The notes under the pieces are model-generated. The model was not told the DNA's origin. It searched no databases and was given only the letters and a program-made list of their open reading frames with translations. Both the position numbers and the translations under genes were made by a program. From contig NZ_PGTC01000018.1 in NCBI RefSeq assembly GCF_002786295.1, positions 62,001 through 126,000 of the forward strand: a stretch of DNA of 64,000 bases. The letters are read 5' to 3'. Shown here piece after piece: positions 1 to 64,000 of the stretch (position 1 is its first letter; every line of letters starts with the position of its first letter). This stretch comes from Pseudooceanicola marinus. Its GTDB lineage: Bacteria > Pseudomonadota > Alphaproteobacteria > Rhodobacterales > Rhodobacteraceae.

Positions 1-98
1 TGCCTGCAGGCGCGGACGCAGAGACCTGGTTCCGCGAAGCCCGCCTTGGCACAGCGTGACGCGTCCGATGCTGATCTCCCTCTCGAACGGAAACTCCC

Positions 99-1037
99 AT
101 GAACAGACTTATTTCTCTCTCCCGCGCACTGCCGACACCAGAGCCAGAGATCACCGTCGCTTATACCCCGATCCGGCTGCCCATGCCTGGCCGCCAGCCG
201 CTTGAGCTGCGCCTGACGGCCCCGGCCGTCGGGTCGAACCTGCCTATCGTGATCCTGTCGCATGGCTTCGGCCCCTCCAACTACATCCCCTCCAAGGACG
301 GCTATGCCCCGCTTGCGCAGTTCTGGGCCGAACGGGGTGTGGCCGTTATCCAGCCCACCCACGCCAGCTCACGGGTCGGCGGGCGCGACCCGGATTTGCC
401 CGGCGGGCCCTTCTTCTGGCGCGAGAGGGTGGCGGAAATACGCGCCATCCTCGACCAACTGACCGAGGTCGAGCGGCAGGCCCCGGCAGTGGCAGGGCGG
501 CTTGATCATGAGCGGATCGCGGTGGCCGGGCATTCCTTTGGCGGGTTCCCCTGCAGCCTGTTGCTTGGCGCGCGCCTGCAGGGGGAGGACTTTTCCGATC
601 CGCGGATCCGTGCCGGCATCCTGCTGGCCTCTCCGGGCCGTGGCGGTGCGGACCTGACCCCGGAAAACGCCACACGCTTTCCGTTCTTCGATGTGGACTT
701 TAGCGGCATCAGCACCCCGACGCTCGTGGTTTGCGGAGCCGATGACGACCCGCATTTCACGCCGCGCGGTCCCGACTGGCATGCCGATCCGTACCACGAC
801 GCCGCCGGCGCCGAGGCTCTGCTGACGATCAACGGCGTCGGCCATGGCCTGGGCGGTATCGCAGGGTGGGACGCGCGCGAAACCGAAGCAGAAGACCCAG
901 ACGCGCTGGAGGCCACGCGGCGGCTCACGCTAGCCTGGTTGAGGAGCACATTTGCAATAGACCCTGCCGCTTGGATGCAAAGCCGGTCCGCACTCAAGAA
1001 AAGCGCGGCATCAATTGCGGAGATCACATCAAGATAG
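99..1037 (+). CDS. alpha/beta-fold hydrolase (dienelactone hydrolase/PAF-acetylhydrolase-like)
   Basis: A 312-residue alpha/beta hydrolase, probably a cytoplasmic esterase or lipase-like enzyme; the substrate cannot be read from sequence. The nucleophile elbow GHSFGG places the catalytic serine near residue 146. An oxyanion-type strand (VILSHGFGPS) lies near residues 51-60. Candidate acid and base are the Asp in CGADDD (about 215) and the His in GVGHG (249). There is no signal peptide. The ATG at 99 follows a GGAAA stretch. The gene stands alone, convergent with the EamA gene at 1326. The family is clear and the specific name is not. Confidence 0.8.
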   Translation: MNRLISLSRALPTPEPEITVAYTPIRLPMPGRQPLELRLTAPAVGSNLPIVILSHGFGPSNYIPSKDGYAPLAQFWAERGVAVIQPTHASSRVGGRDPDLPGGPFFWRERVAEIRAILDQLTEVERQAPAVAGRLDHERIAVAGHSFGGFPCSLLLGARLQGEDFSDPRIRAGILLASPGRGGADLTPENATRFPFFDVDFSGISTPTLVVCGADDDPHFTPRGPDWHADPYHDAAGAEALLTINGVGHGLGGIAGWDARETEAEDPDALEATRRLTLAWLRSTFAIDPAAWMQSRSALKKSAASIAEITSR

Positions 1038-1280
1038 AGGTGACCGTCAAAGGCAGCTTCGTCCCGCTCTGCCAAACTTGGCCTGCACGATCATGCTGCA
1101 CAATGCCGCCGATGTCTGGCTTGGAGAAGCCGCCCCGCCTCAAAGCTGCACCTCGCGAACGACCGGACTGGGCCGCAAGTTACGGCACCTAGGGGCGAGA
1201 GAGAGCGCCCCGCCTCAGCGTCGCTCCGAGCACACTTTGATCGGTGCAGCAAGGTCCGGCACTGTCCGCTTCAACGAGAC

Positions 1281-1303
1281 GGCCCGAGGCTTTGCCTCGG
1301 GCC
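1281..1303. terminator. stem-loop between convergent genes
   Basis: A perfect 10-bp inverted repeat, GGCCCGAGGC-TTT-GCCTCGGGCC, lies 23 bp beyond the stop of the minus-strand EamA gene and about 245 bp after the hydrolase stop. It could end transcription from either side. The T-tract is weak, so termination is inferred from position and stem strength. The rest of the 1038-1325 gap shows no gene. Confidence 0.55.
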
Positions 1304-1325
1304 TCTGGGCGCATCCGACGTTGCG

Positions 1326-2216
1326 CTACCTCGCTGGGCTGTGCCCGGGCATGGGCGCCTTCGGAGCGCCATTGCGGAGCGCGTGCTGCCCGAGCCAGAC
1401 GCTCACCAGGACCAGAACCATGCCGCTGCTCTGAAGGAGGCTCAATGTTTCGCCCAGAAGGATCAGCCCGAGCAGTGTCGCGGCTATGGGACTGAGGAAG
1501 CCCAGTGGCGCCACGGCCGCAGGGCCAAGCCGGGCAATCCCGCGGAACCAGAAGAAGTAAGTGAAAGCCCCGCCAATCAGGCTCAGATAGAGGAACCCAA
1601 GCACCGTCTTCAGATCAAGCGGCGGCAACGCAGGTTCCGCAAAAAGCGCCACGGGCAACAGCAGCACACCACCGGCGGTAAGCTGCCAAGATGTGAAGGT
1701 GAGTGCAGGGACCGGCGGCTGCCATTTCCGCGTCAGCACGGTGCCGAAGGCCATGGAAACCGCGCCACCAAGAGCCGCGAGAACGCCCAGGCCATCCAGC
1801 GCAGCGCCAGGTGTCAGGACCAGGAGCGCCACACCAAGAAGGCCGGTGACCCCTGCGGTCACCGCAGCCGGCGGGGTGCTCTGCCCCAAGAGCCATTTCG
1901 ACAGGTAAAGCACGATCAGCGGCTGGATGGCGCCAACCGTCGCCGCGACGCCGCCGGGTAGTTGGTAGGCAGCGACAAACAGCAGCCACCAAAATATCGA
2001 GAAATTGAGGGCGCCGAGCACGAAGGACCGGATCACCCATACCCCGCGCGGGAGTTGGCGGGTCAGGAGCAGCAGGAGCAAGCCTGCGGGCAATGCGCGC
2101 AGCACCGCCGCAGTCATCGGGTAGCCGTCCGGCAGCAACTGTGTCGTGACGATATAGGTGCTGCCCCAGATCATCGGCGCAAGCGCCGCCAGAAGCAGGT
2201 CAAGAGAGCGGGACAT
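1326..2216 (-). CDS. EamA/DMT-family transporter
   Basis: About 296 residues with roughly ten hydrophobic helices in two EamA repeats; the opening LLLAALAPMIWGSTYIVTTQ is typical of the family. It is likely an inner-membrane metabolite or drug exporter. The reading frame extends 15 codons upstream, but the ATG at 2216 is preferred: it follows a GAGGAA ribosome site and keeps the palindromic operators outside the gene. It is transcribed away from a MarR regulator across an 83-bp gap with two palindromes, so MarR repression is likely. The substrate is unknown. Confidence 0.85.
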   Translation of the reverse strand: MSRSLDLLLAALAPMIWGSTYIVTTQLLPDGYPMTAAVLRALPAGLLLLLLTRQLPRGVWVIRSFVLGALNFSIFWWLLFVAAYQLPGGVAATVGAIQPLIVLYLSKWLLGQSTPPAAVTAGVTGLLGVALLVLTPGAALDGLGVLAALGGAVSMAFGTVLTRKWQPPVPALTFTSWQLTAGGVLLLPVALFAEPALPPLDLKTVLGFLYLSLIGGAFTYFFWFRGIARLGPAAVAPLGFLSPIAATLLGLILLGETLSLLQSSGMVLVLVSVWLGQHALRNGAPKAPMPGHSPAR

Positions 2217-2230
2217 GGGAGGTTCCTCTA

Positions 2231-2278
2231 AATTATCTTGATGTCGAGATAATTTCCACATATCTTGACGTCAAGATA
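2231..2278. promoter_or_regulatory. paired MarR-type operators in the divergent promoter
   Basis: Two palindromes sit between the EamA and MarR genes. Site 1 (2231-2254) is a 24-bp imperfect palindrome, AATTATCTTGAT/GTCGAGATAATT, with two mismatched pairs. Site 2 (2261-2278) is a perfect 18-bp palindrome, TATCTTGACGTCAAGATA. Both share the half-site TATCTTGA or TATCTCGA, and the centres are 27 bp apart. MarR proteins usually bind such 16-20 bp palindromes. Assignment to the adjacent MarR gene is inference from position. Confidence 0.75.
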
Positions 2279-2299
2279 CCTTCTGCCTAGAAGGCCAAT

Positions 2300-2797
2300 A
2301 TGGATGCAGTGGATCAGATACTTGAACAATGGCGGCAGGCGCGGCCTGACCTGGATGTCAGCGCAATGGGCCCGATCGGGCGGCTCTCGCGTGTGTTCCA
2401 TCACCACGCCCGCCGGATGAACGAGACCTTCGCCCGGCATGACCTGAACGCCGCCGGGTTCGACGTGCTGGCGACGCTGCGTCGTTCCGGCCCCCCATAT
2501 GCCTTGTCCCCGGGGGAGTTGATGGCCTCGATGATGATCACCTCCGGCACGATGACCAATCGCATCGACCAGCTGATCAAACAGGGCCTGGTTACGCGGG
2601 CCAAGGATCCCGGGGATGCCCGCCGCGCGGTGGTGAAGCTCACCACGACGGGGTTCGACCTGATCGACCAGGCTGTCGCCGCGCATGTGAAGACACAGAA
2701 CGAACTGCTGGCTGCGCTGTCCGATCAGGAGATCGCCGCGCTGGACGACGGTTTGCGGAAGCTGATGGCGGCGGGAGAGCGCGATAGCGGACATTGA
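2300..2797 (+). CDS. MarR-family transcriptional regulator
   Basis: A 165-residue winged-helix regulator. The recognition helix region, around MITSGTMTNRIDQLIKQGLV (residues 75-94), is followed by the wing with the DPGDARR motif typical of MarR. Amphipathic dimerisation helices flank it at both ends. The length is normal for the family. It lies divergent from an EamA exporter with two palindromic sites between them, the standard layout of a ligand-responsive repressor controlling an efflux gene and itself. The ligand is unknown. Confidence 0.88.
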   Translation: MDAVDQILEQWRQARPDLDVSAMGPIGRLSRVFHHHARRMNETFARHDLNAAGFDVLATLRRSGPPYALSPGELMASMMITSGTMTNRIDQLIKQGLVTRAKDPGDARRAVVKLTTTGFDLIDQAVAAHVKTQNELLAALSDQEIAALDDGLRKLMAAGERDSGH

Positions 2798-3064
2798 CGC
2801 ACGCGCAGAGAGTGCACGCTTCGTCTGCCTATCGGTCGCCCAATCGCCTCGGATTGAAGGTCCGGTTCACCGGGCTGGACCACTTTGCGAAAGGCGTGGG
2901 AGCAGACATCGGTCGCGCCTGGTTGAAGGTCGGCAATGGGCCGGTTGCATCAGCGGGCTCAGGCATGCCCCCGTCGAGTGCCATGTCCGCTACCTGCACT
3001 CAGCGGTCCCCCAGTTATCGCGTTGCAATACAGACATACCGCAACACCAACCTCCTTCCTCTGC

Positions 3065-3868
3065 TTATACCACCGGCGTGTTCAGCATCAGCCAGACAAT
3101 CCCCAGCACCGCCGCGAAAGCAGGGAAGCCGAAGCCGAACCACCTGCGAAACAGCCAGTGATACTGCGTGGGCAGCGGGGCGCCCTCCTCCGCGGCCAGA
3201 CGCGCCAGGTCGCGCATGCGGATTTGCATCCAGACCACCGGCAGCCAGAACAGGCCAACGACGACATAGAGCGTCAGCCCCGGCAGGACCTTCACCATCG
3301 GCCCCAGCGGATCTGCCCAGAGGTCGGCGGCCACGACCAGGCTGCCCATAAGCTAGGCCAGCGACAGCGCCACCATCCCGAGCGCGGCACGGATCACCCA
3401 GGGCCGCCAGAGGATCGCCAGCCCAAGGGCGACATCCGCCAGCGCGCCGCCAGTGACGACCGGCGGGGCGATCCAGCCCGGCACCACACGCCCGGTCAGC
3501 CCCGCCATGGCCCGGCCGGGATCCAGCAGCGTGATCAGTTCCGAGAGGCACCACAACCGCGACAGCACCCCGATTGCCATTGGCAGAAGCAGGAAGGCGC
3601 GGGCGAAGAGCCTCTCCTGCCGGGTTGAGTGCAGCTGCGCCAGCGATAGCTCCAGGCTTTGGCAAGGCGTGCCGCCCGCCTGCGCCCATGCTGTCGGGTC
3701 CCCCCGAATGCCATCGGCCAGCGCCTGCAGTGCGGTGGTCCTCAGTGGCGAGCGCCAGCCCAGATGGCCCAGGAGATCCGCGCCCTTGCCCAACCAGCGG
3801 AGCATGAAGCCGGGCACCATCGGGCGACCCTTGAACGCATGGATTGCGTGAGAACGTCGTGGGACACC
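3065..3868 (-). pseudogene. decayed SDR-DoxX-like gene fused to the tail of a DUF2269 gene
   Basis: Two adjacent minus-strand reading pieces. The upstream piece (3353 to about 3868) resembles the C-terminal DoxX-like domain of SDR/epimerase proteins (FKGRPMVPGFMLRWLGKGAD near its start, membrane helices after). The N-terminal Rossmann domain is missing; an in-frame TAA lies at 3869-3871. A TAG at 3353-3355 interrupts it. Reading in the same frame past the TAG gives DLWADPLGPMVKVLPGL, which looks like the normal end of the DoxX-like domain. This runs straight into the C-terminal half of a DUF2269 membrane protein (LPVVWMQIRMRDL...HWLFRRWFGFGFPAF). Loss of the SDR part, one nonsense codon and a deletion joining the two genes explain this best. 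The 94-codon part from 3349 could still be translated. Confidence 0.65.
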
Positions 3869-4093
3869 TTATCTGCAACCTATTGATCTCAATAAACCGC
3901 TCCCTTATGAGCTACGGGACACCTCTTGACTGAATTCCAAGTGAAGAAACCTCTCTACCGGAGCTCTCTACCCGCTCCAGTTCCTTCGCGCGTTTTCCAT
4001 TCCCGCGCCCGGTGCCGGGCGGCCATCTCTTTGGACCGTTCCGAAGCTCTGGCCCGGCGCCCTGCGGCGCCCAGACCACCGGCCCGCTGAACC

Positions 4094-5176
4094 TTGCAAG
4101 ATCTTCCCAGGACAATCGCCCGCGTCGTCGTTCTCTGCCTCATCGGGCTGACAGGCGGCTACCTGGCGCACCTGGCGCATCTGCCCCTGCCCTACATGCT
4201 GGGCTCGCTCTTCCTGGTCGGGGTCCTGACCGCTGTCTTCCCCCGCGCACTGCCCCACGACTACCGCTTCCCCGAGGGGTTCCGTTCGCTCTTCATCGCC
4301 ACCATCGGGGCGACGATCGGGGCACAGATCAGCTGGGACGTGGTGGGCAACATGCCGCGGCTCTGGGCCTCCATCCTGGCGCTGACGCTATTCGTGCCGC
4401 TGACGCAGGCGGTCAACTTCGTCATCTTCCGCCACCTCGGCGGCTATGACCAGGCCACGGCCTTCTACGCCGGGGCGCCTGGCGGGCTGATCGATTCGAT
4501 CATCGCGGGCGAACAGGCCGGGGCCGATGTGCGCATCCTGGCGGTGCAGCAGTTCCTGCGCATCATCGTGGTGGTGGCCGGCCTGCCGGTGGCCCTGTCG
4601 CTGTGGTATGGCCATCCCGTCGGCTCCTCCGCCGGCATCAGCTTCAGCGACCACGCCGTCGGGCTGGAGCACCTGCCGGAGGTCTTCGGCGCGGCCCTGG
4701 TCGGGCTTGTCGTCTTCCGCCGCCTGCACCTGCCCGCCTCGCAGCTGATCGGCCCGATGATCTGCGCCGCTATCCTGACGCTCTCGGGGCTGGCGGTGAT
4801 CGAGGCGCCGCAATGGGTCGTCTCAGGCTGTCAGGTGGTGATCGGCACCTCGCTGGGCACCCGGTTCATCGGCGTGGAGTGGGCGCGGCTGCTGCGCGCC
4901 ACCTGGCTGTCGGCGCTGTCGGTCACTTCCATGCTGGCCATCGGCCTGAGCATGTCCTTCGCCGTGGCGCCGCTGACCGGACTGGACCTCGATGTGCTTT
5001 TCATTTCCTTCGCGCCGGGGGGCGTCACGGAAATGGCACTGGTGGCGCTGTCGCTGAACGCCAGCCCGGCGGTGGTGACCCTGCACCACCTCTACCGCAT
5101 CATCCTGACCGTGGTGCAGCTGAGCTGGGTGACCAAGCGCGGCTGGTTCAACACGGCCCGCGATCCAAAGGCATGA
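4094..5176 (+). CDS. AbrB-family membrane protein (putative transporter)
   Basis: A 360-residue polytopic inner-membrane protein of the AbrB (PF05145) family, sometimes labelled ammonia monooxygenase/AbrB without good evidence. Two halves repeat the same pattern, each with a PGG signature: GAPGGLIDSI (about 128) and APGGVTEMAL (about 308). The frame is closed by TGA at 4088-4090, and the first internal ATG would remove the first helix, so the TTG at 4094 is the likely start. Its ribosome site is poor. It overlaps the downstream GNAT gene by ATGA, so the two are translationally coupled. The substrate is unknown. Confidence 0.75.
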   Translation: MQDLPRTIARVVVLCLIGLTGGYLAHLAHLPLPYMLGSLFLVGVLTAVFPRALPHDYRFPEGFRSLFIATIGATIGAQISWDVVGNMPRLWASILALTLFVPLTQAVNFVIFRHLGGYDQATAFYAGAPGGLIDSIIAGEQAGADVRILAVQQFLRIIVVVAGLPVALSLWYGHPVGSSAGISFSDHAVGLEHLPEVFGAALVGLVVFRRLHLPASQLIGPMICAAILTLSGLAVIEAPQWVVSGCQVVIGTSLGTRFIGVEWARLLRATWLSALSVTSMLAIGLSMSFAVAPLTGLDLDVLFISFAPGGVTEMALVALSLNASPAVVTLHHLYRIILTVVQLSWVTKRGWFNTARDPKA

Positions 5177-5625
5177 AGACCGAGCTGCGCCGCGCCACGG
5201 GAGCCGATGCCGCCGCGCTGCTTCCGCTCTACCTGGACCTTTTCCGCGAGGATGCCATCCTCACGCCCGCGAGAGACGTCGCCGCAAACCTCGCCGTCAT
5301 GCTGGAGGACCCCCGCGCGGCCCATTGGCTGATCGAGGAAGACGGCCAGGTCATCGCCCTGGCGGCCGGATCGCTGACATTCGGGGTGGAATACGGGCTG
5401 TCGGCGGAACTGGAAGACCTCTATGTCACGCCGCCCGCCCGGGGTCGGGGCCTCGCCCGCCTGCTGGCCCATGCGGTCATCGACTGGGCCAGGGACCAGG
5501 GCGCCACCGATATGGTCCTGGTCATCACGCCGCAGGCGGAGGCCGAACAGGGCCTCACCGCCTTCTACGAAAAGCTGGGCTTTGGGCCGTCGTCCCGGAT
5601 CACGCTGAGCCGGACGACGGGCTGA
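5173..5625 (+). CDS. GNAT-family N-acetyltransferase
   Basis: A 150-residue GNAT enzyme that would transfer an acetyl group from acetyl-CoA to an amine. The acetyl-CoA loop is visible as VTPPARGRGLARLLAHAVIDW (motif A, about 85-105), and the closing FYEKLGFGP is the usual GNAT motif B. The start ATG overlaps the stop of the AbrB-type gene (ATGA). The substrate cannot be predicted; pairing with a membrane protein does not identify it. Confidence 0.85.
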   Translation: MKTELRRATGADAAALLPLYLDLFREDAILTPARDVAANLAVMLEDPRAAHWLIEEDGQVIALAAGSLTFGVEYGLSAELEDLYVTPPARGRGLARLLAHAVIDWARDQGATDMVLVITPQAEAEQGLTAFYEKLGFGPSSRITLSRTTG

Positions 5626-5644
5626 CGGCAGGCCACGGGCGCGA

Positions 5645-7477
5645 TCAGCCCGCCGCCTTCTCCTCCAGTTCCATCCATTCCTCCTCGGCGGCGGCAAGCA
5701 TTTTCTGCCGTTCCGCCAGCGCCTCGGTGCCCTTCTGGAACTTCACCGGCTCCTTCTGGTACATGTCGGGCTGCGCAAGGAAAGCCTCCAGCTTGGCGAT
5801 CTCCGCCTCGATCCGCTCGATCACCGAGGGCAGCTCCTCCAGCCGGTGCTTCTCGGTGAAGGACAGGCCCGCCTTCTGCGCCTTGGGCGCGGGTTTGGCG
5901 GCCTCCGCCTTCGGTGCCTCGGATTTGGCAGACGCCTTGGGCGATCCCTCGCCCAGCTCCGCCAGCCGCTCCTCGCGCTGCGCGCGGTAGTCCGTCCAGC
6001 CACCGGCATAGACGGTCGCGCGGCCATTGCCCTCCATCGCGATGGTCGTCGAGGCCACCCGGTCGAGGAAGTCGCGGTCGTGGCTGACCAGCAGCACGGT
6101 GCCGTCGTAGTCGTCCAGCAGTTCCTGCAGCAGGTCCAGCGTTTCGACATCCAGGTCGTTGGTCGGTTCGTCGAGAACCAGAATGTTCGATTCCTTGGCC
6201 ATCAGCTTGGCCAGCAGCAGGCGCGCCTTTTCGCCACCCGACAGCGATTTGACCTTGGCGCGGGCCTGCGCCTCGTCAAACAGGAACTCCTTAAGGTAGC
6301 CCACGACATGCTTGGGCGTGCCGCGCACCATCACCTGGTCGGCGGCGCCCGAGACGCGCATTTCCTTGTCGCCGGTCAGGCTTTCCCACAGGGTCATTTC
6401 CGGATCCAGCGCCGCGCGGCTCTGGTCGAAGATGGCGGGCACAAGGTTGGTGCCCAGCTTCACCTCGCCCTCGTCGGGGGCGACCTCTCCCATCAGCATC
6501 TTGATCAGGGTCGTCTTGCCCACCCCGTTGGGGCCGACGAAGGCCACCCGGTCACCGCGGTTCACCAGCAGGTCGAATTTCGTCACGATCCGCTTGTCGC
6601 CGAACCCCTTGGCCAGGCCCTTGGCCTCGATCACTTTCTTGCCGCTGGCGGGCCCGGCCTCCAGCTCCATCGCGGCGGTGCCCTTGCGGCGGATCTGGTT
6701 GCCACGTTCCTCGCGCAGGGCCTGGAGGTTGCGCACCCGGCCCTGGTTGCGCTTGCGCCGCGCGCTGATGCCCTCCACGGCCCAGCGGGCCTCGGCCTTG
6801 ATCTTGCGATCGAGCTTGTGGCGGGCGATGTCCTCTTCCTCCCAGACCTTGTCGCGCCAGGCCTCGAAATCCTCGAACCCCTTCTCCTGACGCCGCACGG
6901 CCCCGCGGTCGATCCACAGGGTGGCGCGGGTCAGGGCGCGCAGGAAGGCGCGGTCGTGAGAGATCAGCACGAAGGCCGCGCGGGTCTGCTTCAGCTCGTT
7001 TTCCAGCCAGGCGATCGCTTCGATGTCGAGGTGGTTGGTCGGCTCATCCAGCAGCATCAGCTCGGGCGCCTCGGCCATCAGCTTGGCCAGCGCGGCGCGG
7101 CGCCTCTCGCCGCCCGAGGCGGTTTCCACCGGGCGATCGGGGTCGAACTTCAGCCCCTCGCTCGCGATCTCGACCTTGTACTGTTCCGACACGTCCAGCC
7201 GCGACATGGCGAATTCGCCCAGGGTGGCGAAGCCGGACATATCCGGCTCCTGCTCCATGTAGCCCACGGTGGTACCCGGGCTGAGGACGACCTCGCCCTT
7301 GTCCGCCTCTACAAGGCCCGCCATGACCTTCATCAGGGTGGATTTGCCCGACCCGTTGCGCCCCACCAGGGCCACCCGGTCACCGGGCTGCACGGAAAGG
7401 GAAAGATCGTCGAAAACCGGATCGCCGCCGAAGGTCAGGGAGATCGAGGTGAGTTGGAGAAGGGGTGCCTGTGCCAT
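5645..7477 (-). CDS. uup: ABC-F family ATPase, Uup-like
   Basis: A 610-residue cytoplasmic ABC-F protein with two ATPase domains and no membrane segment. The first domain has Walker A GRNGSGKS (39-46), signature ASGGERRR and Walker B LMLLDEPTNHLD. The second has GPNGVGKTT, LSGGEKARL and ILVLDEPTNDLD. A charged linker rich in Arg/Lys separates them. A coiled-coil C-terminal tail after an Ala/Pro/Lys-rich stretch is characteristic of Uup. ABC-F proteins act on the ribosome or on branched nucleic acids. The subfamily name rests on the C-terminal coiled coil and total length; another ABC-F subtype is possible. Confidence 0.85.
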   Translation of the reverse strand: MAQAPLLQLTSISLTFGGDPVFDDLSLSVQPGDRVALVGRNGSGKSTLMKVMAGLVEADKGEVVLSPGTTVGYMEQEPDMSGFATLGEFAMSRLDVSEQYKVEIASEGLKFDPDRPVETASGGERRRAALAKLMAEAPELMLLDEPTNHLDIEAIAWLENELKQTRAAFVLISHDRAFLRALTRATLWIDRGAVRRQEKGFEDFEAWRDKVWEEEDIARHKLDRKIKAEARWAVEGISARRKRNQGRVRNLQALREERGNQIRRKGTAAMELEAGPASGKKVIEAKGLAKGFGDKRIVTKFDLLVNRGDRVAFVGPNGVGKTTLIKMLMGEVAPDEGEVKLGTNLVPAIFDQSRAALDPEMTLWESLTGDKEMRVSGAADQVMVRGTPKHVVGYLKEFLFDEAQARAKVKSLSGGEKARLLLAKLMAKESNILVLDEPTNDLDVETLDLLQELLDDYDGTVLLVSHDRDFLDRVASTTIAMEGNGRATVYAGGWTDYRAQREERLAELGEGSPKASAKSEAPKAEAAKPAPKAQKAGLSFTEKHRLEELPSVIERIEAEIAKLEAFLAQPDMYQKEPVKFQKGTEALAERQKMLAAAEEEWMELEEKAAG

Positions 7478-7568
7478 GGCGCGCAGCTAATCAGGCGCCG
7501 CGGCGGCGTCAAGCTGGGATGGCAGGGCGGGCGGCAGCGCCGCGGGCCATGGGACCGCCCAGAAAGGT

Positions 7569-7615
7569 CGAGGGCGCCGCAACGCCCACCCGAAGGTGGG
7601 GCTGCGACGCCCTCG
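7569..7615 (-). terminator. strong stem-loop after the PreA-like gene
   Basis: A 47-nt hairpin with outer arms CGAGGGCG (7569-7576) and CGCCCTCG (7608-7615), further pairing of CGCA/TGCG and CCCACC/GGTGGG, and a CGAA loop. It sits between the preA-like stop (7669) and the uup start (7477), with ACCTTTCT after it on the minus strand. It is most likely the terminator of the preA-like gene. Confidence 0.65.
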
Positions 7616-7668
7616 TCAGGATGTCCCAGCGAGCAGGGCGGGCCGCTGCCCGCCCCGCAGTCCGCCGA

Positions 7669-8766
7669 TCAGGCCGATTTCATGAAGCCGCCGTTGTAGT
7701 CCTCGCTCTTCCGGCGGATCTTGGAATGCTCGACGATGCGTTCCCGGGCGATGCCGCGGAAATCCTCGATCGAGGTGTAGCCCTTGCTTTCCATGTAGGC
7801 CGCCAGGTCGTCGCACAGCTCCTTGATCAGCTGCACGCCGACGCCGCCGCTGCCCTTTTCCTCCATCGCGGCGGTGCAGACCTGCAGGTTGCCGGCGCCA
7901 TGGGCGATGAAGTTGAAGGCCTCGCGGAAGCCCTTGATGCCCCCGATGCCGGAAATCGACTGATCCGGGTAGGCGCGGGAGATGTCGGAGACGCGCTGCA
8001 GTGCCTGGTGCAGGATCGCCAGCCCACCCAGACCGCCGGAGGTGACGTAGCCATCGACCTCGACCTCGAACTTGTGGGTTTCGGGATCCATCAGCGGCAG
8101 CGAGGGGAAGGTGTTGCACAGCGAGATCGCCGAGGCGCCGGCCTCGTACGCGGCACCCGCCGCATCGACCAGGGTCGAGGTCGCCGGCGTCAGCTTCACC
8201 CAGATCGGCACGTCGACCTCGTCGGTGACGGCCGCCAGGACGGAACGGATGATGTCCTCGTCATTGGCGATATGGGCGCCCATGTCCTTGCGGTCCATGT
8301 GGGGGCAGGACATGTTCAGCTCGATCCCGTCGCAGCCGACATCGACCACGGCCCGGGCCAGCTTGCGCCAGTTCTGCATCTCTTCCTCGCCGTCGGCACC
8401 GGCCATGATCGAGGCGATGACCATGCGGTCCGGGTAGGCCTCCTTGATCTCCTTCAGGTCCGGCAGCCACTGTTCCAGCGGCTGGTCCGAGATCAGTTCC
8501 CAGTTCCAGGAGGAATGCGACACGGTGTCGGGCCGCTTCATCCGCGAGACATAGGGCTTCTCCTCGCTGGCGCGCTGGTAGATGGTTTTCGGTCCGGCGA
8601 CGTTTTCCACCGGGTGCAGGCCGATCGTCTTGGTGACCACGCCCCCCCAGCCGGCCTCGAAGGCCTTCATGATCTTGCGCTTGCTTTCGGTCGGCGGGGC
8701 CGAGGCAAGGATGAAAGGATTGACGAAGTCGAGACCCGTGAAGGTGGTTTTAAGCGAGACAGTCAT
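7669..8766 (-). CDS. preA: PreA-like dihydropyrimidine/dihydroorotate dehydrogenase-family flavoprotein without ferredoxin domain
   Basis: A 365-residue FMN-binding TIM barrel of the dihydroorotate/dihydropyrimidine dehydrogenase family, which reduces or oxidises pyrimidine rings. The N-terminus LDFVNPFILASAPPT, the IELNMSCPH motif and the IWVKLTP strand are characteristic. PreA proteins usually continue with a C-terminal 4Fe-4S ferredoxin domain. This one ends at GGFMKSA with no CxxCxxC motif, and no preT partner is next to it. The ATG at 8766 is chosen over a 17-codon extension because AGGGGTG precedes it. How it receives electrons is open. Confidence 0.75.
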   Translation of the reverse strand: MTVSLKTTFTGLDFVNPFILASAPPTESKRKIMKAFEAGWGGVVTKTIGLHPVENVAGPKTIYQRASEEKPYVSRMKRPDTVSHSSWNWELISDQPLEQWLPDLKEIKEAYPDRMVIASIMAGADGEEEMQNWRKLARAVVDVGCDGIELNMSCPHMDRKDMGAHIANDEDIIRSVLAAVTDEVDVPIWVKLTPATSTLVDAAGAAYEAGASAISLCNTFPSLPLMDPETHKFEVEVDGYVTSGGLGGLAILHQALQRVSDISRAYPDQSISGIGGIKGFREAFNFIAHGAGNLQVCTAAMEEKGSGGVGVQLIKELCDDLAAYMESKGYTSIEDFRGIARERIVEHSKIRRKSEDYNGGFMKSA

Positions 8767-9090
8767 GGCACACCCCTGTTGTGGCTGGCCCTTGTGGTCG
8801 GGCCTGAGTATTGGCATCAGGAACTCAATTTTTTACCATTTAGTCAACAATGGTCCGGGAAACGCTGTCCTGCCTGGGCAAAACAGCCCTGTGGCGGGCG
8901 GCATTTGATCGAAAACTGTGCAGTTAAGCGGTCTGCCCCCGGTCCGCGCAGGCATCCCTGCCCCGATCCGAAGGTGGGCCGAACTGCCCTGCGCCCCGTC
9001 CTGCGCGCAGTGATGTGTTGCGGCACGCCCCGCCCCCGTGGCACGTCTGGCAGGCCGACCGCCCCTTTCGTCACCGCGTGGACCTGTCCT
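8767..9090. other. 324-bp divergent intergenic region
   Basis: This is the promoter space between the preA-like gene (minus) and the TRIC gene (plus). It contains an AT-rich patch at 8826-8850 and a short inverted repeat ACCATT-N8-AATGGT (8835-8854) that could be an operator. I could not fit a convincing -35/-10 pair or a riboswitch, and I see no small gene. Confidence 0.4.
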
Positions 9091-9723
9091 ATGATCGACC
9101 ATCCCCTGCTCTTTGCCGCCGACGCGCTGGCGACGCTGGTCTTTGCCACCACCGGGGCGCTGGTCGCCTCGCGCAAGGAACTGGATGTCTTCGGCTTCAT
9201 GTGGTTCGCCGCGATCACCGGTGTTGGCGGCGGCACCCTGCGGGACCTGCTGCTGGACGTGCCCGTCTTCTGGATCGAGAACCCATTTCCGCTGGCCCTA
9301 TGCCTGGGCATTGCCGTGGTGCTGCATTTCACCGCGCACCTGGTCCAGTCGCGGATGGTGCTGATCCTCTGGCTCGACTGTTTCGGGCTGGGCTTTGCCG
9401 CCATCGCCGGAACGCTGAAGGCGCTGGACCAGGGCGTCGCGGGGCTGGTCGCGGTCATCATGGGGGTCTTTTCCGGCACCGTCGGGGGGATCCTGCGCGA
9501 CACGCTGGGACAGGAACCCTCGATCATCCTTCGGCGGGAAATCTACGTGACCGCCGCCGCCCTGGGCGCCAGTGCCACGGTCCTCATCGCCGCCGCCGGG
9601 GAAAGCCGCCTGGCCGCTGCCGCGACAGGTTTTGCCCTTGTCTTCGCGCTGCGCGGGGCGGCGCTGCTGCGCAACCTCACCCTGCCCGGGTTCCGGTCCC
9701 GCAAGGGCCGCGACTATCCCTGA
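9091..9723 (+). CDS. TRIC (UPF0126) cation channel family protein
   Basis: A 210-residue inner-membrane protein of seven helices made of two TRIC repeats. Each repeat carries the conserved glycine-rich turn: GGGTLRDLLLD (about 46-56) and GGILRDTLG (about 131-139). Bacterial and archaeal TRIC homologues are trimeric monovalent cation channels. The ATG at 9091 gives the normal family length; the frame is open far upstream but that part is non-coding. It stands alone, convergent with olsB. Confidence 0.85.
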   Translation: MIDHPLLFAADALATLVFATTGALVASRKELDVFGFMWFAAITGVGGGTLRDLLLDVPVFWIENPFPLALCLGIAVVLHFTAHLVQSRMVLILWLDCFGLGFAAIAGTLKALDQGVAGLVAVIMGVFSGTVGGILRDTLGQEPSIILRREIYVTAAALGASATVLIAAAGESRLAAAATGFALVFALRGAALLRNLTLPGFRSRKGRDYP

Positions 9724-9749
9724 ACGGGCGGAGGCGGAAGGGCGAGGAC

Positions 9750-10484
9750 CTATCCGGCCGTGGCGCGCAGCAGGCGCTTGCGCGCCGGGGGGATGGCCTT
9801 GATCTCCAGCCCGGTGAAGACGTGCAGCGTGTTCATCTTGGGATCGACCACCGCATGGTCCGACACCCAGCCCCCCATCAACAGATAGGTGCGCAGCAGC
9901 GGCGGCATGCCCAGCATGGCGCGTTTCGCATCGGGCTTGCGCCGCAGCTTCTGGGCAAAGCGGAAGACCTTGGGCGCCTTCACCCGCGGCAGGAACCGCT
10001 TCGGCGCCAGGTGCTTTTCCTTCAGCATGGCGAAGGCATCCAGATAGGCCTCGGCATCGGTGCCCTTGAAGGACGAACAGCCGAACAGCATCTCCACCCC
10101 GTTGCGATCCACGTAGGCGGTCATCGCCCCCCAGGCCACACGCAGGATGTCTGGATCGCGATAGTCGGGATGGATGCAGAACCGCCCCATCTCGACCATC
10201 GGCCCCTCGAAGCTCTCCAGGCTCGACAACTCGTAGTACTGCGCGGAATAGCTGCGCCCGATCTCGCGCCCGGCAGCCAGGGGCAGCATGCGGAAACAGC
10301 AGACCAGGGCACCGTTGCGCGTGTCCTCGACCAGGATGTGGGCACAGATCGAATCGAAGTCGTCGGCGTCGAACCGGTCGGCATCGCCGAGGAAGGTCAG
10401 CGCGCGCAGCCGCTGCGCGGCAAGAATGTCTGCGGGGGTCTCGGCCAGGCGGGCGGCATAGCGCCCCTTCTTCAGCGACAGCAT
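9750..10484 (-). CDS. olsB: L-ornithine N-alpha-acyltransferase
   Basis: A 244-residue GNAT-like acyltransferase. OlsB transfers a 3-hydroxyacyl chain from acyl carrier protein to ornithine, the first step of ornithine lipid synthesis at the inner membrane. Recognisable features are RLRALTFLGDADRFDADDFD (28-47), the central MVEMGRFCIHPDYRD and the GCSSFKGTD stretch, and full family length. The start at 10484 follows GGAGAGCC. olsA, which completes the lipid, is not in the window. Confidence 0.82.
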   Translation of the reverse strand: MLSLKKGRYAARLAETPADILAAQRLRALTFLGDADRFDADDFDSICAHILVEDTRNGALVCCFRMLPLAAGREIGRSYSAQYYELSSLESFEGPMVEMGRFCIHPDYRDPDILRVAWGAMTAYVDRNGVEMLFGCSSFKGTDAEAYLDAFAMLKEKHLAPKRFLPRVKAPKVFRFAQKLRRKPDAKRAMLGMPPLLRTYLLMGGWVSDHAVVDPKMNTLHVFTGLEIKAIPPARKRLLRATAG

Positions 10485-10598
10485 ATCAGGCTCTCCGTCG
10501 GCGGAGCGGATCAGGTTCCGCTCCGCCTAGCATGACAGATGTGACCGCATCGTGACAGGCGCAAGGGCCGACGGCGAAAGGCTGACGGGCAAAACGCG

Positions 10599-10633
10599 AA
10601 AGGCCCGGCGCGTCTGTCACGCACCGGGCCTTT
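10599..10633 (-). terminator. rho-independent terminator of bamE
   Basis: AAAGGCCCGG (10599-10608) pairs perfectly with CCGGGCCTTT (10624-10633), and the loop contains a second GCGT/ACGC stem. It lies 41 bp past the bamE stop. On the minus strand the right arm ends in TTT followed by CGCGTTTTG. Confidence 0.7.
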
Positions 10634-10673
10634 GCACAAAACTGTTTTCGGGGCGCCGATCGCCCGGGCGCGT

Positions 10674-11135
10674 TTACTCGCCGCCCAGGACCGAGGCCGC
10701 GTTGAACCGGCCCAGGTTGCCCAGAAGCTGACGGACAAACGTCTTGTCGGCGGTCGAGGAACTGGTGACGCGGCTTTCCAGGGTCACCACCCGGCCCTCT
10801 TCCAGGCCGAAGGTCTCGATGTTGCTGACCACGTCCCGCTGGTCGAAGCTGACGGCCATGACCGTGCGCTCCACCGGCTGGGGGCGTTTCCAGGCATATT
10901 GCTCCATCCGGGTGCGGATATAGTAAAAGTCGCCCTGCTCCAGAACGCCGGAGGTCGTCGGGGCGCCCAAGGTCTCCAGAACGGTGTCGCGCGTATCCAC
11001 GCCAACGGTGATCTGCGACAGGATCTCTTCGTCCGGCATGTAGCCGTGGTTTCGATACTGTGCCGTACAGCCGGCAATCCCCAACATGGCCACAGCCATG
11101 ACAATTGCGCTTGCCTTCTTGCCGATCCCCGCCAT
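10674..11135 (-). CDS. bamE: outer membrane protein assembly factor BamE (SmpA/OmlA lipoprotein)
   Basis: A 153-residue lipoprotein. An N-terminal hydrophobic signal ends in a lipobox, GIAGC, with the acylated cysteine at residue 23. The mature part begins YRNHGYMPDEEILSQITVG and continues into the SmpA/OmlA fold (LGAPTTSGVLEQGDFYYI). BamE is a periplasmic-facing lipoprotein of the BAM complex that inserts beta-barrel proteins. The ATG at 11135 follows AGAGGGG; a 25-codon upstream extension would destroy the signal peptide. Divergent from the DUF177 gene, which is the usual arrangement in this order. Confidence 0.85.
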   Translation of the reverse strand: MAGIGKKASAIVMAVAMLGIAGCTAQYRNHGYMPDEEILSQITVGVDTRDTVLETLGAPTTSGVLEQGDFYYIRTRMEQYAWKRPQPVERTVMAVSFDQRDVVSNIETFGLEEGRVVTLESRVTSSSTADKTFVRQLLGNLGRFNAASVLGGE

Positions 11136-11221
11136 CTTGCCCCTCTTGTTTTCCAGTGCACAGGCTTCTACCTCGCCTACATAACGAGTTACACTGGTGC
11201 AAGAAAGCACGAAAGGCCCCC

Positions 11222-11797
11222 ATGACCGAAACCTCCGCCACCGCGCTGCGGGTGTCCGCCCTGCCCAAGACCGCGCCGACCCCTTTCTCTCTGACGCCCG
11301 AGGCCGCAGAGCTGACCGGGCTGGCCGAGATGCTGGATCTGAAGGCCCTGCGCAAGGTCGTCTTCAAGGGTGAGATCCGCCCCGCCGGCAAACGCGACTG
11401 GCTGCTGACCGGCCATCTGGGCGCCACCGTCGTCCAGCCCTGCTCGGTCACCCTCGCCCCCGTGACCACGCGGATCGAGGAAGACGTGACGCGCCGTTTC
11501 ACCCCGCATCTTCCCGATGAGACCAGCGCCGAGTCTGAAGAGGTCGAGATGCCCGAAGATGAAACGCTGGAGAAGCTGGGCAGCCACATCGACCCGGCCG
11601 CCGTCATGGCCGAGGCGCTGGCGCTGTCCCTGCCCCTTTACCCGCGCGCCGACGGGGCCGAGATGGATCAGCAGGAATTCACCGAACCTGGCAAGACGGC
11701 GATGACCGACGAGGACACCAAGCCCCTCGCGGGCCTCGCCGACCTGCTGGCCGCCCGCCGCAACGACGGCGATGACTCGGACGGAAGCAAGAGCTGA
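11222..11797 (+). CDS. DUF177 (YceD-like) protein upstream of rpmF
   Basis: A 191-residue cytoplasmic protein of the DUF177/YceD family, which in bacteria and plastids is tied to 23S rRNA accumulation and almost always precedes rpmF. The conserved core is visible: the strand [18 protein letters not shown] (about 68-85) with its cysteine, then an acidic region and [16 protein letters not shown] near residue 135. The start ATG at 11222 is about 87 bp from the divergent bamE start. The position immediately before rpmF-plsX-fabH agrees with the family. Confidence 0.82.
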
Positions 11798-11875
11798 GAA
11801 CCGGCGCGGGCGCCGCGCCAGTCCTCATTGGCCCGGCTTGCCCCTGCGCAGTCCGGCCCAGCCCCAAAGAATCGC

Positions 11876-11903
11876 TTGCAAGGGATCTTTTTCGCAGTAT
11901 TTT
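11876..11903 (+). promoter_or_regulatory. candidate promoter for the rpmF-plsX-fabH block
   Basis: TTGCAA (11876-11881) and TATTTT (11898-11903) are separated by 16 bp, in an AT-rich patch about 120 bp before rpmF. The fit is moderate and no start site is known. Confidence 0.4.
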
Positions 11904-12021
11904 CGCGCTTCCATCCGAATTTTGGGTTGAATGCGACGGGCCTGTCCGACTAAGAGCCTCGCATCCACGAGAAACCGGGCCGGGTTTCATGCTTTGGCCC
12001 CCGAATACGATAGGTTGTGAC

Positions 12022-12228
12022 ATGGCTGTCCAACAGAACAAAGTCTCCAAGTCGCGCCGCAACAACCGTCGTGCGCACGACGCTCTGACGGCTGCGAACC
12101 CCAACGAGTGCGGCAACTGCGGTGAGCTGAAACGCCCCCACCACGTCTGCCCCTCCTGCGGCCACTACGCCGAGCGCGAAGTTGTCGCGCTGGCCGACGA
12201 GATCGATCTGGACGAAGACGCGGCATAA
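12022..12228 (+). CDS. rpmF: 50S ribosomal protein L32
   Basis: A 68-residue basic ribosomal protein beginning [20 protein letters not shown], the standard L32 N-terminus. The zinc-ribbon cysteines are present as CGNCGELK and CPSCGHY. The C-terminus is acidic. The ATG at 12022 gives the canonical start; an upstream in-frame ATG at 11989 adds non-family sequence. It is followed by plsX, the widely conserved arrangement linking ribosome and membrane lipid synthesis. Confidence 0.97.
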
Positions 12229-12258
12229 GCCGTGAATGCCGGGGAGCATCTGTCCTAA

Positions 12259-13383
12259 ATGTCTGCGTCTCATCCGTCAGATCAGGACAGGAACGAGTCC
12301 CTTCCCGGCGAAGCGGCCGCGCGCCGCGTCGTTCTTTCCGTCGACGCCATGGGCGGCGACCGCGGGCCGGCAACTGTTGTTGCCGGCATTTCGCGTTCGG
12401 CGCGGAAGAACCCGGACATCGATTTCATCCTGCACGGCCCCAAGGACGAGCTGGACCGCCTGATCGCGCGCAAGCGTGGCTTGGCGGGCCGCGTCACCGT
12501 GCGCGATGCCAGCGACGTCGTGACCATGCACGACAAGCCCAGCCAGGTGGTCCGCCACGGCAAGTCGACCTCGATGTGGTCGGCGCTGGACGCGGTGCGC
12601 GACGGCGAGGCCGAGGTCTGCGTGTCCTGCGGCAACACCGGCGCGCTGATGGCGCTGTCGATGATGCGCCTGCGCAAGTTGCCGGGGGTGAACCGCCCGG
12701 CCATCGCCGTGCTCTGGCCCTCGCGCAACCCGCAGGGCTTCAACGTGATGCTGGACGTCGGCGCGGATATCCGCGCCGATGAGAAGGACCTGCTGCAGTA
12801 TGCGCTCATGGGGGCCTCCTATGCGCGCAACGGCATGAACCTGGCCCGCCCCCGCATCGGCCTGCTGAACGTGGGCACCGAGGAACACAAGGGCCGGCCG
12901 GAGCTGAAGGTCGCGCATGAGCTGATCAGCGAAGCGGCCGAACAGGCGAACTTCGAATATGTCGGCTTCGTCGAGGGCGGTGACATTCCCGGCGACCGTT
13001 GCGACGTGATCGTCACCGACGGCTTCACCGGCAACGTGGCGCTGAAGACCGGCGAAGGCACCGCCTCGCTGATCGGCGACCTGCTGAAGGAAGCCTTCAA
13101 GTATTCGCCCCTGTCACGCTTTGCCGCCGTGCTGGCCCTGACTTCGCTGCGGCGCCTGCAGAAACGTATCGACCCGCGCCGCGTCAACGGCGGTGTCTTC
13201 CTCGGGCTGAACGGGCCGGTGGTGAAAAGCCATGGCTCGGCCGATGCCATGGGGGTTTCCGCCGCCGTGAAACTGGCCTATCAGCTGGCGGCCAGCGGTT
13301 TTCAGGAGAAGATCGCGGCACGGGTTGCATCCGCCGTTTCGCTGGCTCAGGATGCCGCGGAACGAGGGACGGAGACCGAATGA
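12259..13383 (+). CDS. plsX: phosphate acyltransferase PlsX
   Basis: 374 residues. PlsX makes acyl-phosphate from acyl-ACP and phosphate, feeding glycerophospholipid synthesis at the membrane surface. The diagnostic N-terminal strand VVLSVDAMGGDRGP (residues 24-37) and the later CGNTGALMALSMM and VTDGFTGNVALKTGEG motifs are intact. A hydrophilic N-terminal stretch of about 22 residues precedes the core. Its TGA overlaps the fabH ATG (ATGA), so the two are coupled. Confidence 0.96.
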   Translation: MSASHPSDQDRNESLPGEAAARRVVLSVDAMGGDRGPATVVAGISRSARKNPDIDFILHGPKDELDRLIARKRGLAGRVTVRDASDVVTMHDKPSQVVRHGKSTSMWSALDAVRDGEAEVCVSCGNTGALMALSMMRLRKLPGVNRPAIAVLWPSRNPQGFNVMLDVGADIRADEKDLLQYALMGASYARNGMNLARPRIGLLNVGTEEHKGRPELKVAHELISEAAEQANFEYVGFVEGGDIPGDRCDVIVTDGFTGNVALKTGEGTASLIGDLLKEAFKYSPLSRFAAVLALTSLRRLQKRIDPRRVNGGVFLGLNGPVVKSHGSADAMGVSAAVKLAYQLAASGFQEKIAARVASAVSLAQDAAERGTETE

Positions 13384-14354
13384 CTATTCGCGCAGTAGCA
13401 ACCGGCGTCGGACATTATCTTCCCGAACGCATCGTGCCAAACGCCGAGTTCGAAAAGACCCTCGACACCACCGACGAATGGATTCGCACCCGCTCGGGCA
13501 TCGAGCGCCGTCACTTCGCCGCCGAGGGGGAAACCACCTCGCAGATGGCGATCAAGGCCGCCGAGCAAGCCCTTCTCAACGCAGAGCTTTCCGCCGACGA
13601 CATCGACTGCGTGATCGTTGCCACCTCGACCCCCGACCTGACTTTCCCCTCCGTCGCGACGATGGTGCAGGAAGGTCTCGGCATGACCCGTGGGTTTGGC
13701 TACGACGTGCAGGCCGTCTGCGCCGGTTTCATCTTCGCGCTGGCCAATGCCAACGGGATGATCCTGTCGGGCCAGGCGCAGCGGGTCCTGGTGATCGGCG
13801 CCGAGACCTTCTCGCGTATCATGGACTGGACCGACCGGTCCACCTGCGTGCTGTTCGGCGATGGTGCCGGCGCCCTGGTGCTGGAGGCGCGCACCGGCTC
13901 TGGCTCGTCGCAGGATCGTGGCATCCTGGCCTGCGACCTGAACTCCGACGGACGCTATCGCGAGATGCTCTACGTCGACGGTGGCGTGTCCACCTCCGGC
14001 GTGGCGGGAAAGCTGCGGATGCAGGGCAACCCGCTCTTCCGTCAGGCCGTGGGCAAGCTCGCGGCGACCGCCGAGGCTTCGCTGGAAAAGGCCCAACTGA
14101 GCGCCGAGGACGTCGACTGGATCGTGCCGCACCAGGCCAATATCCGCATCATCCAGGGCACGGCCAAGAAGATGGGCGTGCCGATGGACCAGGTGATCGT
14201 GACCGTTCAGGATCACGGCAACACCTCCGCCGCGTCGATCCCCCTGGCCCTGTCGGTGGGCGTCGCCGAGGGCAAGATCACGCCCGGCCAGGTCCTGGTG
14301 GCCGAGGCCATCGGCGGCGGGCTGGCCTGGGGATCGGTCGTCATCCGCTGGTAA
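13380..14354 (+). CDS. fabH: beta-ketoacyl-ACP synthase III
   Basis: A 324-residue thiolase-fold enzyme that starts fatty acid synthesis by condensing acetyl-CoA with malonyl-ACP. The catalytic triad is intact: Cys114 in DVQAVCAGF, His251 in VPHQANIRI and Asn281 in DHGNTSAAS. The N-terminus MTIRAVATGVGHYLP and the DEWIRTRSGI motif are typical. The start overlaps the plsX stop by ATGA. Confidence 0.97.
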   Translation: MTIRAVATGVGHYLPERIVPNAEFEKTLDTTDEWIRTRSGIERRHFAAEGETTSQMAIKAAEQALLNAELSADDIDCVIVATSTPDLTFPSVATMVQEGLGMTRGFGYDVQAVCAGFIFALANANGMILSGQAQRVLVIGAETFSRIMDWTDRSTCVLFGDGAGALVLEARTGSGSSQDRGILACDLNSDGRYREMLYVDGGVSTSGVAGKLRMQGNPLFRQAVGKLAATAEASLEKAQLSAEDVDWIVPHQANIRIIQGTAKKMGVPMDQVIVTVQDHGNTSAASIPLALSVGVAEGKITPGQVLVAEAIGGGLAWGSVVIRW

Positions 14355-14411
14355 TAGCCCGGCAGCCCCCGCTGCAAAGCCGCATTCTCCTTTGCTATCA
14401 GACCATTGATG

Positions 14412-14441
14412 TTGACTCGGAAATTGCGCGGTGCCTATGCT
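14412..14441 (+). promoter_or_regulatory. candidate sigma-70-type promoter for ihfA
   Basis: TTGACT (14412-14417) and TATGCT (14436-14441) with an 18-bp spacer, ending 24 bp before the ihfA ATG. This suggests ihfA can be transcribed separately from fabH. Confidence 0.5.
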
Positions 14442-14465
14442 GAGCCAACCAGAGAGGGATCGGTG

Positions 14466-14771
14466 ATGAGTGAAAAGACCCTGACCAGAATGGACCTGAG
14501 CGAAGCCGTCTTCCGCGAGGTCGGCCTGTCGCGCAATGACTCCGCGCAGCTGGTGGAGTCTGTTCTCAATCACATGTCCGACGCGCTGGTCGACGGCGAA
14601 CAGGTCAAGATCTCCTCCTTCGGGACCTTCTCGGTCCGTGAAAAGGCTGCACGGGTGGGGCGCAACCCCAAGACCGGTCAGGAAGTGCCGATCAACCCGC
14701 GCCGCGTGCTGACCTTCCGGCCCTCGCATCTGATGAAAGATCGCGTCGCCGCCGGCAACAAGGGCAGCTGA
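14466..14771 (+). CDS. ihfA: integration host factor subunit alpha
   Basis: A 101-residue HU/IHF-fold DNA-bending protein. The N-terminus [20 protein letters not shown], the [11 protein letters not shown] strand and the arm [20 protein letters not shown] (its proline intercalates DNA) are typical of the alpha subunit. It follows fabH and precedes a MerR gene, the normal order in this group. The ATG at 14466 is preceded by AGAGAGGGA. IHF is a known activator of the R. capsulatus hupSL promoter, relevant to the cluster at 47-64 kb. Confidence 0.95.
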
Positions 14772-14782
14772 GGGGCATATAG

Positions 14783-15583
14783 ATGCCCAAGTCCGCAGAT
14801 GCCTTCCGCACCATTTCCGAGGTGGCCGAGTGGCTCGGCACGCCCGCGCATGTCCTGCGCTTCTGGGAAAGCAAGTTCACCCAGGTGCGCCCGGTGAAAC
14901 GCGCCGGCGGGCGCCGGTACTACCGCCCTTCCGACATGGAATTGCTGGGCGGGATCAAGCGGTTGCTTCACGAAGAGGGCATGACCATCAAGGGTGTGCA
15001 GAAGCTGCTGCGGGATCGCGGCACGGCCCATGTCGCCACCATGTCGCCGCCGCTGGATGATCTGGCCGTGCCGCTGGAAGCGGAGATCGTACAGCTGAAG
15101 CCGCGCAGCGCCCCGCCCGAATCCGGCCCCGATGCCATGACGCCGCCCGACGGCAGCGAAAGCGGCCCCGCCGCCACCGCCACCGACGTGGCGGCTGCCT
15201 CGACAGAGGACGCCCCCGCGGATCCGCTTCCCGGTCACGCAACGATGACGTCCGACGTCGCGGCCGAGGCGTCCCGGGCGCCCGACTTGGCACAGACGCC
15301 GGACGTCGCAGCCGAGTCGGACAGTCAGGACGAGGGCGAGGGTCGTAATCTCTTCTCCGACCTGGACGCGCAGGAGGCGCCCGAGGTCGAGGAAACCACC
15401 GCCGCGCCGGTGGCGGCAACCGCCGCGCCTGCACCGGTCACCGTGCCGGACGACCCCGAAGACGACGCCTTCGCGCCCGAATCCGGTGTCCTGTCGTACC
15501 TCCTCGCCCGTCGCAGCCCCCTGCCCCCGGCCACGGCCGCGCGCGCCCTGGCACTGGCACAGGACCTCGTCGCGCTGCGCTGA
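14783..15583 (+). CDS. MerR-family regulator with long acidic C-terminal region
   Basis: 266 residues. The first 85 form a MerR winged helix-turn-helix: [20 protein letters not shown], then [20 protein letters not shown]. About 150 residues of Ala/Pro/Asp/Glu-rich, probably disordered sequence follow. The end is a short conserved-looking helix, [20 protein letters not shown]. No cysteine metal site is visible, so it is not a classic metal sensor. The same gene follows ihfA in many alphaproteobacteria. Its regulon is unknown. Confidence 0.85.
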
Positions 15584-15591
15584 GACCGGCC

Positions 15592-15623
15592 CGGGCGGCC
15601 CTTGAAAAGGCGCCCGAATTTTT
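15592..15623 (+). terminator. terminator after the MerR gene
   Basis: CGGGCG (15592-15597) pairs with CGCCCG (15611-15616), with partial extension into the loop, followed by AATTTTT. It is 9 bp after the MerR stop. Confidence 0.6.
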
Positions 15624-15647
15624 GCGGGCAAAGGCGTGAAAAACCCC

Positions 15648-15675
15648 TTGCCCCCAGCCTCAGATCGGATAGAAA
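15648..15675 (+). promoter_or_regulatory. candidate tRNA-Pro promoter
   Basis: TTGCCC (15648-15653) and TAGAAA (15670-15675) are 16 bp apart, 11 bp before the tRNA 5' end. The -10 fit is only fair. Confidence 0.4.
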
Positions 15676-15686
15676 GCGCGAACCGT

Positions 15687-15763
15687 CGGGCTATAGCGCA
15701 GCCTGGTAGCGCGTCCGTCTGGGGGACGGAAGGTCGCAGGTTCGAGTCCTGCTAGCCCGACCA
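15687..15763 (+). tRNA. tRNA-Pro (anticodon GGG)
   Basis: A 77-nt cloverleaf including an encoded CCA end (15761-15763). The acceptor arms CGGGCTA and TAGCCCG pair, the D-arm uses GCGC/GCGC, the anticodon arm TCCGT/ACGGA encloses CTGGGGG (anticodon GGG), and the T-arm GCAGG/CCTGC encloses TTCGAGT. All stems pair fully. Confidence 0.97.
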
Positions 15764-15793
15764 AATATCCCCGATACCAATCGTCGGTCACCT

Positions 15794-15832
15794 AAGACCC
15801 CGCCGGAGAAAACCCTTTCTCCGGCGGGTCTT
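15794..15832 (+). terminator. terminator after tRNA-Pro
   Basis: A long stem with arms at 15794-15812 and 15816-15832 (core CGCCGGAGAAA/TTTCTCCGGCG, one bulged C) and a CCC loop. GGCGCTTTTTCTTCG follows. It begins about 30 bp beyond the tRNA. Confidence 0.7.
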
Positions 15833-15891
15833 GGCGCTTTTCTTCGTCCCCTGCACGCCGTAGTCTGCCACTCCAGAAGGAGACATGGCCC

Positions 15892-16968
15892 ATGACCGGC
15901 ATCCTGCCCAGCCAGCACCTGAAACGCATGATCGCCGCGGGCGAGGTCACGGGCACGCCCGAGATCATCCCCGAACAGATCCAGCCCGCCAGCCTCGACC
16001 TGCGCCTGGGCAATGTGGCCTGGCGCGTGCGGGCCTCCTTCCTGTCGGGCAAGGGCCGCAGCGTGGCCGACCGGCTGGCCGAGTTCGAGATGCACAAGGT
16101 CGATCTGAGCGATGGCGCGGTGCTGGAAAAGGGCTGTGTCTACGTGGTGCCGCTGATGGAATCGCTCGCCCTGCCCGAAGGCACCGCGGGCATGGCCAAC
16201 GCCAAGAGCTCCACCGGGCGGCTGGATCTGCTGACTCGGCTGATCACCGATGGCGGCACGGAGTTTGACCGAATCCCCGCCGGTTACACCGGCCCCCTCT
16301 ATGCCGAGATCTGCCCGCGCAGCTTCTCCGTCCTCGTCCGGCCAGGCATGCGCCTGAACCAGATCCGCTTCCGCGCCGGCCAGGCGGCGCTGTCGGATGA
16401 CGCCCTGCGCGCGCTGCACGCCGAAACCCCACTGGTCAGCGGCCGCGCGGTGATCGAACAGGGCCTCGGCTTCTCCGTCGACCTGTCGCCCGGCCCCGAC
16501 CGCCTGGTGGGCTATCGTGCGAAACCCCATACCGGCGTCATCGACCTGGACCGGATCGGCCAGTACGATCCGCGCGAGTTCTGGGAAACGGTACGCACCG
16601 AGGATCGCCAGATCATCCTCGATCCGGGCGCCTTCTACATCCTCGTCAGCCGCGAGGCTGTGACGATTCCCCCCGACTATGCCGCCGAGATGGCGCCCTA
16701 CCTCGCCATGGTGGGGGAATTCCGCGTGCACTACGCCGGCTTCTTCGATCCCGGTTTCGGCTACGCCGGGGCCGGCGGCTCAGGCTCGCGCGGGGTGCTG
16801 GAGGTGCGCTGTCACGAGGCGCCCTTCGTGCTGGAGGACGGGCAGGTTGTTGGCCGCCTGGTCTTCGAGAAGATGGCCGAACGCCCCGAGACCCTCTACG
16901 GGCAGGAGATCGCCTCGAATTACCAGGGCCAGGGCCTGAAGCTGTCGAAGCATTTCCGCAGCGGCTGA
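15892..16968 (+). CDS. dcd: 2'-deoxycytidine 5'-triphosphate deaminase, long form
   Basis: 358 residues, about twice the length of E. coli Dcd, made of two dUTPase-like halves as in the alphaproteobacterial form. The enzyme deaminates dCTP to dUTP for dTTP supply. Visible motifs are QIQPASLDLRLGN (about 27-39), the nucleotide loop MANAKSSTGRLDLLTRL and the catalytic-region Glu in GPLYAEICPRSFSV. The second half (from about residue 180) repeats the fold less closely. ATG at 15892. It stands alone between the tRNA and an MFS gene. Confidence 0.87.
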   Translation: MTGILPSQHLKRMIAAGEVTGTPEIIPEQIQPASLDLRLGNVAWRVRASFLSGKGRSVADRLAEFEMHKVDLSDGAVLEKGCVYVVPLMESLALPEGTAGMANAKSSTGRLDLLTRLITDGGTEFDRIPAGYTGPLYAEICPRSFSVLVRPGMRLNQIRFRAGQAALSDDALRALHAETPLVSGRAVIEQGLGFSVDLSPGPDRLVGYRAKPHTGVIDLDRIGQYDPREFWETVRTEDRQIILDPGAFYILVSREAVTIPPDYAAEMAPYLAMVGEFRVHYAGFFDPGFGYAGAGGSGSRGVLEVRCHEAPFVLEDGQVVGRLVFEKMAERPETLYGQEIASNYQGQGLKLSKHFRSG

Positions 16969-17018
16969 GGGCGCCGCGACGCCCCGCCCTCCCCCAGTCC
17001 TGACCCCGAAGAACCCCC

Positions 17019-18158
17019 ATGGCATTCATCACCAAACCCCTAGCCCTGATGACCGGCGCCATCGCCGTCGTGGGCGCCAACTCCATGGTGCTGGCCCCGA
17101 TCAGCGCCGCCGTCGCCCGTGACCTGGGCACGGAACCCGCCGAAATTCTGCAGGCGGCGGCGGCCTACGGCGGGACCACTGCGCTTTCGGCCCTGCTGCT
17201 GGCCCCGCGCGCCGACCGCGTTGGGCCGGGTCCTGCGCTGATGCAGGCGCTGGTATTGCTGCTTATCTCGCTGCTGGTGTCAACACTGGCGCCGGGCAAA
17301 TGGGTGCTGATCGGCGCGCAGGCCATCGGCGGGCTGGGTGCAGGGATCGCCATTCCTGCGATCTACGGGCTGGCGCCGGAGCTGGGGCCGCCGGGAGAAG
17401 AGAAGCGCTCCATGGGCCTGATGCTGTCAGGCTGGACGCTGGCCCTGGTGGCGGGCGTCGCGGGCGCGGGTTTCGTGGCCGAATGGGTCGGCTGGCGCGC
17501 GGTCTATGGGTTGCTGCTGATCTTCATGGGGCTGCTGTACTTGGCCCTGATGCGGGCCGACCTGTCGGTGCGCCGCGTCGGCAGCGCCACCTCGCCGCTG
17601 ACCGCGCTACGGGTGCCGGGGATCTGGCGCGGACTGGCTTCTGCCGGGCTGCTGATGACGGGGTTCTACGGCACTTTCGCCTTCATCGGCGTACACGTGG
17701 CCGACGATCTGGCCCGCGGCACCGATGCGGCGGGCCTGCTGATCCTGTGCTACGGCAGCGGCTTCGGCATCGCGACGCTCTTTGATCGCCACTTCGACCG
17801 GCTGCCACAGATCAGCGCTGGCGCGATCAGCTTTGCCGGGCTGCTGGTAGTCTACCTGGCCTTCTCGGCCTCGGCCCTGCATTATGGCGTACTGCTAGCC
17901 CTGGCACTGGCCTGGGGGATCATGCAGCATTTCGCGCTGAACTTCGTCGTCAGTCGCCTGGCCGGGCTGGAGGCCAGCCAACGCGGCGCGATTCTCGGCC
18001 TGAATTCCTCGATCACCTACCTGGCTGTGCTGGGCGGCGCGCTGACCTTCCGCCTGCCCTACGAGGCCGGCGGGATTGCCTGGTGCAACCTGATCTCGGC
18101 CAGTTGCCTGACGCTGGCGCTGATCGAATGCCTGGCACCGCGCCGGGTGGCGATCTGA
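17019..18158 (+). CDS. MFS transporter
   Basis: 379 residues with about twelve hydrophobic helices in an MFS pattern. The loop LLLAPRADRVGPGPALM (about 65-81) resembles the helix 2-3 motif A of the family, and a long central loop lies near residues 185-200. It is likely a proton-driven exporter in the inner membrane. The start lies 50 bp after dcd, so co-transcription is possible. The substrate cannot be predicted. Confidence 0.85.
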   Translation: MAFITKPLALMTGAIAVVGANSMVLAPISAAVARDLGTEPAEILQAAAAYGGTTALSALLLAPRADRVGPGPALMQALVLLLISLLVSTLAPGKWVLIGAQAIGGLGAGIAIPAIYGLAPELGPPGEEKRSMGLMLSGWTLALVAGVAGAGFVAEWVGWRAVYGLLLIFMGLLYLALMRADLSVRRVGSATSPLTALRVPGIWRGLASAGLLMTGFYGTFAFIGVHVADDLARGTDAAGLLILCYGSGFGIATLFDRHFDRLPQISAGAISFAGLLVVYLAFSASALHYGVLLALALAWGIMQHFALNFVVSRLAGLEASQRGAILGLNSSITYLAVLGGALTFRLPYEAGGIAWCNLISASCLTLALIECLAPRRVAI

Positions 18159-18168
18159 TCGGGGCCGC

Positions 18169-18363
18169 TCAGAACCGGCCCAGCTTCCGCACCACGCGCT
18201 GCGCCTGACGGGCCTGGCGGGCCATCTTCTTGCTTTGCTTGGCGCGTTGCTGGCCTTCGGGGCTGTCGCCGGCCATCCGGTCGATCCCGGCGTTCATGCC
18301 CTTGTTGACCGAGCGGCGCAGCACTCGGTTGAACAGCATGCGGATCAGTCTGTCTGCGTTCAT
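18169..18363 (-). CDS. small basic conserved-type hypothetical protein
   Basis: A 64-residue, strongly basic, mainly helical protein with a lysine/arginine/glutamine-rich C-terminal half (QRAKQSKKMARQARQAQRVV). No signal peptide or membrane segment. The ATG at 18363 follows a GGGACAGG stretch and gives MNADRLIRMLFNRVLRRSVN; a 19-codon upstream extension is less likely. It is downstream of scpB on the same strand, separated by 90 bp. I do not recognise a function; nucleic-acid binding is a guess from charge alone. Confidence 0.6.
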   Translation of the reverse strand: MNADRLIRMLFNRVLRRSVNKGMNAGIDRMAGDSPEGQQRAKQSKKMARQARQAQRVVRKLGRF

Positions 18364-18453
18364 GTCCTGTCCCTTCCTTGGGTTTGGACACAAGGTAACA
18401 GTAAAAGGCGCAGAATGCATGGCCCCCTCACACCGAGGTGACGGGATGGGGCC

Positions 18454-19140
18454 TTATTCGTCCTCGTCAGGCTCGATCACCGCGTCTTCGTCGAACATGT
18501 CGGCCTGCTCCTCGTCGCTCTCACGCTCCTCCTCATCGCGGCCCGGCGGCGGGCGGCTGTCCAGAAGACCGGCGGCGCGCAGGTCTTTCAGGCCCGGCAG
18601 GTCGCGTGGCGTTTCCAGCCCGAAGTGGTCGAGGAAGTGCGGTGTCACCACGAAGGTCACCGGGCGGCCCGGGGTCATCCGACGGCGGCCGAAACGGATC
18701 CATTCCAGTTCCAGCAGCAGGTCGATGGTCCCGCGGGACACGCTGACGCCCCGGATCTCCTCGATCTCGGCGCGGGTGACGGGCTGGTGATAGGCGATGA
18801 TCGCCAGGGTCTCGATCGCCGCGCGCGACAGCTTGCGGGTCTCCACCGTTTCCTTCTGCAGCAGGAAGCCGAGGTCGGGCGCCGTGCGGATCGCCCAGGC
18901 CTCCGCCACGCGGACCACGCGCACGCCGCGCCCCTCATAGCGTTTCTGCAACTGCTCCACCGCCGCCGCGCCGTCGCAGCCGTGCGGCATGCGCGCGTTC
19001 AGGTCGGCCACGGTGACCGGCTCGGCGGAGGCAAAGAGGATCGCCTCGACCATGCGTTCCTGCTCGCCCAGGGGCGGCGCCTCGAAAAGGCTCTCACGCG
19101 GGCCATCGTCCTCGGGGATCTCGGGATCGGCGTCAGCCAT
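18454..19140 (-). CDS. scpB: segregation and condensation protein B
   Basis: A 228-residue kleisin-associated subunit of the SMC-ScpA-ScpB condensin. Two winged-helix domains are readable: the N-terminal one around MVEAILFASAEPVTVADLNA (31-50) and the second around AIETLAIIAYHQPVTRAEIE with the RGVSVSRGTIDLLLE helix. The C-terminal tail is acidic. The start overlaps scpA by 8 bp, indicating translational coupling. Confidence 0.93.
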   Translation of the reverse strand: MADADPEIPEDDGPRESLFEAPPLGEQERMVEAILFASAEPVTVADLNARMPHGCDGAAAVEQLQKRYEGRGVRVVRVAEAWAIRTAPDLGFLLQKETVETRKLSRAAIETLAIIAYHQPVTRAEIEEIRGVSVSRGTIDLLLELEWIRFGRRRMTPGRPVTFVVTPHFLDHFGLETPRDLPGLKDLRAAGLLDSRPPPGRDEEERESDEEQADMFDEDAVIEPDEDE

Positions 19141-19981
19141 CTTTGCGGTCCTCCCGGCGGCGCAGTTGAATGGGAGCGAAGGTCTCGGACTGGCGGATCA
19201 TCACCTTGCCCTCCTTCGCCAGTTCCAGCGAGGCGGCGAAGGTGGCCGCGGTGACCGAGCGGCGGCGCACCGGGTCGCTGGTCCAGCCGGGGGGCATGTA
19301 GGCCGACAGTTCGGTCCAGGTGCCGGCGAAACCGACCATCGAGCGCATGTGGTCCAGCGCCTGTTCCATGGTGAAGACGTTGTCGCGGTCCATCACGAAG
19401 GGGCGGAATTCGTCCTTGGTCCGAATGCGGGCGTAGGCCTGCATCAGCTCCAGAAGGGTGGCGGAATAGGTGACCTTGCGCACCCGTTCCACGGTTTCAG
19501 GCACGCCCCGCACGAAGAAATCACGCCCCTTCTGGTCGCGCGCCATCAGCCGGGCGGCCACGTCGCGCATGGCCTGAAGCCGTTCCAGCTGGAACGCCAG
19601 GTGGGCGGCCAGTTCCTCGCCCGACGGGCCCTCTTCCTCGGGGTCGGGCGGCAGCAGAAGGCGCGATTTCAGGAAGGCCAGCCAGGCCGCCATCACCAGA
19701 TAATCGGCGGCCAGCTCGATCCGCAGGGTCTTGGCCTTTTCGACGAAAGCCAGGTACTGTTCCGCCAGCGTCAGGATCGAGATCTTCATCAGGTCGACCT
19801 TCTGCGTGCGGCTGAGCGTCAGCAGCAGGTCGAGCGGCCCTTCGAAGCCTTCCACGTCGACGATCAGCGCCTCGGCCGCCAGCCGTTCGGCGACGGTGAT
19901 GCGCCCCTGCCCGTCCGGGCCGGAGGCATCCGTCTCCAGCCGCCGCAGCGGGGTGTCGTCTTCGAAATCGTCGGCGGCCAT
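19133..19981 (-). CDS. scpA: segregation and condensation protein A (kleisin)
   Basis: 282 residues. ScpA bridges the SMC heads. The signature FEGPLDLLLTLSRTQKVDLM near residue 44 and ILTLAEQYLAFVEKAKTLRI after it are typical. A C-terminal winged helix ends around residue 250. It lies 3 bp after nagZ and overlaps scpB, within the argS-SPOR-nagZ-scpA-scpB operon. Confidence 0.93.
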   Translation of the reverse strand: MAADDFEDDTPLRRLETDASGPDGQGRITVAERLAAEALIVDVEGFEGPLDLLLTLSRTQKVDLMKISILTLAEQYLAFVEKAKTLRIELAADYLVMAAWLAFLKSRLLLPPDPEEEGPSGEELAAHLAFQLERLQAMRDVAARLMARDQKGRDFFVRGVPETVERVRKVTYSATLLELMQAYARIRTKDEFRPFVMDRDNVFTMEQALDHMRSMVGFAGTWTELSAYMPPGWTSDPVRRRSVTAATFAASLELAKEGKVMIRQSETFAPIQLRRREDRKDG

Positions 19982-19984
19982 CGC

Positions 19985-20980
19985 TTACCCGTTCATCAAG
20001 GCGGTCAGCTTGGCTTTCAGGGCGTCAATGTCAAGCGCGGGCGCCGGGGCCTGCAGGGCCATCACCCGTTCCGCCCGGGCCTGTGCCGGCGGGGTCATCA
20101 GGCCGGCGGCCTCCGCGACGCGGGCCCGCGTGTCGAGATCGGCATTACACAGCAGCGCCACGTCGCAGCCCGCCTCCAGAGAGGCCAGCGCCAGGTCGGC
20201 CGGATCCCCCGCCAGTGCCTTCATCGTCAGGTCGTCGGTCATCAGCAGGTTGTCGAAACCGATGCGGTTGCGGACCGCCTGCATGACCACCGGCGACAGG
20301 GTCGCGGGGCGGTCAGGATCCAGCGCGTCGTAGACCAGGTGTGCGGTCATCCCCATGGGCAGATCGTTCAGCACCTTGAAGGGGGCGAAATCAACGTCGT
20401 CCAGCTCCTCCAGCGAGGCGGTCACGCGGGGCAGCTCCAGGTGGCTGTCGGCCCGCGCCCGGCCATGGCCGGGGATGTGTTTGACCACCGGCAGCACACC
20501 ACCCTGCATCAGCCCCTGCGCCACGGCGCGGCCAAGCCGGGCCACCTGCGCGGCGTCAGTGCCGTAGCAGCGGTTATACAGGAAGGGATGGGTGCCCTCG
20601 CCCGCCACGTCGACCAGCGGCGCACAGTTCACGTCGATGCCCACGGCACGCATTTCCGCCGCCGTGATGGCGTAGCGCAGGCGCATCGCTTCCTCGGCCT
20701 GGACGCCTGCGCGGGCGGCGAACTCCAGCGGCGGCTCCCAATCGGTGCCCAGGGGCGCGCGCAGGCGCTGCACGCGCCCCCCCTCCTGATCCAGCAGGAT
20801 GGGCGCATTGCGGCCAACGCTCTCGCGCAGTTCATCACAGAGCGCGCGGACCTGCTCGGCGCTTTCAATGTTACGGGCAAAGAGGATGAATCCGAAGGGC
20901 TGTGTCGCGGCGAACAGCGCCTTTTCCTCCGGCGTCAGCCGTAGGCCGGTCGGGTCCAGAATGGTTGCGCCGAAGGCCAT
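19985..20980 (-). CDS. nagZ: beta-N-acetylhexosaminidase
   Basis: A 331-residue family 3 glycosidase. NagZ removes N-acetylglucosamine from anhydromuropeptides in cell-wall recycling in the cytoplasm. The diagnostic motif KHIPGHGRARADSHLELPRV carries the catalytic His/Asp loop, and the nucleophile Asp lies in NLLMTDDLTM. The ATG directly follows the TAA of the SPOR gene, so the pair is tightly coupled. Confidence 0.93.
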   Translation of the reverse strand: MAFGATILDPTGLRLTPEEKALFAATQPFGFILFARNIESAEQVRALCDELRESVGRNAPILLDQEGGRVQRLRAPLGTDWEPPLEFAARAGVQAEEAMRLRYAITAAEMRAVGIDVNCAPLVDVAGEGTHPFLYNRCYGTDAAQVARLGRAVAQGLMQGGVLPVVKHIPGHGRARADSHLELPRVTASLEELDDVDFAPFKVLNDLPMGMTAHLVYDALDPDRPATLSPVVMQAVRNRIGFDNLLMTDDLTMKALAGDPADLALASLEAGCDVALLCNADLDTRARVAEAAGLMTPPAQARAERVMALQAPAPALDIDALKAKLTALMNG

Positions 20981-21943
20981 TTACTTCGCCGAGACGGGAA
21001 TGCAGTCGGCGCCCTCGGCGACCAGCGCGGCGCAGAAGCGGCGGCTGTCGGAGAGGTCGTCGAAGCCCAGGACGCGCAGGCGATAGAAAATCCGGCCGCC
21101 GCTTTCGGCGCGCTGGATCACCCGCTGCTTGCCATCCATGTAGATGCCGAAGCGGGCGGCGAACTTGTCCCATTCCTGCACCGCGACGTCATGCGATCCG
21201 AAGGCGCCCAGCTGGGCCATGCGGGTGCCCAGGGGCACCTCCTCCGGTGCCACGTCCAGCACGGTTTCGGGGGTGGACACTGGGCCGGCCACCTGGCGCG
21301 CGGCGACATTGGCCAGAAGCTCGTCCGGGCGCGTCTTCGGGCGCACGGCGACGGCCACGCCCCCCTTGGGACGGCGTGCAACGGACTCTGCCTCGCTTGC
21401 CGCAGAGGTCTCGGGCGGGGTCACGGTCTTCGGCTGCATCGCCGTCAGCGGATCGGCACCCTGCGACAGCTGGGCGGCCAGGTCCTGGATGCGATCGGGG
21501 TCTGACAGGTCCAGCGGCGCGGGCGCGGTCACGGGGGCCGCGGCCTCCGCCTCGGCCCGGGCGTGCGCCTCCAGCTCGGCCTCGGTGACGGCATCATCGC
21601 CCAGCCCCATGGGCGCGGGCGCCAACCGGACCGTCCCGGCGGAGCCCTCGGTCCCCTGAGTCGCGGCGACATGGTTCACCGAAAGGCCCTGGAATTCCGC
21701 TTCCTGTCCACCGGCACTGTCGGGCACGCGGCGGCTTTCACCGGACATGGCCCGCACCACCGGCACGCCGGAAACATCGCGCATGACCATCTTGTAGCCC
21801 CAGAGGCCGACCCCCGCGATCAGGGCCAGAGACAGGGCGCCGCCGACCCAGGTGACAAGCCCCCCGAAGGAGGCCGGTTGCCCGGATACATCGGGGTACT
21901 CGTCATAGGACGCATAGCGTCCGTCCGCCGGAAAATCTGCCAT
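20981..21943 (-). CDS. SPOR-domain membrane protein
   Basis: 320 residues, single-pass inner-membrane protein. A short cytoplasmic N-terminus is followed by a helix at about 28-50 and a long Ala/Pro-rich periplasmic linker. The C-terminal SPOR domain is at about 240-320 (MAQLGAFGSHDVAVQEWDKF, later GRIFYRLRVLGFDD). SPOR domains bind denuded peptidoglycan at division sites. Position between argS and nagZ is typical for the order and fits a cell-wall role. Confidence 0.9.
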   Translation of the reverse strand: MADFPADGRYASYDEYPDVSGQPASFGGLVTWVGGALSLALIAGVGLWGYKMVMRDVSGVPVVRAMSGESRRVPDSAGGQEAEFQGLSVNHVAATQGTEGSAGTVRLAPAPMGLGDDAVTEAELEAHARAEAEAAAPVTAPAPLDLSDPDRIQDLAAQLSQGADPLTAMQPKTVTPPETSAASEAESVARRPKGGVAVAVRPKTRPDELLANVAARQVAGPVSTPETVLDVAPEEVPLGTRMAQLGAFGSHDVAVQEWDKFAARFGIYMDGKQRVIQRAESGGRIFYRLRVLGFDDLSDSRRFCAALVAEGADCIPVSAK

Positions 21944-22024
21944 ATGCCTCTGCCCGCCGGACTATGCTGCCCGGTCTCGCTGGAAAATCAGGGGTCGTGC
22001 CTGTCGTCGGCCAGCAGCGGTGCG

Positions 22025-23770
22025 TTAGCGCATCTCTTCTGCCGGTTTCACGCCCAAGATACCAAGACCAGCGGAAATGACAACGGCCACGGCCCGGGCA
22101 AGTGCCAGTTTCGACTGGGAAACCGCCGGATTGTCCTCCTGGACGAAACGCAATTGGGTTTCCTCGTTGCCGCGGTTGTAAAGCGCGTGCAGATCGGAGG
22201 CCAGTTCATAGAGGTAGAAGGCCACCCGGTGCGGCTCATGCGTGCGGGCGGCGATCTCCACCAGGCGCGGCCATTCGGCCAGCTTGCGGGCCACGGCCAG
22301 CTCGCTTTCGTGGGTCATGCCGGACAGGTCGGCGGCGGCCAGGGTGGCGTCGTCGCAGGCAATGCCGGCCTCGGTCGCGCGGCGCAGGGCGCTGCAGACC
22401 CGGGCGTGGGCATATTGCACGTAGAAGACCGGGTTGTCCTTCGACTGTTCCAGCACCTTGTCGAAATCGAAATCCAGCGGCGCGTCGTTCTTGCGGGTCA
22501 GCATGACGAAACGGGTCACGTCGGGGCCCACCTGTTCGACCACGTCCCGCAGGGTGATGAAGGTGCCGGCCCGCTTCGACATCTTGAACGGCTCGCCGTT
22601 CTTGTAGAGCTTCACCAGCTGGCACAGCTTGATGTCGACCGGGACGCGGGCGTTGGACAGGGCGGAGACGGCCGCCTTCATCCGCTTCACATAGCCACCG
22701 TGGTCGGCGCCGAAGACGTCGATCAGCTGATCGAAACCGCGACTGACCTTGTCGTAGTGATAGGCGATGTCGGGGGCGAAATAGGTCCAGGCGCCGTCGG
22801 ACTTCATGATCGGCCGGTCCACGTCATCGCCATGTTCAGTCGATTTGAACAGGGTCTGCTCACGCGGCTCCCAATCCTCGGGCTGCTTGCCCTTAGGCGG
22901 TTCCAGAACGCCGCGATAGATGAGCCCCTGCGAGCGCAGCTGCTCGATCGCCTTCTCGATAAGGCCGGTGCCGTAGAGGGATTTCTCCGAGAAGAAGACG
23001 TCCATCTCGACGCCGAGCATCTTCAGGTCCTCGCGGATCAGGGCCATCATGGCGTCGGTGGAGAAGTCGCGCACCTCTTCCAGCCAGACGTCCTCGGGCT
23101 GGTCGACATAGGCGTCGCCCACCTTCTCCTTCAGGGCCTGGCCGACCTCGATCAGGTAGTCGCCGGGATAGGTGCCGTCGGCGAACTCCACCTCCTGCCC
23201 GTGCGCTTCGAGGTAGCGCAGGTAGACGGAGCGGGCCAGCACGTCGACCTGGGCACCACCGTCGTTGATGTAATATTCGCGGGTCACGTCATGGCCCGCG
23301 TAGTCCAGCAGCGCGGCCAGCGCATCGCCGAAGACGGCGCCCCGGGTATGGCCCACGTGCAGCGGCCCGGTGGGGTTGGCGGAGACGTATTCCACGTTGA
23401 CCTTCTGGCCCGCGCCCATGTCCGAGCGTCCATAGGCCGCGCCCTGCCTCAGCACACCGGCAACGATGCCTTCCCAGGCATCCCCCGCCAGCCGCAGGTT
23501 CAGGAAGCCCGGGCCCGCCACCTCTGCCGAGGTCACCCGCGGGTCCTCCGTCAGCTTCGGCGCCAGCGCCTCGGCGATATCGCGCGGCTTGGCCTTAGCC
23601 GGCTTGGCCAGCACCATGGCGGCGTTGGTGGCCATGTCCCCGTGGGCCGGATCGCGCGGCGGCTCGACCGTGACGTTGTCGAAGGAGAGGCCCTCCGGCA
23701 GATGCCCCTCCGCCTGAAGGGCGGCAAGGCTGTCGAGAACGAGGGCGCGAATATCGGTAAAGAGGTTCAT
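22025..23770 (-). CDS. argS: arginyl-tRNA synthetase
   Basis: A 581-residue class I synthetase. The HIGH box appears as [16 protein letters not shown] (about 119-134) and the KMSKS box as [10 protein letters not shown]. The N-terminal Add1 domain and the C-terminal DALR anticodon-binding domain ([10 protein letters not shown]) are present. The ATG at 23770 ([15 protein letters not shown]) is the family start; an 18-codon upstream extension is not. First gene of the minus-strand operon, 81 bp before the SPOR gene. Confidence 0.96.
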
Positions 23771-24039
23771 AGCATATCCCAGAGGTGTTCCGCGCGGGTT
23801 TAGCAGCCCGGTGCGCAAGGTCAATGGCGGCCCGTCCGCGGCCCCGGTCGTGGCAGAACAGGGCCTCGCGACGCGAGACGGCGAAAGAGTGGCTCCGCCC
23901 TATGGTGGCTCCGTGAGTTTGGACGTAGACGCAGGGGAAGAACCAAAACTTCCCCTTCATTGCCACATTAAGCACACAATGAAGGTCAAATTGAAATTAG
24001 CCAGAATGGTTAATTTAACTGAACAGAAAGTCAGCCGCC

Positions 24040-25518
24040 ATGTCGGATCTCGATTATTCCTCCGAGAGCGCCAAGACCATCGCAGAGCTTCTTTTCGGCG
24101 CAGACAGCGGAATCAAGGTCAACTCGGCCGATCTGATCGGAACCTCGGCGCAGACGCGCACCTATTCCAACGGCGACGACGTCGCACGGGAAGCGACGCC
24201 GGGCGACAACGGCGTGATTTTCTCCACCGGACGGGCCGAGGACTTCAACGCGGGCTGGGGTGATAACCGCAACGACCACCTCAGCAGCGACATGCACAAT
24301 GACTGGGACTGGGATCAGGGCCGCGACCGCGACATCGAAGATGTCGTGCCGGGCAGCGCCCGGTCCTACGATGCTGCCGGGATCGAGCTGAACTTCACCG
24401 CCACCGAAAGCGGGACCTACACCGTGCCGCTGACCTTCCTGACCGAGGAGTATCCGGTCTACTACGGCAGCGCCTACTCGGACAGTGCCGCCGTCTTCCT
24501 CGGTGACGAGAACGGCAACAACATGGAGCTGCTGCCGATCAGCCACCAGGAGGGCGGCTATTTCAACCTGAACTCGATGGAGAACGGGCCCTATCGCAAC
24601 AACGGCGATACCGGCAACTGGCTGCGCTACAACACCGACTTCAACGCCATCAAGACCGGGCACCTGACGCTGGAGGTCGAGGCCGGCAAGACCTACACGC
24701 TGAAGATCGTGGTGGCCGATTTCAACGACGCCAAATACGATTCCGCGCTGATGATCGGCGAAGGGGCCTTCACCTCCACCGCGCCGCCCTGTTTCACCGC
24801 CGGCACGCTGATCGCCACGCCCGACGGCCCCCGCCCTGTGGAAGACCTGGCGCCCGGCGACCTGGTGATGACGCTGGACCACGGGCCGCAACCCCTGCGC
24901 TGGCATGCCGCGACCCATGTCGCCGCCAGCCGCCTGGCGAAGCAGCCGAACCTCTGCCCGGTGCAGATCCGCGCCGGCGCCCTGGGCCCAGGCGTGCCCG
25001 CCCGCGACCTGTCGGTCAGCCAGCAACACCGCATGCTGGTCCGCTCGCGCATCGCTCAGCGGATGTTCGGCGCAGAGGAGATTCTGGTCGCCGCCAAGCA
25101 CCTGATTGGTCTGCCGGGCGTCACCCTGGGCACGCCCGAAGGCGCGGTCAGCTATCACCACCTGGTCTTCGACGGGCACGAAGTGATCGACGCGGAAGGC
25201 GCCGCCGCCGAAAGCCTCTACCTCGGCCCGCAGGCGCTGCGATCGCTCAGCCCGGCGGCGCGGGCGGAACTGGCCGCGCTCTTCCCCGACCTGCTGCGAC
25301 GCCTGGCCGAGGGCGAAAGCCTGCCCGCCGCACGCCCCCTGGTCGCCGGCAAGCGCGGGCGCCGGATGCAGCTGCGTCATCGCAAGAACCACCAACCTTT
25401 GCAGCCGGCGCAGGCCCTCCCCCCGCGCGGGGCGACCGTGGCCCGGATGCCGCAGCCAGCCGGCGTGTCGGCTCTCGCAGCCACCGGGCCTCTTGAACCG
25501 GGACGCGCCCACGCCTAA
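24040..25518 (+). CDS. choice-of-anchor L / Hint domain protein
   Basis: 492 residues, likely exported, with no classical signal peptide. Residues about 1-245 look like a choice-of-anchor L beta domain: TPGDNGVIFSTGRAEDFN, then LTFLTEEYPVYYGSAYSDSA, rich in Asp/Asn/Gly. A Hint domain starts at Cys251 (PPCFTAGTLIATPDGPRPVE) and runs to about 395, ending HHLVFDGHEVIDAEGAAAES. The intein-type terminal Asn and following nucleophile are absent, as usual in the bacterial Hint domains of this group. The last 90 residues are Pro/Arg/Ala-rich. Calcium-dependent type I secretion is possible but not shown; no secretion genes are adjacent. Confidence 0.8.
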   Translation: MSDLDYSSESAKTIAELLFGADSGIKVNSADLIGTSAQTRTYSNGDDVAREATPGDNGVIFSTGRAEDFNAGWGDNRNDHLSSDMHNDWDWDQGRDRDIEDVVPGSARSYDAAGIELNFTATESGTYTVPLTFLTEEYPVYYGSAYSDSAAVFLGDENGNNMELLPISHQEGGYFNLNSMENGPYRNNGDTGNWLRYNTDFNAIKTGHLTLEVEAGKTYTLKIVVADFNDAKYDSALMIGEGAFTSTAPPCFTAGTLIATPDGPRPVEDLAPGDLVMTLDHGPQPLRWHAATHVAASRLAKQPNLCPVQIRAGALGPGVPARDLSVSQQHRMLVRSRIAQRMFGAEEILVAAKHLIGLPGVTLGTPEGAVSYHHLVFDGHEVIDAEGAAAESLYLGPQALRSLSPAARAELAALFPDLLRRLAEGESLPAARPLVAGKRGRRMQLRHRKNHQPLQPAQALPPRGATVARMPQPAGVSALAATGPLEPGRAHA

Positions 25519-25686
25519 CTCAGGCGCGACCCGCAAAGCATACGCCAGGGAATTGTAGATGCTGGAGATTGTCGGAACCCGCTGACGGTCCCTTCCTGGG
25601 GACCAGCGGCCGCGTGATCCCGCCGGAGATGATCCGGCAGGGGCAGTCGCGCGTGCCTGACGTGGTTTCACAAACGGCATCTCATC

Positions 25687-25944
25687 ATGAACATCTCGAA
25701 AATCGAACAGCGCGTGTTGCACGCGCTGGCACAGGGTGGGCGTATCCTCTACGAACGCGCGCCCAATGGCCGGGTGACGGCAGTGACCTGCGTCACACGT
25801 GACGGGCTGATCCTCAGCGATTGCACGCTCGACATCTTCGGCAAGCTGCGACGGCGACGCTTGATCGAAAGCCGCGCCTCCTCCCCCTACCGGATCTCGG
25901 ACAAGGGACGGCGCAATGTCCGGGCACAACCCGACAACAGGTAG
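25687..25944 (+). CDS. yjhX: YjhX family toxin homologue
   Basis: An 85-residue protein of the YjhX (UPF0386) family, beginning MNISKIEQRVLHALAQGGRI with a winged-helix look and ending SPYRISDKGRRNVRAQ. E. coli YjhX is reported as the toxin of a pair with YjhQ, a GNAT protein. No GNAT gene is adjacent here. ATG at 25687. It is convergent with dgt across a strong terminator. Family assignment is firm; toxicity here is inference. Confidence 0.82.
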   Translation: MNISKIEQRVLHALAQGGRILYERAPNGRVTAVTCVTRDGLILSDCTLDIFGKLRRRRLIESRASSPYRISDKGRRNVRAQPDNR

Positions 25945-25950
25945 CGAAAC

Positions 25951-25985
25951 GAACGGGGGCGAGGCTTGTGGCCCCGCCCCCGTTC
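25951..25985. terminator. bidirectional terminator between yjhX and dgt
   Basis: A perfect 11-bp inverted repeat, GAACGGGGGCG (25951-25961) and CGCCCCCGTTC (25975-25985), between the convergent yjhX stop and dgt stop. Confidence 0.65.
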
Positions 25986-26005
25986 CCGTTCGGTCAGATT
26001 CCGCC

Positions 26006-27217
26006 TCAGTCTTCCGCGACGCGGTCGGCGTAACGGATGTGGCCCGGGCCCGAGGCCCGCAGACCCGGCTCCGGATCGATGCCCGTGATGCGGGCATGTT
26101 CGACGATGGCGAACCGGTCCGTCATGCCGGAGATGTAGTCGCAGACGATGCGCGCCAGCTTCATCTCGTCGCCCCCGATCTCCTCTACATCCTTGCGCCA
26201 CTGCTTGGGCAGGTATTCGGGATGGGCCATGAAGATCGGAAAGAGCTCCATGATGATCCGGGTCACCTTCTTGCGCATCTCCACCACCTCGGGGGCGCGG
26301 TACATACGGTGGAAAAGGAACTCGCGGATCACCTTCAGGTCAGACCAGATGTGCGGCGAGAACTGCACCATGGGGCGACCCGCGTTGCGGATCTCCTCCA
26401 CGCTGGCCGGGTTCAGCGCCTCCAGGTTGGCACGGCTGACGTCGATCACGTCGCCCACCAGAACCCCGAAGAACCGGCGCAGCGCCTCGTGCCGGCGGCG
26501 GTAGTAGTTCAGGCCGGGGTACAGCTTGTCCACTTCGGCGAAACATCCCTTCAGGATCGGCAACTCGGCCAGTTCGTCGGTCGAGAACAGCTCCGCCCGC
26601 AGCCCGTCGTGCAGATCGTGGTTGTTGTAGGCGATGTCGTCCGACAGCGCCGCCACCTGGGCCTCGGCGCTGGCATGGGTGTGCAGCTCCAGGTCGTGGC
26701 GGGCGTTGTATTCGGCCAGGGCGACGGGCACCGCCCCTTCGACCGGGCCGTTGTGCTTGGCGATGCCTTCCAGGCTTTCCCAGGTCAGGTTCAGCCCGTC
26801 CCATTCCGCGTAGGTGCGTTCCAGGTTGGTGACGATCCGGATCGCCTGGGCGTTGTGATCGAAGCCGCCGTAGGGCGCCATCAGCTCATGCAGGGCATCC
26901 TCGCCGGTGTGGCCGAAGGGCGTGTGGCCCAGATCATGGGCCAGGGCGACGGCTTCGGTCAGCTCCTGGTTCAGGCCCAGGGCACCGGCGATGGTCCGCG
27001 CCACCTGACCCACCTCGATCGAATGGGTCAGCCGGGTGCGGAAATAGTCGCCCTCATGCTCGATGAAGACCTGTGTCTTGTGCTTCAGCCGGCGGAAGGC
27101 CGAGGCATGGATGATCCGGTCCCGGTCCCGCTGGAAGCAGGAGCGGAAGGCACTTTCCTCTTCCGGATAGAGGCGCCCGCGGGACAGGGCGGGGTCGGAG
27201 GCATAGCGCGCGCGCAT
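26006..27217 (-). CDS. dgt: deoxyguanosinetriphosphate triphosphohydrolase-like protein
   Basis: A 403-residue HD-domain enzyme that would hydrolyse dNTPs to deoxynucleoside and triphosphate. The metal site is clear: RLTHSIEVGQVARTI (first His) and ALAHDLGHTPFGHTGED (HD pair), with DIAYNNHDLHDGLRA supplying the last Asp region. The arginine-rich N-terminus SAFRSCFQRDRDRIIHASAF is typical. It is the first and only gene of its unit, divergent from the iscA/erpA-type gene by 120 bp. Confidence 0.9.
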   Translation of the reverse strand: MRARYASDPALSRGRLYPEEESAFRSCFQRDRDRIIHASAFRRLKHKTQVFIEHEGDYFRTRLTHSIEVGQVARTIAGALGLNQELTEAVALAHDLGHTPFGHTGEDALHELMAPYGGFDHNAQAIRIVTNLERTYAEWDGLNLTWESLEGIAKHNGPVEGAVPVALAEYNARHDLELHTHASAEAQVAALSDDIAYNNHDLHDGLRAELFSTDELAELPILKGCFAEVDKLYPGLNYYRRRHEALRRFFGVLVGDVIDVSRANLEALNPASVEEIRNAGRPMVQFSPHIWSDLKVIREFLFHRMYRAPEVVEMRKKVTRIIMELFPIFMAHPEYLPKQWRKDVEEIGGDEMKLARIVCDYISGMTDRFAIVEHARITGIDPEPGLRASGPGHIRYADRVAED

Positions 27218-27337
27218 GATCGTGTTCCTTGGGCTTCTTGTCGCCTATTGCCCTCTTCCTTATATTGGGCGGTGACGACATGCAAAATGTCAGGCGCGCG
27301 AGAGTGTCGCGGCCACACGAAATTCAGGAGACGACCC

Positions 27338-27655
27338 ATGAACCTGCCCCCGAAAGTCACCGAGCGTGCCTTCGACCGCCTGGCCGAGATCGGCGCGGAA
27401 GGCCAGGCCCTGCGCGTCGCGGTCGAGGGCGGCGGCTGTTCTGGTTTCCAGTACGATATCAAGCTGGATGCCGTGGCCGACGACGACCTGGTGCTGGAGG
27501 ACAAGGGCCAGCGCGTTGTGATCGACCCGACCTCCCTGCCCTTCCTCGCCGGTGCCGTGATCGACTTCAGCGAGGAGCTGATCGGCGCGCGTTTCACCAT
27601 CGACAACCCCAATGTCACCGCCAGCTGCGGCTGCGGCACCTCCTTCTCGATCTGA
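27338..27655 (+). CDS. erpA: A-type iron-sulfur carrier protein (HesB/IscA/ErpA family)
   Basis: A 105-residue A-type carrier that binds and hands on Fe-S clusters. The three cluster cysteines are in place: GGGCSGFQYDI (first) and ASCGCGTSFSI (CxC near the C-terminus). The ATG at 27338 follows AGGAGACG. It is a single-gene unit. Whether it is best called ErpA or IscA cannot be settled from sequence alone. Confidence 0.87.
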   Translation: MNLPPKVTERAFDRLAEIGAEGQALRVAVEGGGCSGFQYDIKLDAVADDDLVLEDKGQRVVIDPTSLPFLAGAVIDFSEELIGARFTIDNPNVTASCGCGTSFSI

Positions 27656-27702
27656 CGCCCATAGGCGGGGGTGGCCTTTCTTCAGCCAAGTGACGGTTCG
27701 CA

Positions 27703-27745
27703 CATGAAAGCGGGCGCCAACCAGATGGGGGCGCCCGTCTTCATG
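27703..27745. terminator. bidirectional terminator
   Basis: CATGAA-N2-CGGGCGCC (27703-27718) pairs with GGCGCCCG-N2-TTCATG (27730-27745), between the convergent erpA-type and EamA genes. Confidence 0.6.
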
Positions 27746-27762
27746 TCCCGTATCCCCCTGGT

Positions 27763-28752
27763 CTACTCGGCCGGCGCGGTCGGCGCGGTTGGCTTGCTTC
27801 CCCCGTCGACGGTGGCCAGGGCCTTGTAGCCACGGCCGCGCACGACCTTGCCACGCGCCAGCTGGTCGTAGATCAGGTAGAGCCCCGATCCGATCACGAT
27901 GGCCGATCCCAGCACGATATTGGTCCCGGTCCGTTCGCCGAAGACGACGCTGCCCAGGATCACCATCCAGACGAATTGCAGGTTCATCAGCGGGGTGACC
28001 ACGTAGGCCGCGAGGTTGCGCAAGGCCACCACAAGCACCCAGCGGGCGAAAAACAGGAAGGCGGCATAGGCCCCGACCAAGAAAAGGTCATGCGCCGACA
28101 TCGGCGTGTAGACGAAGGGCAGCGCCACCGCCATGACCAGGGCCAGCGTTGCATTGGGCCAGAAGACCTGCGCCAGGGCGTTGCTTTCAAACCGGCCGAT
28201 GCGCCGGGCCATGACCATCGACAGCGTGCCCGAGGCGGTGGCGCCGAAGGCGATCAGATGCCCGGGAGACATGCCGTGGATGCCGTTCGGAAAGAGGCAG
28301 ACGACCCCGACGAACCCGGCCCCCAGGGCGAACCAGACCGCGGTCGTCACCTTCTCCCCCAGGATCGGGCCGGACATCAGCCCGGCGAAGATCGGCATCA
28401 ACCCGATGAAGATGAACACCTCGGCGAAATCCAGCAGCTTGAAGGCATAGAAAAAGCAGACCGAGGCCAGCACCGTGGCGATGGACCGCACGGCCATTTC
28501 CACCGGACGCCGGGTTCGGATGGACTGGATCACGCCGTCGCGGCCGCCCTTCACCCGTTCGGTCACCAGGCAGAAGGCGGCGACCAGCACGCCGGAGATC
28601 GCGTAAAGCTGCGGCGCGGCATAGCCGCCGGCCAGGAACTTGGTGATCGCATCGGCCGAGGAAATCAGCGCGGTGTAGAGCATGACAAGGGCGACCCCGC
28701 CAAGGGTCGCCTTCTTTGCTAGGGTCAGTTTCGGGGTCTTCATTTCCGTCAC
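27763..28752 (-). CDS. EamA-family DMT transporter in the repeat-protein operon
   Basis: 329 residues with about ten membrane helices in two EamA halves, a charged N-terminus (MTEMKTPKLTLAKKATL) and a C-terminal hydrophilic tail of about 40 residues. Likely an inner-membrane exporter. Its ATG overlaps the end of the upstream 372-residue gene by 4 bp, so it is co-translated with that gene and probably serves the same process. EamA proteins normally move small metabolites rather than peptides, so a link to the FTSGSAP protein is only positional. Confidence 0.83.
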   Translation of the reverse strand: MTEMKTPKLTLAKKATLGGVALVMLYTALISSADAITKFLAGGYAAPQLYAISGVLVAAFCLVTERVKGGRDGVIQSIRTRRPVEMAVRSIATVLASVCFFYAFKLLDFAEVFIFIGLMPIFAGLMSGPILGEKVTTAVWFALGAGFVGVVCLFPNGIHGMSPGHLIAFGATASGTLSMVMARRIGRFESNALAQVFWPNATLALVMAVALPFVYTPMSAHDLFLVGAYAAFLFFARWVLVVALRNLAAYVVTPLMNLQFVWMVILGSVVFGERTGTNIVLGSAIVIGSGLYLIYDQLARGKVVRGRGYKALATVDGGSKPTAPTAPAE

Positions 28753-29867
28753 GCAAGGGCCCTCTGCTGGGGCGCCACAAGACCGGCGCGGGCGAAACCG
28801 GCGAAGAAAGTCTCGAAATCAGCGCAGGCGCGGGCGGCCCGGTCGAGATGGGCAATGGCAGCGTCATCGGCCAGCGCCTCGCAGATCGGCGCCTCCATCC
28901 GGGTCCAGTCGACGGACCGGGCGGCGTCCATCTCCAGCAGGCATTGCGACATGCGGCGCAGCGGGCCGATCGGGCGTGGCGCGGCGTGGAAGGCCACCCG
29001 GCCCTCCGGCACGGCCTGGCGGAAGACCTCTTCGCGTCCGGCGGTGGCCATCGCCCAGTTGCTCACGAGGAACTCGTGATAGCCGTCATGCGCCATCGCG
29101 CCCTCCCATGCGTCGACGGTGAACCCGTTCGTTTCACGGCTCAGCCAGTCTTCCCAGGTGTCCGGGGGCGTCATCCCCACGTAGCGCATCGCCACGCAGA
29201 TCTCGGCCAGCAGGTCCGCATTCAGATCAAGGTAGGCGAGCGTTCCGGCAAAGTTAAGGCTTTCCTTGGCCGGCTGGGGCAATTGTACGGATTTCCGTCC
29301 ATACTCGCTTAGGTAGAAGGCGATATGGGTCAGTTCATAGGCAGCCTTCTTGTTCGGCACCATGAAGGTCGCGGGGCGCGAGATGAACCGCATCAACCGC
29401 GCCGTCAGGGCCTGCGACTCGTCGCAGCCGCCAGACGGGTCGATCCCCCGGCGCAGCATCAGGCGCCGCGCCTCGGCGCGTTGCAGGTCCGACAGCTCGG
29501 CCTCCGCCAGGCCCTCGGCCCGGGCCCAGTGCACCATGGCCGCAGCCTTCTCGCCCGCCATGCCGAGCGCCTCCAGATCAAGGGCCAGGGACAGGTAGAA
29601 GCGATAGTATTGCGGGAAGAACCCGAGGCGTTTGTCCAGCGTCTCATAGATATCCGCGTAGGGGGCCAGCGCCCCGTCCGGCAGGTCCCCTGACGCCAGG
29701 GTCTGGCCGGTGCTTTCGAGGATGTTCAGCACCTCGGCATTTTCCTTCAGCCAGAAAACGTCCTCCTGTGAGCGGCGTTCACGGGCGAAACGGTCGAGCA
29801 GGGCCGCGCGGCGCGCGGCCCGGCCCTGGCTCCGGGCAGGGAAGGTCAGTTGAATGACATTCGACAT
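28749..29867 (-). CDS. uncharacterised 372-residue protein next to the FTSGSAP-repeat gene (possibly DUF6902)
   Basis: I do not recognise a function. The protein is soluble, predicted mostly helical and rich in Ala/Glu/Arg, with no signal peptide. It starts MSNVIQLTFPARSQGRAARR. A distinctive central stretch, KKAAYELTHIAFYLSEYG (173-190), holds a conserved-looking His, and a second cluster AHDGYHEFLVSNWAM (259-273) has two more. Such His/Glu groups could bind metal, but this is speculation. From memory it may match the Rhodobacterales family DUF6902; this is unverified. The ATG at 29867 is chosen over an upstream extension because that extension would run through a long hairpin. It lies between the repeat gene and an EamA transporter, overlapping the latter by 4 bp. 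Confidence 0.65.
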   Translation of the reverse strand: MSNVIQLTFPARSQGRAARRAALLDRFARERRSQEDVFWLKENAEVLNILESTGQTLASGDLPDGALAPYADIYETLDKRLGFFPQYYRFYLSLALDLEALGMAGEKAAAMVHWARAEGLAEAELSDLQRAEARRLMLRRGIDPSGGCDESQALTARLMRFISRPATFMVPNKKAAYELTHIAFYLSEYGRKSVQLPQPAKESLNFAGTLAYLDLNADLLAEICVAMRYVGMTPPDTWEDWLSRETNGFTVDAWEGAMAHDGYHEFLVSNWAMATAGREEVFRQAVPEGRVAFHAAPRPIGPLRRMSQCLLEMDAARSVDWTRMEAPICEALADDAAIAHLDRAARACADFETFFAGFARAGLVAPQQRALA

Positions 29868-29876
29868 GGGTCGGAT

Positions 29877-29941
29877 CCTTTCCGTCTGGTCGTCGGCACC
29901 TTTTGGCGGCGCCATCGGGTCGGCGACGATCAGACGGAAGG
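29877..29941 (-). other. long intergenic stem-loop before the 372-residue gene
   Basis: Arms at 29877-29895 and 29924-29941 pair over about 17 bp (on the minus strand CCTTCCGTCTGATCGTCG against CGACGACCAGACGGAAAGG), with one bulge and one mismatch and a 28-nt loop. The 3' arm ends in GGAAAGG, which also serves as the ribosome site 9 nt before the ATG at 29867. It may attenuate transcription or mask translation of the downstream gene. Confidence 0.65.
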
Positions 29942-30009
29942 CGTCCTCTCTGCCTCTCCCCTGCCCGGTTCCCCTGCGCGGTCCGGGCAAGTTGCTCGGT
30001 CAGAGCGTC

Positions 30010-30528
30010 TTAGCTGCCGGAGGTGAAGGCCTGGACCATGTCGCCGGCGGCAACCTCGGAGGCGACCGGGGCAGAGCCGGAGGTGAAGGCGTCGACGGCA
30101 TCCCCTGCGGCGGCGGCCGGTGCGGAGCCCGAGGTGAACATCTCCACCGCGTCGCCTGCGGCGACCTCGGAGGTCACCGGGGCAGAGCCGGAGGTGAAGG
30201 CTTCGACGGCATCGCCGGCGGCGGCATCGGTCGCCATCGGGGCGGAACCGGAGGTGAAGAGCTGCACCGCATCACCGGCCGCCGCATCCGAGGTCATCGG
30301 AGCCGAGCCGGAGGTGAACATTTCGACGGCATCCCCTACGGCGGCATCGGTGGCCACGGGAGCGGAACCGGAGGTGAACATGCCCAGTCCGTCGCCGCCC
30401 ATCAGGTCGCCCTGCAGCGCGGGTGCGGAGCCGGAGGTGAACATCTCGACGGCATCGCCATCCAGAAGGGTGTGGGACGCGGCAGACGCGGCGGTGGTGG
30501 CGATGGAAGTTTTACGAACGGCAGACAT
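30010..30528 (-). CDS. FTSGSAP tandem-repeat protein
   Basis: A 172-residue protein with an N-terminal segment of about 23 residues (MSAVRKTSIATTAASAASHT, then LLD) followed by eight repeats. Each unit is about 20 residues: GDAVEMFTSGSAP plus a variable Ala/Asp/Thr/Ser linker such as VATDAAV. The Phe of each core is at residues 30, 51, 71, 91, 111, 131, 148 and 168; unit seven is three residues short in its spacer, and the protein ends exactly at FTSGS. No Cys, Lys (after residue 6) or aromatic residue other than Phe. The ATG at 30528 is favoured over the adjacent ATG at 30531 because GGAG then sits 6 nt away. The layout resembles a multi-core peptide precursor, but no function is known to me. 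Confidence 0.72.
   Translation of the reverse strand: MSAVRKTSIATTAASAASHTLLDGDAVEMFTSGSAPALQGDLMGGDGLGMFTSGSAPVATDAAVGDAVEMFTSGSAPMTSDAAAGDAVQLFTSGSAPMATDAAAGDAVEAFTSGSAPVTSEVAAGDAVEMFTSGSAPAAAAGDAVDAFTSGSAPVASEVAAGDMVQAFTSGS
30013..30459 (-). repeat. tandem 60-bp coding repeats
   Basis: Eight in-frame units within the FTSGSAP gene. Most are 60 bp; one is 63 bp and one 51 bp. The core codons are nearly identical between units (the plus strand shows GGAGCCGGAGGTGAA-like blocks repeatedly), while linkers vary, suggesting expansion by unequal recombination with constraint on the core. Confidence 0.85.
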
Positions 30529-30531
30529 CAT

Positions 30532-30967
30532 GTTCTCCAAGTCGTTGAAAAGAAAGGACGATGAGAGAACGCTTGCACGTATTTCGGGTTTGAAAAACCG
30601 AATTTTCAATTTACCCGTGTCAAGCGAAAGTTACCCACAATAGCTTCAACTTCCAAGACATTGTTTCGATATAAACAACAATGAACTGCCAAAATTTTGA
30701 CAAGCAGTTTTGCTTGCGGAAACGAATCGGAACATTTTGAGAACACAAAGCCGGGATTCGCCGAACGACGATACACCCGCGCCGAATCGCGCCTGCACAG
30801 GCGCAAACGTGACCCGTCTGGACAGAGCCCGCACAAAGACCCACAAAGCAGCAGAGACGGGATGCCCGGCCGCAGGCGCGCCGGGCGCGCGCAGGTTCGG
30901 GGCCATACACGGGCCCCAGAGTTCGTGTTTTTTCCGTCAGCAAGGAAAGAGAAAAGGGTTGCCCGAC
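30532..30967. promoter_or_regulatory. AT-rich divergent region with three palindromes
   Basis: A 436-bp gap between the repeat gene (minus) and xth (plus). Its left half (30540-30760) is much richer in A/T than the surroundings. It holds TTGAAAA-N6-TTTTCAA (30590-30609) inside outer CGGGT/ACCCG arms, CAAAATTTTG (30690-30699) and CAAGCA-GTTT-TGCTTG (30701-30716). These are candidate operators or leader structures for the repeat operon. A TTGACA is present upstream on the minus strand, but I find no good -10 at the right distance. Confidence 0.45.
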
Positions 30968-31777
30968 ATGAAACTGGCCACGTTCAACATCAACGGCATC
31001 AAGGCGCGGGCACAGGCGCTGATGGATTGGCTGGACGAGGCGCAGCCCGATGTCGCCGTCCTGCAGGAGATCAAGTCGGTGGACGAGGGTTTCCCCCGCG
31101 AGCTGTTCGAGGAGCGCGGCTACCAGGTCGAAACCCACGGCCAGAAGAGCTTCAACGGAGTCGCCATCCTGTCCAAGCTGCCGCTGGAAGACGTGACGCG
31201 CGGGTTGCCCGGCGACGAGGGTGACGAACAGGCGCGCTGGATCGAGGCGACGGTGGTGGGCGAGCAGGATGCGCTGCGGATCTGCGGCCTCTACCTGCCG
31301 AACGGCAACCCGGTCGAGCTGACGGAAAGCGGCCTGCCCGTGGAGGGCGGCAAATATGCCTACAAGCTGGCCTGGATGGAACGCCTGCGCGCCCGCGCGG
31401 AGGAGCTGATGGCGGCGGAGGAACCGGCGGTGATGCTGGGAGATTACAACATCATCCCGCAGGCGGAGGACGCCGCCAAGCCGGAGAAATGGCGCGAGGA
31501 CGCGCTGTTCCGCCCCGAAAGCCGCGCCGCCTTCCGCCGCATCCAGAACCTCGGCTTCACCGAGATCTTCCGCACCCGGCACCCTGCCCCGGGCCACTAC
31601 ACTTTCTGGGATTACCAGGCCGGCGCCTGGCAGAAGAACGACGGGATCCGCATCGACCACATGCTGATGACCCCGCAATGCGCGGATCTGGTCACCGATT
31701 GCGGCATCGACGCCGAGATCCGCGGCCGACAGAAGCCGTCGGACCACGTGCCCCTATGGGCAGAGATCGCCCTCTGA
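30968..31777 (+). CDS. xth: exodeoxyribonuclease III
   Basis: A 269-residue AP endonuclease/3'-5' exonuclease of base-excision repair. Catalytic motifs are intact: TFNINGIKAR (metal Asn), LQEIKSVDEGFP (metal Glu), FNGVAILSK, LGDYNIIP, RIDHML and SDHVPLW (catalytic His). ATG at 30968. Its last 24 bp overlap the end of the convergent FAD monooxygenase gene. Confidence 0.94.
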   Translation: MKLATFNINGIKARAQALMDWLDEAQPDVAVLQEIKSVDEGFPRELFEERGYQVETHGQKSFNGVAILSKLPLEDVTRGLPGDEGDEQARWIEATVVGEQDALRICGLYLPNGNPVELTESGLPVEGGKYAYKLAWMERLRARAEELMAAEEPAVMLGDYNIIPQAEDAAKPEKWREDALFRPESRAAFRRIQNLGFTEIFRTRHPAPGHYTFWDYQAGAWQKNDGIRIDHMLMTPQCADLVTDCGIDAEIRGRQKPSDHVPLWAEIAL

Positions 31778-33040
31778 CACCGGGCAGTCCAGATCGGCGG
31801 CCAGGCGCTGGCCGCCGGTGACGTCGTGGCCGTAGAGCCAATCGAACTGATGCAGGATCGCGCCTGGCGCCACCTTTCCGCCAAGGCGCAGCGCGGCATG
31901 GGCCGCCACGCGCAGCGGCGGGAAGCGCAGGTGATATTTCCAGGCATTGCGGTTCGCGGTCTGGATCGCGCGGCGCGCCCGGTCTCGGCGCGCCTGCTGG
32001 TAGCGTTCCAGCGCCGGGCCGATCGCCGCCTGCGCCGCCTCTGGTCCTGCGGCCCCGTCCAGCGCCTCGGCCAATGTCTCCGACAGGACCCAGGCATCTT
32101 CCAGCGCCAGGTTCGCACCCTGCGCCAGGAAGGGCAGCGTCGGATGGGCGGCGTCCCCCAGAAGCGCGGTGCGCCCGTCGTACCATTTCGGCGCAACCTC
32201 GTGGCGGTGCAGGCCCCAGAGGTTGACCCGGCTGACCCGTTCCAGAAGCGATTGCACCTCGGGGCAGAAGCCGGCGAAGGCGCGGCACAGGTTGTCAGGA
32301 TTGTCCTCGTGGCTCCAGCTGTCGGGGGCCCATTCGCGGCGTTCCTCGACCGCAACAATGTTGCGCAGCGCCCCGCCGCGCAGCGGATAGCTAACCAGGT
32401 GACGCCCCGGCCCCATGTAGACGCGCGCCTCGGCTCCCTTCGGGTCGTTAGGGGCGGCGGGCACCACGGCGCGCCAGCAGACCTGGCCGGTGAAGCTGGC
32501 CCGACTGTCGCCCAGAATCGCCGCGCGCAGGCGCGAATGCAGCCCGTCGGCGCCGACCACCAGCGCCGGGCGCATGCGGGCCCGGTTGGCGATATGGATT
32601 TCGGGTGCCTCGCCCGTTACCACGTCCTCGACCCGTTGCAGCAGGCGGACGCGGGCGCCCGCCTTGCGCGCCCCATGGGCGAGCGCGGCGATCAGATCGG
32701 CGCGGTGACAGAAGAAATAGCCGTTGCGATCTGGCAGCCCGCCCAGATCCATGCGCAGCGCCGTGCGTCCGTGGTGATCGACCAGGCGCACCGCGTCGCT
32801 GGCCATGCCGAACAGCTCCGGCCGCAGGCCCAGGCCGCGCAGCACCGCCGCGCCATTGGGGCTGATCTGAAGACCCGCGCCCACCTCACGGATGCACTCC
32901 GCCTGCTCCAGCACAGTGACCTCTGCCCCGCGCAGCGCAAGCGCCCGCGCGGCGGCCAACCCACCGATCCCGGCCCCGATGATCGCGATTTTCTGGCCCG
33001 TCAGCGGCAAGGGAACTCTCCTGCTCGCGGCCCCCGTCAT
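31754..33040 (-). CDS. FAD-dependent aromatic monooxygenase (salicylate/3-hydroxybenzoate hydroxylase-like)
   Basis: A 428-residue class A flavoprotein monooxygenase using NAD(P)H and O2 to hydroxylate an aromatic ring. Motifs: the FAD-binding GAGIGGLAAARALALRG (22-38), the DG motif VVGADGLHSRLR and the second FAD site LLGDAAHPTLPFLAQGANLA. No catabolic genes are adjacent, so the substrate is open. It overlaps xth tail to tail. Confidence 0.85.
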   Translation of the reverse strand: MTGAASRRVPLPLTGQKIAIIGAGIGGLAAARALALRGAEVTVLEQAECIREVGAGLQISPNGAAVLRGLGLRPELFGMASDAVRLVDHHGRTALRMDLGGLPDRNGYFFCHRADLIAALAHGARKAGARVRLLQRVEDVVTGEAPEIHIANRARMRPALVVGADGLHSRLRAAILGDSRASFTGQVCWRAVVPAAPNDPKGAEARVYMGPGRHLVSYPLRGGALRNIVAVEERREWAPDSWSHEDNPDNLCRAFAGFCPEVQSLLERVSRVNLWGLHRHEVAPKWYDGRTALLGDAAHPTLPFLAQGANLALEDAWVLSETLAEALDGAAGPEAAQAAIGPALERYQQARRDRARRAIQTANRNAWKYHLRFPPLRVAAHAALRLGGKVAPGAILHQFDWLYGHDVTGGQRLAADLDCPVSEGDLCP

Positions 33041-33126
33041 GGCGCGTCAGGCGCGCGGGCCGGGGCGGCATGGGGCCACCGGTCTGGCCGGGTGGCCCGT
33101 TTTGGTCATCAGGCCCGATGGCGGAA

Positions 33127-33228
33127 GGGACAGGGCGGAATCGCCTGTCCCGGCAGCTCGGGCGCAGCGATATGGCCCTGTATAGGGGGGTGATGCAAGC
33201 AACAACGCCGGGGAAATCCCCGGCGTTG
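33127..33228 (-). terminator. two stem-loops downstream of dksA
   Basis: A perfect 11-bp stem CAACGCCGGGG/CCCCGGCGTTG with a 4-nt loop (33203-33228) lies 78 bp past the dksA stop and is the probable terminator. A second hairpin GGGACAGG-N9-CCTGTCCC (33127-33151) follows closer to the monooxygenase start. The rest of the 33041-33305 gap shows no gene. Confidence 0.55.
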
Positions 33229-33305
33229 AAAAGAAATTATCTGGCTTGGTTCCGGCCGGGTCCACGGCGCCCTGCGCCGCGTGGCCCCGCCCCGGGGTCC
33301 CACGA

Positions 33306-33728
33306 TCAGTCGTCGCGGTGCACCTTCTCGCGGCGCTCGTGACGCTCCTGGGCTTCCAGGCTCATGGTGGCAATCGGCCGGGCGTCCAGACGTTTGAGGC
33401 TGATCGGCTCGCCGGTCACCTCACAGTAGCCATATTCCCCCTCGTCGATGCGGCGCAGCGCCGCGTCGATCTTGGCCACCAGCTTGCGCTGGCGATCCCG
33501 GGTGCGCAGTTCCAATGCGCGGTCGGTCTCTTCGCTGGCGCGGTCGGCAATATCGGGGATATTGCGCGTGCTGTCCTTCATGCCTTCAATGGTATCGCGG
33601 CTGTCGGAAAGGATTTCCTCCTTCCAGGCCAGCAGCTTGCGACGAAAATACTCCGTCTGCCGCTCATTCATGAACGGCTCGTCCTCAGCGGGACGATAAT
33701 CGTCTTCTAGGAAAGTTTCTGCTTTCAT
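33306..33728 (-). CDS. dksA: DksA/TraR-family RNA polymerase-binding factor, single-cysteine type
   Basis: A 140-residue DksA: two long helices forming the coiled coil that enters the polymerase secondary channel (about 20-95), then the globular zinc-finger region GEYGYCEVTGEPISLKRLDA. E. coli DksA has four zinc cysteines; only one cysteine is present in this whole protein, so zinc binding is lost. R. sphaeroides has a functional DksA with a reduced cysteine set, which this resembles. The C-terminal helix LEAQERHERREK is typical. The ATG at 33728 follows CGGGAGCCG. Confidence 0.88.
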   Translation of the reverse strand: MKAETFLEDDYRPAEDEPFMNERQTEYFRRKLLAWKEEILSDSRDTIEGMKDSTRNIPDIADRASEETDRALELRTRDRQRKLVAKIDAALRRIDEGEYGYCEVTGEPISLKRLDARPIATMSLEAQERHERREKVHRDD

Positions 33729-34234
33729 CAGCGGCTCCCGAACTCGTCCTTGGCCCGCGATCAAGACAGCCGTCGCGGGCGGCAGGATCCCCTGCGCAGG
33801 GCCTTAACGCCTCCGGTCCGCCTTGTCACGAAATAATCCCGCCGCGCAGACGCGATTGCGCATCTGCCGGGCATGGCCCGCCCGCTCCCGGCGCCGGAGC
33901 ACGGCCCCTCTCGCGTCGGTGAAAACTGCGCGATTTCAGTCAGTTTGCGACCAATGGCCCGGCCCACTGCACTGGGCTGTCTGCAGGCGGCGAGATCAGT
34001 CGGGCACAAATCCGGGCGCCTCACGCGCAGGCGATTTCGCTGCGGCACTGCGAATTTGCTCAAATTACGTGCTTAACAACAGCTTTCACGGTGACAGCCC
34101 TCATACGTAGGGCTCCGTGACGCGATGTTTCCGGGCGCCACGGCCCCTTTGCCCTACCTGGCGCGCCCCCGCGGCTTGCCAAGCCGCCGCGCGCCTTTTA
34201 CCCCAACAGGGCATAACGGCAGGAGGAGGCCCGC
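33729..34234. other. 506-bp intergenic region between dksA and the moxR-type gene
   Basis: Divergent promoter region with no credible gene. Near its right end GTGACAGCCC and GGGCTCCGTGAC (34091-34120) form a small stem AGCCC-N9-GGGCT flanked by two GTGAC copies. An AT-rich patch lies around 34050-34085. A strong ribosome site, AGGAGGAGG, precedes the moxR-type start. I saw no convincing riboswitch or small RNA. Confidence 0.4.
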
Positions 34235-35083
34235 ATGAACGCGCGTTTCGAAGGCACCGCGGACTACGTCGCAACCGAGGATCTGACTGTGGCGGTCAAC
34301 GCTGCCATCACCCTGCAGCGTCCGCTGCTGGTGAAGGGTGAGCCGGGCACCGGCAAGACCGAACTGGCCCGCCAGGTGGCGCAGAGCCTGGGCGCACCAA
34401 TGATCGAATGGAACATCAAGTCCACGACCAAGGCGCAGCAGGGCCTTTACGAATACGACGCCGTCAGCCGCCTGCGCGACAGCCAGCTGGGCGAGGAACG
34501 CGTCCATGACGTGAAGAATTACATCCGCCAGGGCAAGCTTTGGCAGGCCTTCACCGCGCCGGAACGCGTGGTGCTGCTGATCGACGAAGTCGACAAGGCC
34601 GATATCGAGTTCCCCAATGACCTGCTGCAGGAACTCGACCGGATGGAGTTCCACGTCTACGAGACCGGCGAGACGATCCGCGCCGAGAACCGGCCCATCG
34701 TCATCATCACCTCCAACAACGAAAAAGAGCTGCCCGACGCCTTCCTGCGCCGCTGCTTCTTCCATTACATCCGCTTCCCGGACATGGAGACGATGAAGAA
34801 GATCGTCGAGGTGCATCACCCGGGCATCAAGGGCGACCTGCTGACCGCCGCCCTGACCCAGTTCTTCGAGCTGCGCGAAATGCAGGGGCTGAAGAAGAAG
34901 CCCTCGACCTCCGAGGTGCTGGACTGGCTGAAGCTGCTGCTGGCCGAGGACCTGACTGCCGAGGATCTGAAGCGTGACGGTGCCAGCGCCCTGCCGAAAC
35001 TGCACGGCGCGCTTTTGAAGAACGAACAGGACGTACACCTGTTCGAGCGTCTGGCCTTCATGGCCCGCGGCCAGCGCCGCTGA
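34235..35083 (+). CDS. MoxR-family AAA+ ATPase
   Basis: A 282-residue AAA+ chaperone-like ATPase. Walker A is KGEPGTGKTELARQVAQ (34-50), Walker B is VVLLIDEVDKAD and sensor 1 is IVIITSNNEKELPDAFLRRC with the arginine finger region. MoxR ATPases usually remodel or activate enzymes together with a VWA-domain partner. A matching CoxE-like VWA gene lies at 37594, three genes downstream on the same strand, so the two probably form a functional pair. Confidence 0.88.
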   Translation: MNARFEGTADYVATEDLTVAVNAAITLQRPLLVKGEPGTGKTELARQVAQSLGAPMIEWNIKSTTKAQQGLYEYDAVSRLRDSQLGEERVHDVKNYIRQGKLWQAFTAPERVVLLIDEVDKADIEFPNDLLQELDRMEFHVYETGETIRAENRPIVIITSNNEKELPDAFLRRCFFHYIRFPDMETMKKIVEVHHPGIKGDLLTAALTQFFELREMQGLKKKPSTSEVLDWLKLLLAEDLTAEDLKRDGASALPKLHGALLKNEQDVHLFERLAFMARGQRR

Positions 35084-35331
35084 ACGCGTTCCACGGGGCA
35101 AGGCGTCGCGGCGCGCCCTGCCCCGTCTGTCGGGCTCCGACTCCCGCAGAGCGCAATCTGTCACACCGAGGCGCAACCGGGGCGAGATCTGCGTTCTTCC
35201 GCACATTACAAGCGACGAAAACCCTGCCTTGTGCGCAGGCACGCAACCCCCGTGACCCGGCCTCGGGCCACAACTTGCGCCCTACCCACAAACACGGGCT
35301 TGGCCGATAGCCATCTCTTGTCCTAGCCTTG

Positions 35332-35350
35332 CCTTCGGAACGACCGAAGG
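35332..35350 (+). promoter_or_regulatory. leader hairpin covering the ribosome site of the GNAT gene
   Basis: CCTTCGG (35332-35338) and CCGAAGG (35344-35350) form a 7-bp stem with a 5-nt loop, 8 bp before the ATG. The 3' arm contains the GAAGG that begins the Shine-Dalgarno, so folding could limit translation. Confidence 0.4.
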
Positions 35351-35357
35351 AACCAAG

Positions 35358-35801
35358 ATGATCGAGATTCGCCCCGTCGCCGCCCAGGACCGTCACCGCT
35401 GGGCCGAGCTCTGGCAGGGCTACCTCACCTTCTACAAGACAGAGCTGCCGGCCGAGATCTACGACCTTACCTTCTCGCGGCTGCTGGATCCCGCGCGGGC
35501 GCAGCACGGCCTGCTGGCCCTGGTCGACGGGCGGCCCATGGGCCTGGTCCACTACCTGTTCCATCCCCACAACTGGGCCGAGGCGGATGTCTGCTATCTT
35601 CAGGATCTCTATGCCGACCCGGACGCCCGCGGCACCGGCCTGGGCCGGGCGCTGATCGAGGCTGTGCGCGACCGCGCCCGCGAGGCCGGCGCCTCGGGGC
35701 TCTACTGGATGACGCAGCAGGACAATGTCACCGCGCAACGCCTTTACGACCGGCTGGCGGGGAAGACCGATTTCATCAAGTACCGGATGGAGCTGACATG
35801 A
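35358..35801 (+). CDS. GNAT-family N-acetyltransferase
   Basis: 147 residues. The acetyl-CoA loop is seen in LYADPDARGTGLGRALIEAV (about 84-103), and the following GLYWMTQQDNVTAQRLYDRL is the usual GNAT C-terminal helix. The stop overlaps the start of the DUF2927 gene by ATGA. It resembles small GNATs that act on free amines or peptides; the substrate is unknown. Confidence 0.86.
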   Translation: MIEIRPVAAQDRHRWAELWQGYLTFYKTELPAEIYDLTFSRLLDPARAQHGLLALVDGRPMGLVHYLFHPHNWAEADVCYLQDLYADPDARGTGLGRALIEAVRDRAREAGASGLYWMTQQDNVTAQRLYDRLAGKTDFIKYRMELT

Positions 35802-37297
35802 CGACCACCGCCCGCCTGCTCACCCGCCGGATTGCGGTCGCCGCGATGCTTCTGCCGCTGATGGTCGCCACCTCAGGCTGCATGGCGCCCACGCCCACGG
35901 CCAGCCCCTCGACCGGCATCCCGAAAGCCGCGCCCCCGACTAACCAGACCCCGACCAACCAGACCCCGACCACCCAAGCACCGATCACCCGGGCCTCGGC
36001 GGCCAGCCGCGCCGACACCAGCAAAGTGACCGCGCTGCCCCCGATGAAGGTCTTTTACGGCGCGGGTCCCATGGCCCGCCCGCGCATCGCCAATGCCGAC
36101 CTTGCGCGCGATTTCATCGACCTCAGCTTTCGCCTGGAATCGGGCCGCGAGATGCCCGTCTTCACCCGGTTCGAGGGGCCGATCCGCGTCGGTCTGACCG
36201 GCAATGTGCCCCCCGGCATGGCGCGCGAGCTGGACAACGTGATCGGCCGGCTGCGCCGCGAGGCGGGGATCGACATCGCCCGCCTGCCCATGGGCCAGAC
36301 CGGCAACATCACCATCAACGCGGTGCCTGGGGACCGCATCCGCCGCGAACTGCCCGCCGCCGCCTGCTTCGTGGTGCCCGGCATTTCACGGCTGTCGGAA
36401 TACCGCAGCGCCCGGCGCAGCGCCCGCACCGACTGGACCCGCCTGAAGGAGCGTGACCAGATCGCCATCTTCGTGCCCTCCGATGCCGCGCCGCAGGAAA
36501 TGCGCGACTGCCTGCACGAGGAGCTGGCGCAGTCGCTGGGCCCTCTCAACGATCTTTACCGGCTGGCCGGCAGTACCTTCAACGACGACAACATCCAGTC
36601 GGTTCTGACCGGCTACGACATGATGATCCTGCGGATCACCTATGCGCCGGAACTGCATTCGGGCATGACGCGCAAGGCCGTGGCGGCCCGGCTGCCCGGC
36701 GTGCTGGCCCGGGTGAACCCCGACGGGGGCTTCGTGCCGCCGCGGGTGATGGCCGAGACACCGGTGGAGTGGATTCGCGCCCTGTCGCAGGCGCTTGGCC
36801 CCGACGGATCACCGGCCAGCCGGCTGCGCGGCGCCGAACGCGCCGTGGTGATCGCAGAGAGTAAGGGTTGGAACGACCATCGCACCGCTTTTGCCAACTA
36901 CGTGCTGGGCCGGCTGCTGCAGGTCCGCGACCCGAAGCGGGCCGAGGCCGCGCTGTCGCGCGCTCACAGCCTCTTCGGCCAGCACCCCGAAACCCGCATC
37001 CACGCCGCGCACACCGCCGTTCAGCTGGCCGCCCATGCGATCTCGCGCGGAGACAGCGCACGCGCCCTGGCGCTGCTGAAGGGGCAGGATGCGATCGCCG
37101 AGCGCTACCAGAACGCAGTACTTCTGGCCAATATCAAGATGCTGCGCGCCGAGGCCCAGGACCTGGCCGGCCAGACCGCCGCGGCCCGTGCCAGCCGGCT
37201 GGACTCTCTGGGCTGGGCGCGCTACGGCTTCGGCCCGGACGCGGCCGTCGAGGCCCGGCTGCGCGACGTGGCCGCCCTGGCCCCGCGCGGCGGGTGA
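35798..37297 (+). CDS. DUF2927 lipoprotein
   Basis: A 499-residue exported lipoprotein: a signal with lipobox VATSGC (Cys28), a Pro/Thr-rich linker with short NQTPT repeats to about residue 80, then the DUF2927 domain (about 95-300). That domain contains DCLHEELAQSLGPLNDLYRL, whose HEE pattern hints at a zincin-like fold, though the full HExxH motif is absent. A TPR-like helical region fills the C-terminal part (about 340-490). Function unknown. It overlaps the GNAT gene. Confidence 0.8.
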   Translation: MTTTARLLTRRIAVAAMLLPLMVATSGCMAPTPTASPSTGIPKAAPPTNQTPTNQTPTTQAPITRASAASRADTSKVTALPPMKVFYGAGPMARPRIANADLARDFIDLSFRLESGREMPVFTRFEGPIRVGLTGNVPPGMARELDNVIGRLRREAGIDIARLPMGQTGNITINAVPGDRIRRELPAAACFVVPGISRLSEYRSARRSARTDWTRLKERDQIAIFVPSDAAPQEMRDCLHEELAQSLGPLNDLYRLAGSTFNDDNIQSVLTGYDMMILRITYAPELHSGMTRKAVAARLPGVLARVNPDGGFVPPRVMAETPVEWIRALSQALGPDGSPASRLRGAERAVVIAESKGWNDHRTAFANYVLGRLLQVRDPKRAEAALSRAHSLFGQHPETRIHAAHTAVQLAAHAISRGDSARALALLKGQDAIAERYQNAVLLANIKMLRAEAQDLAGQTAAARASRLDSLGWARYGFGPDAAVEARLRDVAALAPRGG

Positions 37298-37374
37298 CCC
37301 CGGCCCGGCGCCCCGGCGCCGGCGTGCATGTCCGGAAGACGCCAAGGGGGCCTGTCCGGCCGGGAGGGGAAACA

Positions 37375-37542
37375 ATGTTCGTCATCGCAGGTCTGATCAT
37401 CGGCGCCATCTTCGGCGCTCTGCGCGCCAAACGTCGCGGCGGCAACGGCAAGGACATGTTCCAATACGGCGCCACCCATGCCATCCTCTTCGCGCTGATC
37501 GGGCTTTTCATCACGCTCTTCGTCCACCGCAGCCTGATCTGA
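37375..37542 (+). CDS. small two-helix membrane protein
   Basis: A 55-residue protein: helix one about 1-17 (MFVIAGLIIGAIFGALRA), a basic glycine-rich loop KRRGGNGKD, then helix two about 32-52 (ATHAILFALIGLFITLF). ATG at 37375 with a good GGAGGGGAAACA ribosome site. It lies between the DUF2927 and VWA genes and is probably in one operon with them. Not recognised. Confidence 0.65.
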   Translation: MFVIAGLIIGAIFGALRAKRRGGNGKDMFQYGATHAILFALIGLFITLFVHRSLI

Positions 37543-37593
37543 TCCCGGTCACCACCGGGCCGCCCCGCGGGGACACATCCGGGAGGAGACCAG

Positions 37594-38778
37594 ATGTTCA
37601 TTCCCTTCTTCGACGCCCTGCGGCAGCACGCGGTGCCGGTGTCGCTGCGCGAATACCTGACCTTCCTGGAGGCCCTGAAGGCCGGCCTGGTCACCTATGA
37701 TCCCGAAGGGTTCTACTATCTCGCCCGCGCCGCCATGGTGAAGGACGAACGCAACATCGACCGCTTCGACCAGGCCTTCGCCGCCGCCTTTTCCGGGCTG
37801 GAGGAGATCACCTTCGATCAAGTGATGGAGGCCGTGGACATCCCCGAAGAGTGGCTGCGGTCCATGGCCGAAAAGCACCTTTCCGAAGAGGAGAAGGCGC
37901 AGATCGAGGCCCTGGGCGGCTTCGAGAAGCTGATGGAGACGCTGAAGCAGCGCCTGGAGGAGCAGAAGGACCGCCACCAGGGCGGCAACAAGTGGATCGG
38001 CACGGGCGGCACCTCGCCTTTCGGCGCCGACGGCTACAACCCCGAAGGCGTGCGCATCGGCCAGAAGGATAGCCGCCACCGCCGCGCGGTGAAGGTCTGG
38101 GACAAACGCGAGTTCCGCGATTTCGATGACACGCAGGAGCTGGGCACGCGCAACATCAAGGTCGCGCTGAAACGGCTGCGCAAATGGGCCCGCGACGGCG
38201 CGCATGAGGAACTGGACCTCGACGGCACGATCCGCGCCACCGCCGAACACGGCTACCTCGACGTGAAGACCCGCCCCGAGCGGCGCAATGCCGTCAAGGT
38301 TCTGCTGTTCCTCGACGTGGGCGGGTCGATGGACGATCACATCAAGGTGGTCGAAGAGCTTTTCTCCGCCGCCCGGGCCGAGTTCAAGCACCTCGAACAC
38401 TACTACTTCCACAACTGCCTCTACGAAGGGGTGTGGCGCGACAACGCCCGGCGCTGGAGCGAACAAACCCCCACCCAAGAGGTGCTGCGCACCTATGGCT
38501 CCGACTACAAATGCATCTTCGTCGGCGACGCCTCCATGTCGCCTTACGAGATCGCCTATCCCGGCGGCGCGAACGAGCACTGGAACCCCGAGGCAGGCCA
38601 GGTCTGGCTGCAACGCGCTCGCGAGGCCTGGCCGGATCACCTGTGGATCAACCCGGTGCCGCAGAAATACTGGGACTACACCCATTCCATCGCCATGATC
38701 CGCGAGATCTTCGAGGATCGCATGGTGCCGATGACCCTGGAAGGGCTGGACCGCGGGATGCGCGAACTGGTGCGCTAG
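37594..38778 (+). CDS. VWA-domain CoxE-like protein
   Basis: 394 residues, cytoplasmic. The N-terminal half resembles CoxE-like proteins (PVSLREYLTFLEALKAGLV, 17-35). The C-terminal VWA domain begins VKVLLFLDVGGSMDDHIKVV near residue 230; the metal-site motif reads DxGGS instead of the canonical DxSxS. A second site element is FVGDASMSPYEI. It is the expected partner of the MoxR ATPase at 34235. Confidence 0.85.
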   Translation: MFIPFFDALRQHAVPVSLREYLTFLEALKAGLVTYDPEGFYYLARAAMVKDERNIDRFDQAFAAAFSGLEEITFDQVMEAVDIPEEWLRSMAEKHLSEEEKAQIEALGGFEKLMETLKQRLEEQKDRHQGGNKWIGTGGTSPFGADGYNPEGVRIGQKDSRHRRAVKVWDKREFRDFDDTQELGTRNIKVALKRLRKWARDGAHEELDLDGTIRATAEHGYLDVKTRPERRNAVKVLLFLDVGGSMDDHIKVVEELFSAARAEFKHLEHYYFHNCLYEGVWRDNARRWSEQTPTQEVLRTYGSDYKCIFVGDASMSPYEIAYPGGANEHWNPEAGQVWLQRAREAWPDHLWINPVPQKYWDYTHSIAMIREIFEDRMVPMTLEGLDRGMRELVR

Positions 38779-38842
38779 GACGGAACCCCAGGCCGGGGCG
38801 CACGTTGGGTCCCCAAGACCCAAACCCCGAAGGAGGTTCCCC

Positions 38843-39274
38843 ATGATCCGCAAGACCGCATCCGCCCATTGGACCGGCACCATCAAGGATGGCCAGGGCC
38901 ACATCTCGACCCAGTCCGGGGCGCTGTCGGACCAGCCCTACGGCTTCAACACCCGGTTCGAGGACGCCCCCGGCACGAACCCCGAAGAGCTGATCGGCGC
39001 GGCCCACGCGGGCTGCTTCACCATGGCCCTGTCGAAGATCCTGCAGGAACAGGCCGGTGTCGTCGCCGACGAGCTGTCGACCGAGGCCACAGTGAAGATG
39101 GAAAAGGACGGCGACGGCTTCACCATCACCGGTGTCGACCTGCACCTGAAGGCGAAGATCCCCGGCGTCGACGAGGAAGCCTTCTTCGAGGCTGCGAAGA
39201 CCGCCAAGGAAAACTGCCCCGTCTCGCGCCTGCTGGCCGCCGCCGACATCACTCTGGACGCCGAACTGGTCTGA
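38843..39274 (+). CDS. osmC: OsmC-family peroxiredoxin
   Basis: 143 residues. OsmC enzymes reduce organic hydroperoxides through two cysteines, visible in AAHAGCFTMALS (about 50-61) and KENCPVSRLL (about 117-126). The N-terminus MIRKTASAHWTGTIKDGQG matches the OsmC subgroup. A strong AGGAGG precedes the ATG. A small hairpin TTGGGTC/GACCCAA (38805-38823) is in its leader, and a terminator follows the gene. Confidence 0.92.
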   Translation: MIRKTASAHWTGTIKDGQGHISTQSGALSDQPYGFNTRFEDAPGTNPEELIGAAHAGCFTMALSKILQEQAGVVADELSTEATVKMEKDGDGFTITGVDLHLKAKIPGVDEEAFFEAAKTAKENCPVSRLLAAADITLDAELV

Positions 39275-39303
39275 GGCATCGACCCTCAAAGCAGACCATC
39301 CCG

Positions 39304-39333
39304 AAGGGGCGCGGCACGGTCGCGCCCCTTTGT
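39304..39333 (+). terminator. terminator after osmC
   Basis: AAGGGGCGCG (39304-39313) and CGCGCCCCTT (39321-39330) pair perfectly with a 7-nt loop, followed by TTGTCGTT. It starts 30 bp after the osmC stop. Confidence 0.75.
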
Positions 39334-39447
39334 CGTTCTGCGGCACGCCGACAGGCTGCGCCCTCGCCGCGCCGTGATCGCGCTGGCCCCATCCCCCTCT
39401 CGACCTCCGCGCCCGGATCGGCTTAGCTGCGGGCCGGAGGATCGCGC

Positions 39448-39867
39448 ATGTCTCTTCTCGTCCAGCTCTGGCGGCGCCACCCGCTTGCCTGTCTCGGCTT
39501 CCTGGCCGGGCTGGCCCTGACGCTCGTCTTCCTCCTGCGGCTGGCGCTTTTCACCTTCTACTGGTCCGATCCCGACCACCGGCGTCTCGTGCCCGAGGGC
39601 TGGATGACCCCGGGCTATGTCGCCCATTCCTGGAACCTGCCCGTGGAAGAGGTGGCGGCCCAGCTTGGCCTGACGGAACGGCCCGAGGGCAAGCCGCCGA
39701 CCCTGGCGGAGATTGCCCGCGCGCAAGGCGAGGACGAGGCCGCGCTGCTGGCGCGGCTGGAAGGCTGGCTGGATGCCCAGACCCCTATCTCAACGGCCCC
39801 CGCCCCAACGGCCCCCGCCCCAACTGAGCCCGCCCCGGCCGCACCGGCGCGACCCGGTGAGCCATGA
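39448..39867 (+). CDS. hypothetical single-pass membrane protein
   Basis: 139 residues: one membrane helix at about 12-33 (CLGFLAGLALTLVFLLRLAL), then a soluble part with a helix-turn-helix-like stretch (HSWNLPVEEVAAQLGL, ...LAEIARAQGEDEAALLARLE) and a Pro/Ala/Thr tail of TAPAPTAPAP repeats. The stop overlaps the DedA start by ATGA, so the two are coupled. Not recognised. Confidence 0.7.
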   Translation: MSLLVQLWRRHPLACLGFLAGLALTLVFLLRLALFTFYWSDPDHRRLVPEGWMTPGYVAHSWNLPVEEVAAQLGLTERPEGKPPTLAEIARAQGEDEAALLARLEGWLDAQTPISTAPAPTAPAPTEPAPAAPARPGEP

Positions 39868-40523
39868 CCGATTGGCTGCTTGCCGCACTGGTCGACTGGG
39901 GCCTGCCGCTTCTGGGGATCGGGACATTCCTGTCCTGCCTGGCGCTGCCCATCCCGTCGTCGCTGATGATGCTGTCGGCGGGCGGCTTTGCCGCCTCCGG
40001 GGATCTTGACCTGACGGGGGTCATCCTGGCGGCCTACATCGGCGCCGTGGTGGGCGACCAGGCCGGCTATCAACTGGCGCAGGCGGCCTACGGGCGTCTG
40101 TCGACCCGGCTGACGGGGCGGCGCAAGACCGCGCTGGCCTTGGCGCGGGCGCAGCATTTCCTCGACCAGCGCGGGGTGGCGGCGGTCTTCCTGTCACGCT
40201 GGCTGGTCTCGCCGCTTGGCCCTTACGTGAACTTCGCCGCCGGGGCCGCGCGGATGCGGCGCGGCGCCTTCACCCTGGGCAGCGTCACCGGAGAGGGCGT
40301 CTGGGTCAGCGCCTACGTCGGGCTGGGCTACAGTTTCGCCGCCTCGATCGCTACGTTGGGAGAGATCGCCTCGGACGTGACGGGCATTCTCGCGGGGCTG
40401 GTACTGATGGCCGGCATGGCTCTGTGGATGCGGCGCAGCCTGCGCCGTGCCCGGCTGCGGGCGGCGCAGTCCGACAGCCCGCCCGAAGACAGCGGCGCGC
40501 TGCCGCGCAGCGGGCCACAATGA
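39864..40523 (+). CDS. DedA/VTT-family membrane protein
   Basis: 219 residues. DedA (SNARE-associated) proteins are inner-membrane proteins that flip lipids such as undecaprenyl phosphate or phosphatidylethanolamine. The conserved core is readable: LPIPSSLMMLSAGGFAASG (about 29-47), GAVVGDQAGYQLAQ, and the FLSRWLVSPLGPYVNFAAGA motif with its functional arginine (about 110-129). Coupled to the preceding membrane gene. Confidence 0.85.
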   Translation: MTDWLLAALVDWGLPLLGIGTFLSCLALPIPSSLMMLSAGGFAASGDLDLTGVILAAYIGAVVGDQAGYQLAQAAYGRLSTRLTGRRKTALALARAQHFLDQRGVAAVFLSRWLVSPLGPYVNFAAGAARMRRGAFTLGSVTGEGVWVSAYVGLGYSFAASIATLGEIASDVTGILAGLVLMAGMALWMRRSLRRARLRAAQSDSPPEDSGALPRSGPQ

Positions 40524-40574
40524 TGCGCGCGCCCCGCTCTTGTCCCGCCGCCAGGCTGCATACATATCGGTGAC

Positions 40575-41261
40575 ATGCTGAAACTCACCCCGATCCTGCT
40601 GGCCCTGCTCTACGGCTTTGTCACCTGGCGCTTCTCCGCCTGGCGGCTGAAGGCGCAGCTGGACCAGCGGTCGGCCGAATTGGCCGAACCGGGGCTGAAA
40701 CGGCAGATGGAACAGCTGGCCCGGGCCCTCGACCTGCCACGGATCAAGGTGCATCTCTATGACATCCCGGCGATCAACGGCCTGGCGGCGCCTGACGGGC
40801 GGATCTTCCTGACCCGCGGCTTCCTGGAAGCCTACCGCGCGGGGCGCGTGACGGCCGAGGAACTGACCTCGGTCATCGCCCATGAGTTGGGCCATGTGGC
40901 CCTGGGCCATTCCCGGCGCCGGATGATCGACTTCTCCGGACAGAACGCCCTGCGCATCGGCCTGGCCCAGGTGCTGGGCCGGTTCATTCCGGGCCTCGGG
41001 CCCCTGATCGCCAATACCGCCATGTCCCTGCTGGCCGCACGGCTGTCGCGCAGCGACGAATACGAGGCCGACGCCTATGCCGCCGCCCTGCTGACCAAGG
41101 CGGGCATCGGCACGGCTCCCCAGGTGGCGCTGCTGGAAAAGCTGGAACATCTCACCGGCGCGGCGGGCGCAGGACGCCCCGCCTGGCTGATGAGCCACCC
41201 CAAGACCCCCGACCGCGTCGCGGCCATCCAGGCCCTCGACGCGCGCTGGACCGGCGCCTGA
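40575..41261 (+). CDS. M48-family metalloprotease
   Basis: A 228-residue zinc protease, membrane-anchored by one N-terminal helix (about 3-20). The catalytic HELGH is at 103-107, followed by the third ligand in SDEYEADAYAAALL. It is shorter than HtpX and lacks its extra helices; it may act in membrane or periplasmic quality control. Confidence 0.88.
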   Translation: MLKLTPILLALLYGFVTWRFSAWRLKAQLDQRSAELAEPGLKRQMEQLARALDLPRIKVHLYDIPAINGLAAPDGRIFLTRGFLEAYRAGRVTAEELTSVIAHELGHVALGHSRRRMIDFSGQNALRIGLAQVLGRFIPGLGPLIANTAMSLLAARLSRSDEYEADAYAAALLTKAGIGTAPQVALLEKLEHLTGAAGAGRPAWLMSHPKTPDRVAAIQALDARWTGA

Positions 41262-41294
41262 CCCTCCTCCCCGAGGCGCCCAGAAAGGACGACC

Positions 41295-42293
41295 ATGAAA
41301 TACTCCCTCCTCGATCTTGCCCCGATCCCCGAAGGCAGCGACGCCGCCCAGGCGATCCGCAATTCCGTGACGCTGGCACAGCGCGCCGAAGAGCTGGGCT
41401 ATCACCGTCACTGGTTGGCCGAGCATCACAACATGCCCGGCATCGCCTCCTCGGCGACCGCCGTGATGATCGGCCATATCGCCGGCCAGACCAAACGCAT
41501 CCGCGTGGGCGCGGGCGGCATCATGCTGCCCAACCACTCACCGCTGACGGTCGCCGAACAGTTCGGCACGCTGGCCACGATCCACGGCGACCGTATCGAC
41601 CTCGGCCTGGGCCGGGCGCCGGGGACGGATATGGCCACCGCGCGCGCCCTGCGCCGCCACATGTCGGGCGAGGATCACTTCCCCCGCGACGTGGGCGAGC
41701 TGCTGGCCTACCTGGGCGATCCGGCCGAGGGCCAGACTCTGCATGCCATTCCCGGCGAGGGGACCAAGGTGCCGGTCTGGATCCTGGGCTCTTCGCTCTA
41801 CGGCGCGCAGCTGGCCGCCCAGGCGGGCCTGCCCTACGCCTTCGCCTCGCATTTCGCGCCTGACGCGCTGGACCAGGCGGCGGAGATCTACCGCGCGCAT
41901 TTCCAGCCCTCCGAATGGCTCGACAAGCCCTATTTCATGCTGGCGATGAACGTCTTCGCCGCGGAGACAGAGGCAGAGGCGATCCGGCTGAAGACCTCGA
42001 TGCAGCAGACCTTCGCCAAGCTGCGCACCGGCAATCCCGGCAAGCTGTCGCGCCCGGTGGACCGTATCGAGGATCACGTGGCGCCCGCGCTTCTGGCGCA
42101 GGTCGAACGCGCCTTCCGCGTCACCGCCGTGGGCACGCCCGAAATGGTGCGCCGCCAGCTGGCCGATTTCATCGAGGCCTACCAGCCCGACGAGATCATC
42201 GCCGCCGCGCAGATCCACGACCCCGTGGCCCGCATCCGCAGCTACGAGATCGCGGCGGAGCAGCTGAAAGCCCTCGGCGCCGAGGCAAGCTGA
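41295..42293 (+). CDS. LLM-class flavin-dependent oxidoreductase
   Basis: A 332-residue luciferase-like monooxygenase with a TIM-barrel fold, using reduced flavin. Family motifs are [20 protein letters not shown] at the start, [34 protein letters not shown] and [13 protein letters not shown]. It belongs to the group-1 subtype often seen in Proteobacteria, with no known natural substrate. ATG at 41295 follows AAAGGA. Confidence 0.88.
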
Positions 42294-42333
42294 GCGGGCA
42301 GAGGGGGCCTTGCCCCCGCCTTCGGCTCCCCCA

Positions 42334-42400
42334 GAGTATTTAGGGCTGTCGGATAATCAGGGGCGCTGGCTCTTTCCTCATCCGAAAGCTCAAAATACTC
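42334..42400. repeat. palindromic intergenic element
   Basis: Nested inverted arms GAGTATTT/AAATACTC (42334-42341, 42393-42400) and TCGGAT/ATCCGA (42349-42354, 42380-42385), bracketed by C-rich CCCCCAGAG-type and CCGCCGGAGG sequence. Similar elements with a GAGTATTT core are common between genes in Rhodobacterales, from memory. It lies between the convergent LLM and PIN genes and may act as a terminator. Confidence 0.5.
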
Positions 42401-42432
42401 CCGCCGGAGGCATCCTCCGCAGGAGGATCCCC

Positions 42433-42981
42433 CTAGAGCAATCGTTCCAGCGCCTTGCCCGTGCGCGGCAGTCGCGCCTTGCGCATCAGCCTACGCATCG
42501 TCCAGTCCTCGCCCGACAAGCGCCGGGCGGTGGCCAGCACTTCGGCGCCGAGGGCGCACATCGCCTCCGGCGCGCTGTCGCAGAACCCTTGAAGCAGCGC
42601 GTCCGGGTCGGCGCGGCTGACGCCCTCCTCGGCCAGGATGTGGCGCGGGAAGTCCTTGGCATTGGCCGTCACGATGGCATCGGCGGAACTGGACACGGCC
42701 AGCGCCAGGACGTGCAGGTCGCCCGGGTCGGGCAGCCAGAGCCGCTCTTCGATCCCCGCTCGCGTTTTCTGGCAGGCCTGCGGGAAGGCCGCCTGGGCCA
42801 AGGCGATCTCGCCCCGGGCCTGGGCCTCCACCTCGGCGCCGAACTTCCGGCCCGTCAGGGCCCATTCTTCCAGCAGCCTCTCCGACCAGACGGGCTGGTA
42901 GAGCCCGGCGCGCGCGGCGGCGAGGAGCATTTCGCGCATCACCGTCGGGTAGAGCACGCAGGCGTCCAGGACCGCCTTCAT
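42433..42981 (-). CDS. PIN-domain protein
   Basis: A 182-residue PIN-fold protein, a probable RNase. Acidic residues of the site are in MKAVLDACVLYPT (Asp6), the Glu in LEEWALTG and the pair in LPDPGDLHVLALA/ADAIVTANAKDFP. No VapB-like antitoxin is next to it; instead it overlaps the upstream rRNA-methyltransferase gene by 4 bp. From memory, this matches the RSP_2648-type PIN family paired with an RSP_2647-type methyltransferase in R. sphaeroides. This suggests a role in RNA metabolism, not a toxin. Confidence 0.82.
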   Translation of the reverse strand: MKAVLDACVLYPTVMREMLLAAARAGLYQPVWSERLLEEWALTGRKFGAEVEAQARGEIALAQAAFPQACQKTRAGIEERLWLPDPGDLHVLALAVSSSADAIVTANAKDFPRHILAEEGVSRADPDALLQGFCDSAPEAMCALGAEVLATARRLSGEDWTMRRLMRKARLPRTGKALERLL

Positions 42982-44192
42982 AGCCGGAAGAACAGCGCCT
43001 TGAGGTAGCCGCTTTCGGCCAGCTGCGGGTGCATCGGGTGGTCCGGCCCGGCCTGGCCGGTATGGATCAGCGCCGCGTCACGGCCCGCGCGGCCGATGCC
43101 CCGGATCGAGGCGGCGCGGAATTTCGACAAGTCGGCGGCGTGCGAGCAGGAGCAAAGCCCGAGGAAGCCACCCTCGGTCACCAGCGGCGCGGCCAGGCGC
43201 GCAACACGTTCATAGGCCCGCAGCCCCGCCTCCAGCGCCTGTTTCGACGGCGCGAAGGCCGGCGGGTCGCAGATCACCACGTCAAAGCGCGCGCCCTCGG
43301 CAGCCAGCGCTTCCAGCTGGGCGAAGGCATCGCCCTTGCGGGTCTCGAAGCGGGCGCCGGCGCCCATGGCCTCGGCCCCCTGCTCGGCCAGCGCCAGGGC
43401 GGGGGCCGATCCGTCGACGGCCACCGCGCTGTCGGCCCCGCCGGCCAGGCAGGCCAGGCCGAAGCCGCCGACGTGGCTGAAGACGTCCAGCACCTTCGCG
43501 CCCTGCGACAGCCGCGCGGCGAAGGCGTGGTTCGGGCGCTGGTCGTAGAACAGCCCGGTTTTCTGCCCGCCGGTCACATCGGCCATGTAGGTGGCGCCGT
43601 TCATCTGCACCGGCACCGGCGCGTCGGGCGCGGTGCCCGCCAGGGTGGCGGAGACATCATCCAGCCCTTCCAGCCCGCGCGCGCGGCCCGAGGCGCTTTT
43701 CAGCACGTTGGTCACCCCGGTGACCGCCACCAGCGCCTCGGTCAGCGCCTCCAGCCGGGCATCGGCCCAGGCGGCATTGGGCTGAACCACCGCCGTGTCG
43801 CCGAAACGGTCGATGATGACACCGGGCAGCCCGTCGGCCTCGGCGTGGATCAACCGGTAGAAGGGCGCGTCAAACAGCCGCTCGCGCAGGTCCAGCGCCC
43901 GTTGCAGACGCGCCGCGAACCAGGCGCGGTCCGGCCCGCCCACGGGCATCTCGGCATCTGGTCGGCCCAGAACCCGGGCGAAGATCCGGCTTTCGGGGTT
44001 CACCGCCACCAGCGCCAGGGGCGCCCGGTCAGCATCCTCCAGCAGGGCCACGGCGCCGGGTGTCAGCGCCTTGGTGCGCCGGTCGGTGACCAGTTCGTTG
44101 GCATAGACCCAGGGAAACCCGTGCCGGATCTTCCGGGGGTCGGATTTCGGTTTCAGGCGGATCGTCGGGAAAAAAGAGGAGGATGGCTGCAT
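42978..44192 (-). CDS. class I SAM-dependent rRNA methyltransferase (RlmI-like)
   Basis: 404 residues. The PUA domain is at about 8-80 (IRLKPKSDPRKIRHGFPWVY) and an EEHEE-like linker follows. The methyltransferase core carries the SAM motif VLDVFSHVGGFGLACLAGG (about 240) and the catalytic-site VVICDPPAFAPSK. Known relatives methylate cytosine C5 of 23S rRNA. The frame is open 145 codons further upstream, but the ATG at 44192 with GGAGGGTGG before it gives family length. The stop overlaps the PIN gene (ATGA). Confidence 0.86.
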   Translation of the reverse strand: MQPSSSFFPTIRLKPKSDPRKIRHGFPWVYANELVTDRRTKALTPGAVALLEDADRAPLALVAVNPESRIFARVLGRPDAEMPVGGPDRAWFAARLQRALDLRERLFDAPFYRLIHAEADGLPGVIIDRFGDTAVVQPNAAWADARLEALTEALVAVTGVTNVLKSASGRARGLEGLDDVSATLAGTAPDAPVPVQMNGATYMADVTGGQKTGLFYDQRPNHAFAARLSQGAKVLDVFSHVGGFGLACLAGGADSAVAVDGSAPALALAEQGAEAMGAGARFETRKGDAFAQLEALAAEGARFDVVICDPPAFAPSKQALEAGLRAYERVARLAAPLVTEGGFLGLCSCSHAADLSKFRAASIRGIGRAGRDAALIHTGQAGPDHPMHPQLAESGYLKALFFRL

Positions 44193-44686
44193 GGCCACCC
44201 TCCTATAGTCTTCCCCGTGTCTGGGGAAGTCGGGAACGACAGAATGTCGCCTCTGGACGCGCGGCACGGGGCCTCTCCGGCCCGGTCGCGTGAATTCCGT
44301 TGCGGGACAGCGGGCGGCGCTCTCGCGGCCCGGCGGCGGATCGGGGGGGGGCCGATGCGTCGCTCGCACCTTTGTCCGCACCCTGAATGGCCTGAAACTC
44401 TCTCCCTCGCGGCCCCTCGCAGGGCCCTGCTTTTCGCACAGACGCTTTTGCATGGGAAACGGGGCCGAAATGCGGCAGGCTGGCGGCATAGGAATGAAGT
44501 TGTGTACAGGTGCGTAGAACCCCCGGATCCGCGCGCATCGGCCCAAACTGCCGCGCCCTGAGCGACCGGGGTGGAATCCCGCGCTGTTAGCGCTAAACTG
44601 GCCGCGACAGAGTTCCTGCCGACTCATCGGCCCCGGCCCCTCCCCAGGCCGGCGCCCCGGACGACGCCAAAGCGGAGACCCCAGCC
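44193..44686. promoter_or_regulatory. 494-bp divergent region before edd with a LacI-type palindrome
   Basis: No gene is credible here. The perfect 10-bp palindrome TTAGCGCTAA (44587-44596), in the wider context TGTTAGCGCTAAAC, has the CG-centred form typical of LacI/GntR-type operators. It is 91 bp before the edd ATG and is a candidate sugar-responsive operator for edd-eda. No LacI gene is in the window. Confidence 0.5.
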
Positions 44687-46492
44687 ATGTCCCTCAACCA
44701 GACCATCGCCGATGTGACCGACCGGATCATCGAACGCTCCCGAGACCGGCGCGAGGGCTACCTCGACCGGGTTGGTCGCGCGGCAGAGGCAGGCCCCGTC
44801 CGGGCTCACCTGACCTGCGGGAACCAGGCCCATGCCTATGCTGGCGTGCCGACCGACCAGGACGCGCTGGCCGGGGGACGGGCCGCCAACATCGGCATCA
44901 TCAGCGCCTACAACGACATGCTGTCGGCGCATCAACCCTTCGAGAAATTCCCCGAACTGATCCGCGCCTCGGCCCGGGCCAAGGGCGCCACGGCCCAGGT
45001 GGCGGGTGGCGTGCCCGCCATGTGCGATGGCGTGACCCAGGGCCAGCCGGGGATGGAGCTGTCGCTGTTTTCCCGCGACGTGATCGCCATGGCTGCTGGC
45101 ATCGGGCTGTCGCACAACTGCTTCGACGCGGCGCTCTACCTCGGTGTCTGCGACAAGATCGTGCCGGGGCTGGTGATGGCCGCAGCGACCTTCGGCCATA
45201 TCCCGGCAATCTTCCTGCCCGCCGGCCCGATGCCCTCCGGCCTGCCCAACGACGAAAAGGCCAAGGTGCGCCAGCAGTTTGCCGCGGGCGAAGTGGGCCG
45301 TGACAAGCTGATGGAGGCGGAAATGGCCTCCTACCACTCCCCGGGCACATGCACCTTCTACGGCACCGCGAACTCCAACCAGATGCTGATGGAGTTCATG
45401 GGCCTGCACCTGCCCGGCGCCAGCTTCGTGAACCCGAATACGCCGCTGCGCGACGCGCTGACCGTGGCGGGCACCGAACGCGCGCTGGAGATCACCGCGC
45501 TCGGCAATGACTACCGCCCCGCGGGCGAGGTGCTGGACGAGAAGGCCTTCGTCAACGGCATCGTGGGTCTGATGGCCACGGGTGGCTCGACCAACCTGGT
45601 GCTGCACATGCCCGCCATGGCCCGCGCCGCGGGCATCATCCTGGCCCCGGAGGATTTCGACGCGATCTCGGCGGTCACGCCGCTGCTGGCCAAGGTCTAC
45701 CCGAACGGGCTCGCGGACGTGAACCACTTCCACGCCGCGGGCGGCCTGGGTTACCTGATCGACCAGTTGCTGAACGACGGTCTGCTGCACGACGACACCA
45801 AGACCGTGGCGGGCGACGGGCTGGAGCTTTACACCCGCGAGCCGCAGATCGGCGCCGATGGCCGCCTGACCTATTCCGAGGGCGCGCGGAAATCCGAGAA
45901 CGACAAGATCGTCCGCCCCGCCTCCGACCCGTTCCAGAAATCGGGCGGGCTGAAATCGCTGTCCGGTCCGCTGGGTTCGGCGATCATGAAGGTCTCTGCC
46001 GTGGCCCCCGAACGCCATGTCATCACCGCGCCTGTGCGCATCTTCCACGATCAGAACGACGTGAAGGCGGCGTTCAAGCGCGGTGAGTTCACTTCCGATA
46101 CCATCGTGGTGGTGCGTTTCCAGGGGCCGAAGGCCAACGGGATGCCGGAACTGCACTCGCTGACGCCGACCCTGGCCGTGCTGCAGGACCGGGGCCTGAA
46201 GGTCGCCCTGCTGACCGATGGCCGCATGTCGGGTGCCAGCGGCAAGGTGCCCGCCGCCATCCACCTGTCGCCCGAGGCCGCCGACGGTGGCTGGATCGCG
46301 CGGCTGCAGGACGGCGACGTGGTAACGCTGGATGCCGTGAACGGCACCATCACGGTCGACGCCGATCTGGAAAGCCGCACACCGGTCACCCCCGACCTTT
46401 CGGCCAACAGCTTCGGTATCGGCCGCGAACTGTTCGAAACCTTCCGCCAGAACGCCTCGCCTGCCCGCGATGGCGCCTCCAACGTGGTCTGA
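44687..46492 (+). CDS. edd: phosphogluconate dehydratase
   Basis: A 601-residue Fe-S dehydratase of the Entner-Doudoroff pathway, converting 6-phosphogluconate to 2-keto-3-deoxy-6-phosphogluconate. Typical segments are HLTCGNQAHAYAGV, AYNDMLSAHQPFEKFP, the cysteine-bearing GVPAMCDGVTQGQPGMELS and GTCTFYGTANSNQMLMEFMG, and the C-terminal TDGRMSGASGKVPAAIHLSP. Full length. It is followed after 10 bp by eda. Confidence 0.96.
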   Translation: MSLNQTIADVTDRIIERSRDRREGYLDRVGRAAEAGPVRAHLTCGNQAHAYAGVPTDQDALAGGRAANIGIISAYNDMLSAHQPFEKFPELIRASARAKGATAQVAGGVPAMCDGVTQGQPGMELSLFSRDVIAMAAGIGLSHNCFDAALYLGVCDKIVPGLVMAAATFGHIPAIFLPAGPMPSGLPNDEKAKVRQQFAAGEVGRDKLMEAEMASYHSPGTCTFYGTANSNQMLMEFMGLHLPGASFVNPNTPLRDALTVAGTERALEITALGNDYRPAGEVLDEKAFVNGIVGLMATGGSTNLVLHMPAMARAAGIILAPEDFDAISAVTPLLAKVYPNGLADVNHFHAAGGLGYLIDQLLNDGLLHDDTKTVAGDGLELYTREPQIGADGRLTYSEGARKSENDKIVRPASDPFQKSGGLKSLSGPLGSAIMKVSAVAPERHVITAPVRIFHDQNDVKAAFKRGEFTSDTIVVVRFQGPKANGMPELHSLTPTLAVLQDRGLKVALLTDGRMSGASGKVPAAIHLSPEAADGGWIARLQDGDVVTLDAVNGTITVDADLESRTPVTPDLSANSFGIGRELFETFRQNASPARDGASNVV

Positions 46493-46502
46493 GGAGATGT
46501 CC

Positions 46503-47144
46503 ATGACCCCTGAATCCGCCTCTGCCGAGGCCCGCAAGATCTGTGAACTGGCCCCCGTGGTCCCCGTGCTGGTCGTGCATGACGTGGCCCATGCCCGCCC
46601 CCTGGCCGAGGCGCTGGTCGCCGGCGGCCTGCCCGCCCTGGAAGTGACCCTGCGCACCCCCGTGGCGCTGGAGGTCATCGCCGAGATGGCCAAGGTCGAG
46701 GGCGGCGTCGTGGGCGCGGGATCCATCCTGACGCCCGAGCATGTGACCCAGGTGATCGCCGCAGGCGCCAAGTTCGGCGTCTCCCCCGGCTCCACCGACA
46801 AGGTGCTGACCGCAGCCGAGCAGGCCGAGCTGCCGATGCTGCCGGGTGCGGCCACCGCGTCGGAGGTGATGGCCCTGCTGGAGCGCGGCTATTCGGTGCA
46901 GAAGTTCTTCCCCGCCGAGATCGCCGGCGGCGCGGCGGCCATCAAGGCCATCGGCGCACCGATCCCGGGCGTGTCCTTCTGCCCCACGGGCGGCGTCTCG
47001 CCCGGCAACGCGCGGGACTACCTGTCGCTGAAGAACATCCTCTGCGTCGGCGGCTCCTGGGTGGCCCCGCAAAAGCTGGTCGAAGCCGGCGACTGGAAGG
47101 CGATCGAGGAACTGGCGCGCGAGGCGGCAAGCCTGCCGCGCTGA
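46503..47144 (+). CDS. eda: KDPG aldolase (bifunctional 4-hydroxy-2-oxoglutarate aldolase type)
   Basis: 213 residues. Eda cleaves KDPG to pyruvate and glyceraldehyde-3-phosphate. The Schiff-base lysine is in SVQKFFPAEIAGG and the catalytic Glu region in LPALEVTLRTP. The C-terminal FCPTGGVSPGNARDYLSLKN binds phosphate. The ATG at 46503 is chosen over that at 46497 because GAGGAG then sits 6 nt upstream. Same operon as edd. Confidence 0.95.
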   Translation: MTPESASAEARKICELAPVVPVLVVHDVAHARPLAEALVAGGLPALEVTLRTPVALEVIAEMAKVEGGVVGAGSILTPEHVTQVIAAGAKFGVSPGSTDKVLTAAEQAELPMLPGAATASEVMALLERGYSVQKFFPAEIAGGAAAIKAIGAPIPGVSFCPTGGVSPGNARDYLSLKNILCVGGSWVAPQKLVEAGDWKAIEELAREAASLPR

Positions 47145-47285
47145 GCGCCCGTAGCAAGGGGCCTGCGCGCCAGCGGCGCGCGGCCCGCATGCGCCTGGTC
47201 CCCGGCGTTTGCACACGGTGGTCAACGCCGCCATTTCTTTCCGTGCCCTGCTCGCCTAGACTGGCGCAAGACCACCGGGGACGGC

Positions 47286-48601
<1,316 letters not shown>

Positions 48602-48605
<4 letters not shown>

Positions 48606-49591
48606 ACATGCTTTGGCTGCAATCGGCCGGCTGCGGCGGCTGCACCATGTCGCTTCTCTGCGCCGAAGGTCCCAATGTTTTCGAACTGCTCTCCGACGCG
48701 GGGATCGAGACGCTCTGGCACCCCTCGCTGTCGGTCGAGACCGGGGGAGAGGTGCGCCGCATCCTCGCCGCTGTCGAAGCCGGAGAGATCCCGCTCGATG
48801 TGCTCTGCATCGAGGGATCCGTCGTCACCGGCCCGCGCGGCACCGGGCGCTATCACATGCTGGCGGGCACCGGGCGCCCGATGCTGGACTGGGTGGGCGC
48901 CCTGGCGCCGCTGGCGCAGGACGTGGTGGCCGTGGGCAGCTGCGCGGCCTTCGGCGGTATCACCTCTGCGGGAGGCAACCCGGCGGGCGCCATCGGGCTG
49001 GCCTATGACGGCAAGCTGCCGGGCGGTGCCTTGCCCGGCGATTTCCGCGCCCGGTCGGGCCGGCCGGTCATCAATATCGCGGGCTGTCCCACGCACCCCG
49101 ACTGGATCACCGAAACCCTGCTGCTGCTGGCCGACGACCGGCTGGGCGCGGAGGACCTCGACCCGCTTGGCCGCCCCCGCTTCTTCGCCGATCACTTGGT
49201 GCACCACGGCTGCACCAAGAACGAGTTCTACGAATACAAGGCCAGCGCCCGCGAACTGTCCGAGATCGGCTGCATGATGGAGCACCTGGGCTGCGTCGGA
49301 ACCCAGGCGCATGGCGATTGCAACATCCGGCCCTGGAATGGCTCCGGCTCCTGCACCCGGGGCAACTATCCCTGCATCAACTGCACCGCGCCCGAGTTCG
49401 AGGAACCGCGCCACCCCTTCACCGAAACGCCGACCATCGCCGGGATCCCCGTCGGCCTGCCCTCGGACATGCCCAAGGCCTGGTTTATGGCCCTGGCCTC
49501 GCTGTCCAAGGCGGCCACGCCCCGGCGGATCGACACCAACGCCCATTCGGATCGCATCCGCATCCCGCCGGGAGGAGACACGCGCAAGTGA
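48602..49591 (+). CDS. hupU: regulatory (H2-sensing) hydrogenase small subunit
   Basis: A 329-residue small subunit that carries electrons from the sensor active site through Fe-S clusters. It lacks a Tat signal, as expected for a cytoplasmic sensor. The proximal-cluster motif is QSAGCGGCTMSLL (Cys11, Cys14) with the later VGSCAAFGGI and AGCPTHPDW; this is the ordinary four-cysteine set, unlike HupS. Further ligands are in HHGCTKNEFY, GCMMEHLGC and GNYPCINC. Coupled to hupT and hupV by 4-bp overlaps. Confidence 0.93.
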
Positions 49592-51018
49592 GCGAAAGAC
49601 AACTGCTGGTCGGCCCCTTCAACCGGGTCGAGGGCGACCTGGAGATCCAGCTGGACATCCGTGACGGCCATGTGGCGGCGGCCCGGGCCAATTCGCCGCT
49701 GTTTCGCGGGTTCGAGATGATGCTGCAGGGCAAGGACCCGCGCGACGCGCTGACGATCACGCCGCGGATCTGCGGCATCTGTTCGGTCAGCCAGTCGGCG
49801 GCGGCGGCCTTTGCGCTGGCCGATGCGGGGGGCGTGCAGATGCCGCCCCAGGGCGCCCGCGCCGCCGCGATCCTGCATGCGGTGGAAAACCTGGCCGACC
49901 ACGTGACCCACTTCAACCTGTTCTTCATGCCCGACTTCGCCCGCCCCGCCTATGCCGGACGGGCCTGGCACGCAGCGGCGGTGGAGCGGTTCACCGCCCA
50001 GCAGGGCAGCGCCGTGCGCCGCGCCGCCGAGGCGCGCGCACAGCTTTTCCATATCGCGGGGCTTCTGGGCGGCAAGTGGCCGCATACGCTGGCCATCCAG
50101 CCCGGCGGCGTCACCCGCGCCCCCGATGCCCGCGACCGCATCCGCATCCTGTCGGTCCTGCGTGGCCACCGCCGCTACCTCGAAGAGGTGCTTCTGGGCG
50201 GCGCGCCGGAGGCCTTCGCCGCGCTTCAGGATATCCCGTCGCTGGAGAGCTGGGACAGCGGCGATGCCGGCCTCTTCCTGCGCATCGCCGCAGACCTGGG
50301 GCTGGCGCAAGCGGGCCGTGGCCCCGGGCGTTACCTGTCCGCCGGCGCCTATCCCCTGGCCGAGGGCCGCGCCCTGGCCGCCGGCGTCTGGGAAGACGGC
50401 GCGCTGTCGCCCTTCGATCCGGCGCAGATCGCCGAGGACCTGTCCCATGCCTGGATGCTGGGCGAGACGGCCCACCCCGAGGCCGGGCGGACAGAACCCG
50501 ACGAGGACATGCGCGAGACGGCCTATTCCTGGTGCAAGGCCCCGCGCCTCGGGGGCCGCACGGTGGAGGTCGGCGCCCTGGCCCGGCAGATCGTGGACGG
50601 TCATCCGCTGGCGCGCGCCCTGGCGGCGGAAGGCGGCGTGCGTGCCCGCATCGCCGGCCGCCTGCTGGAGATCGCACGCACCCAGATCCTGCTGGAGGAA
50701 CTGGCCCGCGATCTGGATCCCGACGCGCGCTTCATGGATCCGGCCCCGACCCTGCGCGAGGGCAGCGGCACCGGTCTGCTGGAAGCCGCGCGCGGCACCC
50801 TGGGCCATTGGATCCGGGTCGAGAGCGGGCGCATCGCCTCCTACCAGATCATCGCGCCGACCACCTGGAACTTTTCGCCCCGCGATGCCGCGGGCACCCC
50901 GGGCCCGGTCGAGGCCGCGCTGGTCGGTGCCCCCGTGGGCGCCGAGGAGGACACGCCGCTGTCGGTGCAGCACATCGTGCGCAGCTTCGATCCCTGCATG
51001 GTCTGCACCGTGCACTGA
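49588..51018 (+). CDS. hupV: regulatory (H2-sensing) hydrogenase large subunit
   Basis: 476 residues carrying the NiFe centre of the H2 sensor. Nickel ligands are in PRICGICSVSQ (N-terminal) and FDPCMVCTVH (C-terminal). The protein ends at that His, so it has no C-terminal peptide for protease removal, the usual state of regulatory hydrogenases. Start GTG at 49588 overlaps the hupU stop (GTGA), with GGAGGAG upstream. It forms HupUV, the partner of HupT. Confidence 0.94.
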   Translation: MSERQLLVGPFNRVEGDLEIQLDIRDGHVAAARANSPLFRGFEMMLQGKDPRDALTITPRICGICSVSQSAAAAFALADAGGVQMPPQGARAAAILHAVENLADHVTHFNLFFMPDFARPAYAGRAWHAAAVERFTAQQGSAVRRAAEARAQLFHIAGLLGGKWPHTLAIQPGGVTRAPDARDRIRILSVLRGHRRYLEEVLLGGAPEAFAALQDIPSLESWDSGDAGLFLRIAADLGLAQAGRGPGRYLSAGAYPLAEGRALAAGVWEDGALSPFDPAQIAEDLSHAWMLGETAHPEAGRTEPDEDMRETAYSWCKAPRLGGRTVEVGALARQIVDGHPLARALAAEGGVRARIAGRLLEIARTQILLEELARDLDPDARFMDPAPTLREGSGTGLLEAARGTLGHWIRVESGRIASYQIIAPTTWNFSPRDAAGTPGPVEAALVGAPVGAEEDTPLSVQHIVRSFDPCMVCTVH

Positions 51019-51034
51019 CGGACCGGGGACAACG

Positions 51035-53335
51035 ATGGAGCTGGGCTATCTTCTTCGCGTACGCGGCCAGGTGCAGGGGGTCGGCTTTCGCCCCCATTGC
51101 TGGCAGCTGGCCCGACGCATGGGCCTGCGCGGCTGGGTCCTGAACGATGCCCAAGGGGTGCTGATCGCCGTGGCCGGCCTCCGGGCCGGTGACTTCGCCG
51201 CCGCCCTTCGGGCCGACGCCCCGCCGCTGGCGCGGATCGAGGTGATCGAGGTTACGCCGCATCGCTTCGACAATTGCTCCGCTCCCGGCCCGGGGTTCGA
51301 GATACGCGCCTCCGGCGGGCCGGGCGCAGAAACCCGGGTGACACCCGACGCCGCCACCTGCCCCGACTGCCTGGCGGATATCCGCGGCACGGGGCGCCGC
51401 GCCGGTTATGCCTTCACCAACTGCACCAATTGCGGGCCGCGGTTCACCATCGTCACCGGCCTGCCCTACGACCGGGCGCAGACCACCATGGCGCCCTTCG
51501 CGCTCTGCCCCGCCTGCCGGGCGGAGTATGAGGATCCGGCGGACCGCCGCTTTCACGCCCAGCCCGTGGCCTGCCCCGACTGCGGCCCGCGCACCTGGCT
51601 GGCCACCCGCGACGGGGCGGAGGTGCCGGGTGAGGCGATCGCCCTGGCCGCGGAGCGCCTGCGCGCGGGTGAGATCCTGGCGATCAAGGGGCTGGGCGGC
51701 TACCACCTGTGCTGCGACGCCACCAACGCCGCGGCCATCGAGCGTCTGCGCGCGCGCAAGCACCGGCCGACCAAACCGCTGGCCCTGATGGCGCCGCTGG
51801 CGTTGATCCGGCGTCATGCGACAGTGTCCGACGCCGCCGCCACCCGGCTGGCCGATCCCGCCGCCCCGATCCTGCTGCTGCCCCGCGCGGGAAAGCCCCT
51901 GCCCGACAGCCTGGCGCCGGGGCTGGATGAGCTGGGCTGGATGCTGCCCGCCACGCCGCTGCACCACCTGCTGTCCGATGCCATGGCACGCCCGCTGGTC
52001 ATGACCTCCGGCAACCTCTCGGGAGAGCCGCAGGCCATCGGCAACGACGAGGCCCGCGCCACCCTGGGCGGGATCGCCGAGGCCTTCGTGCAGCATGACC
52101 GCGCCATCGCCCGCCGCCTCGACGATCAGGTGGAGCGGATGAGTCCGCGCGGCCCCGTGGTGCTGCGGCGCGGGCGTGGGTCGGTGCCCGGCACCCTGCC
52201 CTTGCCGCCGGGGCTGCCCGATGGCCAGGTGCTGGCCTGCGGCGGTCAGATGAAATCGGCGATCTGCCTGGTGAAATCCGGGCGCGCGCTGCTGTCGCAC
52301 CACCTGGGAGAGTTGGACGCGCCGCTGACCTGGCAGGCCTACCAGCAGGCCGATGGCGACTATGCCGGCCTGTTCGATCACGCGCCGGAGGCGGTGGCGG
52401 TGGACCGGCACCCCGATTTCCGCGCCTCGCAACATGGGGCCGAACGGGCCCGGGCCGCCGGCCTGCCGCTGGTCCGGGTCCAGCACCACCACGCCCACAT
52501 GGCCGCCTGCATGGCCGAGGCGGGCTGGGGGGCGGAGGACGGGCCCGTGGCCGGTATTATCCTCGACGGGCTGGGCCTGGGCGATGATGGCACCGTCTGG
52601 GGGGGCGAGATCCTTCTGGGCAGCTACGCCGGTGCACGTCGTGCCGCTGCACTGGCCCCGGCGCCGCTGCCCGGTGGGGACCGGGCGCAATCAGAGCCTT
52701 GGCGCAACGCAGTGATGCGCCTCGATGCGGCGGGCCTCGGCGCAGCGGCCGACCGGCTGTTCCCGGATGCGCCGCGCGCCCTGCTGCGTCAGGCCGCCAG
52801 CTCCGGCATGAACGCGCCGCTCTCCTCCTCTGTCGGGCGCCTCTTCGACGCAGCGGCCGCCTGCCTGGGGATCTGTCCGGACGCACAGGGCTATGAAGGC
52901 GAGGCCGCGATGCGGCTGGAGGCCCTGGCGGGCCGCGCCCGCGATGTCGAAACGCCCCGATGGGACCTGGCAGAGGGCGTTGAGACCGGCACGCTGGACC
53001 CCGCGCCACTGTTCCACGGGCTGATCGAGGGGCTGGCCCGGGGCACCTCCGGGGCGGCTCTGGCGCGAGGCGTGCACCTGTGGATTGCGGACAGCTTCGC
53101 CCGCCCGGCCCGCGCCCTGGTGGCACGCGGAGAGGCCCGCGCCGTGGCCCTGTCGGGGGGCTGTTTCCAGAACGCCCTGTTGTCGGAGATGATCACCGAG
53201 GCGCTCTGCGACCTGCCCGTCCTGCACCATGCCGATGTGCCGGCGGGGGACGGCGGCCTGGCCCTGGGTCAGGCGGTCATCGCCCTGGCCCGGCGCGGGG
53301 CCGACTGGAAAGACCCTGACCGGATCACCTGGTAG
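51035..53335 (+). CDS. hypF: carbamoyltransferase HypF
   Basis: 766 residues. HypF makes the carbamoyl-adenylate from which HypE produces the CN ligands of the NiFe site. Domains in order: acylphosphatase (1-90, GQVQGVGFRPHCWQLARRMG), two zinc fingers (CPDC...NCTNCGPR, CPAC...ACPDCGPR, about 108-185), YrdC-like (about 200-385) and a Kae1-like carbamoyltransferase with VRVQHHHAHMAACMAE near residue 485. ATG at 51035. Located between hupV and hupS, as in R. capsulatus. Confidence 0.95.
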   Translation: MELGYLLRVRGQVQGVGFRPHCWQLARRMGLRGWVLNDAQGVLIAVAGLRAGDFAAALRADAPPLARIEVIEVTPHRFDNCSAPGPGFEIRASGGPGAETRVTPDAATCPDCLADIRGTGRRAGYAFTNCTNCGPRFTIVTGLPYDRAQTTMAPFALCPACRAEYEDPADRRFHAQPVACPDCGPRTWLATRDGAEVPGEAIALAAERLRAGEILAIKGLGGYHLCCDATNAAAIERLRARKHRPTKPLALMAPLALIRRHATVSDAAATRLADPAAPILLLPRAGKPLPDSLAPGLDELGWMLPATPLHHLLSDAMARPLVMTSGNLSGEPQAIGNDEARATLGGIAEAFVQHDRAIARRLDDQVERMSPRGPVVLRRGRGSVPGTLPLPPGLPDGQVLACGGQMKSAICLVKSGRALLSHHLGELDAPLTWQAYQQADGDYAGLFDHAPEAVAVDRHPDFRASQHGAERARAAGLPLVRVQHHHAHMAACMAEAGWGAEDGPVAGIILDGLGLGDDGTVWGGEILLGSYAGARRAAALAPAPLPGGDRAQSEPWRNAVMRLDAAGLGAAADRLFPDAPRALLRQAASSGMNAPLSSSVGRLFDAAAACLGICPDAQGYEGEAAMRLEALAGRARDVETPRWDLAEGVETGTLDPAPLFHGLIEGLARGTSGAALARGVHLWIADSFARPARALVARGEARAVALSGGCFQNALLSEMITEALCDLPVLHHADVPAGDGGLALGQAVIALARRGADWKDPDRITW

Positions 53336-53526
53336 CCCGGAAGCACCGCTCCCGCAGAAACCGGGCGCCGCAGCGCGGAAAATCCCGCTAATCCATTGAG
53401 AGTATTTCGATAAAAAGGTGATCCCCCGGGCTCCACTTTCTCCTCCGCATACGCCGGCATACGCGCGAAAACGGATCCACTCCGGGCGGTGCCCCGCCCG
53501 TTCCAAAGGACCGGAGGAGACGCCAC
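53336..53526 (+). promoter_or_regulatory. hupS promoter region with an IHF-like site
   Basis: A 191-bp gap. TAATCCATTGAG (53389-53400) fits the IHF consensus (reverse form YAANNNNTTGAT) with one mismatch and sits in an AT-rich patch. The R. capsulatus hupS promoter uses IHF and HupR. A leader hairpin CGGGCGG-TGCC-CCGCCCG (53483-53500) lies just before the GGAGGAG ribosome site, and GCATACGC is directly repeated at 53448 and 53458. I found no TTG-N5-CAA HupR site in the gap. Confidence 0.45.
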
Positions 53527-54621
53527 GTGACACAGATCGAGACATTCTACGACGTGATGCGCCGGCAGGGGATCACCCGCCGCAGCTTCATGAAGTACTG
53601 CTCGCTGACCGCAGCCGCCCTGGGACTGGGCCCCAGTTTCGTGCCCAAGATCGCCCATGCGATGGAGACGAAGCCGCGCACGCCCGTCATCTGGGTGCAC
53701 GGGCTGGAATGCACTTGCTGCTCGGAGAGCTTTATCCGCAGCGCGCATCCACTGGCCAAGGACGTGGTGCTGTCGATGATTAGCCTCGACTATGACGACA
53801 CGCTGATGGCCGCCGCCGGGCACCAGGCCGAGGCGGCGCTGGAAGACACCATCCAGAAGTACAAGGGCAACTACATCCTGGCCGTGGAGGGCAACCCGCC
53901 ACTGGACGAGGACGGCATGTTCTGCATCGTCGGCGGCAAGCCCTTTGTTGAGCAGCTGCGCCATGCCGCGAAGGACGCCAAGGCGATCATCAGCTGGGGC
54001 GCCTGCGCCAGCTACGGCTGCGTCCAGGCGGCGAAACCGAACCCCACGCGCGCCACGCCGGTGCACAAGGTCATCACCGACAAGCCGATCATCAAGGTGC
54101 CGGGCTGTCCGCCGATCGCCGAGGTGATGACCGGCGTCATCACCTACATGCTGACCTTCGACCGCCTGCCGGAGCTGGACCGCCAGGGGCGCCCGGCGAT
54201 GTTCTACGGCCAGCGGATCCACGACAAATGCTACCGCCGTCCGCATTTCGACGCCGGCCAGTTCGTCGAACACTGGGACGACGAGAACGCGCGCAAGGGC
54301 TACTGCCTCTACAAGATGGGCTGCAAGGGCCCGACCACCTACAACGCCTGTTCCACCGTGCGCTGGAACGAGGGCACCAGCTTCCCCATCCAGTCGGGCC
54401 ATGGCTGCATCGGCTGTTCCGAGGACGGGTTCTGGGACCAGGGCAGTTTCTACAACCGCGTCACCGACCTGACCCAGTTCGGGGTGGAGGCGAACGCCGA
54501 CAAGGTAGGCCTGACGGCTGCCGGTGTCGTTGGCGGGGGCATCGCCCTGCACGCCGCCGTCTCGGCGCTGAAATCTGCCCAACGCAAGACACAGGACGCC
54601 CGGTCCAAGGAGGAGGTGTAA
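53527..54621 (+). CDS. hupS: uptake hydrogenase small subunit, O2-tolerant type
   Basis: 364 residues. A Tat signal with RRSFMK (18-23) ends near AHA45, so the folded dimer is exported to the periplasm. The proximal cluster has six cysteines: the motif ECTCCSES (Cys62, 64, 65), GACASYGC (Cys160, Cys165) and GCPP (Cys194). Cys64 and Cys165 are the two extra ones that mark the [4Fe-3S] cluster of oxygen-tolerant enzymes. Medial and distal cluster ligands follow. A C-terminal membrane anchor (about 325-350) is present. GTG start after GGAGGAG. Confidence 0.95.
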
Positions 54622-54624
54622 GCC

Positions 54625-56418
54625 ATGGTTCTCGACACGCCCAACGGCTTTTCGCTCGACAATTCCGGTCGCCGCATCGTCGTCGACCCGGTGACCCGCA
54701 TCGAGGGGCACATGCGCTGCGAGGTGAACGTGGATGACGAGGGGGTCATCCGCAACGCCGTCTCCACCGGCACCATGTGGCGCGGGCTGGAGGTGATCCT
54801 CAAGGGCCGCGATCCGCGCGACGCCTGGGCCTTCACCGAACGGATCTGCGGCGTCTGCACCGGCACCCACGCGCTGACCTCGGTGCGGGCGGTCGAGGAT
54901 GCCCTGGGCATCCAGATCCCCGACAATGCCAACTCGATCCGCAACATGATGCAGCTGGCGCTGGAGATCCACGACCACATCGTCCACTTCTACCACCTGC
55001 ACGCGCTGGACTGGGTGAACCCGATCAACGCTCTGCGCGCCGATCCCCGCGCCACCTCCGAGTTGCAACAGACCGTGGGGCCGAACCACCCGCTGTCCAG
55101 CCCGGGCTATTTCCGCGACGTGCAGAACCGGCTGAAGAAATTCGTCGAAAGCGGCCAGCTGGGCCTGTTCAAGAACGGCTACTGGGACAACCCGGCCTAC
55201 AAGCTGCCGCCCGAGGCGGACCTGATGGCCACGACCCACTACCTGGAGGCGCTGGACCTGCAGAAGGAGATCGTGAAGATCCACACGATCTTCGGCGGCA
55301 AGAACCCCCACCCCAACTGGCTGGTGGGTGGCGTGCCCTGCCCGATCAACGTCCATTCCACCGGCGCGGTCGGCGCGATCAACATGGAACGGCTGAACCT
55401 GGTGTCGTCGATCATCGACAAGACGCAGGAGTTCAACCGCAACGTCTACATTCCCGACGTGAAGGCCATCGGCGGCTTCTACCGCAACTGGCTCTACGGC
55501 GGCGGGCTGTCCTCGCAGGCCTGCCTGGCCTATGGCGACATCCCCGAGAACCCCAACGATTTCTCGCCCGAACAGCTGCACCTGCCGCGCGGCGCGATCA
55601 TCAACGGCAACCTGAACGAGGTGCTGGACGTCGATCCGCGCGACCCCGAGCAGGTGCAGGAATTCGTTGACCATTCCTGGTACACCTACGGCGAGCCGGG
55701 GCGTGGCCTGCACCCCTGGGACGGGGTGACCGAGGCGCAGTACGAACTGGGCCCCAATGCCAAGGGCACCCGCACCAATATCGAGGAGCTGGACGAGGCG
55801 GCGAAGTATTCCTGGATCAAGGCGCCCCGCTGGCGCGGCCACGCGATGGAGGTGGGCCCGCTGGCCCGCTACATCATCGGCTATGCCCAGGGGCATGAGG
55901 ACATCAAGGACCAGGTCGACGGGCTTCTGCGCGACATGGACCTGCCGTTCGACGCCATCTTCTCCACCCTGGGGCGTACCGCCGCACGGGCGCTGGAATC
56001 CGAATACTGCGGCCGCCTGCAGCGCCACTTCTTCGACAAGCTGGTGCAGAACATCAAGAACGGCGACGAGACGACGGCCAACATCGAGAAATGGGATCCC
56101 TCCACCTGGCCCGCCGAGGCCAAGGGCGTGGGCATGACCGAGGCGCCGCGCGGCGCGCTCGGCCATTGGATCCGCATCAAGGACGGACGCATCGAGAACT
56201 ACCAATGCGTCGTGCCCACCACCTGGAACGGCAGCCCCCGCGACGTTCAGGGCAACATCGGTGCCTTCGAGGCCAGCCTGATGAACACGCCCATGGAGCG
56301 CCCCGAGGAACCGGTGGAGATCCTGCGCACCCTGCACAGCTTCGATCCCTGCCTGGCCTGCTCGACCCACGTGATGTCGCCCGACGGCGACGAACTGACC
56401 GAAGTCAAGGTTCGCTGA
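54625..56418 (+). CDS. hupL: uptake hydrogenase large subunit
   Basis: 597 residues, holding the NiFe(CN)2CO centre where H2 is split. Nickel ligands are in [14 protein letters not shown] (N-terminal) and [11 protein letters not shown] (C-terminal). After that His there is a 15-residue tail, [15 protein letters not shown], which HupD would remove at maturation. Exported with HupS by the Tat signal of the partner. Three bp after hupS. Confidence 0.97.
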
Positions 56419-56432
56419 GGGAGGAACAGCTC

Positions 56433-56612
56433 ATGACACGTCTTGCAATCCTGATCGCCGCAGGCGCCCTGGCCCCCCTGCCCGGGGTGGCCCTGGCCCA
56501 CGGGCTGCACGGCCCGGTCTCCGATCATGCCGCGGCCCACGCCTGGCCCGTCCTGGTGCTGGCCGCGGTCGCCGTGGTGTCGCTGCTGGTGCTGCGGAGG
56601 GCGCGGAAATGA
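56433..56612 (+). CDS. small His-rich single-helix protein between hupL and hupC
   Basis: 59 residues. A signal-like N-terminus (LAILIAAGALAPLPGVALA) is followed by a short His-rich segment, HGLHGPVSDHAAAHAWP, with five His, then a membrane helix (VLVLAAVAVVSLLVL) and RRARK. ATG at 56433 with GAGGGAGGAA upstream; its stop overlaps the hupC ATG, so it is translated with the structural genes. The R. capsulatus hupSLC operon has no gene here as far as I know. Function unknown; metal handling or complex assembly is only a guess. Confidence 0.7.
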   Translation: MTRLAILIAAGALAPLPGVALAHGLHGPVSDHAAAHAWPVLVLAAVAVVSLLVLRRARK

Positions 56613-57379
56613 CCGGCGCGGCAGGCTCTTCCGGGCAACCTGCGGATAGCCGCCCGCCCCTCGGCACAGCCGACGCCGGTTACACGGGCCAGCACCACGT
56701 CACCCGCCAGACCTCGATCTATGTCTACGAGTGGCCGGTGCGTCTGTGGCACTGGGTCAACGCCGCCGCCATCCTGGTGCTGATCGGCACCGGCTGGTTC
56801 ATCGGCTCGCCACCGCCCTCTATGCAGATCGGCGAGGCGACGCATCAGTTCGTCTTCGGCTACATCCGCTTTGCCCATTTCGCCGCAGCGATGATCATGA
56901 CCGTGGGCTTCTTCGGGCGCATCTACTGGGCCTTCGTCGGCAATCACCACGCGCAGCAGATGTTCTACCTGCCCCTGGCCCGCAAGAGCTGGTGGCAGGA
57001 GATCTGGCACGAGATGAAGTGGTACGCCTTCATCGAGAAGACCCCGAAGAAGTACATCGGGCACAACCCGCTGGCGCAGATCGCCATGTTCTTATTCATG
57101 ACCGTGGGCCTGACCTTCATGATCGTGACGGGCTTTGCCCTTTATGCCGAAGGGGTCGGTCAGGGCAGCTGGCTTGACGCGATCTTCGGGCCTCTGCGCG
57201 ACTGGATCGGCAACAGCCAGGTCCTGCACTCGCTGCATCACCTGGGCATGTACGCGATCCTGGTTTTCATGATGATCCACATCTACGCGGCCATCCGCGA
57301 AGACATCATGTCGCGTCAGTCCATGGTCTCGACCATGATCTCGGGCCACCGCACCTTCAAGGACGACGCACCGGAGTGA
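56609..57379 (+). CDS. hupC: hydrogenase b-type cytochrome subunit
   Basis: A 256-residue membrane cytochrome b that anchors HupSL and passes electrons to quinone. Four helices and the haem-ligand histidines are readable: YVYEWPVRLWHWVNAAAILV, FGYIRFAHFAAAMIM, HSLHHLGMYAILVFMMIHIY. The N-terminal 35 residues are hydrophilic. The start overlaps the small upstream gene (ATGA). A terminator-like hairpin follows. Confidence 0.95.
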   Translation: MTGAAGSSGQPADSRPPLGTADAGYTGQHHVTRQTSIYVYEWPVRLWHWVNAAAILVLIGTGWFIGSPPPSMQIGEATHQFVFGYIRFAHFAAAMIMTVGFFGRIYWAFVGNHHAQQMFYLPLARKSWWQEIWHEMKWYAFIEKTPKKYIGHNPLAQIAMFLFMTVGLTFMIVTGFALYAEGVGQGSWLDAIFGPLRDWIGNSQVLHSLHHLGMYAILVFMMIHIYAAIREDIMSRQSMVSTMISGHRTFKDDAPE

Positions 57380-57395
57380 CCGTTTCGTGAGTCGG

Positions 57396-57661
57396 GTGGA
57401 AAGTGGATGGCGGTCCCTGCGGGGGCCGCCATTTTCATTGGCGACAAAAACTTTCCACGCGAGGCGGCAAGTGGAAAGATAGTGACCACCATCAACAGCG
57501 CAGCGGACTCAAAAAAGAAAGATTTAATAAATACTTTCAGATCCTTACCTCCTCCACGACCAGACCGGCATTTCCCTGTCCAGATGGTCGCACCAGGCCT
57601 AGATTGGCCCCACACCCACGGGGAAGAGGAGCCCCGTCGAAGACCAGCGGAGGCGCATCAC
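57396..57661 (+). promoter_or_regulatory. hupC-hupD gap with three GTGGAAAG boxes
   Basis: GTGGAAAGT (57396-57404), its exact inverse ACTTTCCAC (57450-57458) and a third direct copy GTGGAAAG (57471-57478) lie in a 282-bp gap that turns AT-rich around 57505-57545. This is candidate regulatory DNA for a second transcript starting before hupD. No matching regulator is known to me. Confidence 0.4.
57407..57435 (+). terminator. terminator-like hairpin after hupC
   Basis: ATGGCGG (57407-57413) pairs with CCGCCAT (57426-57432), with extra C/G pairing in the loop, then TTTTC. It starts 28 bp after the hupC stop and may lower read-through into hupD. Confidence 0.6.
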
Positions 57662-58270
57662 ATGACAGGCAAGGCCCTGATCCTCGGCATCGGCAACGTG
57701 CTCTGGGCGGACGAAGGATTTGGCGTGCGCTGCGTCGAGGAGCTCGCCCGCACGCTGTCCTACGGACCCGAGGTGCAGATCCTCGACGGCGGCACGCAGG
57801 GGCTCTACCTGCTGCCCTTCCTCGAAGAGGTCGACGCCATGGTCGTCTTCGACGCGGTCGACTACGGCCTGGCACCCGGCACGATGAAGGTCGTCGAAGG
57901 CGACGAGGTGCCCGCCTTCATGGGCGCCAAGAAGATGTCGCTGCACCAGACCGGGTTCCAGGACGTGATCGCCACGGCACAGCTCATGGGCTGCTGCCCG
58001 GCCGAGATCGTGCTGATCGGCTGTCAGCCGGTCGAGCTGGAGGATTACGGCGGCGGCCTGCGCCCCGCCACCGCCGAGCGCATCCCCGACGCCATCGCCA
58101 TCGCCCGCGACTGGCTGGCCGCCCGCGGCCACCACGCCAGCGCGGGCCAGACCCGCACGGACGACCTGGCCGATGCCTCACTGCGGCGCGAGAACTACGA
58201 GGGCAACCGCCCCTCGGAGACGGAAGCCTGCCGCACCGGCGACGCCCGGTTCTTCCCGGCGGAGGGCTGA
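57662..58270 (+). CDS. hupD: hydrogenase maturation endopeptidase
   Basis: 202 residues. HupD cleaves the C-terminal tail of HupL after nickel insertion. Nickel-sensing ligands are in LWADEGFGVRC (Glu), VVFDAVDYGLAPG (Asp) and MSLHQTGFQDV (His). The N-terminus ALILGIGNVLWADEG is diagnostic. A hydrophilic tail of about 40 residues (from residue 160) extends beyond the core. ATG at 57662 after GCGGAGG. Confidence 0.95.
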   Translation: MTGKALILGIGNVLWADEGFGVRCVEELARTLSYGPEVQILDGGTQGLYLLPFLEEVDAMVVFDAVDYGLAPGTMKVVEGDEVPAFMGAKKMSLHQTGFQDVIATAQLMGCCPAEIVLIGCQPVELEDYGGGLRPATAERIPDAIAIARDWLAARGHHASAGQTRTDDLADASLRRENYEGNRPSETEACRTGDARFFPAEG

Positions 58271-58273
58271 ACC

Positions 58274-58594
58274 ATGTGCGTCGGCATCCCCATGCAGATC
58301 CTCGACTGCGACGGCATCGCCGCGACCGCCGCCGATGGCAACCGCGAGGTGCTGATCGACCTGTCGCTGACCGGCCCGCTGCCCCGGGGCACCTGGGTGC
58401 TGACCTTCCTCGGCACCGCCCGCGCGGTCCTGCCCGAGGCGGAGGCGCTGCTGATCCTCGATGCGCTGCAGGGCCTGCGCGACATCATGGCCGGCGGCAC
58501 CGGCGGCGACGCCTTCGCCGATCTCGACGCCCGCACGCCGCAGCTTCCCCCGCATCTTGCCGCAGCCCAGGCCAGCGGCCGAACCGAAGGATGA
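58274..58594 (+). CDS. hupF: HypC-family chaperone HupF
   Basis: A 106-residue HypC paralogue. The N-terminus MCVGIPMQIL supplies Cys2, which binds the Fe(CN)2CO unit and the large subunit. The C-terminal extension, longer than in HypC, is typical of HupF, which in rhizobia protects the hydrogenase under oxygen. 3 bp after hupD; hupG begins 4 bp after its stop. Confidence 0.92.
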   Translation: MCVGIPMQILDCDGIAATAADGNREVLIDLSLTGPLPRGTWVLTFLGTARAVLPEAEALLILDALQGLRDIMAGGTGGDAFADLDARTPQLPPHLAAAQASGRTEG

Positions 58595-58598
58595 TCCG

Positions 58599-59009
58599 AT
58601 GACCCACCCTCTCGTGACGCGCCTGACCGAGGAGTTCGGCTTTCCTGCGTTCGACGATCGCGTCGCCTTCGACGCCTGGCGCGACCGGCCCGGGGTCCAG
58701 GTGGCCTTCGTCCCCGGGGACGCCGCGCGCAACCTGGAAACGCCCGACGTCGCGGTGATCCTGCCCGAGCTGCACATGACCTTTCAGCGGGCCTTCGTCG
58801 TCTGCGTCGTGGGCGACGGGATCGAGCGGGAGCTGCGCAACGAGACCGGCGTGCTGAAGACGCCCTCGCTGATCTTCTTCCGCGACGGGATCTGCCTGGG
58901 CGGTATCGCCCGGGTGCGCGACTGGGACGATTACATGGCGCGCATCCCGCGCTTCCTGGCCGCCCGTCCCGCCGCCGAGGCCCCCGCCGTCCCGACCCCC
59001 GCCGCCTGA
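58599..59009 (+). CDS. hupG: HyaE-type hydrogenase assembly protein HupG
   Basis: 136 residues of thioredoxin-like fold without a CxxC pair: VQVAFVPGDAARNLETPDVA, then LPELHMTF and TPSLIFFRDGICLGG. HyaE/HupG proteins are thought to chaperone the Tat-dependent small subunit before export. The C-terminal tail is Ala/Pro-rich. ATG at 58599. In line with hupF and hupH. Confidence 0.88.
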   Translation: MTHPLVTRLTEEFGFPAFDDRVAFDAWRDRPGVQVAFVPGDAARNLETPDVAVILPELHMTFQRAFVVCVVGDGIERELRNETGVLKTPSLIFFRDGICLGGIARVRDWDDYMARIPRFLAARPAAEAPAVPTPAA

Positions 59010-59021
59010 GGAGAGGCCAAG

Positions 59022-59837
59022 ATGCAGAACTTCCACATGCCCCCCACGGGCTACGGCCCCGGCTCTCAGACCTCCGAGGATGGCGAGGAACTTGAATACC
59101 TGCCGATGCCGCAGGACATGCGCACCTATTCCGCGCATCTGCCCGAGGTCGAGGAGGCCCCGGCGGCAGCGCTGGCGATGCTGGACGCCCTGGCCGCCGC
59201 CTGCGACCGGGTGGCCGCCGGCGGCGCGCCGGAACGGTTCGACCTGTCGACGATGGAGGGCCCGGCCCGCGCCGTGATGGCAGAGACCCTGGGCGAAGGC
59301 GAGGTGGCTATGAAGATCCGCGGCATCCCGGCGATCCGCGTGCAGGAAAGCGTCTTTGCCGGGGTCTGGTCACTGACCGGCGCGGGCGTCGACCTGGTCG
59401 AGGTGGCCCAGGTGCCCGCCGCGGCCATCGACCGGGCCGCCGAGCCCTACCGCCCCGCCACCGGCGACACCCCCGGGCCCGGCGTGGTCAATGCCCCCGC
59501 CCTGCTGATCGAGTTGCAGGATCACGCCGCCAACCGGGACGTCGCGCATCACGTCATCAACCTGTCGCTGCTGCCCCATACCGAAGAGGACCTGGCCTGG
59601 CTCACCGCGCGCCTGGGCGAAGGCTCCGTCGACATTCTGTCGCGTGGCTATGGCAACTGCCGCGTCACCGCCACCGCCCTGCCGCGCTGCTGGCATGTGC
59701 AGTTCTACAACTCCACCGATCAGCTGATCCTCGACACCTACGAGATCACCCCGATGCCCGAGGTCGCCCTGGCCGCAGGCGAGGACCTGTCGGACAGCGC
59801 CGAGCGGCTGCGCGAAGTTCGGGAGGCGATCCGATGA
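59022..59837 (+). CDS. hupH: HyaF-type hydrogenase assembly protein HupH
   Basis: 271 residues with the two-part HupH/HyaF organisation. The N-terminal domain includes YLPMPQDMRTYSAHLPEVEE and MKIRGIPAIRVQESVFAGVW; the C-terminal one is GSVDILSRGYGNCRVTATAL...WHVQFYNSTDQLILDTYEI, the diagnostic conserved block. Role: maturation of HupSL, probably small-subunit cluster assembly. The stop overlaps hupJ by ATGA. Confidence 0.92.
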   Translation: MQNFHMPPTGYGPGSQTSEDGEELEYLPMPQDMRTYSAHLPEVEEAPAAALAMLDALAAACDRVAAGGAPERFDLSTMEGPARAVMAETLGEGEVAMKIRGIPAIRVQESVFAGVWSLTGAGVDLVEVAQVPAAAIDRAAEPYRPATGDTPGPGVVNAPALLIELQDHAANRDVAHHVINLSLLPHTEEDLAWLTARLGEGSVDILSRGYGNCRVTATALPRCWHVQFYNSTDQLILDTYEITPMPEVALAAGEDLSDSAERLREVREAIR

Positions 59838-60733
59838 GTGCCGCAGGCCACGCCCCCGCCGCGCCGGTCGCGACCTTCGAAGGCTCCTACCTCGGCGCGC
59901 AGGACAAGATTTCCGACCAGGCGATCATGGAATGCAAGGTCTGCTGGACCCCCTACGACCCGGCAGACGGCGACGACAGCCGCCAGGTGGACCCCGGCAC
60001 GCCGTTTTCGGCCCTGCCCGAGGACTGGACCTGCCCGACCTGCTCGGCCCCCGCCGAACAGTTCATGGTGCTGGAGGATCCCGGCGCCGCCGAGATGCGC
60101 GAGGCCGCTCGCATCGCCGCCGTGACCGCACGGCTGGTCGATGATTTCACCGAGGTCTGGCATGCCAAGATGCGGGACGTGCCGCTGGTCAACAAGTCGC
60201 TGCAGGTGGAAGCCGTGGGCTTTCGTGCCTGGCAGGGGCAGATCCTGGGCGTGCTGGTCTCGCCATGGTTCATGAACCTGGTGCTCCTGCCCGACGGCGA
60301 CAGCTGGGACCTTGTGCCGGGTGAGAAGGAGGTGATCTCCTTCCCCTCGGGCGATTACGAATTCCTGCACAACACCCGCCCTGCCATCGGCAGCTACAAG
60401 GCCTGTTCGCTGTTCTCTCCCATGGGCGACTTCACCCGCCAGAAGGACGCAACCGACGTGGCTCGTGCGGTGATGATCGCGATCTTCGACGCGGCCAACC
60501 GCGCCGAAACCGACCGAAGCGCCGACATCCGCGCCGCCCGCGAGGCAGAGCTGGAGGCAGCGGCAAGTGACGAATCCGGGACGGACGGCCCCGAGGCCCC
60601 CCCCATCCCGATCCTCACCGACCGCCCCAGCCGCCGCGCGGTGCTGACCGCGGGGCTGGCGGAGGCGGCCCCTGCCCCGTCCGACGCGCCTGAAACCGCC
60701 CCATCGGACGGCACGGCGGATACGGACAGATGA
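59834..60733 (+). CDS. hupJ: rubredoxin-HupJ (HybE) fusion protein
   Basis: 299 residues. Residues about 30-80 form a rubredoxin with four iron cysteines (MECKVCWTPYDP and WTCPTCSAPAEQF). Residues about 95-215 are a HybE/HupJ chaperone domain (VGFRAWQGQILGVLVSPWFM, GDYEFLHNTR, LFSPMGDFTRQ). The last 80 are low-complexity Ala/Glu/Pro. In rhizobia HupI (rubredoxin) and HupJ are separate; the fusion is the R. capsulatus form. Linked to small-subunit Fe-S assembly under oxygen. Confidence 0.92.
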   Translation: MSAAGHAPAAPVATFEGSYLGAQDKISDQAIMECKVCWTPYDPADGDDSRQVDPGTPFSALPEDWTCPTCSAPAEQFMVLEDPGAAEMREAARIAAVTARLVDDFTEVWHAKMRDVPLVNKSLQVEAVGFRAWQGQILGVLVSPWFMNLVLLPDGDSWDLVPGEKEVISFPSGDYEFLHNTRPAIGSYKACSLFSPMGDFTRQKDATDVARAVMIAIFDAANRAETDRSADIRAAREAELEAAASDESGTDGPEAPPIPILTDRPSRRAVLTAGLAEAAPAPSDAPETAPSDGTADTDR

Positions 60734-61689
60734 ACGCCATGGTCGCTCCACCCTCAGGCCTGCGCCTGCGACGCGCCCCAACGTTGCCGGTGGCGCGGTT
60801 GGTGATCGGCAAGCGCGTGGAGGAGGTTGAGGCCCTGCTGCCCCGGATCTTCTCCCTGTGCCGCAACGCCCAGACCGCCGCGGTTCAGGGCGCCCTGGGG
60901 CGCCTCGACGCGACCAGGGTGCCGCCGGCGCTGCGCGGCATCGCCGAGGACATGCTGCGCGACAACCTGCTGAAGTTTCTCCAGTCCTGGCCCCGCCTGC
61001 TGGGCCTGACCCCGCGCGACCTGGACATCCTGCACGCGCCACCGGACTGGATCGCCCTGTCTCTTTTCGGCTCGGCGGGTCGTCTGCCGACGCGTCCGGC
61101 CGACATGACCGCCTTCCTGGGGTCCGGCCGGGGCATCGCGCCGGTCCTGGCCGGCATCGACGCCGCCTTCGGCCCGGGCCACGGTGTGGCCGACAGCCTG
61201 CCCCTGGCCTCGACGGCGAATGCCTGGGATCGCGGCGTCGACAATGGCCCGGCAGCACGCCACGCGACACGCCCCGCCATGGCAGCGCTGGAAGTCCTGG
61301 GGCGAGGCCCCTTGTGGCGCGCCCTGGGCCGGGCCTACGATACGGAAAGCGCGCTGCGCTGCGCCCTGCCCGCGATCCACTGCCCCGCCCCCGGCACGGC
61401 CATCGTTCCCGCGACACGGGGCGCCTATGCCATCCGTATTGCCCAGAAGGAGGGGATCGTGACGGAGTTTGAACGCATCACGCCCACCTGCTCCCTGCTG
61501 GCGCCGGGCGGTGTGGCGGACCGGGCCCTGGCCAGCCTGCCCGGCGGCGCCGAAGACCGCGCGCCGCTGCTGCTGGATATCCTCGATCCCTGTACCCCGG
61601 TCCAACTGGAAGCGACCGATGGGTCTCCCATTCCGCACCCCGACCCCGTCCGCGACGCCGCCCCTGCAGAGGAGGCCTCCGATGCATGA
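60730..61689 (+). CDS. hupK: hydrogenase expression/assembly protein HupK
   Basis: 319 residues. HupK is a scaffold-like relative of the large subunit, and degenerate metal-site motifs show this: [10 protein letters not shown] (about 39-48) in place of RxCGxC, and [13 protein letters not shown] near the C-terminus in place of DPCxxC. It may hold the Fe(CN)2CO unit before transfer to HupL. The start overlaps hupJ by ATGA and the end overlaps hypA by 8 bp. Confidence 0.9.
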
Positions 61690-62023
61690 GATGGCGCTGT
61701 GCGAAGGGATCCGCCGCGTGGTGGATAGGGCCGCGAACCGTCCCGACGTGACCCGCGTCACCCGGGTCCGGCTGGAAATTGGCCAGTTCGCCGGCGTGGA
61801 GAAGGCCGCCCTGTCCTTCGCCTGGGAGGTCGTGATGCGCGGCTCCAAGGCCGAGGGCGCGGACCTCGTGATGATCGACCTGCCCGGAAAGGCGCTGTGC
61901 TACGACTGCATGGAAGAGGTCGAGATCCCCGAACGCCTGTCGCCCTGCCCGCGCTGCGGCGGCGGCAAGCTGCTGCCCCAGGGCGGCGATCAAATGCAGA
62001 TCAAGGACATGGAGGTGCTCTGA
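61682..62023 (+). CDS. hypA: nickel metallochaperone HypA
   Basis: 113 residues. [10 protein letters not shown] gives the N-terminal nickel site (His2), and two CxxC pairs, LCYDCMEEV and SPCPRCGGG, form the zinc site. HypA delivers nickel with HypB to the HupL precursor. ATG at 61682 overlaps hupK by 8 bp. Confidence 0.95.
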
Positions 62024-62024
62024 T

Positions 62025-62927
62025 ATGTGCACTGTTTGCGGTTGTGGCGACGCCAGCGTCGCCGGTCATTCCCACGATCATGGGCATGGGCATGGGCACG
62101 ATCATGGCCATGCACACACGCATGACCACGGGCATTCCCACGACCATGCGCACCATCATCACGGGCACCATCACCACGGCGCCGCGGGCGATCTGCATTT
62201 CGGCCAGGGGCCTGCAGGCACCGAGGTGGCCGGCATGTCGCAGGAGCGGCTGATCGAGATCGAGACCGGCATCCTCAGCCAGAACGATGCCCATGCGGCC
62301 CGCAACCGTGCTCGCCTGGCCGAGCTGGGCGCCTATGCCGTCAACCTCGTCTCCTCCCCCGGGTCGGGAAAGACCACGCTGCTGTGTGCCACGATCCGCG
62401 CCATGCAGGCGGCGCCGGACGCGGGCCCCGTCGCGGTGATCGAGGGCGATCAGCAGACCACCAACGACGCCGACCGCATCCGCGCCACCGGCGCCCCGGC
62501 GGTGCAGGTCAACACCGGCAAGGGCTGTCACCTGGACGGGCACATGGTGGGCCACGCGATGGAGCACCTCGGCCTGGCCCCCGACAGCACGCTGTTCATC
62601 GAGAACGTCGGCAACCTGGTCTGCCCGGCGGCCTTCGACCTGGGCGAGGACGCCAAGGTGGCGATCCTGTCGGTCACCGAGGGCGAGGACAAGCCGCTGA
62701 AATATCCCGACATGTTCACCGCCTCGCGCCTGGCCCTGCTGAACAAGACCGACCTGGCCCCCCATTGCGACGTCGACCTGGATCTCTACGAGGCCAACCT
62801 GCGCCGCGTGAACCCGGTGATCGAGGTCATCCGCGTCTCCGCCCGCACCGGCGAGGGGCTGGACCGCTGGATCGCTTGGCTGCGCAGCGAGGCAGCGGCA
62901 AAACGCATCCGCATGGCGGCCGAGTGA
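62025..62927 (+). CDS. hypB: GTPase HypB with His-rich nickel store
   Basis: 300 residues. The N-terminus has the high-affinity nickel motif CTVCGCG, followed by a His/Asp/Gly tract (about 14-55) with over 20 His, then the GTPase: P-loop [12 protein letters not shown] (about 109-120), [21 protein letters not shown] and NKTDLAP. HypB inserts nickel together with HypA, and the His tract stores metal. One bp after hypA; the stop overlaps hupR (TGATG). Confidence 0.96.
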
Positions 62928-64000
62928 TGGCCGAGGCGCAACTGCCCACCGTGCTGGTCGTCGATGACGAACCGCATTCCGTCGCCGCCATGCGGATGGC
63001 GCTGGAGGATGATTTCACCGTCCTGGAGGCGACCAGCGCCGAGGAGGCCTGGGCGCAGATGGAACAGCACTGGGTGCATGTGGTGATCTCGGACCAGCGG
63101 ATGCCGGGCGAAACGGGCGTGGGCCTTCTGACCCGGGTGCGCGACCGCTGGCCCGACACGGTGCGCATCATCGTCACCGGCTACACCGAAAGCGGCGACA
63201 TGATCGACGCGATCAACCAGGCCGGCATCTACCAGTTCATCACCAAGCCCTGGCATCCCGACCAGTTACTGATGGCCGTCAACAATGCGGCGCGGCTGTT
63301 CGAACTGGCGCGCGATCATGAACGCATGACGCTGGAGATGCGCTATCTCGGCACGGCCGCCGCCGCGCGGACCGAGGAACGGCGCCAGATCCTGCAGGCC
63401 GGGCTGGGCTTCGACAAGGTGCTACGCGGGCCGAACTCGCCCCTGAACGCCACCATCGCCCGCGCCCGGCATTTCGCCAGCTTCGACGTGCCGGTATTGA
63501 TCACCGGCGAGCCGGGCACCGGCAAGACGGAGCTGGCCCGCGCGATCCACTACGGCTCCCTGCGGGCCGAACGGCCCTTCTTCGAGCTGAACTGCGCAGG
63601 CCTTGGCGACGAGGTGCTGGCGGCAGAGCTGTTCGGCGCCCGACGTGGCGCCCTGCCGGGCAGCCCGCAGACCCGCACCGGCCTGCTGCAGAAGGCGGTG
63701 CGCGGCACGGTCTTCCTCAATGGGATCGACACCCTGTCGCCCGCCATGCAGATGGCGCTGTGGCGCGTGGTGACCGAGGGCGCTTTCCAGCCCTACGGCG
63801 CGCATGAGACGCTGACCACCAACGCCCGCATCCTGGCCGGCAGCCACCGCGACCTGCGCACCATGGTTGCCGAAGGGCGGTTCCGCAGCGACCTCTACTA
63901 CGCGCTGCAGGTCACCGAGCTGACCCTGCCGCCCCTGCGGGCGCGCACCGACGACATCGTGCTGCTGGCCGAACGCTTCCTGCACGAGGCGGCGCAGGAG
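62927..64000 (+). CDS. hupR: response regulator HupR (3' end outside the window)
   Basis: The first 358 codons are present. The receiver domain is at 1-120 with acidic pocket VVDDEP and phospho-acceptor Asp56 in VISDQRMP, followed by KPW. The AAA+ domain begins with Walker A ITGEPGTGKTELAR. The sigma-54 contact loop GAFTGA is replaced by GALPGS, and the Walker B acidic pair by FLNGID. This fits HupR of R. capsulatus, an NtrC-family activator that works without sigma-54 and in its unphosphorylated form. The DNA-binding domain is cut off. Confidence 0.92.
   Translation, partial: MAEAQLPTVLVVDDEPHSVAAMRMALEDDFTVLEATSAEEAWAQMEQHWVHVVISDQRMPGETGVGLLTRVRDRWPDTVRIIVTGYTESGDMIDAINQAGIYQFITKPWHPDQLLMAVNNAARLFELARDHERMTLEMRYLGTAAAARTEERRQILQAGLGFDKVLRGPNSPLNATIARARHFASFDVPVLITGEPGTGKTELARAIHYGSLRAERPFFELNCAGLGDEVLAAELFGARRGALPGSPQTRTGLLQKAVRGTVFLNGIDTLSPAMQMALWRVVTEGAFQPYGAHETLTTNARILAGSHRDLRTMVAEGRFRSDLYYALQVTELTLPPLRARTDDIVLLAERFLHEAAQE

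Follow-up and report, generated by a model that had tools for sequence, protein, structure and literature searches.

The window, a 64,000-nucleotide stretch of the Pseudooceanicola marinus genome, carries a unit of three co-directed genes in which a protein with eight FTSGS cores is followed by a DUF6902 protein and then, with a 4-bp overlap, by an EamA-family transporter (Table 1). With moderate confidence, we interpret this unit as encoding a RiPP-like multi-core precursor, its modification by DUF6902, possibly via epimerization, and the EamA-mediated export of a small product. This gene unit, which is common in marine bacteria, resembles a production line for short, modified peptides, and the sequence-level support for this interpretation covers gene coupling, array homogeneity, core diversity, selection, and a superfamily link. 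The repeat protein, the same-strand partner of 372 residues, and the overlapping transporter of the original prediction were all recovered among the reading frames of the window; the reported length of 172 residues for the repeat protein holds when counted from the second Met and becomes 173 from the first. The other neighbors scanned in the window are HD (dgt-like), Hint, Fe-S biosynthesis, exonuclease-like, FAD, and DksA genes. An exonuclease motif is also found close to dgt in 11 of 18 DUF6902-negative loci.

Table 1 Features of the precursor, DUF6902, and EamA gene unit in the window
Feature	Position	Strand	Remark
Tandem-core precursor protein	30010..30531	-	173 aa, ending FTSGS-stop
N-terminal leader-like segment, ~23 residues	30463..30531	-	sequence reading
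Core 1 FTSGS	30427..30441	-	
Core 2 FTSGS	30364..30378	-	
Core 3 FTSGS	30304..30318	-	
Core 4 FTSGS	30244..30258	-	
Core 5 FTSGS	30184..30198	-	
Core 6 FTSGS	30124..30138	-	
Core 7 FTSGS	30073..30087	-	
Core 8 FTSGS, C-terminal	30013..30027	-	
DUF6902 protein, candidate precursor-modifying enzyme	28749..29867	-	372 aa
His181 codon of DUF6902 (YELTH motif)	29325..29327	-	kept in 102/104 aligned proteins
His264 codon of DUF6902 (DxYH motif)	29076..29078	-	kept in 103/103 counted rows
EamA-family (DMT) transporter	27763..28752	-	PF00892 E 8e-14

All arginines and lysines of the window precursor are confined to the leader-like segment, with none beyond residue 7, and comparable short leaders are present in a sample of other precursors. 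Judged by eye, the start of the protein does not resemble a signal peptide. The cores start at residues 31, 52, 72, 92, 112, 132, 149, and 169, with spacings of 21, 20, 20, 20, 20, 17, and 20 residues, in agreement with the near-constant 20-residue periodicity originally described. The final core directly abuts the stop codon, and the codons of the eight copies show synonymous differences. No Pfam or NCBIfam family matched this protein above its cut-off, and SH3_16 was rejected because its score fell under the family cut-off.

DUF6902 was found in 108 of the 394 sampled genomes of the bacterial family. A tandem-core protein is encoded just upstream in 104 of these genomes and is absent in two; the remaining two were not judged due to a run of N (L158) or a contig end (L214). 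Thus, the anticipated co-occurrence of the repeat gene with its partner held in 104 of the 106 judgeable genomes, and a RiPP-type layout, in which an encoded leader/core precursor lies beside a candidate modifying gene, is present in 104 of the 108. The two DUF6902 proteins that lack a precursor are the only ones without His181 among the 104 aligned, with Gln and Arg in its place. The EamA gene adjoins DUF6902 in 79 of the 110 DUF6902 locus pieces, and EamA proteins at E <= 1e-40 were detected in 80 of the 108 DUF6902-positive genomes vs 5 of the 286 negative ones. The original peptide-operon reading thus gained strong support from the genomic context, through the co-occurrence, the variable number of repeats with a nearly fixed core, and the adjacent transporter.

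A 5-mer present at least three times was identified in 94 of the 104 precursors vs 7 of the 7592 other reading frames from the same loci, which rules out a chance origin of the repeats. The two-copy criterion is passed by 375 of the 7592 control frames, so that the assignment of two-copy arrays rests on position and motif, too. The motif finder missed L144 and placed L143 in a doubtful register, and L137, L158, L206, and L214-L216 were dropped from the site set. The number of copies per precursor ranges from 2 to 20, and, as predicted, the core is nearly constant inside each protein. The stretch that is held constant is the tetrapeptide at core positions 2-5, where identity is 0.96-0.99 within a precursor and 0.34-0.77 between precursors; 84 of the 97 arrays are wholly uniform at these positions (shuffled mean 0.2, maximum 2), and 40 distinct tetrapeptides are represented. 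In the profile of the 97 precursors, position 1 is Phe at 0.91, and position 3 is Ser, Thr, Cys, or Asn. The last core lies at the C-terminus, or no more than 5 residues from it, in 94 of 103 precursors. Hence the FTSGSAP core, originally described as conserved, is conserved inside a protein, whereas across species the core changes as a unit; likewise, the remark that the repeats have no Cys fails for the cores of some other precursors (FTCGL, FTTSC, MMCCS).

At the core 2-5 codons, repeats differ from one another at 0.012-0.037 for nonsynonymous vs 0.41-0.53 for synonymous-only differences; therefore, selection keeps the core copies alike. The synonymous differences between copies rule out recent duplication as the sole cause of core identity, and arrays with a tetrapeptide seen only once still show a synonymous value of 0.40 at the core codons. 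On the tree of the DUF6902 enzymes, the core changed at least 63 times, an approximate count given that 46 of the 101 inner branches are open on this quick tree. A promoter search 5' of the precursors yielded no clear difference from shuffled sequence. The tentative original assignment of the repeats to DUF6749 found no match when 16 precursors were compared with Pfam at E <= 0.1, in a library from which DUF6749 is possibly absent. The same 16 precursors produced no FxSxx-COOH match in an NCBIfam library that possibly lacks the FxSxx model, which we take to be TIGR04268.

The tentative original assignment of the 372-residue partner to DUF6902 proved correct: the protein matches Pfam PF21843 with E 4.6e-143 and 476.8 bits (cut-off 27), covering profile positions 1-351 in full. 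Its structure model (pLDDT 93.2) has a likely (alpha/alpha)6 toroid fold, and, in our reading of the model, the conserved residues appear to lie mostly on the alternate (inner) helices. When PDB sequences were searched with the DUF6902 profile, two matches at E 0.3 emerged, which are not meaningful. The statistics of the 104-row enzyme alignment omit L140, L212, and L213 (partial) as well as L214-L216 (fragments); L137, which is outside the 103 rows counted for His264, has Thr in that position.

The window DUF6902 protein also scores above the cut-off of DUF6895 (PF21836; 72.6 vs 23.8 bits, residues 24-237). In a hand-read alignment with 14 DUF6902 rows, of which L137 and L206 are degenerate, Y177, H181, D218, and E222 are present in all six DUF6895 rows, and Y263-H264 is common to the five rows that reach that region. 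In the same alignment, L133 has Ser at position 180 and lacks Arg at 129/130, the Arg is shifted one place earlier in L135 and L255, and Gly190 is missing in L136. Of six loci that exceed the DUF6895 cut-off without being DUF6902, three encode a duplicated-motif protein upstream, and a fourth contains two tandem small reading frames that share a motif. The title of Shi et al. 2026 (ACS Catal.), as given in the reference list of PMC13352647, presents DUF6895 as a lasso-peptide epimerase.

Under the interpretation that we favor, the upstream gene would produce a cytosolic precursor in which a short leader precedes tandem copies of a single short core (here F-TSGS), with every copy embedded in the constant frame G-x-x-[VT]-x-[MLA]-F-[core 2-5]-x-P. 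We infer the action of DUF6902 on the core, the modified residue, epimerization, cleavage, export, and the biological role. The enzyme, as a member of a DUF6895/DUF6902 superfamily, would work on every core by recognizing the constant frame and not the tetrapeptide, which varies. The chemistry would most likely be C-alpha epimerization via His181 and His264, together with Asp218, Glu222, Tyr177, and Tyr185, most plausibly at or beside the near-invariant Ser/Thr/Cys in core position 3. A housekeeping protease would then release a short peptide that the EamA protein would carry out of the cell.

It is possible, although somewhat unlikely, that the precursor logic holds and DUF6902 catalyzes another reaction, such as dehydration, hydroxylation, a Phe1-Ser3 crosslink, acyl transfer, or prenylation, or is a maturation protease. 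The combination of Phe in position 1 with Ser/Thr/Cys/Asn in position 3 resembles the FxSxx motif, and the conserved His, Asp, and Glu are potential metal ligands. Toroids, including the terpene cyclases, are chemically diverse. However, neither radical SAM nor other cofactor enzymes are among the neighbors scanned in the window, and the nearest characterized relative, DUF6895, is named as an epimerase in the paper title cited above.

It appears quite improbable that the repeat protein is itself the uncleaved end product, a beta-solenoid or ligand array whose TSGS-type face binds something periodic, with DUF6902 as a partner or modifier. Such a repeated binding face would suit uniform arrays, 542 of the 595 gaps measure 20-21 residues, and the best of five AlphaFold models of the precursor is a strand ladder (pLDDT 68.8, pTM 0.57). 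Nevertheless, the other four models score 51-57, some arrays have just two copies or a spacing of 8 residues, and the precursor start is not signal-peptide-like by eye. Furthermore, 40 different tetrapeptides would not be expected of a surface that binds a single ligand, and among 20 enzyme pairs with 75-80% identity, just 6 have a tetrapeptide in common. A role of DUF6902 not as an enzyme but in binding, in immunity, or as a receptor for the core, with the core serving as a signal or bait under antagonistic selection, fits the rapid change of the cores relative to the partner but is very improbable, given that a specific receptor should follow the tetrapeptide, that DUF6902 proteins with 75-80% identity meet different cores, that the His, Asp, Glu, and Tyr common to DUF6902 and DUF6895 look catalytic, and that PADLOC gave no match.

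The PADLOC search, in which none of the three window proteins matched a model at E <= 1, rules out a PADLOC-listed (anti-phage) defense system. A phage origin found no support either: the transporter matches phrog_18638, a family of unknown function, and the precursor has one weak match (E 0.0078).

In an open-access literature search, DUF6902, DUF6749, and FTSGSAP were not mentioned in any paper, and the closest parallels come from other peptide systems. According to the accessible text of PMC7329392, fungal Kex2-processed repeat proteins (KEPs), including ustiloxin precursors and yeast alpha-factor, have repeats that are very diverse between species, and 22% of the KEP genes lie beside a modifying DUF3328 gene. 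Like the KEPs as described there, the DUF6902 system combines many short cores from one gene, species-diverse repeats, and a candidate modifying DUF gene nearby. Unlike them, it is bacterial, has no secretory signal by eye, has DUF6902 rather than DUF3328 as the partner, and, with no Lys or Arg in the window repeats, has no dibasic Kex2-type sites between cores. A bacterial parallel is the multi-core microviridin precursor AMdnA, which, in the available portion of PMC5934393, is processed by the ligase AMdnC: one precursor, several cores, and one enzyme (here, a candidate). In contrast to that ATP-grasp ligase system with three cores, no ATP-grasp gene is among the window neighbors scanned, and there are up to 20 cores. 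The system resembles the title-named DUF6895 lasso-peptide epimerase in scoring above the DUF6895 cut-off and in the shared His/Tyr/Asp/Glu pattern; it differs in precursor architecture and in that neither a lasso protease nor a lasso cyclase is among the window neighbors scanned. The FxSxx-COOH peptides of actinobacteria, as outlined in the accessible part of PMC7159879, likewise place their F-x-S-x-x core at the C-terminal end of a small protein, but as a single peptide, whereas the DUF6902-linked cores are repeated; unlike in the FxSxx-COOH/FxsB system, neither a radical SAM/SPASM gene nor a zincin peptidase gene is among the window neighbors scanned.

A bolder and rather unlikely extension of our interpretation is that this system is a Gram-negative counterpart of the fungal repeat-pheromone precursors, in which a lineage-specific tetrapeptide 'word', present in 2-20 copies and changing by replacement across the entire array, would be converted by a frame-reading DUF6902 epimerase into a short D-residue peptide, an EamA-exported signal or weapon specific to the lineage. 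If the modification of tandem cores by DUF6902 is correct, DUF6902 would gain a function, and the DUF6895 precedent would widen to a superfamily of precursor-coupled enzymes, with a reach of about a quarter of the sampled genomes in one bacterial family. The arrays amount to a natural library, and, because close enzyme relatives face many different tetrapeptides, both the specificity of the enzyme and the signal role are directly testable.

The original prediction had read a repeat protein, a partner and a membrane transporter on one strand, and this order, with the overlap of the last two genes, is borne out by the window coordinates (see the table). Likewise, the cores it had described at near-constant spacing hold up: eight FTSGS copies follow a short N-terminal segment, at spacings of 21, 20, 20, 20, 20, 17 and 20 (range, 17-21). 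Ala-Pro follows seven of the eight, the last core ends at the stop codon, and Arg and Lys are confined to the first seven residues.

Features of the window discussed here
Feature	Size	Coordinates	Strand	Remarks
Repeat protein (precursor)	173 residues	30531..30010	-	first of three genes
DUF6902 protein	372 residues	29867..28749	-	second of three genes
EamA-family transporter		28752..27763	-	third of three genes; 4 bp overlap with DUF6902
Protein with Hint_2 domain (residues 250-396)	492 aa	24040..25518	+

Among 394 sampled genomes of the family (393 genera), 108 carry DUF6902. A phylum-wide sample of 398 genomes yielded seven carriers; every one belongs to this family, and the window's own genome is one of them. 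The loci of all 108 positive genomes were fetched, in 110 pieces. The expected co-occurrence was confirmed in 104 of these genomes, where a same-strand repeat protein lies no more than 700 bases upstream of DUF6902 (103 called by an automatic 5-mer test and one, L147, by reading); two loci, L137 and L206, have no such protein upstream, and two could not be judged (L158, a run of N; L214, a contig end). A 5-mer occurs at least three times in 94 of the 104 precursors, compared with 7 of the 7592 remaining frames at these loci. Among 80 named loci, which may overlap with the 108 genomes and which include Pseudooceanicola, Roseovarius, Sedimentitalea and Primorskyibacter, 76 have a blastp match to the window repeat protein, and some of those without one carry arrays with other cores.

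In these precursors a short word is nearly constant within an array and changes between arrays. Across 97 precursors with at least three sites (686 sites), identity at core residues 2, 3, 4 and 5 is 0.981, 0.988, 0.963 and 0.967 within precursors and 0.340, 0.768, 0.357 and 0.465 between them. Because the core contributes to the site score, typical cores could have been favored, but this alone does not create identity within an array. The frame is shared more widely (within/between: Gly -5, 0.976/0.969; Phe 1, 0.899/0.835; Pro 7, 0.784/0.680), and the linkers vary at both levels. The FTSGSAP-type core is thus conserved within a precursor and its linkers are variable, as first described, but it is not fixed between precursors, where 40 distinct consensus tetrapeptides occur. 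Arrays wholly uniform at positions 2-5 number 84 of 97 (shuffled mean 0.2, maximum 2). Position 1 can vary inside a single array, for example FTSCA, YTSCA and VTSCA in L164, so the constant word comprises only the four residues 2-5. A position profile placed 698 sites in 103 precursors; in the set of 97, the residue found at position 3 is Ser (0.87), Thr (0.09), Cys (0.03) or Asn (0.01). Repeat number varies while the word stays nearly fixed, as anticipated, with 2-20 copies per precursor (median 6). In 62 of 103 precursors the protein ends exactly with its last core, and in 94 that core lies no more than five residues from the C-terminus. Mixed arrays combine FCSWS with FSSLS (L246) or FSTSC with FSSGS (L179), and L198 and L100 also have two cores; such precursors might yield two products, or their arrays might be in the middle of a change. 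The unusual cores of divergent systems (AQSFS, YIAGL, ALSPSC, LMPTSN and STSSF, at L138, L141, L143, L144 and L139/L140) show how far the core can move.

When repeats of one gene are compared at codons 2-5, nonsynonymous differences amount to 0.012-0.037 and synonymous-only differences to 0.41-0.53, and the synonymous rate is still 0.40 in the 26 arrays whose tetrapeptide was seen once. This pattern indicates that whole-array identity is maintained by selection and not solely by recent duplication. Comparison with the enzymes indicates that cores also change quickly between lineages: a quickly built enzyme tree with 100 labelled rows requires at least 63 changes, and of 20 enzyme pairs that are 75-80% identical just 6 share a tetrapeptide.

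The window unit sits between dgt-like and exonuclease genes, and the 80 named loci mostly share these neighbors. With the exonuclease gene recognized by a short motif and all loci read the same way, the two neighbors lie within about 1.5 kb of each other in 11 of 18 DUF6902-negative loci, chosen non-randomly among those most similar to the window dgt-like gene and with short flanks, compared with 0 of 11 positive loci. This arrangement suggests that the unit is an optional cassette occupying one fixed position in the chromosome. Among these 18 short-flanked loci no array of the FxSxx type was seen; two contain Arg-rich repeats only.

His181 is kept in 102 of 104 fully alignable DUF6902 enzymes and replaced, by Gln and Arg, respectively, in exactly the two precursor-less loci, L137 (genome G435) and L206 (G671), a coincidence expected once in 5253 under random placement (L158 left out; two events only). 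In both, DUF6902 occupies the usual site and Glu45, Tyr185 and Asp218 are also missing; L206 retains Glu222 and His264. These genes look like decaying or repurposed copies.

Precursor-enzyme coupling, array uniformity, rapid whole-array change, selection, the superfamily link and the absence of His181 from the enzymes that lack a precursor are all shown by sequence. We consider it somewhat more likely than not that the unit makes a modified short peptide in broadly the following way: DUF6902 would read the fixed frame and act on every core, a general protease would release the units, and EamA would export the product. The absence of a protease gene from the three-gene unit counts against this reading. 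The precursor may instead be a folded repeat protein, since the best of its five AlphaFold models shows a strand ladder (pLDDT 68.8, pTM 0.57; 51-57 for the other four). For the modified peptide, we tentatively propose epimerization at C-alpha, in which His181 and His264 would serve as acid/base and the target might be Ser/Thr/Cys 3 or a neighbor; that DUF6902 performs some other reaction seems somewhat less likely.

EamA proteins are usually small-molecule transporters, and such a partner would fit a very small product. A window-like EamA (E <= 1e-40) is found in 80 of 108 DUF6902-positive compared with 5 of 286 negative genomes, and in 79 of 110 locus pieces it begins beside the DUF6902 stop codon; the lack of a match at this threshold in 28 of the 108 counts against the proposed peptide system. 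L248 (G767), from a genome without a DUF6902 match, has an EamA relative interrupted by two internal stops, and searching this locus for short motifs revealed no remnant of either DUF6902 or FxSxx.

No paper on the tandem-core/DUF6902 system emerged from literature searches covering DUF6749, FTSGSAP and DUF6902/DUF6895. The closest ideas found in print are fungal KEP (PMC7329392) and, in bacteria, a multi-core microviridin precursor (PMC5934393). The precursor and its partner look new, but the logic is that of an already known, RiPP-like kind of system.

For the related family DUF6895, individual reading covered six loci that pass its cut-off and are not DUF6902. The upstream protein carries a motif twice in L134, L135 and L255 (GPW[FY][VI], DWTF[VI]S-x-NYVYKG and EVAGY[VI]), and in L133 two small reading frames lie in tandem and share LVG[PR]W[FY]V; the small upstream frame of L136 has no repeat, and none was seen in L254. 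To go by its title, work by Shi et al. in ACS Catal. in 2026, cited in PMC13352647, reportedly concerns a lasso-peptide epimerase of DUF6895. The first four loci, from other families, may represent additional peptide systems of this superfamily, and their duplicated or shared upstream motifs suggest that members of the superfamily may in general be coupled to short-motif precursors.
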